A DNA stretch of 32,308 nt from Gammaproteobacteria bacterium (GTDB lineage Bacteria; Pseudomonadota; Gammaproteobacteria; SZUA-229). Position numbers and translations under genes: made by a program. The stretch spans positions 1-32,308 of the forward strand of contig QIDK01000191.1 of the NCBI GenBank assembly GCA_003228405.1, in the 5' to 3' direction. The number at the start of each line of letters is the position of its first letter. Position 1 is the first letter of the stretch. The notes below the pieces were generated by a model. That model had not been told where the DNA came from. It ran no database searches and saw only the letters and a program-made list of their open reading frames with translations. Shown piece by piece: positions 1 to 32,308 of this stretch.

Positions 1-38
1 TTATCGCAGCGCATATTTAACTATTTAAAGGTGTGAAT

Positions 39-428
39 ATGTCTACTGATATGATTAGCAACCAGGTTAGCGCCGATGTTAAAAGTGCATCGGTGGCATC
101 ATCGGTCAGTGCTAAGCCGGCAGGTGATCGGCAGATGCCGGCAGCAGAAGGTGGCAATGCATTACCGCCTGAGCCAGCTGCAGATGCAGTCGATTCGAAA
201 CAGTTACAGAAAGTGGTCGCTCAGTTGAATGAAAGTTTTCAGCAGATACAACGTGATTTGCAATTCAGTATTGATGAAGACAGTGGTCGTTCGGTGGTGC
301 GTGTGGTGAATTCTAAAACAGAAGAGCTGGTTCGGCAGATTCCCTCAGAAGAGGTATTACGTATATCTCAGAATATAGAGGAACAGCTGGCGAGTGTTAC
401 CGGTCTGTTATTTGAGACCTCCGCGTAG
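39..428 (+). CDS. flaG: FlaG family flagellar protein
   Basis: Small FlaG-family protein, usually encoded between flagellin and fliD in polar-flagellum clusters, where it affects filament length; its molecular role is poorly defined. I start at ATG 39 (129 aa), not the in-frame GTG at 33, because AAAGG at 27-31 sits 7 nt before that ATG. The first ~55 residues are low-complexity, rich in Ala, Ser and Pro. The C-terminal ~70 residues hold the conserved FlaG part: a helical stretch (VVAQLNESFQQIQRDLQFSI), then a beta-rich segment with the VRVVNSKTEELVRQIP pattern typical of the family. fliD follows after 58 bp behind its own sigma-54 promoter. The flagellin gene presumably lies left of the window. 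Family call is firm from pattern and context. Confidence 0.9.
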   Translation: MSTDMISNQVSADVKSASVASSVSAKPAGDRQMPAAEGGNALPPEPAADAVDSKQLQKVVAQLNESFQQIQRDLQFSIDEDSGRSVVRVVNSKTEELVRQIPSEEVLRISQNIEEQLASVTGLLFETSA

Positions 429-446
429 TTGGCCTTTTTTTTGCAG
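429..446 (+). promoter_or_regulatory. sigma-54 promoter of fliD
   Basis: TTGGCC at 429-434 and TTGCA at 441-445 put the GG (431-432) and GC (443-444) exactly 12 bp apart, the fixed spacing of -24/-12 promoters. Transcription would start near 456, about 30 bp before the fliD ATG. In Pseudomonas and Vibrio fliD is a FleQ/FlrA-dependent sigma-54 gene, which fits. The spacer is a run of eight T. A 6-bp hairpin (451-456 with 461-466, loop CAGA) lies at the start of the predicted leader. Confidence 0.8.
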
Positions 447-486
447 TATGTCTTAGCAGACTAAGATAATTTAAGACGAGGCAGGT

Positions 487-2520
487 ATGACGCATATCAC
501 CGCTACAGGTATTGGTTCTGGACTGGATGCAAATGGCATACTGGAACAGATAGTAGCGGCTGAGCGGGGGCCAACCGAAAACCGTCTTAATTTAAAAGAA
601 GCTAAATTACAGGCAGAACTGTCTGCCTTTGGTTCGTTAAAGGGGGCGATCAGCTCCTTTCAGTCATCTCTCTCCAAACTTAAATCGCCGACTTTTTTCA
701 ATAGTAGCAATGTATCCGTCAGCAATACCGATGTACTGCTTGCATCCACAACCAGCATTGCGCAGCCAGGCACCTACACGGTTGAAGTCACTTCTCTGGC
801 GCAGGCGCAGACGCTAGCCTCCGTATCCTATACTGCAATTGATGATGTGGTTGGCAGTGGTACCTTAAGTTTTAGTTTTGGCACCACCGTTTATGACCCG
901 GGAACTAGCTTTATAGCCGGAGATGATACCTACACCAGTTTTACGCAGAACCCTGATCTTTCTTCCCAGTCTGTTACGATCGATAGCAGCAATAACACCC
1001 TGTCGGGTATTCGTGATGCGGTGAATGCAGCAAAAATAGGGGTTAATGCCAGTATAGTGGATGATGGCTCCGGTTTTCGCCTGTTATTCACAGCCCAGCA
1101 GGGGCTGGATAACAGCCTGCAAATTAGCATTGATGAAGGCGGTGCCGCATCTGCCAATATCGATACCAGTGGTTTATCAATATTGGCCTTTAACAGTTCG
1201 GCCACCAATATAGAACAGACCCAGGCCGCTCAGGATGCCCAGCTAACCGTTAATGGCCTGTCGATAACGCGTGAGAGCAATAGCATAGTGGGTGCAGTTC
1301 AGGGCGTAACCTTAAACCTGCTAAAGACCGATGTTGGCAATCCGCTGCAGGTGCAGGTGATTAATAATAATATTTCAGAAGCGCAAACTAATATCACTGC
1401 TTTTGTAAATTCCTATAATGAACTATCGCAAATTATGAGTGGCTTTACAGAATACAATGCCGAAAGCGATAAGGCAGGCATTTTACTGGGCGATTCAACC
1501 ACACGAAATATAATGCGCCAGATTCAGCGTGAACTGGGTGGTGTTATAAATAACGGTGGCTTATTTAACGGTTTAGGTTCAATCGGCATTACCACTAATC
1601 GCAATGGCAGCCTGTCACTCAATGCAAGCACATTGAATAGCGCTTTAAATGATGATTTTGATTCGGTTGCTCAACTGTTTTATGCAAACGGTAGTACCGC
1701 TAACTCCAGCATTAGCTATTTAAATGCCAGTTCGAAAACACAGGATGGAAACTACAGGGTTCTGATTAATACCCTGGCAACCCAGGCTCAGTTAAATGCC
1801 GAAGCAGTCAGTGGCCCGATTACCATTGATGGCACTAATGACTCGTTTAGTTTAGTGGTTGATGGCATATCTACCAGTACCCTGAATATAAGCCAGGCAG
1901 TGTACAGTGATATGGCACTACTTGCCCAGGAAATGCAGAACCGGATTAATGCGGACAGTGCATTGCAAACGGCCAGCCTGGGTGTCAGTGTCGCCTATGC
2001 CTCAGGCCAGTTTCAGATCAGTTCTGCAACCTATGGTGGTGCTTCCAGTGTGAGTGTATTTCTGCAAAATACAGTACTGGGATTAACCGCTAATGCGACT
2101 GAAATCACGGCCAGTGATGTTAGCGGAAATATTGGTGATGCGGCGGCCACGGGTTCTGGCCAGACGCTCACAGGCAATGGCGATGCCACCGGGCTGGCTC
2201 TGCAGATTAGCGGAGTAAACACCGGCAATATCGGCAGCGTTATTTATTCAACCGGTATTGCCGGACGGCTAGATCGCCTGCTGTCCCAGTTTCTGGATTC
2301 GAAAGGTCAGTTAGACAATAAAACATCGACCCTGGAAAGCCAGATTAGTAATATTGCCCAGCAGCGTATAGATCTTACCGAGCGGGTGAATGAACTTGAA
2401 GCACGTTATAGAAAACAGTTTACCGCTCTCGATGTTTTAATTAGCCAGATGAATACAACCAGTTCGTTTTTACAGCAACAGCTCGAATCTTTACCGGGCG
2501 TTGTTTTTAATAAGAAGTAA
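487..2520 (+). CDS. fliD: Flagellar filament cap protein FliD (HAP2)
   Basis: FliD forms the pentameric cap at the filament tip and helps exported flagellin fold into the growing filament. The N-terminus (THITATGIGSGLDANGILEQI) is the FliD N domain signature, and residues ~40-80 are helical. The middle is rich in Ser, Thr, Asn and Ala with beta character, as in the exposed D2/D3 domains. The last ~100 residues (SQFLDSKGQLDNKTSTLESQ, then NELEARYRKQFTALDVLISQ) are the C-terminal coiled coil with the usual ARYRKQFTALD block. At 677 aa it is longer than the 450-480 aa of many FliD proteins, the extra length lying in the variable middle. GAGGCAGG precedes the ATG. It has its own sigma-54 promoter; fliS follows after 88 bp. 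Confidence 0.97.
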   Translation: MTHITATGIGSGLDANGILEQIVAAERGPTENRLNLKEAKLQAELSAFGSLKGAISSFQSSLSKLKSPTFFNSSNVSVSNTDVLLASTTSIAQPGTYTVEVTSLAQAQTLASVSYTAIDDVVGSGTLSFSFGTTVYDPGTSFIAGDDTYTSFTQNPDLSSQSVTIDSSNNTLSGIRDAVNAAKIGVNASIVDDGSGFRLLFTAQQGLDNSLQISIDEGGAASANIDTSGLSILAFNSSATNIEQTQAAQDAQLTVNGLSITRESNSIVGAVQGVTLNLLKTDVGNPLQVQVINNNISEAQTNITAFVNSYNELSQIMSGFTEYNAESDKAGILLGDSTTRNIMRQIQRELGGVINNGGLFNGLGSIGITTNRNGSLSLNASTLNSALNDDFDSVAQLFYANGSTANSSISYLNASSKTQDGNYRVLINTLATQAQLNAEAVSGPITIDGTNDSFSLVVDGISTSTLNISQAVYSDMALLAQEMQNRINADSALQTASLGVSVAYASGQFQISSATYGGASSVSVFLQNTVLGLTANATEITASDVSGNIGDAAATGSGQTLTGNGDATGLALQISGVNTGNIGSVIYSTGIAGRLDRLLSQFLDSKGQLDNKTSTLESQISNIAQQRIDLTERVNELEARYRKQFTALDVLISQMNTTSSFLQQQLESLPGVVFNKK

Positions 2521-2608
2521 ATCAGACCATTTGTTGTGAGCAGTCTGCCATGCACTCTGCTATAAACAGTAGATGGATAAAAACAGACCAACAGACAGGA
2601 AAAAGCAT

Positions 2609-3016
2609 ATGCAAAATTCAGCCGCAATGAATCAATATAAGCAGGTGGGTGTACAGGCAGCCGTGGGCAATGCAGACCCGCATACATTAATCCAGATGCT
2701 GATGAATGGAGCTATTGAGCGTCTGAATATGGTGAAAATGCATATGGCGCAAAATAATATGCAACTCAAGGGAGAGAGTCTGGGCAAGGCCGTTTCTATT
2801 ATTGATGGTTTACGCACATCACTGGACATGGAGAAGGGGGGAGAAATTGCTGAAAACCTGCAATCACTCTACGACTATATGCAGCGTCAGTTACTGGCGG
2901 CTAATATGGAAAATAAAGTCGAAAACATAGATGAGGTACTTGCATTAATGAATGAAATTCGCTCAGGCTGGACAAGCATCCCACAGGATATTCGCAAGGC
3001 TAAAAAAGCGGAGTAA
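2609..3016 (+). CDS. fliS: Flagellin export chaperone FliS
   Basis: FliS binds the disordered C-terminus of flagellin in the cytoplasm and prevents early polymerisation before export. Family features: early NQYKQVGVQAAV, then HTLIQMLMNGAIERLNMVKM, a linker, and the LYDYMQRQLLAAN helix followed by EVLALMNEIRSGWTSI, i.e. the four-helix FliS fold. I choose ATG 2609 (135 aa) over in-frame ATG 2573 because AGGA at 2597-2600 is placed 8 nt before it and family members begin near this point. The stop overlaps the ribosome site of the next gene (GGAG 3010-3013, ATG 3019), so the two are translationally close. I saw no convincing promoter in the 88-bp gap after fliD. Confidence 0.95.
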   Translation: MQNSAAMNQYKQVGVQAAVGNADPHTLIQMLMNGAIERLNMVKMHMAQNNMQLKGESLGKAVSIIDGLRTSLDMEKGGEIAENLQSLYDYMQRQLLAANMENKVENIDEVLALMNEIRSGWTSIPQDIRKAKKAE

Positions 3017-3018
3017 AT

Positions 3019-3336
3019 ATGCAGTCTGAACGACAGCATCAATGGCAGAATATTTTACAGATGACAGAACAGTTGCAACAGTTATCTGCCAGTGAAAACT
3101 GGTCGGCAATGATTAAGCTGGAAAGCTGTCGAAAACAAAAGCTGGACAGCTTCTTTGCCACTCCGGTTTCAGAAACCGAAGCAGCAGCAGTCGCCATGGG
3201 TATTCAGCAAATACTGGAAAGTGATCAGCGGCTTGTGCAAGCAGGCCGTAAGCAACAAAAAGAAGCCACCTGCGCAGTTCAAAAACTGTGTGTCAGCAAA
3301 AAAGCAGTCAAAGCCTACCGCCATTTTCAAAAATAA
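3019..3336 (+). CDS. FliT-like flagellar chaperone/regulator
   Basis: A 105-aa, almost fully helical, Gln-rich protein starting 2 nt after the fliS stop with a good GGAG site. Its place (fliD-fliS-here-fleQ) is that of the PA1096-type FliT-like proteins of Pseudomonas. FliT proteins act as export chaperones for FliD and can modulate flagellar gene expression. Visible pattern: amphipathic helices ILQMTEQLQQLSASENWSAM and ESCRKQKLDSFF, then IQQILESDQRLVQAGRKQQ, matching the FliT layout of a short N-terminal helix, an LxxxRxxKL-like turn and a long helix. Sequence conservation in this family is low, so the call depends partly on position. No clear terminator follows before the fleQ promoter. Confidence 0.7.
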   Translation: MQSERQHQWQNILQMTEQLQQLSASENWSAMIKLESCRKQKLDSFFATPVSETEAAAVAMGIQQILESDQRLVQAGRKQQKEATCAVQKLCVSKKAVKAYRHFQK

Positions 3337-3405
3337 GCTCTTTTTAGTGTTTTTTTAGAGTTTTCCTAAGCTTTTGAATTTAGGAGAAATTATAACGACA
3401 ATTTT

Positions 3406-3433
3406 TTGACATTTAAATAATCTCTGCTTTACT
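3406..3433 (+). promoter_or_regulatory. Possible sigma-70 promoter of fleQ
   Basis: A perfect TTGACA (3406-3411) is followed after 16 bp by TTTACT (3428-3433, 4 of 6 to TATAAT), 33 bp before the fleQ ATG. No -24/-12 pattern is visible here, in keeping with fleQ being the top-tier gene read by the housekeeping polymerase in Pseudomonas. Confidence 0.45.
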
Positions 3434-3466
3434 CAATATTAGTAATGATATTAACGCAGGCCACAA

Positions 3467-4990
3467 ATGCCAGATAGCTCAGTTCAATCCAGAATTCTTC
3501 TGGTTGAAGATAATGCCCAGATTTTTAATGAAACCAAAACCCTGATGAATTTTATGGGGTTTGATACCTTTTATGTGAATGATCTGGATGCGCTGACCGG
3601 TGCCTTAAAAGGTAGTGGGTATACAGCTGTATTGCTGGGCGAGTTTCAGGGGGAAAGATCCCGTGCAGAAGCGCTGCAAATGATTGAAGCAGCTGAATTA
3701 CCCGTAATACTGTTTAACCAGGACAGAATCAATTTAGAAAAATACCAGAGCCAGTTTAATAAGGTTATTGCCTATCTACATATGCCACTGAAATATGAGC
3801 CTGTGGTGGAAGCACTGGAAAAGGCCAGTGCCCTTGCCGACGCTGAAAGCAGCGAGTCGGTTAGAAAACGGGTCAGTCAAATTCCCAAACTGGGGGGCAG
3901 CAGTGCCGCTATTCAATATGTGCGCACTATGATCGAACAGGTGGCAAAAACGGATGCCAGCGTGTTGATTCTGGGCGAGTCGGGCACCGGCAAAGAAGTC
4001 GTTGCGAGAAATATTCATGCCTTATCCAATCGCTGTAAAGCCGGTTTTGTGCCGGTGAACTGTGGTGCAATTCCCGCTGATCTATTAGAAAGTGAATTAT
4101 TTGGTCATGAAAAAGGCGCCTTTACCGGGGCTATCAGCTCGCGTCAGGGGCGCTTTGAACTGGCAGAAAAAGGCACCCTGTTTCTCGATGAAATTGGCGA
4201 TATGAGTTTGCCAATGCAGGTGAAACTATTGCGAGTGTTACAGGAGCGCACGTTTGAGCGGGTCGGTAGCAATAAAAGTATTCATTCTAATGTGCGCATT
4301 CTGGCGGCAACGCACCGTAATCTGGAACTGAATATTAAAGATGGAAAATTTCGGGAAGATCTGTTTTACCGCCTTAATGTGTTCCCCATTGAGCTACCCT
4401 CATTAAGAGAGCGTCTGGAAGATGTGCCATTTTTACTGAATGATCAAATCGATAAGTTAGAAACAGAAAATCGTGGAACGGTGCGTTTAACCGCCGAGGC
4501 CACTGAAATGCTTGGTCAGTATTCATGGCCGGGTAATGTGCGGGAACTGTCAAATCTGATTGAGCGCCTGTCTATTTTATACCCGGACAGTATTGTAGAC
4601 GGGCAGCACCTGCCGCCGAAATATCAGCCAGCATCAACCTTTAAGCCAGTAGAAAACGCATTTGAATCTAATCCCTCTTTTAATCCGGCGTTTATGTTTG
4701 CAGATTTAGATGATGATGATGAAATAGAAAGATGCCTGCTGAAAAAACTCCCTGACGATTTACCCAGGAAAATTTCACAGGGATATACAGAAGCCCCCGT
4801 TGTAACGACACAAAATGAAATGGATGATAATGGCCTGGATTTAAAGGAACATCTGGCAGGTTTAGAAGTGAAGCTGATAAAACAGGCGCTGGATAAAACC
4901 CAGGGTGTAGTGGCCCATGCGGCTAAGTTGCTTAAAATGCGTAGAACGACGTTGGTTGAGAAGTTGAAGAAGTATGATATTAAGGGGTAA
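3467..4990 (+). CDS. fleQ: Flagellar master regulator FleQ (sigma-54 activator)
   Basis: FleQ is the AAA+ enhancer-binding protein that starts the sigma-54 flagellar cascade. Residues 1-~125 are a FleQ-type receiver-like domain in which the phospho-acceptor strand reads AVLLGEF, without the Asp. The AAA+ domain shows Walker A GESGTGKE (170-177), the sigma-54 contact loop GAFTGA (217-222), Walker [10 protein letters not shown] (236-244) and later [10 protein letters not shown] Fis-type helix-turn-helix ends the protein ([19 protein letters not shown]). Length 507 aa is usual. ATG 3467 has AGG 7 nt upstream. Odd: the segment aligning with the c-di-GMP-binding LFRS motif of Pseudomonas FleQ reads QIPK (138-141), although the RN pair after Walker A (VVARN) is kept. 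An 8-copy heptamer array begins 11 bp after the stop. Confidence 0.95.
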
Positions 4991-5000
4991 AAAAAGTCTT

Positions 5001-5056
5001 AAGTCAGAAGTCAGAAGTCAGAAGTCAGAAGTCAGAAGTCAGAAGTCAGAAGTCGG
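5001..5056 (+). repeat. Tandem heptamer array after fleQ
   Basis: Eight head-to-tail copies of AAGTCAG, the last one AAGTCGG, begin 11 bp after the fleQ stop and follow AAGTCTT (4994-5000). The short open frame running through it shows no coding character. A related heptamer array follows fliI. Confidence 0.9.
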
Positions 5057-5228
5057 AAGAGCAAAAGCAAAAGCTCATAAACAACAGCTCAAAATCAAAA
5101 GCCTTTTCATAGGGACTGATTGTGCTTGTTGTTATTTCTTTATGGCAAATCCTTGCCTCCCTTGCCGGATAATTGACTCTGTATTGCCATCACTTATTTA
5201 ACCATATGAAAAATAAGAAAAAATAAAT

Positions 5229-5246
5229 TTGGCACAGTAAATGCTG
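5229..5246 (+). promoter_or_regulatory. sigma-54 promoter of fleSR
   Basis: TTGGCACAGTAAATGCT: the GG (5231-5232) and GC (5243-5244) are exactly 12 bp apart and the -24 half matches TGGCAC fully. The start would be near 5256, 30 bp before the fleS ATG. fleSR is a FleQ-dependent sigma-54 operon in Pseudomonas. The -12 region is part of an imperfect palindrome (CAGTAAATGC / GCATTACTG, 5236-5254). Confidence 0.85.
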
Positions 5247-5285
5247 CATTACTGCTAAGTTAAATAAAAGTGACATAAACACGAC

Positions 5286-6569
5286 ATGCAATCATCAGCA
5301 CATAGTCAGGCAATACCTGTAGATCCGGCCGCATTACAAAACCCGGCACAACTGGTGGCGGCGTTTGAGCAGTTCGGGCGCTTATCAGAACAGTTGCAAC
5401 AGTCCTATCAGGAGCTCGATCAGCGGGCGGCTGAATTAACTGAACAGCTTGCATCGGCACAAAACGAACGTTTAATACAGCTTGCAGCAAAAGAACAGTT
5501 AGCCCATCGTCTGGAAACTCTGTTAAATGCATTGCCCGCGGGTGTATTGCTGGTGGATGCAAACGGCAGGATCACTACAGCGAATCCGGCAGCAGAATTA
5601 TTTCTCGAACAGAGTCTTATAGGTAAACAATGGCGGCGTGTTTATGCGCACCGTGTATCGCGCCACACAGGCCAGGATTTATATTTAAATTCGGGGCGTA
5701 TTCTCAGTTTAAAAACACAGTCACTGGAGAGTGACCAGGGTGAAATTATTCTGCTGGATGATATCTCCGAGCAGCGTATGTTAGAAAGCCTGGCAGACAG
5801 GGAAAACAGACTGGCCGCAATGGGTCAGATGGCGGCCGGTCTGGCGCATCAGTTACGCACACCACTAGCCTCTGCCGTTTTATATGCATCGCAACTTAAT
5901 CAGTTTACAGAAAACGACCCCAAACAGAATAAAGCAGTTGAAAAGGTACGTACCTGTATGCGCTATCTGGAAAAACTGATCAATGACATGTTGATGTATG
6001 CAAAGGGTGGTGAATTTTCAGAGCAAAAATTTGTACTGGATGAGCTGCTGGTTACCTTTAATACACGTATTGAAAATAGACTAAGGGAAAGTGGTACTCA
6101 GCTAAGAATTATTAGTCAGTTAAATGAAATTCAGTTAATTGGAAGTATGGATGCACTGGTCAGTGTGCTCATTAATCTGGCAGAGAATGCAATGGAAGCC
6201 TGTGATGAAAATTGCAATATTGATCTCGAAGTGTATGAGCAGGCAGATTATTTGATTATCGCAATGCGTGATAATGGCCCGGGTTTAAGCGTTGAGCAAC
6301 AGGCAAAAATTTTTCAGCCTTTCTTTACTCAACGTGAAGGCGGAACAGGCCTGGGCCTGGCGGTTGCACAGTCTATAGTACAGGCACACCATGGTGACCT
6401 GCTGCTGCAATCGCAGTTGGGTAAGGGTTCCAGCTTCTATGTTTGTCTGCCGTTAAACCGTGGTGAGCAGTTTTTAGCCAGTGGTAAAACAGTGCAGCCA
6501 GAGAAGCTAAATATGACGAAATTAAATATGGCGAAAATGAATGTGGAGAATATGAATGAGTCAAAATAA
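5286..6569 (+). CDS. fleS: Flagellar two-component sensor kinase FleS
   Basis: Cytosolic histidine kinase partner of FleR in the second tier of polar flagellar control. No membrane segment is visible. Order: N-terminal helical region with coiled-coil character (to ~75), a PAS domain (~78-165, LLNALPAGVLLVDANGRITT), a HisKA dimerisation helix with phospho-acceptor His188 in GLAHQLRTPL, then HATPase_c with N box NLAENAMEA, G1 DNGPGL and G2 GGTGLGLAV. 427 aa is in the usual range. The C-terminus carries an unusual tail from residue 407 made of KLNMT / KLNMA / KMNVE-type five-residue repeats (15-bp DNA repeats). The stop overlaps the fleR start by 14 nt, so the pair is translationally coupled. 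Confidence 0.95.
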   Translation: MQSSAHSQAIPVDPAALQNPAQLVAAFEQFGRLSEQLQQSYQELDQRAAELTEQLASAQNERLIQLAAKEQLAHRLETLLNALPAGVLLVDANGRITTANPAAELFLEQSLIGKQWRRVYAHRVSRHTGQDLYLNSGRILSLKTQSLESDQGEIILLDDISEQRMLESLADRENRLAAMGQMAAGLAHQLRTPLASAVLYASQLNQFTENDPKQNKAVEKVRTCMRYLEKLINDMLMYAKGGEFSEQKFVLDELLVTFNTRIENRLRESGTQLRIISQLNEIQLIGSMDALVSVLINLAENAMEACDENCNIDLEVYEQADYLIIAMRDNGPGLSVEQQAKIFQPFFTQREGGTGLGLAVAQSIVQAHHGDLLLQSQLGKGSSFYVCLPLNRGEQFLASGKTVQPEKLNMTKLNMAKMNVENMNESK

Positions 6570-7908
6570 ACAACAATGTATCGATATTTTAATTGTTGAA
6601 GATGATGAGCAATTGCGCGAAGCCATTTGTGATACCTGTGAATTATCAGGATACTCGGTGATTTGTGCAGAACATGGTCAGGCCGCTCTGGCCAGATTAA
6701 ATGAATATCGGTTCAAACTGGTATTAAGTGATGTGCAGATGCAGCCCATGGATGGCGTTGAGCTTTTACAGCAGATTAAACTGAAATATCCTGAACTCCC
6801 GGTCATTATTATGACCGCCTATGCCAGCATAGAAAAGGCAGTAGATTTTATGCGCCTGGGTGCAGAAAATTATCTGGTGAAACCGTTTGAAGCTGAAGCC
6901 CTGCAACAGCTAATACAGGCATATATAATGGATGAAATTCAAATTAAGCATGAAACCGAATTGCTGGCCGAAGACCCGAAAATGAAATCACTGAAATTAC
7001 TCGCCAGCAAGGTTGCGCAAAGCGATGCAACGGTACTGTTGTGTGGTGAAAGTGGTGTCGGCAAAGAGGTGTTCGCACAGTTTATTCATAACCAGTCAAA
7101 ACGTGCTAATCAGCCATTTGTTGCCATTAACTGTGCGGCTATTCCCGAAAATATGCTGGAAGCCGTTTTATTTGGTTATGAGAAAGGGGCATTTACCGGT
7201 GCGGTTCAGGCGACGCCGGGTAAATTTGAACAGGCACAAAATGGAACATTATTATTAGATGAAATTTCTGAAATGGACGCAGCACTACAGGCTAAACTAT
7301 TAAGAGTGTTGCAGGAAAAAGAAGTAGAACGTTTAGGCGCGAGGAAATTAATTAAACTTAATGTGCGAGTACTGGCAACCACCAATAGAAATTTAAAAGA
7401 TGAAGTTGAAACGGGCCGTTTTCGCGAAGATTTATTTTATCGACTGAGCGTGTTCCCGGTGCAGATACCCCCCTTGCGTGATCGGGTTGCGGACATTATT
7501 CCCATCGCCAGAAAATTGCTGAATAAGCAGGCAGGTAATCCAGCACAGGAAATATTACTGACTGCAGACGCACAGCAAAAATTATTAAATTATTCATGGC
7601 GGGGCAATGTGCGCGAGCTCGATAATGTTATGCAGCGAGCATTGATTTTTAAAGAAAAAAATGATGTTACGGCTGCAGATATTCATCTTGAAATCGATGA
7701 ATTTGAAGTAGTAGATGCTCGGCAGACCGATTCTGCTCAGGCTTCTGAATTGGTGAACGGCCTTAAAAACCGGGAGCAACAAATAATTTTAGAAGCCTTA
7801 AAAGCGGGTAATGGCAGCCGGAAATATGTGGCGGAAAGGCTGGGTATAAGCCCAAGAACATTACGTTATAAATTAGCCAGAATGAGAGAATCTGGTATTA
7901 CTATATAA
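6556..7908 (+). CDS. fleR: Sigma-54 response regulator FleR
   Basis: FleR receives phosphate from FleS and turns on the third-tier sigma-54 genes for basal body and hook. Receiver domain at 1-~125 with acidic pair EDD (15-17), phospho-acceptor Asp59 (LVLSDVQM), T/K signature MTAYAS and LVKPF. AAA+ domain with Walker A GESGVGKE, contact loop GAFTGA, Walker B LLLDEISEM and SWRGNVREL. Fis-type helix-turn-helix at the end (VAERLGISPRTLRYKLARM). Length 450 aa is typical. The ATG lies inside the last codons of fleS. fliE follows after 52 bp. Distinguished from FleQ by the intact receiver domain and by its place after fleS. Confidence 0.95.
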   Translation: MSQNKQQCIDILIVEDDEQLREAICDTCELSGYSVICAEHGQAALARLNEYRFKLVLSDVQMQPMDGVELLQQIKLKYPELPVIIMTAYASIEKAVDFMRLGAENYLVKPFEAEALQQLIQAYIMDEIQIKHETELLAEDPKMKSLKLLASKVAQSDATVLLCGESGVGKEVFAQFIHNQSKRANQPFVAINCAAIPENMLEAVLFGYEKGAFTGAVQATPGKFEQAQNGTLLLDEISEMDAALQAKLLRVLQEKEVERLGARKLIKLNVRVLATTNRNLKDEVETGRFREDLFYRLSVFPVQIPPLRDRVADIIPIARKLLNKQAGNPAQEILLTADAQQKLLNYSWRGNVRELDNVMQRALIFKEKNDVTAADIHLEIDEFEVVDARQTDSAQASELVNGLKNREQQIILEALKAGNGSRKYVAERLGISPRTLRYKLARMRESGITI

Positions 7909-7960
7909 ACTGCAGAGTGTAGTCGCTGTGTCTGATTGGCCTTATTTTTAGAGAAATATT

Positions 7961-8299
7961 ATGAACAACATCAATGTGCAACAATTATTAGCTCAAATGC
8001 GCGTGCTCGAAGCCCAGGCTAAATCTCAGATAGGCCCAGAGTCGCTTTCTATAAACGAATTGCAGGGTACACAGAAAACAGATTTTTCAGAAGTGTTAGC
8101 TAACTCGGTAAATTCAGTTAATGAAAACCTGATGACGGCGGGAAAGATGGCAAAAGCATTTGAACAGGGCAATTCAAATATAACCATGGCTGAGTTAGTT
8201 ATTAATATGGAAAAAGCCAGTGTCTCATTTCAGGCTATGACCAGTGTGCGCAATAAATTATTAACCGCATATCAGGAAATAATGAATATGCCGGTTTAG
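7961..8299 (+). CDS. fliE: Flagellar hook-basal body protein FliE
   Basis: FliE joins the MS-ring to the proximal rod and is needed for export of rod proteins. 112 aa, as expected. The C-terminal half carries the family signature: [20 protein letters not shown], then [20 protein letters not shown] and [17 protein letters not shown], which resembles rod-protein C-terminal helices. AGAGAAA precedes the ATG. Start of the fliEFGHIJ run. No exact sigma-54 site was found in the 52 bp upstream: TTGGCC at 7936-7941 has no GC at the right distance and would place the start inside the gene. The run may be read from fleSR or from a promoter inside fleR. Confidence 0.95.
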
Positions 8300-8349
8300 C
8301 CGGAGAGCATAAAAAACTGATGATCAGTAGTATCAATATAGGTTAAAAA

Positions 8350-9975
8350 ATGGCAGAACAAGTAGCAGCTCCAACCACAATGATGATACCTGTGCCAAGA
8401 TTTATCGGCGCAATACTCGGTATAGTCGTAACCGTTCTGGTGAGCATCGGGATTTATACCTGGGGCACAACACCGAATTTTTCATCTTTATACACAGGGC
8501 TTGAGCCGGGCGATGCGGCTGAAGTTGTGACAGCATTACAGTCGGCGGCCATACCTTATGAATTAAATGCAGCTTCTGGCTCGATAATGGTTGAATCGGG
8601 TCGAGTGCATGAGGCGCGTTTAAATCTGGCTGCACAGGGGCTACCCAGGGGCACAGCCATTGGCATTGAAATGCTGCAGCAGGAACAAAGTTTTGGAACC
8701 TCACAATTTGTTGAAAGCGCACGTTATCATCATGCGATGGAAACTGAGCTGGCACGCACCATTAGCACCATGCGAAATGTGAAATCTGTGAGGGTGCATT
8801 TAGCCATTCCCAAACATTCGGTATTTGTGCGTAAACAGGATAAACCCAGCGCATCGGTTGCTTTAAATCTTTACGGTGGGCGTGCCATTGAGCAGGGGCA
8901 GGTGAATGCAATTGTACATATGGTGGCATCTAGCATATCAAATTTAACCGCTGAAAATGTTACCGTGGTTGATCAGAGCGGTCGCCTTTTATCTTCTGGT
9001 GACCAGTCTGGAAATGTAGCCATGACGGCTAAACAATATGATTATTCGCGCAAGGTTGAAAAGGATTATGCGCGACGTATTGAACGTTTACTAGAGCCGA
9101 TTATGGGGGCGGGAAAAGTACGCGCTACGGTTAATGCAGAAATAGATTTTAGTCAGCAGGAAACCACCGAAGAGTTATTCAATAATACTAACCAGACCCT
9201 GCGCAGTGAGCAGGCTTCTCAGTCAGAGAAATTTGCGGCAAGTCGCGGTGGAGTTCCCGGTGCGCTGGCTAACCAGCCACCTGAAAGTGGACGGCTAGTG
9301 AAAGGTGCGGGTGAGGTAGGTCAGATGAGTACTACCCAGAAGCCATTAAATTCCAGTCAAAATTCAGTTAAAAATTACGAAGTAGATCGCACCATTCGGC
9401 ATTCGCGTCAGGGCAGTGGTATTGTCAAACGCCTTACGGTGGCGGTGCTGGTTGATGATAGAATGGTAATTGAAGATGGAGACGCTACACTTACTCCACT
9501 TACTAAGGAAGAGATCGCTCGTTTAACCACCCTGGTTCAGCAGACCATCGGTTTTAACCAGCAGCGAGGTGATATGGTAAATGTGATCAATGCATCTTTT
9601 GCACCGATAGAACCAGTTGAAGACATGCCAGAACCCACTATTATGGATAATAAGTGGATACCATTTGCACTGAAATGGATCTGGCCATTTATACTGATAA
9701 TGGTGGTTATATTTACAATATTGAAACCATCTATTAAAGGCTTGACCAGCTATACACCACCGACACCTGTATTAGCTTCACCGGAAGGCGGGGCAGCAGC
9801 AGGTGAAGCCGGAAAAACAGGTGAAGCAGGTGTTGCACAACTTGAGCATCAGGCAGGCAGCATTCCACTGCCATCGAATGAAGATGAGAAAATAGACTTT
9901 GCAAAGTCAATGGTTCAGCAGGATCCGAAAAAAGTGGCTAATGTTGTAAAAGAATGGGTGGGTAAAGAATTATAA
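8350..9975 (+). CDS. fliF: Flagellar MS-ring protein FliF
   Basis: FliF builds the MS-ring in the inner membrane, the base on which the rotor and export gate assemble. Two membrane segments are visible, ~18-38 (FIGAILGIVVTVLVSIGIYT) and ~440-460 (WIWPFILIMVVIFTIL), enclosing the periplasmic YscJ/FliF domain (LYTGLEPGDAAEVV, ARYHHAMETELARTI, VRVHLAIPKHSVFVR) and the FliF C domain with the NYEVDRTIRH block. The cytoplasmic C-terminus ends in the FliG-binding part (DFAKSMVQQDPKKVANVVKEW). 541 aa is slightly short for the family. AGG lies 8 nt before the ATG. fliG follows 15 bp downstream. Confidence 0.97.
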   Translation: MAEQVAAPTTMMIPVPRFIGAILGIVVTVLVSIGIYTWGTTPNFSSLYTGLEPGDAAEVVTALQSAAIPYELNAASGSIMVESGRVHEARLNLAAQGLPRGTAIGIEMLQQEQSFGTSQFVESARYHHAMETELARTISTMRNVKSVRVHLAIPKHSVFVRKQDKPSASVALNLYGGRAIEQGQVNAIVHMVASSISNLTAENVTVVDQSGRLLSSGDQSGNVAMTAKQYDYSRKVEKDYARRIERLLEPIMGAGKVRATVNAEIDFSQQETTEELFNNTNQTLRSEQASQSEKFAASRGGVPGALANQPPESGRLVKGAGEVGQMSTTQKPLNSSQNSVKNYEVDRTIRHSRQGSGIVKRLTVAVLVDDRMVIEDGDATLTPLTKEEIARLTTLVQQTIGFNQQRGDMVNVINASFAPIEPVEDMPEPTIMDNKWIPFALKWIWPFILIMVVIFTILKPSIKGLTSYTPPTPVLASPEGGAAAGEAGKTGEAGVAQLEHQAGSIPLPSNEDEKIDFAKSMVQQDPKKVANVVKEWVGKEL

Positions 9976-9990
9976 TGTATGTGAAAAATA

Positions 9991-11004
9991 ATGGTTGAAG
10001 AAAAAAACCTGGCATTATCCGGCGTGCAACGGGCAGCTGTGCTGTTAATGGCAATGGGCTCAGAAAATGCCGCCGAGGTTTTAAAACACTTAAACCCTAA
10101 AGAGGTGCAAAGTTTAGGTGCTGCCATGGCGAACCTGGAAAATGTGAATAAGAAAACCATGGCAGGTGTAATGGATAGCTTTATTTCTGCCGTCAGTGAT
10201 CAAACTTCTGTGGGCATTGGCCAGGAAGATTATATTCGTGACATGATGGTTAATGCATTAGGTGAAGATAAAGCCAATAATATGATTGACCGAATCTTGC
10301 TGGGCAGTGGGAATAAGGGGCTTGAGTCTTTAAAGTGGATGGATGCCCGTTCCGTGGCTGAAGTTATTCGTCTGGAACACCCGCAGATTATAGCCATCGT
10401 TTTATCTTATCTGGAACCTGATCAGTCTGCCGAAGTACTAAAAATATTACCAGAACGTGCACGTCCTGATATTTTAATGCGAGTTGCCTCATTAGAAGGT
10501 ATTCCACCTAAAGCATTGCAGGAACTGGACAAAATAATGGAAAAACAGTTTTCAGGAAGTCAGAGTGTCAGTCAGAATACCATGGGAGGGTTAAAAACCG
10601 CTGCCAACATTCTGAACTTTATGGATTCATCCATAGAAACCGCAATAATGGATTCTGTGAGTGAATATGATCAGGATATGCAGAATGGCATTTCAGAACT
10701 GATGTTTGTATTTGATAATTTAAATGATGTGGATGATCGTGGTATTCAGTCATTACTCAGGGAAATTTCGACCGATACCCTAACCCTTGCATTGAAAGGT
10801 GCCGAAGAAGGTCTTAAAGAAAAAATACTCAAGAATATGTCTAAACGTGCAGCCGAAATGTTACGCGAAGATATGGAAGCCCGTGGTCCGGTTCGTTTAA
10901 GTGAGGTGGAAGCCGCACAAAAAGAAATTATCACTACCGCACGTCGTCTTGCAGATGATGGTGAGATTATGCTCGGCGGAAGTGGAGCTGAAGAGTATGT
11001 CTAA
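9991..11004 (+). CDS. fliG: Flagellar motor switch protein FliG
   Basis: FliG is the rotor protein that joins the MS-ring to FliM and contacts the stator MotA for torque. 337 aa as usual. N domain 1-~100 (LSGVQRAAVLLMAMG, NPKEVQSLGAAMA), middle domain with the EHPQ motif at 129-132 (LEHPQIIAIVLSYL), and C domain with the charged torque helix region (LLREISTDTLTLALKGA, LKEKILKNMSKRAAEML, RGPVRLSEVEAAQ). Starts 15 bp after fliF with a weak ribosome site, so it probably depends on coupling. A 155-bp gap with a small hairpin separates it from fliH, unlike the tight spacing elsewhere in the run. Confidence 0.97.
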   Translation: MVEEKNLALSGVQRAAVLLMAMGSENAAEVLKHLNPKEVQSLGAAMANLENVNKKTMAGVMDSFISAVSDQTSVGIGQEDYIRDMMVNALGEDKANNMIDRILLGSGNKGLESLKWMDARSVAEVIRLEHPQIIAIVLSYLEPDQSAEVLKILPERARPDILMRVASLEGIPPKALQELDKIMEKQFSGSQSVSQNTMGGLKTAANILNFMDSSIETAIMDSVSEYDQDMQNGISELMFVFDNLNDVDDRGIQSLLREISTDTLTLALKGAEEGLKEKILKNMSKRAAEMLREDMEARGPVRLSEVEAAQKEIITTARRLADDGEIMLGGSGAEEYV

Positions 11005-11068
11005 GCCGGGAAATTTTGAAATCTGTAAGCTTTCTGTCATGAGCTGATCAGAGGTTTCAAAATAGCAG

Positions 11069-11086
11069 GTGCATCTTTCGATGCAC
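11069..11086 (+). repeat. Hairpin in the fliG-fliH gap
   Basis: GTGCATC TTTC GATGCAC forms a perfect 7-bp stem with a 4-nt loop. It is not followed by a T tract, so it is not a normal intrinsic terminator. It could be an mRNA processing or stability element within the operon. The rest of the 155-bp gap shows no open frame, and no exact -24/-12 site. Confidence 0.5.
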
Positions 11087-11159
11087 ATTGAATGCTGGAA
11101 ATATTATATACAGTGAGTCCTGTGAATAACGTAGGACTTGTGATGAATGATGTGAAATT

Positions 11160-11783
11160 ATGCCAAAAAAATTCAAAGTTTCTGAAAGTAAAATTCAGCA
11201 TTACGTACTACCGGAACTAACCGGTAATATCGTAGGCGCACAGGATGAATCATTGCGCCCGCAAACGGTAGAAGACATAGAAGCTATACAGAAACAGGCC
11301 TATGAAGAAGCCAGGCAGGAAGGTTTAAAAAAAGGTCTTGATGAAATGAAACTCAAGGCTAATCACCTGGTTTCCATGTTTAATTTTTTACAGCACCCCT
11401 TAGAAGAAGCAGACAAGGAAGTAGAGCATCAACTGGCAGATTTAGCCGTTGTTCTGGCGAAGCTTTTATGTAAAAAAGAATACAGTCTTGATGCACAGCA
11501 TATTCATAATCTGGTAAAAGAGTCACTGGAATATTTGCCCGTTAAGGCTCGTGATATTCGCGTGCATTTAAATTCGAGTGATATTGATTTATTAAAGCAG
11601 GCGGATATAAATACTCATGAACAAAGCTGGACCTGTATTTCTGATAATACGATAACCGCCGGTGGTTGTGTAATCGAATCTGACACTTCGCATATTGATG
11701 CTACGTTTGAAACCCGGGTACAGCAACTGGTAGACCAGCTCAGTTTGCATCAGCCGGGTGGGAATGATGATGCAACAGAGTGA
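11160..11783 (+). CDS. fliH: Flagellar export apparatus regulator FliH
   Basis: FliH dimers bind the export ATPase FliI, regulate it, and dock it at the C-ring. 207 aa. N-terminal region with VLPELTG and an Ala/Glu-rich helix (EAIQKQAYEEARQEGLKKGL) with the small-residue periodicity common in FliH. The C domain has LADLAVVLAKLLCKKEY, LVKESLEYLPVKARDIRVHL and the WTCISDNTITAGGCVIESD block, which matches the conserved GGCxIE(S/T) motif. Start ATG 11160 is fixed by a TGA in frame 12 nt upstream; the ribosome site is weak. The end overlaps the fliI start by 14-20 nt depending on which of three ATGs is used. Confidence 0.93.
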   Translation: MPKKFKVSESKIQHYVLPELTGNIVGAQDESLRPQTVEDIEAIQKQAYEEARQEGLKKGLDEMKLKANHLVSMFNFLQHPLEEADKEVEHQLADLAVVLAKLLCKKEYSLDAQHIHNLVKESLEYLPVKARDIRVHLNSSDIDLLKQADINTHEQSWTCISDNTITAGGCVIESDTSHIDATFETRVQQLVDQLSLHQPGGNDDATE

Positions 11784-13143
11784 ACATTATCAGCGTTGGG
11801 TTAAAAGCCTTGCTAAAAAACAGGCACATATAAACTCACCGGAGCCGGTAGTTGAAGGCTGTTTAACCCGCATGGTGGGTTTAACATTAGAAGCCATTGG
11901 CTGTGAAGCGGCGGTGGGCACCAGCTGTAATATTGTGGCACCGGGCAATCACTGTATTGAAGCAGAAGTGGTTGGTTTTTCCGGGGATAAAACCTATTTA
12001 ATGGCCATGGGTGAAAGCCGTGGTCTGGTGCCTAATGCGAAAGTGATACCGGTGGGGCATTCCAGTTTTATTAAAATTTCCGAAGATTTTCTGGGGCGAG
12101 TGATTGATGGCCGGGGACGGCCACTGGATGGCAAGGGGCCGATTCAGATGAACCATGAACTGGCCTCGGATATGCCGCTGGCAGGAAAAGCCATCAATCC
12201 GCTGATGCGAGACCCCATAAAACAACCATTAGATGTGGGGGTGCGGGCAATTAATTCTTTGCTCACAGTTGGTCGAGGGCAACGCATGGGTCTGTTTGCC
12301 GGCACCGGTGTCGGCAAAAGTATTTTATTAGGCATGATGACCAAATACACGGAAGCCGATGTAATTGTGGTGGGGCTAATTGGCGAACGGGGTCGTGAAG
12401 TAAAAGAATTTGTGCAGGATATCCTCGGCCCGAAAGGTATTAAACGAGCCTGTGTGGTTGCTGCTCCCGCAGATTCATCCCCCCTGGTTAGAATTCATGG
12501 CGCTATGTTAGCCACCAGTGTTGCAGAATACTTTCGTGATCAGGGAAAAAAAGTTTTATTGCTTATGGATTCATTATCACGTTTTGCCCAGGCACAACGT
12601 GAAATTGGTTTATCTATTTCTGAACCCCCGGCCACGCGGGGTTATCCACCCTCGGTGTTTGCACGCATTCCCCAGTTAGTTGAGCGAGCGGGTAATGGTG
12701 CTGCAGGGCAGGGGTCCATTACCGCATTTTATACCGTACTAACGGAAGGCGATGATAATAATGACCCGATTGCCGATGCGGCACGGGGTATTTTAGATGG
12801 GCATATCGTGTTATCCCGACAGCTGGCCGATATGGGCCAGTACCCGGCAATCGATCTAGAATCGTCCGTGAGCCGGGTGATGCCAATGGTTATTACCGAT
12901 AATCAGTTACAGCAAAGCCAGCAGATAAAGCAACTATACTCATTATATGAACAGAACCGTGACCTGATTAATGTGGGTGCTTATCAGCAGGGGAGTAATG
13001 CCTCGATTGATCAGGCGATAGCCATGCAGCCACACATACAGGAGTTTATGCGGCAGGGAATGAATGAAGCGGTTTCGTTTCAGCAGAGCCAGCAGATGCT
13101 TGATCAGTTGCTTGCTCAGGCTCAGGCTCAGACTGAGGAATAA
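11770..13143 (+). CDS. fliI: Flagellum-specific export ATPase FliI
   Basis: FliI is the F1-beta-like ATPase of flagellar type III export, in the cytoplasm with FliH and FliJ. Walker A AGTGVGKS at 177-184 (numbered from ATG 11770), Walker B VLLLMDSLSRFA, catalytic Glu in GLIGERGREVKEF, and the export-ATPase signature PPATRGYPPSVFA. Three ATGs in a row (11764, 11767, 11770) follow an upstream GTG at 11758; I choose 11770 because GGTGGG at 11757-11762 is then 7 nt away. About 457 aa, normal. The start lies inside the fliH end. Right after the stop comes a 26-bp perfect palindrome with heptamer repeats that separates fliI from fliJ. Confidence 0.97.
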   Translation: MQQSEHYQRWVKSLAKKQAHINSPEPVVEGCLTRMVGLTLEAIGCEAAVGTSCNIVAPGNHCIEAEVVGFSGDKTYLMAMGESRGLVPNAKVIPVGHSSFIKISEDFLGRVIDGRGRPLDGKGPIQMNHELASDMPLAGKAINPLMRDPIKQPLDVGVRAINSLLTVGRGQRMGLFAGTGVGKSILLGMMTKYTEADVIVVGLIGERGREVKEFVQDILGPKGIKRACVVAAPADSSPLVRIHGAMLATSVAEYFRDQGKKVLLLMDSLSRFAQAQREIGLSISEPPATRGYPPSVFARIPQLVERAGNGAAGQGSITAFYTVLTEGDDNNDPIADAARGILDGHIVLSRQLADMGQYPAIDLESSVSRVMPMVITDNQLQQSQQIKQLYSLYEQNRDLINVGAYQQGSNASIDQAIAMQPHIQEFMRQGMNEAVSFQQSQQMLDQLLAQAQAQTEE

Positions 13144-13145
13144 AG

Positions 13146-13200
13146 ATAGTCGTAAGTCTTAAGACTTACGACTTACGACTTACGACTTACGACTATTTTT
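13146..13200 (+). repeat. Palindrome and heptamer array between fliI and fliJ
   Basis: A perfect 26-bp palindrome (13148-13173) leads into four tandem GACTTAC heptamers (13163-13190) plus a partial fifth. The first 13 bases (13146-13158) also pair perfectly with 13184-13196, and TTTT follows, so the RNA can form a terminator-like hairpin immediately before fliJ. It shares the AAGTCTTAAG core with the heptamer array after fleQ. Confidence 0.85.
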
Positions 13201-13203
13201 CCC

Positions 13204-13644
13204 ATGAGATCAAAACGAATTAAACCCATCGCAAAACATGCAGACCAGCTGCAACAGCAGGCGGTGCAGGTTTATGTGGCCGCTCAACAGACAGTCGTTG
13301 ATGCACAGCTACAGTTAGAGCAGCTGATTGAATATCGGGGGGAATACAGTTCCGGCCGGGTAAGTGGGGGTTTAAATGCCACCCAGTTAAGAGACTATCA
13401 ACTGTTTCTGAATAAACTCAATCAGAGTATTGAACAGGCCCGGTTGAATATACAGCAAAAGAAACTGCAATGTGAACAGCAAAAAATCAACTGGCTTAAA
13501 ACCCGTTCACGCAGCAAGGCACTGGATGCGGTGGTTGAAAAATATCGATTGCAGGAAGCACAGATTGAGGCAAGGATTGAGCAGAAAGAACAGGATGAGT
13601 TTGCCAGCCGGATTTCAACATATCGACGTAAGACTATCTTTTAA
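13204..13644 (+). CDS. fliJ: Flagellar export chaperone/stalk FliJ
   Basis: FliJ is the coiled-coil stalk in the FliI ring that couples it to the export gate and moves chaperones. 146 aa, two long antiparallel helices rich in Gln, Lys and Glu: ~15-60 (QLQQQAVQVYVAAQQTVVDA) and ~75-140 (RSKALDAVVEKYRLQEAQIE). The N-terminus RSKRIKPIAKHADQLQQQA and the LNATQLRDYQLFLNKLNQSI block are FliJ-like. Odd: the ATG is preceded by TATTTTTCCC with no Shine-Dalgarno sequence, because a palindromic heptamer array fills the 60 bp after fliI. Translation may be weak or use a different mode. No alternative start is better placed. Confidence 0.9.
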   Translation: MRSKRIKPIAKHADQLQQQAVQVYVAAQQTVVDAQLQLEQLIEYRGEYSSGRVSGGLNATQLRDYQLFLNKLNQSIEQARLNIQQKKLQCEQQKINWLKTRSRSKALDAVVEKYRLQEAQIEARIEQKEQDEFASRISTYRRKTIF

Positions 13645-13647
13645 AAC

Positions 13648-13665
13648 CTGGCCCGTCATTTGCAA
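13648..13665 (+). promoter_or_regulatory. sigma-54 promoter of fliK
   Basis: CTGGCCCGTCATTTGCAA: GG (13650-13651) and GC (13662-13663) are exactly 12 bp apart and both halves match the consensus well. The start would be near 13675, 30 bp before the fliK ATG. A 10-bp inverted repeat (13667-13676 with 13687-13696) spans the predicted start and reaches into the ACAGG ribosome site. Confidence 0.85.
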
Positions 13666-13704
13666 CTGTCTTAGTAACACAATCAATACTGAGACAGGTG
13701 TTCT

Positions 13705-15051
13705 ATGGAATTACTGCAAAAAATTGATGTAAAAGCAGCTGGCGCCGGGCAAAAGTCAGTGGAAAATCAGCCAGGCTCAAGCGGGGCTGATGGGGATGAC
13801 AGGCAGCAAAATAATGTATTTAAAGATCAGCTGAATCAACAGATCGATCAGTCAAAGGCCAACGTTAGCCAGAAGAAAACCGATAATAATCAACAAGATA
13901 ACGGTTTTCAGGGGAAAGAGGGTGTGGTTGCTGAAGAACTGCGTGATACTGCAGAAGTGACATCGGGTGGGCTGCCGGAAACAACTGAAATTGACACAGT
14001 GGTAGCGGCTCAGTTTGCGGCCCTGTCAGCGCCATTAACTGATATCGAAATTGATTTAAACCAGCCTTTAGCTGCCACTCGGTTGCCGCAAACAGGCAGC
14101 AGTTTGCCGCTGCCATCAGAGCTTATTTCAACGGCGGTGAATTCAGAAAATCTACAGCAAACCCTGATTGCATCTCAGGCAGTTAGTTTAACGGGAGTAA
14201 CGGCTGAAGCTGTAAAACCACAACAGTCAGTGACTGAGGCTGTAAAGCCACAACAGCCATTGACTGAGGTTGTAATGCTGCAACAGAAAGAACTAATAAA
14301 TAAAGTACAGCTGCAGAAAACTGACGTTGCTACCACGAATGTTCGGGCAGCAAAATCTGAGACCCTGGCCGTAGCGGCCAGTTTAAGCACCAGTTTGTCT
14401 GAGAAAGCCATTACCCAGGATGCACGCTATTCGAAAATTCTCAGTGAAATGCCAACAACAGAAGTCATTGCACAAACGACACGTCTGCAACAGGTTCCAG
14501 TTACCACCGCATTATCCGCCGGTTCTGCATTGGCTCAAAATGTAACTGCACCCGCAACAGGCCTGATTAATGAATCGGCTTCTTCTTTAAATACCTCAAA
14601 CCCATTGAGTAATAGCTTAAACTCTGCAATCAGCGCCAATATACAAAGCCCTAACTGGTCACAGCAAATGACGCAACAGGTTTCGTATATGCTTAAAGGC
14701 GGTTTTCAGCAGGCAGAAATTAAATTAAACCCGGCGCACCTGGGGCCAATGGAAATAAAACTGACGGTAAATGACGACCAGGCCAGCATTAGTTTTGTCG
14801 CCCAGCATGCACCGGTACGAGAAGCACTGGATGCCGCTTTACCCAGATTAAGAGAAATGCTTGAACAACAGGGTTTAAATCTGGCCGATGTGGATGTATC
14901 TACTCAGTCTGAGCAACAACAGGCAGAGCAGCAACAGACCAGCTCCGAATTGCATGCGGAACAAACAGCAGAACAGACCGAGGCCATGACTGCAGAACAG
15001 GAAGTTGTTGTGAAAATGGATGTTAGTTCAGGTGTTAATATATTTGCTTAA
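13705..15051 (+). CDS. fliK: Flagellar hook-length control protein FliK
   Basis: FliK is exported during hook growth, measures hook length, and switches the export gate through its C domain. 448 aa. Residues 1-~310 are a low-complexity Gln/Thr/Ala-rich ruler region with almost no conserved sequence, as expected. It holds a 30-bp tandem repeat (EAVKPQQ.. units at ~167-195). The C-terminal Flg_hook domain is ~318-402: WSQQMTQQVSYMLKGGFQQA, LNPAHLGPMEI (341-351), VREALDAALPRLREML and LNLADVDV. A Gln-rich tail follows. It has its own sigma-54 promoter. In Pseudomonas fliK begins a separate fliKLMNOPQR cluster, whereas here no flagellar structural gene follows. Confidence 0.95.
   Translation: MELLQKIDVKAAGAGQKSVENQPGSSGADGDDRQQNNVFKDQLNQQIDQSKANVSQKKTDNNQQDNGFQGKEGVVAEELRDTAEVTSGGLPETTEIDTVVAAQFAALSAPLTDIEIDLNQPLAATRLPQTGSSLPLPSELISTAVNSENLQQTLIASQAVSLTGVTAEAVKPQQSVTEAVKPQQPLTEVVMLQQKELINKVQLQKTDVATTNVRAAKSETLAVAASLSTSLSEKAITQDARYSKILSEMPTTEVIAQTTRLQQVPVTTALSAGSALAQNVTAPATGLINESASSLNTSNPLSNSLNSAISANIQSPNWSQQMTQQVSYMLKGGFQQAEIKLNPAHLGPMEIKLTVNDDQASISFVAQHAPVREALDAALPRLREMLEQQGLNLADVDVSTQSEQQQAEQQQTSSELHAEQTAEQTEAMTAEQEVVVKMDVSSGVNIFA
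14204..14286 (+). repeat. 30-bp tandem repeat inside fliK
   Basis: Two full 30-bp units (14204-14233 and 14234-14263) and a degenerate third (14264-14286) encode the ten-residue motif TEAVKPQQxx. Unit 2 differs from unit 1 at only a few bases. The period is a multiple of three, so copy-number change would alter the ruler length without a frameshift. Confidence 0.8.
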
Positions 15052-15099
15052 AGGGCGGATATTGGTTTATAAGTGCAAGCTCAAAGTCAAAAACTTTTC

Positions 15100-15192
15100 A
15101 CCGCAGAGGACGCAGAGGTTTTTATTGTTTGTGCTGCGCACAAACTAATAATTAATAAGCTTTTCTCAGCGTACCTCTGCGCCCTCTGCGGT
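15100..15192. repeat. Nested inverted-repeat element (ACCGCAGAGG type)
   Basis: Two 20-base arms, 15100-15119 and 15173-15192, are inverted copies with one mismatch. The arm itself is made of two near-copies of CGCAGAGG. The 53-bp centre holds a second perfect hairpin, GTTTGTGC TGC GCACAAAC (15127-15145). I know this ACCGCAGAGG/CCTCTGCGGT motif as a recurrent dispersed intergenic palindrome in several bacterial genomes. No open frame is inside; it lies in the 329-bp gap after fliK. Confidence 0.8.
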
Positions 15193-15226
15193 TCAATCTT
15201 TCGTTTTAATCAGCATTCCCTGTAGG

Positions 15227-15249
15227 TTGGGCTGAGGTACGAAGCCCAA
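15227..15249. repeat. Small dispersed palindrome (TTGGGCT type)
   Basis: TTGGGCT (15227-15233) and AGCCCAA (15243-15249) form a 7-bp stem with a 9-nt loop, preceded by TGTAGG. This TGTAGGTTGGGCT...AGCCCAAC form resembles small repeats common in proteobacterial intergenic DNA. It is 35 bp after the nested element. Confidence 0.6.
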
Positions 15250-15264
15250 CAACTGTATCCTCGT

Positions 15265-15296
15265 AACCGATTTTAACAAATCAGCCGGTTTTTTTT
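15265..15296 (+). terminator. Likely terminator downstream of fliK
   Basis: AACCG (15265-15269) pairs with CGGTT (15286-15290), extended by ATTT/AAAT with a 4-nt bulge, and is followed by six more T. Its place about 215 bp after fliK and 85 bp before the next gene suits the end of the flagellar transcript. Confidence 0.6.
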
Positions 15297-15380
15297 GAAA
15301 GCCTTCTATACTTGAGTTATCAGTCTTCTTTTTAATCAAATAATATTGAATGAGCTATATTAATAAAACAGGAAATAGAT

Positions 15381-15686
15381 ATGAGTATTGCAACTGATGT
15401 ATCTAGTGATAATAAATCTGCAACCATAAAAATAAATGGTCGGTTTGATTTTAGTTTGCATAATGATTTTAGAAAATCATATAAAGATGTGAATCTATCA
15501 GCAGGAGAATATAATATTGATTTATCAACGACTGAATATATGGATAGTTCGGCTCTGGGCATGCTATTACTTCTAAAAGAACATGCGGATTCTCAGAGTT
15601 GCACGGTGAAATTATCCGGCTTTAGTGATGAAATAAAAGAAATACTGGCTATTGCCAGTTTTGAAAAATTATTTACACTGGCCTGA
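15381..15686 (+). CDS. STAS anti-anti-sigma factor, HsbA-like
   Basis: Single-domain STAS protein of 101 aa. Such proteins are switched by serine phosphorylation and, when unphosphorylated, bind an anti-sigma factor or other partner. The phosphoserine loop is visible as MDSSALGMLLLL with candidate Ser56/Ser57, preceded by the beta strand SVATIKINGRFD-type segment (KSATIKINGRFDF). AGGAAA lies 5 nt before the ATG. Next to a receiver-PP2C-HATPase regulator and a flagellar cluster, the closest known counterpart is HsbA of Pseudomonas aeruginosa, which switches between FlgM (flagellar) and a diguanylate cyclase (attachment). That role is inference from architecture and place. It stops 9 nt before, and in the same frame as, the next gene. 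Confidence 0.88.
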   Translation: MSIATDVSSDNKSATIKINGRFDFSLHNDFRKSYKDVNLSAGEYNIDLSTTEYMDSSALGMLLLLKEHADSQSCTVKLSGFSDEIKEILAIASFEKLFTLA

Positions 15687-15695
15687 GTTTTTTTC

Positions 15696-17405
15696 TTGTC
15701 AGATTATGTAAAAAATATTCTTGTCGTTGACGATGATATAAGCAATCGTACCATTCTTTGCGCCCTGCTGAAAGAGTCCAGTTATCATGTGATAGAAGCG
15801 GAAAATGGAAAACAGGCAGTTCAGGCGGTTGAAGATAATCATATAGATATTATTATACTCGACGTCCTAATGCCGGTAATGGATGGTTATGAGGCAGCAA
15901 AGACCATCAAGGCCCGGCAGAATTATTTTATACCAATAATCTTTCTCACATCGTTGACCGATGAAGACTCATTAGTTAAGTGCATAGATTCCGGCGGTGA
16001 TGATTTTCTGACTAAACCTTATAGCCATGTGTTGTTGATTTCAAAAATAAATTCCATGCTGCGTATTGCCAGCCTGTATAAAAAAATTGAAGATAAAAAT
16101 AATGAAATTCATGAAATAAATATGCAGGTTCAGCAGGAAATGGTTGTTACTAAAAAACTATTTAAAAAAATCACACGTAATGACTTGCGCGGTGTAAATA
16201 CAGGCTTGCGTTATTCTATGTCACCTATGAGTATGTTTAATGGGGATTTGATTTTAACAGAAAAAAATCAGACTTCAGGGCTGGATGTGCTAATAGCAGA
16301 CTTTACCGGGCACGGGCTTTCAGCGGCTATTGGTGCATTGCCTGTTTCTGATGTTTTTCACACTATGACCCGGAAGTGTTTTGCATTTACAGATGTACTG
16401 GCGGAGGCTAATACAAAGCTGGTTGATTTGCTACCAACCCATATGTTTATGGCTGCGGGCTTAATCAGTATTGATAGAAGCAATAATGTGCTCAGTGTTT
16501 TAAATGCCGGCCTGCCGGATATTTATCTTTATCGGAATGGGGAGATTATACGTACTTTTAAATCCAGGAACTTACCTTTAGGTATTAGCCAGACTAATTC
16601 ATCTCAGTTTGATGTTGAAATGGAACCATTAGAATATGGCGACCGTCTGATTGCTGCAACCGATGGTATTATGGAGGCCAGCAATCCACAGGGTGAAAGG
16701 CTTGGTCTGCATCGCCTGTTAAAAATATTTAACAATAATACAAAAAGTGAAAAGTTGTTTGAATCAATACTGGCAGATTGCGAGCAGTTTTGTGAAGGTG
16801 CAGAACAGACAGATGATATAACATTGCTTGAAATATGCCACCTTGAAAAAGTTGAATATACATCTGATGCGGCTTTTGTAAAAGAACATCGGCAGGCATC
16901 TGACTGGTCTATGGAATTTAGTCTGGATATTAAAAGCCTGCGCCAATTTGATGTGCTGCCCTACATTATGCAGGCGGTTAATCAACTGCAACCACTGCAA
17001 AGTGGCAGAACCAGTTTGCATACGGTGTTAACTGAAATGTATGTTAATGCACTGGATCATGGCGTATTAAAGCTGGATTCTTCAATGAAAAACACTCCGC
17101 AGGGTTATATGGCGTTTTATAAGGAAAAACAAAAACGTCTTGATGAAATGGAACAGGGACATATTCAAATTTCTCTACGTCATGAGCTAAATGGCAATGA
17201 CGGCGGTCGTTTGAGCCTGCATATTATAGATAGTGGAGAAGGCTATAATTTCAGGAACCCGCAGACCAGCAAAAATCAGTTCTCTGGCCGGGGTCTGAAG
17301 CTGGCGTCTTCGCTTTGCACAGAGCTGAAAGTGCTGGGTAAGGGGAATTCGGTTATGGCTTATTATGACTGGGGTAAAAAGATTCACGACGAAAATCCCT
17401 CATAA
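15696..17405 (+). CDS. Receiver-PP2C-HATPase response regulator, HsbR-like
   Basis: Response regulator that would control the phosphorylation of the STAS protein before it. Receiver domain 1-~125 with DDD near the N-terminus (ILVVDDDISN), phospho-acceptor Asp56 (IIILDVLMP) and Lys in LTKPY. A PP2C/SpoIIE phosphatase domain ~165-380 shows the metal-binding Asp in MFNGDLI, DFTGHG (202-207) and AATDGIMEA. A C-terminal HATPase of RsbW type shows the N box TEMYVNALDHG (Asn451), DSGEGYN and SGRGLKLA. So one chain carries phosphatase and Ser/Thr kinase, as in HsbR (PA3346). The start must be TTG 15696: the frame holds the STAS gene stop 12 nt upstream and no ATG or GTG occurs before the receiver core. 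No good ribosome site is seen, so reinitiation is likely. Confidence 0.9.
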   Translation: MSDYVKNILVVDDDISNRTILCALLKESSYHVIEAENGKQAVQAVEDNHIDIIILDVLMPVMDGYEAAKTIKARQNYFIPIIFLTSLTDEDSLVKCIDSGGDDFLTKPYSHVLLISKINSMLRIASLYKKIEDKNNEIHEINMQVQQEMVVTKKLFKKITRNDLRGVNTGLRYSMSPMSMFNGDLILTEKNQTSGLDVLIADFTGHGLSAAIGALPVSDVFHTMTRKCFAFTDVLAEANTKLVDLLPTHMFMAAGLISIDRSNNVLSVLNAGLPDIYLYRNGEIIRTFKSRNLPLGISQTNSSQFDVEMEPLEYGDRLIAATDGIMEASNPQGERLGLHRLLKIFNNNTKSEKLFESILADCEQFCEGAEQTDDITLLEICHLEKVEYTSDAAFVKEHRQASDWSMEFSLDIKSLRQFDVLPYIMQAVNQLQPLQSGRTSLHTVLTEMYVNALDHGVLKLDSSMKNTPQGYMAFYKEKQKRLDEMEQGHIQISLRHELNGNDGGRLSLHIIDSGEGYNFRNPQTSKNQFSGRGLKLASSLCTELKVLGKGNSVMAYYDWGKKIHDENPS

Positions 17406-17541
17406 ATTTATTTCATCACTGTAACTCATTGAAATCTATACTTATAAAAATCACCATGTAAAAATAGCTTGCTTTTAAGCGGTAACTTACTAAAGTGTCA
17501 TACAGAATATTAGCCACCCAGCGAAAAACTGGAGAGTATGT

Positions 17542-20217
17542 ATGACTACACAGAATAATGAGCAGCCCGGTGATGCGGATATGGATCACCAGGAAACCCA
17601 TGAATGGCTAGAGGCCATTGAAGGGGTTTTGCAGACGGATGGTGCCGATCGAGCACATTTTTTACTGGAACAGATGATAGACAAGCTGCGTCGCAGTGGT
17701 GCAAACCTTCCACATAAAGCGACTACAGCCTATGTAAACACCATACCTACTCACCTGCAGCCTAATCTGCCGGGTGATATCAGCCTGGAACGCCGAATTC
17801 GTGCTCTTATTCGCTGGAATGCTGCGGCAATGGTGGTTAAGGCAAATAGAAAATCATCTGAGCTGGGTGGGCATATCGCCAGCTTCGCATCTGCAGCCAC
17901 CCTGTATGATATTGGTTTTAATCATTTCTGGCGGGCCCCCAGCCATGAGCATGGTGGTGATCTGGTTTTCTTCCAGGGGCACTCTGCACCGGGTATGTAT
18001 GCTCGTGCTTATCTTGAAGGCCGTTTAGATGACAATCAGCTGAATAACTTTCGTCAGGAAGTCGATGGCAATGGTCTGTCATCCTATCCCCATCCCTGGT
18101 TAATGCCTGACTTCTGGCAGTTCCCGACCGTCTCCATGGGTTTAGGCCCCATCAGCGCGATATATCAGGCGCGCTTTATGAAATATCTGCAGGATCGTAG
18201 TCTGGCGGATACCCATAATCGTGATGTCTGGTGCTTTATAGGTGATGGTGAAACCGATGAGCCTGAGTCATTAGGTGCAATCTCCTTAGCCTCCCGCGAA
18301 AAGCTGGATAACCTGACCTTTGTTATCAACTGTAATCTGCAGCGCCTGGATGGCCCGGTGCGTGGCAATGGAAAAATCATTCAGGAACTGGAAGCGGTGT
18401 TCCGTGGCGCTGGCTGGAAAGTCATAAAAGTACTATGGGGTGGTTACTGGGATCCATTGCTTGCAAAAGATCACGATGGCCTGCTGCAAAAGCGCATGTT
18501 AGAGGCCGTTGATGGCGATTTTATGAATTACAAATCCAAAGACGGTGCTTATGTGCGTGAACATTTCTTTGGTAAATATCCTGAGTTAAAAGCCATGGTG
18601 GCGGATATGTCAGATGATGATATCTGGCGTTTGAACCGTGGCGGACATGACCCGCATAAAGTGTTTGCAGCCTATGCAGAAGCGGCGAAACGTGATGGTC
18701 AGCCTACGGTTATTCTGGCGCACTCGGTTAAGGGTTATGGTATGGGCTCGGCGGGTGAAGGCCAGATGCGCACTCACTCGCAGAAGAAGTTAGATGAAGA
18801 AGAAATGATTGCCTATAAAGATCGTTTCAATATTCCTATTTCCGATGAGCAGGCGGCGAAGGCAGAATACTATCGCCCGGATGAAAACTCAGCAGAAATT
18901 AAATACATGAAAGCCCAGCGTGAAAAGCTGGGTGGCCCCATGCCTGCACGCCAGCGTTTAGCGGCACCGTTAGAAGTGCCGGCACTTTCTGTTTTTGAAC
19001 CCATTACCAAAGGTTCAGGCGATCGTGAAATGTCAACCACCATGGCTTTCGTTCGATTACTGACATTAATCACCCGTGACAAAAAAATGGGCAAGTATGT
19101 AGTGCCTATCGTGCCGGATGAAGCCCGTACCTTTGGTATGGAAGGCATGTTCCGTCAGTTAGGTATATATTCTTCCGTGGGCCAGTTATATACCCCACAG
19201 GATAAAGAGCAGGTGATGTTCTACAAGGAAGATAAATCGGGTCAGATTTTAGAAGAAGGCATCAACGAAGCGGGTGCCATGTCGTCATGGATTGCCGCAG
19301 CAACATCCTACAGCACACACCATGTCAATATGGTGCCATTCTATATTTATTATTCGATGTTCGGTTTCCAGCGTATTGGTGATCTGGCCTGGATGGCGGG
19401 TGATATGCAGGCACGCGGATTTTTACTCGGCGGTACGGCGGGTAGAACCACACTCGCCGGTGAAGGTTTACAGCATCAGGATGGTCACAGTTTTCTGGTA
19501 TCTGGCACCATTCCAAACTGTGTATCTTATGATCCGACTTTTGCCTATGAACTTGCGGTTATTATTCAGGATGGAATGCGCCGCATGTATCAGAACCAGG
19601 AAAATGTTTTTTATTACATCGCAGTAATGAATGAAAACTATATACAGCCAGCCATGCCTAAAGGTGTTGAAGACGGTATTATCAAGGGCATGTACTTATT
19701 AAAAGGCGGTGGTAAACGTCGCAAAAAAGTACAGCTTATGGGCTCGGGCACTATTTTACGTGAAGTGATTGCTGCAGCTGAACTACTCGATAAAGACTGG
19801 TCAATAGATGCAGATATATGGAGTGTCACCAGCTTTAATGAATTAAAGCGTGAAGGCGAAGCGGTTGATCGCTGGAACATGCTGCACCCGCTAGAAGACA
19901 AACGTGTCAGCTATGTTGAAAAATGCATGAAAGATAAACGTGGCCCGGTAGTTGCGGCAACCGATTATGTGCGCAGCTATGCGGAACAAATTCGCAAGTG
20001 GATTCCGGCACAGTATGATGTGTTAGGTACCGATGGTTTTGGTCGCTCCGATACTCGTGCACAGTTACGTAAGCATTTTGAAGTGAACGCAAAATACGTA
20101 ACCGTGGCGGCATTAATGGCGCTGGCAGATGATGGTCAGTTCCCGGCGGGAAAAGTTCAGGAAGCGATTGAGAAGTATGAGATTAATCCTGAGAAGCCTA
20201 ACCCTGCTACTGCTTAA
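17542..20217 (+). CDS. aceE: Pyruvate dehydrogenase E1 component, homodimeric
   Basis: AceE uses thiamine diphosphate to decarboxylate pyruvate and to acetylate the lipoyl group of AceF, linking glycolysis to the TCA cycle. 891 aa, the usual length of the homodimeric E1 found in gammaproteobacteria. Visible: FNHFWRAP and GDLVFFQGHSAPGMYAR near 125-160, the ThDP motif GDGETDEPES (234-243) with FVINCNLQRLDGPVRGNGK after it, VKGYGMG, then the pyrimidine-binding domain (GINEAGAMSSWIAAATSYS; LAGEGLQHQDGHS), and the C domain (ATDYVRSYAEQIRKWIPAQY, LGTDGFGRSDTR). GGAG 7 nt before the ATG. aceF and lpd follow, each after a gap containing a REP-like palindrome. No PdhR-type regulator gene is adjacent. 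Confidence 0.98.
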   Translation: MTTQNNEQPGDADMDHQETHEWLEAIEGVLQTDGADRAHFLLEQMIDKLRRSGANLPHKATTAYVNTIPTHLQPNLPGDISLERRIRALIRWNAAAMVVKANRKSSELGGHIASFASAATLYDIGFNHFWRAPSHEHGGDLVFFQGHSAPGMYARAYLEGRLDDNQLNNFRQEVDGNGLSSYPHPWLMPDFWQFPTVSMGLGPISAIYQARFMKYLQDRSLADTHNRDVWCFIGDGETDEPESLGAISLASREKLDNLTFVINCNLQRLDGPVRGNGKIIQELEAVFRGAGWKVIKVLWGGYWDPLLAKDHDGLLQKRMLEAVDGDFMNYKSKDGAYVREHFFGKYPELKAMVADMSDDDIWRLNRGGHDPHKVFAAYAEAAKRDGQPTVILAHSVKGYGMGSAGEGQMRTHSQKKLDEEEMIAYKDRFNIPISDEQAAKAEYYRPDENSAEIKYMKAQREKLGGPMPARQRLAAPLEVPALSVFEPITKGSGDREMSTTMAFVRLLTLITRDKKMGKYVVPIVPDEARTFGMEGMFRQLGIYSSVGQLYTPQDKEQVMFYKEDKSGQILEEGINEAGAMSSWIAAATSYSTHHVNMVPFYIYYSMFGFQRIGDLAWMAGDMQARGFLLGGTAGRTTLAGEGLQHQDGHSFLVSGTIPNCVSYDPTFAYELAVIIQDGMRRMYQNQENVFYYIAVMNENYIQPAMPKGVEDGIIKGMYLLKGGGKRRKKVQLMGSGTILREVIAAAELLDKDWSIDADIWSVTSFNELKREGEAVDRWNMLHPLEDKRVSYVEKCMKDKRGPVVAATDYVRSYAEQIRKWIPAQYDVLGTDGFGRSDTRAQLRKHFEVNAKYVTVAALMALADDGQFPAGKVQEAIEKYEINPEKPNPATA

Positions 20218-20318
20218 AGTTTAAAGCATAGAAGAAAAAGCAAAAGCTATTTTTCCGCAAATGAACGCTAATACGCGCAAATAAAAGCGGGTTTATTAAA
20301 AGGTTAAATAGCTTCGTC

Positions 20319-20343
20319 ATTCCCGAATGCCTGTGTCGGGAAT
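20319..20343. repeat. ATTCCC-type small palindrome
   Basis: ATTCCCGA (20319-20326) and TCGGGAAT (20336-20343) are perfect inverted 8-mers with a 9-nt loop, flanked by GTC and CCAG. It resembles the widespread GTCATTCCC...GGGAATCCAG dispersed palindromes of proteobacteria. It lies in the 368-bp aceE-aceF gap, which holds no gene. Confidence 0.65.
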
Positions 20344-20377
20344 CCAGTGACTTTGAGTGTGTAATGTCGCTGGGTAT

Positions 20378-20406
20378 TTGACACATATTATTGAATCAGA
20401 AATAAA
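20378..20406 (+). promoter_or_regulatory. Possible internal promoter before aceF
   Basis: Perfect TTGACA at 20378-20383, 17-bp spacer, then AATAAA (20401-20406, 4 of 6 to TATAAT). It would let aceF-lpd be read independently of aceE. The -10 coincides with the start of a sequence repeated downstream of lpd. Sequence match only. Confidence 0.35.
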
Positions 20407-20438
20407 GGATACTGATAATAAACCATAGAATAAAAGTA

Positions 20439-20472
20439 CCTGTAGGAGTTAGCTAAAGCTGACTCCTACAGG
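20439..20472. repeat. REP-like palindrome, aceE-aceF gap
   Basis: Arms of 16 bases (20439-20454 and 20457-20472) pair with a single G-T mismatch around a 2-nt centre. The arm begins CCTGTAGGAGTTAGCT. The same arm core recurs after aceF and after lpd, making a three-copy local family. Length and layout resemble REP elements moved by RAYT transposases; no such transposase is in the window. Confidence 0.85.
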
Positions 20473-20585
20473 AAAAAATATTTTTGTTATGTCCTGTGAT
20501 ATAAAAACAGATATTCTTTTTATCTGATTCATTAGTTTATTCGGAGATGAATAAGAATAAAACAGTTAAACAACTGGAGTAAACC

Positions 20586-21887
20586 ATGAGTGAAATGGTC
20601 GAAGTAAAAGTTCCTGATATCGGTGATTTCGATGAAGTTGAAATCATTGAAGTTTTAGTTTCCATTGGTGACCAGATCGCCGAAGAAGATTCATTAATTA
20701 CGGTTGAGTCAGATAAGGCTTCAATGGAAATTCCCAGTAGTCATGCGGGAACAGTTAAAGAAATTAAAGTGGCGGTGGGTGATTCTATTGCAGAAGGTGG
20801 CATCGTTGTTGTGATTGAAACATCTGCTGAATCCGTTGCTGCACCTGTAGAAGAACCAGCAGTAAAAGTAGCAGCAGAAAAAGCTGAAGACAATAAAGCG
20901 GCAGAAGAGCGCAAACCTGCACCCGCACCTGCCCCTGCAGCAAGACCTTCACCCACAGCAAACATTAATTCCGTTAGTTTTAAAAATGCACATGCATCAC
21001 CCTCGGTACGAAAGTTTGCGCGTGAGTTAGGTGTCGATTTAGGCAAAGTTTCTGGCACAGGCAGAAACTCGCGTATTGTAAAAGAAGATGTGCAGGCTTT
21101 TGTAAAGCAACTTATGACCACTGCTGGTGGTTCAGCTAATGGTGCGGCTCTCGGTGTAGAACCAATGCCCGATATTGATTTCAGCAAATTCGGTGAAATT
21201 GAAGTTCAGGCACTCAGTAAAATTAATAAACTCACCGGAAAATTCCTGCATCGTAACTGGGTGAGTATTCCGCATGTTACACAATTTGATGAAGCCGATA
21301 TCACATCTCTTGAAGCATTCAGAAAACAATCCAATGCAGAGTACGCAGATCAGGGCGTTAAATTTACCATGTTGTCTTTTATTATGAAGGCAGTCGCTGC
21401 GGGCCTTAAAAAATATCCACGGTTTAATTCTTCATTAGATCCCAGTGGTAAAAATTTAATTCTAAAAAATTATTTCAATATAGGCGTAGCGGTAGATACG
21501 CCTGATGGATTAGTGGTGCCCGTTGTTCGTGATGTCGATAAAAAAACGCTGGTAGATATTTCTAAAGAACTACGCGAAATTTCAGGCAAGGCACGTGATA
21601 AGAAATTAAAGCCAGCCGATATGCAGGGTGGCTGTATGTCCATATCAAGTTTAGGTGGCATCGGTGGTACTAAATTTACGCCGATAGTTAATGCGCCTGA
21701 AGTTGCTATTTTAGGTGTATCAAAAGCAGAAATGAAACCTGTGTGGAATGGTTCTGAATTTGAGCCTAAGCTAATGTGCCCGTTATGTCTTTCTTACGAT
21801 CATCGCGTTATAGATGGAGCAGATGGTGCCAGATTTATAACCTATGTGAGTCATTTACTTGCTGATGCAAGGCGTTTGTTGTTGTAG
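20586..21887 (+). CDS. aceF: Dihydrolipoamide acetyltransferase (PDH E2)
   Basis: AceF forms the core of the pyruvate dehydrogenase complex and transfers acetyl groups from its lipoyl arm to CoA. One lipoyl domain (1-~78) with lipoyl-Lys44 in ESDKASME, an Ala/Pro/Glu linker (~82-126), a peripheral-subunit-binding domain (~136-172, [16 protein letters not shown] and [13 protein letters not shown]), a second linker, and the catalytic domain ~205-433 ending in [14 protein letters not shown] with catalytic His406 and Asp410. 433 aa reflects one lipoyl domain, against three in E. coli. GGAG 7 nt before the ATG. The first ~33 coding bases after the start region are identical to those of lpd, so the two lipoyl domains are closely related. 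Confidence 0.97.
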
Positions 21888-21900
21888 AAATGTTTGCTCA

Positions 21901-21965
21901 TCGTCAGCTAAAGCTACGCTCCTACAATTTAGTCATTATCTGTAGGAGTTAGCTTTAGCTGACGA
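21901..21965. repeat. REP-like inverted pair, aceF-lpd gap
   Basis: Two inverted copies of the same ~25-base unit: 21901-21926 (TCGTCAGCTAAAGCTACG..) and 21941-21965 (TGTAGGAGTTAGCTTTAGCT..), nearly perfect complements apart from a one-base indel and substitution, around a 14-bp centre. It begins 13 bp after the aceF stop and could act as an mRNA-stabilising hairpin between aceF and lpd. Same family as 20439-20472 and 23819-23942. Confidence 0.88.
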
Positions 21966-22011
21966 TCAGAGGTTCCATGGCTAAAATAAAATATTTTCAA
22001 AAGGCTTAATT

Positions 22012-23760
22012 ATGAGCACTATAGAAGTAAAAGTTCCTGATATCGGTGATTTCGATTCAGTAGAAATCATAGAGGTTCTGGTTGCAGTCGGCGATCAGAT
22101 TGCCGCAGAAGATTCACTTATCACGGTCGAATCTGACAAGGCCTCAATGGAAATTCCATCACCAGCCAGCGGTATAGTGACATCACTTAAAGTATCTGTT
22201 GGTGATGAAATTGCTCAGGGCAGCTTAATCCTTTTAATGGAAACCAGTGCTCAAACCGATGTAGAGCCCGATCAGGAAACTCCTGTAAAAGAAGAAGTAC
22301 CAGCAGAAGCGCCTGCCGCGAAAAGTTTTTCAGGTATTGCTGATGTGCAGGCAGAAGTGGTTGTTTTAGGTTCTGGCCCGGGAGGTTATACCGCTGCATT
22401 TCGTGCAGCTGATTTAGGTAAAAAAGTTATACTGATTGAAAAAGAGCCAGTGCTCGGTGGTGTTTGTCTAAATGTAGGTTGTATTCCATCTAAAGCACTG
22501 CTTCATGTAGCAGAAGTCGTCAGTGAAGCGGCTGAATTCACAGAAGAAGATTTAGGCATAAAGTTTGCTAAACCTAAAATAGACAATATTAAGTTGCGTG
22601 CCTATAAGGATGGCGTCATCAGTAAATTAACCGGTGGCTTAAAATCCATGGCCAAACAACGCAAAGTAAGCACCGTGCAGGGTTATGGTAAATTCACTTC
22701 AGCAAACACCATTGAAGTTGAAGCAGCAGATGGCACTAAACAAACTGTCGGTTTTGAAAACTGTATTATCGCTGCGGGTTCTTCTGTAACGAAACTGGCC
22801 TTTATTCCATGGCAGGATGAACGTATATGGGATTCAACCGATGCACTGGAATTACACACTATTCCTAACCGGTTACTGGTTGTGGGTGGCGGTATTATCG
22901 GCCTGGAAATGGCCACGGTTTATTCAGCTTTAGGTGCAAAGGTAACAGTAGTTGAATTAAGTCCCGGCTTAATCCCCGGTGCTGATCGTGATTTGATTCG
23001 TCCATTTGAAAAAGCCCTGAAAAAGAAATATGAAAATATATATACCAGCACTAAAGTAACCGAGTTAATACCGGGTAACAAAGGTATTACCTGCAAATTT
23101 GAGGGTGCAAAAGCTCCCGCAGAAGATACATTTGACAATGTGCTGGTCGCTATTGGTCGCTCACCAAACGGTAAATTAATTGATGCAGATAAGGCCGGTG
23201 TAATTATAAATGAGCAGGGTTTTGTGAACGTTGATAATCAGATGCGCACCAATGTAAATAATATTTTCGCCATTGGTGATGTAGTGGGGCAGCCAATGCT
23301 GGCTCATAAAGCAACACACGAAGCTAAAATTGCAGCAGAAGTTATTGATGGACAGAAGCGTTTCTTTGATGTGCGTACCATTCCATCAGTCGCCTACACC
23401 TCGCCAGAAGTCGCATGGTGCGGACAGACAGAAGATGAGCTTAAAGCTGAAGGTATTGAATACATAAAAGGTGCTTTCCCCTGGGCGGCCAGTGGCCGTG
23501 CATTATCGGTAGGGGCTACCAATGGTGTAACAAAGGTGCTTTACGATAAAAGTACCAGGCGTATGTTAGGGGCAGGCATTTTAGGTAAAAATGCGGGTGA
23601 GTTAATAGCCGAAGCTGCTTTAGCTATTGAGATGGGAGCAGAGATGGATGATATTGCCATGACCATTCATCCACACCCAACCCTCTCTGAAACGCTAAAC
23701 TTTGCTACTGAAGTGGCAGAGGGTGTCTGTACTGATATTTATATGCCGAAAAAGAAATAG
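22012..23760 (+). CDS. lpdA: Dihydrolipoamide dehydrogenase with N-terminal lipoyl domain (PDH E3)
   Basis: E3 reoxidises the dihydrolipoyl groups of AceF and makes NADH. The first ~80 residues are a lipoyl domain with Lys43 in ESDKASME, joined by a Glu/Pro/Ala linker (~83-105) to a full flavoprotein: FAD-binding [10 protein letters not shown], redox disulfide Cys152-Cys157 in [12 protein letters not shown]-binding [13 protein letters not shown]-binding AIGDVVGQP, and dimer-domain catalytic His555 and Glu560 in HPHPTLSE. 582 aa against ~475 for plain E3. Lipoyl-E3 fusions are known in Neisseria (p64k) and several proteobacteria. AAGG lies 8 nt before the ATG. The 124-bp gap after aceF holds a REP-like inverted pair; a nested palindrome follows the gene. 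Confidence 0.97.
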
Positions 23761-23818
23761 ATATTTATTACTGAACCTAAATAAAGGATACTGCTAATAA
23801 ACTTTAAAAAATAGCCTC

Positions 23819-23942
23819 TGTAGGAGGTAGCTTTAGCTGACGATAATTGTTGCGATGCGGAGCGAGCCGTTAAAACCATATTATAGCTTATCGGCTCGCT
23901 TCGCATCGCCTGGGGCATCGTCAGCTAAAGCTAATTCTTACA
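23819..23942. repeat. Nested palindromic element after lpd
   Basis: Outer arms 23819-23843 and 23918-23942 are inverted copies of the same REP-like unit found in the two upstream pdh gaps. Inside them a second pair, 23852-23869 and 23892-23909 (GCGATGCGGAGCGAGCCG type), is complementary with one mismatch around a 22-bp AT-rich centre. The whole 124 bp can fold as one long cruciform. No open frame. The preceding ~40 bp (from AATAAAGGATACTG at 23780) repeat a sequence at 20401. Confidence 0.88.
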
Positions 23943-23999
23943 GGCTTCGAGTAGTATTTTTCATCAGACTCGTTAGAAAGTAAGGCCGGGTGCCTTAAC

Positions 24000-24021
24000 T
24001 TGTGTGAGGCTTATCACACAA
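24000..24021 (+). promoter_or_regulatory. CRP/Vfr-type operator palindrome
   Basis: TTGTGTGA GGCTTA TCACACAA: perfect 8-bp arms around 6 bp, containing the exact TGTGA-N6-TCACA core bound by CRP-family regulators. A TATTTT at 24038-24043 could be a -10, putting the site near -40, the class II position. It would regulate the small membrane protein at 24125. Match is by eye. Confidence 0.55.
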
Positions 24022-24068
24022 TTGTATAAATGCATTGTATTTTTTAGCTTAAATAAATCAATATTATC

Positions 24069-24102
24069 AAAAGCCATAATTTTCTTTAGCCTGGCTTTTT
24101 TT
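24069..24102 (+). terminator. Terminator-like hairpin before 24125
   Basis: AAAAGCCA (24069-24076) and TGGCTTTT (24092-24099) form an 8-bp stem with a 15-nt loop and end in a run of seven T. It can end the lpd transcript. If the promoter near 24040 is real, the hairpin lies in the leader of the next gene and could attenuate it. Confidence 0.6.
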
Positions 24103-24124
24103 GTGAAAAGGTGGGTTTGAAGAT

Positions 24125-24586
24125 ATGAAAAAAACAATTCTGTATATACTTCTGTTTATACTTCTCTTAATCTCTGTTATTGCCTTATGGTATTTATCAA
24201 TATCTTATATGGTTGATAAGTTTGGTGTGCCCACTGATATTTCATCAGCTAATGATTTATTTGATGGTATTAATTCATTATATTCCGGCCTCGCTCTGGC
24301 GGGAATTGTATTTGTAATATATATGTTAATTGCGGACGTTAAGGCAAATCAGGTGAATCTTGAAAACATGATTCGTTCTAATAATTCGCATCTACAGATT
24401 ATTGCCCTGTCTTCTTTGATACAGGAATGTGATGCTACACTGCATCGATATGATCGCTGGGAAGAAGCCGGAATTCTCGGTGATTATATGAATGCAAAGG
24501 CATCGGTCAGAGATAAAATGAATGCGTATCGGGATAGCCTGGATAAAAAGTATGAGGAAATGCAGGCTGCAGATTTAAAAAAATAA
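24125..24586 (+). CDS. Small two-helix membrane protein, function unknown
   Basis: I do not recognise this 153-aa protein. Residues ~5-27 (TILYILLFILLLISVIALWY) and ~53-72 (YSGLALAGIVFVIYMLIADV) are strong hydrophobic segments; between them is a ~25-residue polar loop with DISSANDLFDGINSLYSG. The C-terminal half is soluble and helical (LIQECDATLHRYDRWEEAG, then SVRDKMNAYRDSLDKKYEEM), ending KK. The layout of two helices plus a cytoplasmic coiled-coil-like tail, with the SGLALAGIVF segment, recalls membrane proteins annotated only as hypothetical in proteobacteria. It is alone between the pdh genes and a convergent operon, behind a CRP-type palindrome and a terminator-like hairpin. Coding character is good: clean ATG, no competing frame. 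Confidence 0.75.
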   Translation: MKKTILYILLFILLLISVIALWYLSISYMVDKFGVPTDISSANDLFDGINSLYSGLALAGIVFVIYMLIADVKANQVNLENMIRSNNSHLQIIALSSLIQECDATLHRYDRWEEAGILGDYMNAKASVRDKMNAYRDSLDKKYEEMQAADLKK

Positions 24587-24598
24587 AAATTTAATCTG
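24570..24598. terminator. Possible bidirectional AT-rich hairpin
   Basis: CAGATTTAAA (24570-24579) and TTTAATCTG (24590-24598) are near-complementary around an A-rich centre, across the stop of the 24125 gene and 17 bp from the end of the convergent operon. AT-rich and imperfect, so only a weak candidate for shared termination. Confidence 0.3.
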
Positions 24599-24615
24599 AT
24601 TCAGGCAGGGCTGTT

Positions 24616-25839
24616 TTAAAAATAATATGCAATATCTAGCTGAATAAAATCGTCCTGCTCAATACCCTTGAACCGGCTAAGATTGAAAATATTATTGAAC
24701 ATGCGCACTTCCAGTGTTGCAGTCCAGCTATCGGCAAAACGTTTACTGGCTTCTAAACTTATTAATCTTTCCTGACGGTCTAAATCATAAATAATACCCA
24801 GTAATGCTTCGCTTGAATCAGCATCGTTCATTGCCAGGCGCATGCCCAGCATAATATCGTTTTGAAAAAATGAAGTTGACAGTTCGCCACGATCATCATA
24901 AAGATATTCCATTACCAGCCCTAAATCGGCATCTGATTCGGCAATACCAACAAAGGTGTATTCAAAACCTCCAGTCAGGGCGATAAAAGATTCATCAATA
25001 AATTGAATGGTAGTGTAATCAATATTCTGCCAGTCACGGGCGATGACTTCCAGTTTCCATAGCCAGGCTTCCGTAGTCAGTTGAGCATCAATACTGGCCT
25101 GTTGCATCTGTGGATAATGCAGGCTTAAAACCTGCCTGCCATTATTTATACCGGGTATAAATAATGGTTCACGGCTGGTGCCATTAAAATAGCCGAGGCC
25201 AAGTTCAAGCTCACCGAAATACTGAAACCAGCGCAGGGCATAATCTATATTTTTCTGTTTATCGGGTGATTCATAACTTACCTGGTTTGTGTCAACTACA
25301 GGAATGGCACGGGGCCTGCCATTAATGCCCTGAAATGTGCGTTCTCTGAAATAGGGTAGTATAAATAGATCAACCGTACCCCAGTCTTTTTCAAAGCTGG
25401 CCTTAAGCATGGGCTGACCTAATTTGTCTTCAAAATCAATATTTTCAACATTATCAGTTTGATTAATAACATCAACCAGATGTTGCGATTCAGTGACCCC
25501 CCAGTAAACTTTGCTAATACCCAGGCGTAATTCCCAGCTATCAAAAACCTGTTCATAATGTAGTTCTCGAATATCACCGTGGGTACGTTCTTTATCATAC
25601 TGGTCTATGCGAATAAAGGGAGTGAAGGTAATGCTTTTCTCATTGTCACTCCATGATGTGTAATATTCTGGTTCGGCAGAGAGTGATACATAGTTATTAT
25701 ACTGTTGAGGATTTACAGGCAATGGTTGATACAGAAAATATCGATTCTGCACAGCAATATTGCCAGACCACTCAGCCCGGGCATGTGATGTAAATATTAA
25801 TAGTATAAAAAAATATAGGGCAGTGGCATTGTAATTCAT
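24616..25839 (-). CDS. Outer-membrane beta-barrel protein, exporter-associated
   Basis: 407 aa with a signal peptide (~1-22, hydrophobic ALYFFILLIFTSHARA, cleavage after ARA) and a mature chain of alternating amphipathic strands rich in Tyr, Trp, Phe and acidic residues. It ends DIAYYF, with the terminal Phe typical of BAM-inserted barrels. Motifs such as WELRLGISKVYWGVTESQHL and YALRWFQYFGELELGLGYF resemble the DUF1302-like/alginate-export-like barrels often encoded next to MMPL-type exporters; I cannot name the exact family. Last gene of a four-gene operon (34 bp after the LolA-like gene), so it is likely the outer-membrane endpoint of that pathway. Weak ribosome site (GAGC), consistent with coupled reading. 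Confidence 0.75.
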   Translation of the reverse strand: MNYNATALYFFILLIFTSHARAEWSGNIAVQNRYFLYQPLPVNPQQYNNYVSLSAEPEYYTSWSDNEKSITFTPFIRIDQYDKERTHGDIRELHYEQVFDSWELRLGISKVYWGVTESQHLVDVINQTDNVENIDFEDKLGQPMLKASFEKDWGTVDLFILPYFRERTFQGINGRPRAIPVVDTNQVSYESPDKQKNIDYALRWFQYFGELELGLGYFNGTSREPLFIPGINNGRQVLSLHYPQMQQASIDAQLTTEAWLWKLEVIARDWQNIDYTTIQFIDESFIALTGGFEYTFVGIAESDADLGLVMEYLYDDRGELSTSFFQNDIMLGMRLAMNDADSSEALLGIIYDLDRQERLISLEASKRFADSWTATLEVRMFNNIFNLSRFKGIEQDDFIQLDIAYYF

Positions 25840-25873
25840 TACAGCTGCTCAAATTGTAAAATTATATTATTAA

Positions 25874-26668
25874 TTATTTAGCGCGTTTTAGACTGTTACG
25901 GTTGAAGTCTTTATCGGTTAAACCGGTTTTGAACTTATAATTTTCAAAGTTAAGTATGGTCGATTTTCCGGTCTGGTGGTTAACCATATACATTATGTCA
26001 GCGCGCCAGAATTTATTCAGATATTGCTGGTAATTACTAAAAGTAAGCGTTTTTAATAATGTATTTTTACGATCATAAAACTCTATTTTCTCAGGTCTAT
26101 ATTCCTGTTTGTTTATCCATGTAATCTGCCGTGTGTAGCCTGAGTATTTATAGGCCGGGTAGCGTTCTACTACAAAACTATCAATGCCATTATAAACTTC
26201 ATCTTTAATGTATTTGTAGCTGTATTTATCTACCTCCTGGGAGGAAATATCTTCATAAGCAAATTCACTGCCCATAAATGGGCCGGATTTATTTTTAGAG
26301 CTAATGCGTTTAACTCGTTTCAATGCGGGTAAATACAGCCACTGGTCATCGGGATCAAGTGCATGTGAATAGGTGAGGGCTGCAGTGCCTTTTATATCCC
26401 TGGGGGTATCAAAAATTGACAGGCTTTTATCGCCATCACCCGTTACTTCCAGGGTTTTTATTCTAACTTCGCGGGTATTGGTCTGACCCTGTTTGTTTTT
26501 CAGTTCCATTAACATATTGGCAGTTGAGTCAATAAACCCGGTGTCACGTTTGTCTGCTTCAATGGCTATTTCAAGGCCTCGAGCCACAGCATCTGCATAT
26601 ACTGTTGTGAAACAGCTTAAAAGAATAAGTGAAACTGTTAAGCTATAAATCGTTTTTTTAATTTTCAT
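25874..26668 (-). CDS. Periplasmic LolA-like lipoprotein-sorting-type protein
   Basis: 264 aa with a signal peptide (~1-25, KIKKTIYSLTVSLILLSCF..VYADA). The mature part has the pattern of the outer-membrane lipoprotein-sorting (LolA-like, Pfam LolA_like/COG2834-like) family encoded with RND exporters: GLEIAIEADKRDTGF at the start, LMELKNKQGQTNTREVRIK, DPDDQWLYLPALKRVKRISS, GPFMGSEFAYEDIS, then YTRQITWINKQEYRPEKIEF and the C-terminal TGKSTILNFENYKFKTGL. Such folds hold acyl chains in a half-barrel, so it may ferry a lipid or lipid-like cargo across the periplasm. It lies 11 bp after the exporter gene, with AAGGA 8 nt before its ATG. The Cys at ~19 lacks a clear +1 lipobox, so lipidation is unlikely. 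Confidence 0.82.
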   Translation of the reverse strand: MKIKKTIYSLTVSLILLSCFTTVYADAVARGLEIAIEADKRDTGFIDSTANMLMELKNKQGQTNTREVRIKTLEVTGDGDKSLSIFDTPRDIKGTAALTYSHALDPDDQWLYLPALKRVKRISSKNKSGPFMGSEFAYEDISSQEVDKYSYKYIKDEVYNGIDSFVVERYPAYKYSGYTRQITWINKQEYRPEKIEFYDRKNTLLKTLTFSNYQQYLNKFWRADIMYMVNHQTGKSTILNFENYKFKTGLTDKDFNRNSLKRAK

Positions 26669-26679
26669 TTGTATAGTCC

Positions 26680-28974
26680 TTAAGCTTTTATTTTTTTATC
26701 AGAATCAATGGCCATTAAAATGGGTGGTAATAATAAAAAATCCAGCAGCAGTGCTATAGCGATAATGATACTGGTCATTAAACCCATGCCTGCATTGAGT
26801 TCAAATGAAGACTGGGCCAGTATCATAAAGCCTGCAATGAGAACAGCTGAGGTAACCCACAATGCTACGCCCACATTTTTATAGGCATAACGCACTGCCT
26901 GCTGACTATCCAGCCCCTGTTCCTCTCTGGCACGAATATATTTACTGATAAAGTGAATTGTATCATCCACCACAATACCTAATGTCATTGCGGTTACCAC
27001 GGAGAGTGCCAGCCCTACCTCACCCACAATTAAGCCCCAGATACCAAATGCAACTCCGGCGGGAAACAGATTGGGTACCAGGCTTATTAAACCATATTTA
27101 ACCGACTTAAGTGCAATAACCAGTATCAGTGAGATTAGAATCAGTGCAGCTGTGGTTCCGCTTAACATACTAATAATATTACGTTTGCCAATATGTGCAA
27201 ACATAATTGATGGGCTGGCACCATCGGTTACGAGGTCTGGTGTATTTAGTTTCATCCAGTTATTAGCGCGTTGTTCCAGCGCCAGTATTTCATTCGATGA
27301 AATAGTTTTTAGCACTACATTTACTTTGGTTGACTGCTTGGCGACATCGATCTGATTATTTAAATCCAGCCCATAGGGCAGTGACATTTCATAGAGCAGT
27401 AAATATTGCGCACCCAGTTCTCTGCTTTCTGGTAATTTATAATATGACTCATCATCCCCGTGCATATTTTTATTGAGGCGTTTGAATGTGTCAGTAATGG
27501 TGCTGATATGTATGGCTTCGTCCTGTTGTTCATACCAGCGTGAAAATTTTTCAACCTGAGCCAGAAAATCAGGCCGGCTTACACCTTCTTTTTCACCACT
27601 GTCTAAGGAGTAGGCAATGGTGTAGGTGCCGGTGAGATTGTTAGTTGTAAAATCAGTGTCACGTCTGAATTCAATTGATTCATCGAAGTAATTAACAAAC
27701 ACGTCATTTAGATCATTGAGTGGAATCATGGCTATAAGAACTAACACTGCAACACTTAGCGAGATGAGCAGGGTGTTGCGCTTCTTAACCACAAAATCGC
27801 CTAATTTATCCATTACCCCGGTTCCAGACACAAAGTGTCTGGCATTAATCGGTAGAATATACATAATTGCGGGCAAAAAACTAACGGTTAGAATAAATGC
27901 GCCAACAACACCAAAGGTAGATATATTTCCCAGGTCAGCAAACGGCGGTGCATCACTTGAATTCAGGCTTAAAAAACCTAATGCTGTTGTAATGCTGGTG
28001 AGAAATATAGGCATAAAGTTAACGCGCATGCTTTCTACAATAGCATCGTGTTTACTCATGCCTTTATGAATTTCCTGGAGCATGGTGACCAGCAGATGAA
28101 CGGCACCGGCTATGGCGATAGTTAAAATAATAATCGGTGCAGATGCAGAAGGTGGTGTAAGTTTTATACCCGTGTAGCCGCCGGCTCCCATGCCGATAAC
28201 AATTGCAAAGATCACCAGAATAAGGGTTGCTGCTGTTCCGCTAAAGCCTTTGAGTAATAATAGAAGTACCACCGTGATCACGCCAAAAGCTATTGGAATT
28301 AAAGTTTTTCCATCGGCCATACTGGCTTCGGGAAATGCATTATTCATCATGCTCATACCCGCAAGACGGAATTCAATGTCCGGATATTTTACTTTTGCAT
28401 CCGCCAGCATTTTTCGTGCATAGGCAACCGTTTCCGGGTTTTCTTTCATCTGATCAATGCCCGGTAACTGTATGGTGATATTAACGCCCGTATGGGCGGC
28501 ATCGGCCGAGATCAGTCGTTTTGCCAGCATCGGTTCTTTAAGAGCAACCTTTTTTGCATAGCTAAGCTCATCAGTGCCCATTGATAGTGGCTCTGTTACC
28601 AGATCATTAACTATAAGGTCATCTTCTCTGGCGTAGGTGTGCTGGAAATTGGTAACAGAATCAACCCGAATAGAGTGGGGGATTTGCCAGGCTTCTTCAG
28701 TTATCGCCTGTACGGCAGAAAGGGTCTGGGGGGTGAAAACATCTCCATTTTTCGGAGAGATGACAAATAACACATTGTCATCTTTGGTATAGGTATTCTG
28801 TAAATGCTCAAAAGCATTTAATTGCGGATTATCTTTGCTGAAAAAAACTCGATAATCATTAGAGAAAGGCATTAAGTTGGGTGCGCCCCTGCCTATTACG
28901 ACTACGACTACAAGTGACAGTGCAATGACCAGGTAGCGCCATTTTAATATCCATTCGGTGTATCTGACGAGCAT
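26680..28974 (-). CDS. MMPL/RND superfamily exporter (COG1033 type)
   Basis: Inner-membrane proton-driven transporter of 764 aa with the two-fold RND layout. TM1 is at ~13-30 (YLVIALSLVVVVVIG), followed by the family marker SNDYRVFFSKDNPQLNAFE, a periplasmic domain to ~222, TM2-6 ~225-385, TM7 ~403-422, a second periplasmic domain and TM8-12 ~620-760. The sterol-sensing-like region and GIVVDDTIHFISKYIRAREE in the second half are typical of hydrophobe exporters of this group, unlike HAE1 drug pumps, which are ~1000 aa and use a membrane fusion protein. AGGAG 6 nt before the ATG. Second gene of the TetR operon (29-bp gap) and directly before the LolA-like and barrel genes. Substrate not predictable. 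Confidence 0.92.
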   Translation of the reverse strand: MLVRYTEWILKWRYLVIALSLVVVVVIGRGAPNLMPFSNDYRVFFSKDNPQLNAFEHLQNTYTKDDNVLFVISPKNGDVFTPQTLSAVQAITEEAWQIPHSIRVDSVTNFQHTYAREDDLIVNDLVTEPLSMGTDELSYAKKVALKEPMLAKRLISADAAHTGVNITIQLPGIDQMKENPETVAYARKMLADAKVKYPDIEFRLAGMSMMNNAFPEASMADGKTLIPIAFGVITVVLLLLLKGFSGTAATLILVIFAIVIGMGAGGYTGIKLTPPSASAPIIILTIAIAGAVHLLVTMLQEIHKGMSKHDAIVESMRVNFMPIFLTSITTALGFLSLNSSDAPPFADLGNISTFGVVGAFILTVSFLPAIMYILPINARHFVSGTGVMDKLGDFVVKKRNTLLISLSVAVLVLIAMIPLNDLNDVFVNYFDESIEFRRDTDFTTNNLTGTYTIAYSLDSGEKEGVSRPDFLAQVEKFSRWYEQQDEAIHISTITDTFKRLNKNMHGDDESYYKLPESRELGAQYLLLYEMSLPYGLDLNNQIDVAKQSTKVNVVLKTISSNEILALEQRANNWMKLNTPDLVTDGASPSIMFAHIGKRNIISMLSGTTAALILISLILVIALKSVKYGLISLVPNLFPAGVAFGIWGLIVGEVGLALSVVTAMTLGIVVDDTIHFISKYIRAREEQGLDSQQAVRYAYKNVGVALWVTSAVLIAGFMILAQSSFELNAGMGLMTSIIIAIALLLDFLLLPPILMAIDSDKKIKA

Positions 28975-29003
28975 CGGGTATCTCCTTTTAACTTTATTTC
29001 ATT

Positions 29004-29804
29004 TTATTTCATTGTATTTGTAGGTGCTCCTGGAGCAGGATCTACAGAGTTATTTTCAAGTTGTTTTATTTCTTCTGCATATAATTCACTGCAGAGTTTT
29101 TCGCGCAATTCATAAATATCAAATTCACTACTCAGGGGCTGCCATTGATAGCTATCTAATAATTTATGGCTGTTCACCCAGGTCATTTCCAGTGGTTGTT
29201 GCATGCCCAGCCTGTCAAAGGGGATACCTGAAAGATGCAAAAGGTTTGAGCCATAACCCATGGACCATAAACCCAGTAAAATGCTATCTGGCACAAAGGG
29301 CTGACCTGCTGGAATATCACCATCTCTTATTGCATCATTTATAATTTCTAAAACAATACCGGTGATTTGCTGTTCTAACTGGAGTAATTCAAGCTGCTTT
29401 TCTTCCGGGATTTTCTCTCTGACCGCCGCGGATTTTATGATTTGCATATTCTGCAGTTCAGCCGGGTGGAGCAGTGCATATAAACTATGGGCAATGCCAA
29501 TCGCCGCAATGCGTTCGCGGTGGCTAGCCGAGTAATTTTTAGCCCGGCTAAACATTTCAATTAAATTAGTGACGCAACGGCAGCTAATGGCAGAAATGAT
29601 TTCTTCCTTGCTGGTAAAGTGGTTGTAAACCGTGCCTTTGGAGTACTCAATTTCTGCAGCGACGCGCTCCATGGTCAGACTATGCAGGCCTTCCTGTTGC
29701 AAAATTATCTGTGCTGTATCAAGAATAAGCTGCTCACGTTCATATAACTCGCGTTGCTTGCGGGTTAGTTGTGTCGGGCTGCATGATAAGTCTGGATTTG
29801 TCAT
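29004..29804 (-). CDS. TetR/AcrR family regulator of the exporter operon
   Basis: 266 aa. The N-terminal helix-turn-helix (~18-65) is typical: REQLILDTAQIILQQEGLHS, LTMERVAAEIEYSKGTVYNH, FTSKEEI. The C-terminal ligand domain is helical and unassigned. First gene of the operon with the exporter, LolA-like and barrel genes, so it probably represses them all and itself until a ligand binds. Its promoter (TTGACA, 18 bp, TATTAT) has a 13-bp palindrome in the spacer. The predicted start of transcription falls on or next to the ATG at 29804 and no ribosome site precedes it, so the mRNA may be leaderless. No other start within the first helices is available, since the next Met is inside the helix-turn-helix. 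Confidence 0.9.
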   Translation of the reverse strand: MTNPDLSCSPTQLTRKQRELYEREQLILDTAQIILQQEGLHSLTMERVAAEIEYSKGTVYNHFTSKEEIISAISCRCVTNLIEMFSRAKNYSASHRERIAAIGIAHSLYALLHPAELQNMQIIKSAAVREKIPEEKQLELLQLEQQITGIVLEIINDAIRDGDIPAGQPFVPDSILLGLWSMGYGSNLLHLSGIPFDRLGMQQPLEMTWVNSHKLLDSYQWQPLSSEFDIYELREKLCSELYAEEIKQLENNSVDPAPGAPTNTMK

Positions 29805-29810
29805 CGGCTA

Positions 29811-29840
29811 ATAATATGACGATACGTCAAAAAATGTCAA
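29811..29840 (-). promoter_or_regulatory. TetR operon promoter with embedded operator
   Basis: On the minus strand TTGACA (29840-29835), 18-bp spacer, TATTAT (29816-29811, 5 of 6). The spacer contains TGACG ATA CGTCA (29817-29829), a perfect palindrome well placed for repression by the TetR protein that follows. Predicted start near 29804. Confidence 0.7.
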
Positions 29841-29940
29841 CAAGTTTATTAGTAGGACGGGTATATTACTATTTTTTGCTTAAAACCGCGTACTAGAATC
29901 TATGCTAGAATCTCTACATCGTTGTTTTAAAAGGAAAATT

Positions 29941-30966
29941 ATGAAATATGATTTCCAGAGTCTGACTTATGCCTACGGCAAGCCGGCCCTAAAGGGGCGT
30001 TTAAAAGCACAGAACTCGGACTTTCGCGTGGATGAAATCATGCCGATTGTAGCTTCTGGTGAAGGGGAGCATCTGTGGCTGCTCATTGCCAAAGATGGTG
30101 CGAATACCGACTGGGTCGCCCAACAACTGGCAAAGCATGCCGGGCTTAAGCCAATGGCGGTTAGCTATGCTGGTATGAAAGACCGCCATGCGCTGACCAC
30201 TCAGTGGTTTAGTCTTCATTTGCCGGGAATGGATGATCCGGATTTTTCTGATTTGCAAACCGATGAGTTTAAAATTTTGCAACAGTCGCGCCATGATCGG
30301 AAACTGAAACGGGGGGCTTTATCGGGCAATCATTTTCAGATACGCGTGACTGAGTTAAAGGGTGATATAGATTTACTTGATGAAAAGCTGCAGACAATAA
30401 AACACAAAGGTGTGCCAAATTATTTTGGTGAGCAGCGTTTTGGCCGGGGCATGGGAAATCTGACACAGGCTGAAAAATTATTTAATCGAGAGTTAAAAAA
30501 AGTAAAAAAACAGCAGCGGGGTTTATATTTATCTGCAGCCAGATCGTGGATTTTTAACCAGATAGTATCGACACGCCTTCAGCAGGATAACTGGTTAACG
30601 CCCCTGCCGGGAGAAGTGTTTATGTTGAATGGTAAATCTGCCTGTTTTATAGATGAGACTAGTAACGAAATAGAGCAGCGCTTACTGCATAAAGAAATAA
30701 ATTTAACGGCCTGTCTCTGGGGTGAAGGTGAAAGCATGGCAACAGGCCCGGTGCTGGAACTTGAGCAGTCTGTAGCAGCAGAATATGATGTGTTTTCAAA
30801 AGGTCTGGAGTCAGCGAGACTGAAACAGGAAAGGCGAGCAGTGCGACTGGTTGCAGAAAATCTAAGCTGGGAAATAAAAGATGACACTCTGCAAATAAGC
30901 TTTGATTTACCCGCGGGAGCATTTGCGACCATGTTAATGCGTGAGCTTGTGAATATTGATGACTAG
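29941..30966 (+). CDS. truD: tRNA pseudouridine(13) synthase TruD
   Basis: TruD makes pseudouridine 13 in tRNA-Glu and a few other targets. Catalytic Asp81 is in the conserved block YAGMKDRHALTTQWFS. Also visible are KAQNSDFRVDEI near the N-terminus, GNHFQIRV, the NYFGEQRFGRG motif, SAARSWIFNQI and the C-terminal FDLPAGAFATMLMREL. I start at ATG 29941 (341 aa) and not at the in-frame ATG 29902, because AAGGA at 29931-29935 is 5 nt before it and the residues upstream match nothing in the family. In many gammaproteobacteria truD sits in an ispF-truD-surE run; here it is alone, divergent from the TetR operon. Confidence 0.96.
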   Translation: MKYDFQSLTYAYGKPALKGRLKAQNSDFRVDEIMPIVASGEGEHLWLLIAKDGANTDWVAQQLAKHAGLKPMAVSYAGMKDRHALTTQWFSLHLPGMDDPDFSDLQTDEFKILQQSRHDRKLKRGALSGNHFQIRVTELKGDIDLLDEKLQTIKHKGVPNYFGEQRFGRGMGNLTQAEKLFNRELKKVKKQQRGLYLSAARSWIFNQIVSTRLQQDNWLTPLPGEVFMLNGKSACFIDETSNEIEQRLLHKEINLTACLWGEGESMATGPVLELEQSVAAEYDVFSKGLESARLKQERRAVRLVAENLSWEIKDDTLQISFDLPAGAFATMLMRELVNIDD

Positions 30967-31139
30967 TAGAAACAGAACCTGCTTTGATTTTACTATCGGG
31001 TCCGATTCCTGAGATATTCTCACAAATATTTTCTATAAGTGAAAAATATCTGCGGATAAATGCCTTTATCTATATATTAAAAATCAAAACCCCGTCCTTC
31101 GGACATGGTATAGGTTAGATGGCTGTGGAATTGTACCCG

Positions 31140-31237
31140 TGTAGCCCGGATGAAGTGTAACGGAATCCGGGGTTTTCTGAACGATGTTTTGGATTTTTTC
31201 CGATCCCAGGATTCCATTTCATTCCATCCAGGCTACG
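31140..31237. repeat. Degenerate GTAGCCCGGATG-type palindrome
   Basis: GTAGCCCGGATGAAG..GGAATCCGGGG (31140-31171) and the imperfect inverted copy CCCAGGATTCC..CATCCAGGCTACG (31205-31237) form long arms around a ~33-bp AT-rich centre. I recognise this as the GTAGCCCGGATG / CATCCGGGCTAC dispersed repeat common in proteobacteria. It is in the 445-bp truD-EAL gap, which holds no gene. Confidence 0.75.
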
Positions 31238-31307
31238 TTTAATGTTGTAGCCTGAAAATGGATTAGCTTTCTCAGAAGGCCCATATACACCCTTCCAGGG
31301 TGAAATC

Positions 31308-31341
31308 AAAACCACGTTCATAGAACGTGGTTTTTTATTTT
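31308..31341. terminator. Strong intrinsic terminator between truD and EAL gene
   Basis: AAAACCACGTTC (31308-31319) and its exact complement (31323-31334) form a 12-bp stem with a 3-nt loop ATA, followed by TTATTTTTT. Oriented best for + strand transcripts from truD. The A tract on the left side means it could also act on the convergent EAL transcript. Confidence 0.85.
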
Positions 31342-31411
31342 TTAAACAGCATTTCGTGGAACACTCCACCATCAGACCAAATAAATCAGCCGAACGAATG
31401 CCTGCTTCAGG

Positions 31412-32308
31412 CTAATAACCACTCTTTAAATTATTTAAACTTTCAAGTAGTTCTAAATACTGATCTGCCGGTCGGGGTGGGCTCCAGAAATAACCCTGCC
31501 CGAAATCTACACCCAGCTCTTTGATTCTGCTTAACTGTTCTCCGGTTTCAATGCCTTCTGCTACCAGTTTAAGTCCCAGGCCTTTAGCCAGGCCATAAAT
31601 AGCATTGATTATGGCGATATCATCCGGGTCGTGCAATATGCCATCGGTGAACGATTTATCTATTTTTAAAATATCAATCGGTAGACGTTTTAGATAGGAG
31701 AGTGAAGCATAACCGGTTCCAAAATCATCAATAGAAATGACTATGCCCATGTTGTGCAGCTGGTTTAGTTTTGATTCAACCTGGGTTTCATTTTGTAACA
31801 GAGTGCTTTCGGTCAGTTCAAGTTCTATATGTGAAGCATCTAGCTGGTGCTGGTTTAAAATTTTATTTAATAACGAAACCAGATCCTGTTCTTTAAACTG
31901 TCGAGCTGAGACATTTATTGAAATATTATTTATCGGGATATTAGCATCCTGCCACAGTTTGAACTGGGTGCAGGACTTTTCAATAACCTGTTGTCCTAGA
32001 GGAATGATTAAGCCAGTTTCTTCTGCAATCGGAATAAATTCATCCGGGGGTACAATGCCATGTTCAGGGTGGTTCCAGCGAACCAGTGCTTCAATACCGC
32101 TGGCAATGCCGGTAGTTAAGTCTATTTTAGGCTGGTAGTACATAAGCAGCTGATCATTTTCTATGGCATAGCGCAGCTCATTTTCAAGTTTTAAGCGGCG
32201 GTTTGCCTGCTTGCCCAGATCAGGTGAATAAAATTCATAAACATTTCCACCCTGTCCCTTGGCACGATGCAATGCCGCATCTGCATGGCTTAACAGGCTG
32301 CCAATATC
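31412..32308 (-). CDS. GGDEF-EAL c-di-GMP protein, 3' part (partial)
   Basis: The frame is open to the right edge of the window, so this is the C-terminal 298 residues of a longer protein. The first ~28 visible residues (DIGSLLSHADAALHRAKGQG, then GNVYEFY) are the end of a GGDEF domain. The rest is a full EAL domain: EALVRW, NISINVSARQF, IELELTEST, DDFGTGYASLSYLKRL, DILKIDKSF and LVAEGIET. All metal and catalytic acidic motifs are present, so c-di-GMP phosphodiesterase activity is likely; any cyclase activity and sensor domain are outside the window. Convergent with truD. Its meaning for the flagellar genes nearby is only thematic. Confidence 0.93.
   Translation of the reverse strand, partial: DIGSLLSHADAALHRAKGQGGNVYEFYSPDLGKQANRRLKLENELRYAIENDQLLMYYQPKIDLTTGIASGIEALVRWNHPEHGIVPPDEFIPIAEETGLIIPLGQQVIEKSCTQFKLWQDANIPINNISINVSARQFKEQDLVSLLNKILNQHQLDASHIELELTESTLLQNETQVESKLNQLHNMGIVISIDDFGTGYASLSYLKRLPIDILKIDKSFTDGILHDPDDIAIINAIYGLAKGLGLKLVAEGIETGEQLSRIKELGVDFGQGYFWSPPRPADQYLELLESLNNLKSGY

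Follow-up and report, generated by a model that had tools for sequence, protein, structure and literature searches.

To our knowledge, only a few routes are known by which lipids and other hydrophobic molecules cross the periplasm. The AmeABCD system of Castellaniella defragrans resembles the locus described here in that an RND pump of the HAE3 type, a periplasmic protein of the LolA superfamily and an outer-membrane barrel are encoded in one operon, with neither a classical adaptor nor TolC; when it is deleted, cells tolerate monoterpenes less well and accumulate more Nile Red (PMC6394551). The sterol transport proteins BstA, BstB and BstC of Methylococcus capsulatus likewise provide an RND pump, a periplasmic part and an outer-membrane-associated part, one per layer (PMC10942540). 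By their description, xanthomonadin and aryl-polyene clusters contain adjacent exporter-like and LolA genes (arcP/arcQ) within a cluster for a lipid-like pigment (PMC3949708). In Thalassolituus oleivorans, TOL_3187 is described as a fusion of MMPL and LolA-like domains and is followed by the porin-like TOL_3188 (PMC6304351). Finally, the acinetin-505 operon of Acinetobacter baumannii includes an RND transporter (A1S_0116) and a porin-related protein (A1S_0117), and the lipopeptide is reported in spent medium (PMC5376624).

We analysed a window of 32,308 nt, the whole of contig QIDK01000191.1 (assembly GCA_003228405.1, Gammaproteobacteria bacterium, SZUA-229). Its minus strand encodes, in order, a TetR regulator, an MMPL pump, a LolA-like protein and a barrel, separated by gaps of 29, 11 and 34 bp. 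This arrangement, reported in a first-pass annotation, agrees exactly with the open reading frame coordinates. The features are:

29811–29840, minus strand: sigma-70-like operon promoter, TTGACA-18 bp-TATTAT, matching the consensus at 11 of 12 positions
29817–29829, no strand assigned: candidate TetR operator TGACGTATCGTCA in the spacer of the operon promoter
29004–29804, minus strand: TetR-family regulator, first gene of the operon (266 aa; PF00440; family orthologues in the same place)
26680–28974, minus strand: MMPL/HAE3-like RND inner-membrane pump (764 aa; PF03176; TIGR00921 below cut-off)
25874–26668, minus strand: LolA-like periplasmic carrier, as assigned from PF17131, the structural model and the 3BK5 match (264 aa)
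24616–25839, minus strand: outer-membrane beta-barrel, as assigned from the structural model and matches to OprD/Occ, BenF-like porins and AlgE (407 aa)

Between the genes that flank the operon we found neither a membrane-fusion protein nor a TolC-type channel gene, the parts of a classical tripartite (HAE1) RND system, in agreement with the first-pass annotation. A plus-strand frame of 153 aa (24125–24586), with hydrophobic N-terminal segments and no clear family, is convergent with the barrel gene.

The pump carries the MMPL domain (PF03176) in two stretches, at 97.5 bits against a Pfam cut-off of 20.5, and its best NCBIfam match is HAE3 (TIGR00921), at 155 bits and under the cut-off of 351.9. 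Twelve helices had been predicted; a crude hydropathy scan recovers 10 strong membrane segments, arranged 1+5+1+5 as in RND pumps, and the other two are weaker, consistent with that count but not strictly proven. Both aspartates of the motif GIVVDDT (D670 and D671) are invariant across 40 aligned sequences. In a pump tree that was built without the Acinetobacter pump and AmeD and that carries a long-branch warning (L201 among the branches concerned), the window clade has support of 100/100 and takes in both PKS-linked branches, and the pumps of three DUF1302-linked (Ame-type) loci stand apart on a branch of 4.22, also at 100/100.

The periplasmic protein, which by eye has a signal peptide, matches LolA_like (PF17131) at 213.9 bits (cut-off 30) and DUF1329 at 33.4 bits, above the cut-off of 23.1 but far lower than PF17131; Pfam gives no match to the LolA family proper. 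Its nearest solved relative is 3BK5 from Vibrio parahaemolyticus (phmmer E 4e-99). The predicted structure (pLDDT 91.6) aligns with 3BK5 at Z 34.5, with Porphyromonas gingivalis LolA3 at Z 30.1 and with LolA structures of several species at Z of about 13 (12.9–13.4 for three of them), and the protein models as a LolA-type half-barrel, as the earlier reading had anticipated. In genome G000, a second LolA_like gene (contig C29) adjoins a MacB/FtsX gene and was set aside as part of a different system, and an MMPL match on contig C49 is SecD.

Neither Pfam nor NCBIfam gives a match for the barrel, and it matches no PDB sequence either as a single sequence or as a profile. Its 407 residues end in YYF, with the terminal Phe noted previously. 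By a count of the listed elements, the predicted structure (pLDDT 91.9) contains about 18 transmembrane strands; at Z of about 23–24 it resembles the OprD/Occ porins, a BenF-like porin and AlgE, the alginate exporter. The protein thus models as an 18-strand barrel of the OprD/AlgE type. Residues 110–141, a long inter-strand loop, form its most conserved stretch (alignment A4), and so strict a conservation may point to a gate or docking site. A DUF1302 match was found in one of 59 barrel relatives. In hhalign the barrel aligns over its full length with a set of DUF1302-scoring barrels (A8; Prob 99.3, E 5e-20), the genes of several of which adjoin LolA-like genes, whereas there is no alignment with the classical DUF1302 set (A7; Prob 1.5). 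We have therefore dropped direct DUF1302 membership in favor of the A8 bridge, and the trio is best regarded as a sister of the DUF1302/DUF1329/RND systems.

The regulator has a TetR_N domain (PF00440, 50 bits), and the palindrome in its promoter occupies the end of the 18-bp spacer. The palindrome TGACGnnnCGTCA, which lies within the tetR promoter, is present at all 15 intact tetR loci examined in the family, and it is also found at four distant loci (L127, L130, L131 and L134), in two copies at two of these. Among the organisms with this operator at the locus are Pontibacterium granulatum and Amphritea balenae, both culturable non-pathogens. In the 3.09-Mb genome TGACGnnnCGTCA occurs once, compared with four occurrences of the reversed control pattern, which suggests that the repressor is probably dedicated to the window operon; in other genomes of the family, additional copies appear at about the background rate. 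As judged from the sequence, TetR may repress the operon at this predicted operator. Other branches of the trio have different TetR subfamilies, some with different palindromes upstream. Upstream of the MMPL gene at L060 and L040, tetR is interrupted and the palindrome is changed in its right arm, which looks like a joint decay of repressor and operator. The tetR start codon lies six bases past the −10 box (29804–29816), so the message may be leaderless; the distance is similarly short at the tetR loci of relatives.

As had been proposed, the genes of the three envelope proteins constitute a single conserved unit. Where the flanking sequence is long enough, almost all homologous loci keep the gene order, both inside the family and at great distance from it. 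A LolA-like match is present in 52 of 54 genomes of the same family, and at 20 family loci the run of TetR, MMPL, LolA and barrel genes as a rule adjoins TruD, with a variable opposite flank. At 10 of these 20 a GDSL esterase gene adjoins tetR; it lies outside the operator-controlled unit and was assigned to the neighbourhood rather than to the operon. A scan of named genomes gave at least 553 barrel relatives, of which 80 loci were kept; most of these are gammaproteobacterial, and one each is labelled Desulfobulbaceae and Nitrospirae. Where at least 3.4 kb of upstream sequence was available (63 loci), LolA was found upstream in 55, MMPL in 53 and both in 52, and at 11 loci MMPL and/or LolA was not directly upstream. 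Rare co-occurrence of the homologues, which would have spoken against the pathway, was not seen: among 274 genomes of the class, at strict cut-offs, barrel and LolA were found together in 92, the barrel alone in six and LolA alone in none, counts whose Fisher value takes no account of shared ancestry and should not be taken for an independent probability. Of 398 genomes drawn from across the phylum, 41 have the barrel. At most loci the trio stands alone, with different TetR subfamilies upstream.

Some loci depart from this layout. Solo barrel genes with no MMPL or LolA nearby occur at L078, L089, L090, L101, L128 and L138, several of them in Beggiatoa-like bacteria. A 4HBT thioesterase gene lies between LolA and barrel at the three loci from the genus of the window, and at four Thiotrichaceae loci (L114, L121, L124 and L133) that position is taken by a PEMT-like methyltransferase gene, an assignment for which Pfam was run on L114 and L121; both genes are absent from the window, and in the relatives both are compatible with lipid chemistry. 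At the PEMT-like loci the TetR is of a different type, and three of these loci have CATACCGACYGGTATG upstream; at L133, MMPL and LolA are also separated by a MAPEG gene. In a further variant (L174 and similar) the order is LolA, barrel, MMPL, followed by a 296-aa protein of unknown type and a 909-aa TPR protein.

At L190, an MMPL-LolA fusion, in which Pfam finds both domains, is followed by a barrel of the window type. More diverged relatives connect the trio to biosynthesis. In genome G249 (L205, L201), a reducing PKS (KS-AT-DH-KR-ACP) and a BioF/SPT-family enzyme lead directly into MMPL, LolA and barrel genes in one run, and Sulfitobacter plasmids have the order PKS, MMPL, LolA, GalE, barrel. 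The Acinetobacter locus L218 fits the acinetin-505 operon (A1S_0112–0119) in reading frame lengths and domains (PMC5376624). Its RND protein holds the domains MMPL and PF17131 in addition to an N-terminal Polyketide_cyc2 domain, and the A8 barrel profile matches the gene that follows with a score of 2e-45; the available part of the publication mentions neither the LolA part nor the likeness to the trio. The statement in the first-pass annotation that no biosynthesis gene is linked is thus true of the window and its close relatives and false for the wider clade, and its suggestion of a lipid-like cargo is favored by the linked enzymes of the diverged relatives. In two genomes (L206, L211) a diverged MMPL/LolA-like pair adjoins AMP-ligase and class-III aminotransferase genes, possibly an acyl-amide pathway. 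Two groups of candidates were rejected: L191 and L192, where proteins with an odd fusion of response-regulator and LolA_like domains are encoded beside OEP channel genes and do not represent the trio, and L214 as a lipid cluster, since the genes downstream of MMPL-LolA there are rsmG, parA/parB and atp genes.

We favor the hypothesis, with a probability of roughly 0.6, that the operon encodes a three-part exporter under the control of a repressor, with a hydrophobic or acyl-chain molecule as cargo. TetR would sit on the palindrome inside its own promoter and silence the operon until it is released by a ligand. Cargo would then be removed from the inner membrane by the proton-driven MMPL pump, ferried across the periplasm by the LolA-like half-barrel and passed into or through the outer membrane by the 18-strand barrel, the three parts being presumably in physical contact. 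In the window genome, whose assembly is 90.6% complete, there is no match to hopene cyclase (TIGR01507) and no ketosynthase of PKS size, all ketosynthase matches lying in frames of 353–433 aa. A special polyketide is therefore less likely to be the cargo than a common lipid, a derivative of a fatty acid or a hydrophobe from outside; that the trio stands alone in this genome likewise makes a dedicated secondary metabolite the less likely cargo. Three observations weigh against the exporter reading: the biosynthesis-linked relatives are diverged (the window pump is 35% identical to the Sulfitobacter pump and about 23% identical to that of the acinetin locus), the full MMPL and LolA pair is lacking directly upstream at the 11 barrel loci noted above, and the response of TOL_3187 and TOL_3188 to an alkane could mean uptake.

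That response speaks for an uptake route that leads inward from the barrel and serves nutrients of a hydrophobic kind, for example fatty acids or long-chain alkanes: on C28 alkane TOL_3187 was raised 42-fold, and TOL_3188 was seen only on this substrate (PMC6304351). The barrel model also resembles the uptake porins OprD, Occ and BenF-like, although the exporter AlgE matches it equally well. RND pumps are exporters as a rule. Together with the synthesis-linked relatives, which make products for export, this leads us to regard uptake as quite improbable. Efflux of solvents or toxicants, in which TetR senses an external hydrophobe that the pump expels and no endogenous lipid is involved, agrees with the action of AmeABCD on monoterpenes (PMC6394551), with the DUF1329 score of the LolA-like protein, with the lack of a detectable hopene cyclase or PKS in the genome and with a trio that mostly stands alone behind varied TetR subfamilies. 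This explanation is unlikely, if far from negligible, given that diverged members are tied to lipid and lipopeptide synthesis, that the pump lies a long way from the AmeD-type pumps linked to DUF1302 and that the YCF48-type fourth protein of AmeABCD is absent.

The shared LolA fold and the automatic annotation of relatives as lipoprotein-sorting proteins could also point to a second Lol branch, with the LolA-like protein carrying lipoproteins. We consider this very improbable: Pfam assigns PF17131 and not LolA proper, the operon has no LolCDE-type ABC genes, and LolA3, a P. gingivalis member of the fold group, binds LolB only weakly (PMC13103446). Least probable of all is that the genes are merely co-transcribed and their products act separately, since gene order is kept over great distances and two of the three parts have been fused, even if some barrel genes are solo.

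We return to the exporter hypothesis and to the described systems. The window pump reaches 92 bits against the HpnN model (cut-off 752) and only 7 bits against that of BstA (cut-off 1400); it shares with the hopanoid transporter HpnN the MMPL/HAE3 type without belonging to that family, and the window genome has no detected hopene cyclase. Pigment biosynthesis genes surround the xanthomonadin and aryl-polyene genes (PMC3949708), in contrast to the window operon. TOL_3187 and TOL_3188 share the layout of L190, and TOL_3187 is fused, unlike the window genes. AmeABCD differs as follows: AmeA is a 605-aa DUF1302 protein and AmeB a 451-aa DUF1329 protein (PMC6394551), and there is a fourth periplasmic protein of the YCF48/BNR type, AmeC, whose counterpart is present at the DUF1302-type locus L180 and absent from the window operon. 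The LolA-like protein shares the DUF1329 character of AmeB, whereas the pump lies outside the AmeD lineage as judged from the three DUF1302-linked loci in the tree. The window operon is best seen as a homologous sister of AmeABCD and not as a member. In correction of the first-pass annotation, the proposed pathway is neither isolated nor entirely uncharacterised, given that this sister has been tested by deletion and that all three parts recur in the acinetin-505 operon. That operon differs in having MMPL and LolA fused behind Polyketide_cyc2 and in being embedded among NRPS genes, with the A8-group barrel adjacent. We tentatively propose, at somewhat less than even odds, that MMPL-LolA-barrel operons form a single widespread and so far unnamed class, whose members export acylated cargo across the envelope without adaptor or TolC, common in Gammaproteobacteria and present outside them, whose genes are annotated separately, as hypothetical or lipoprotein-sorting, in the records compared. 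The operon of the window, the copies linked to PKS genes and the acinetin operon would all belong to it, with AmeABCD as a sister branch. The dedicated repressor and its predicted operator would make inducer and cargo directly testable, and the acinetin operon offers a system whose likely cargo is already known.
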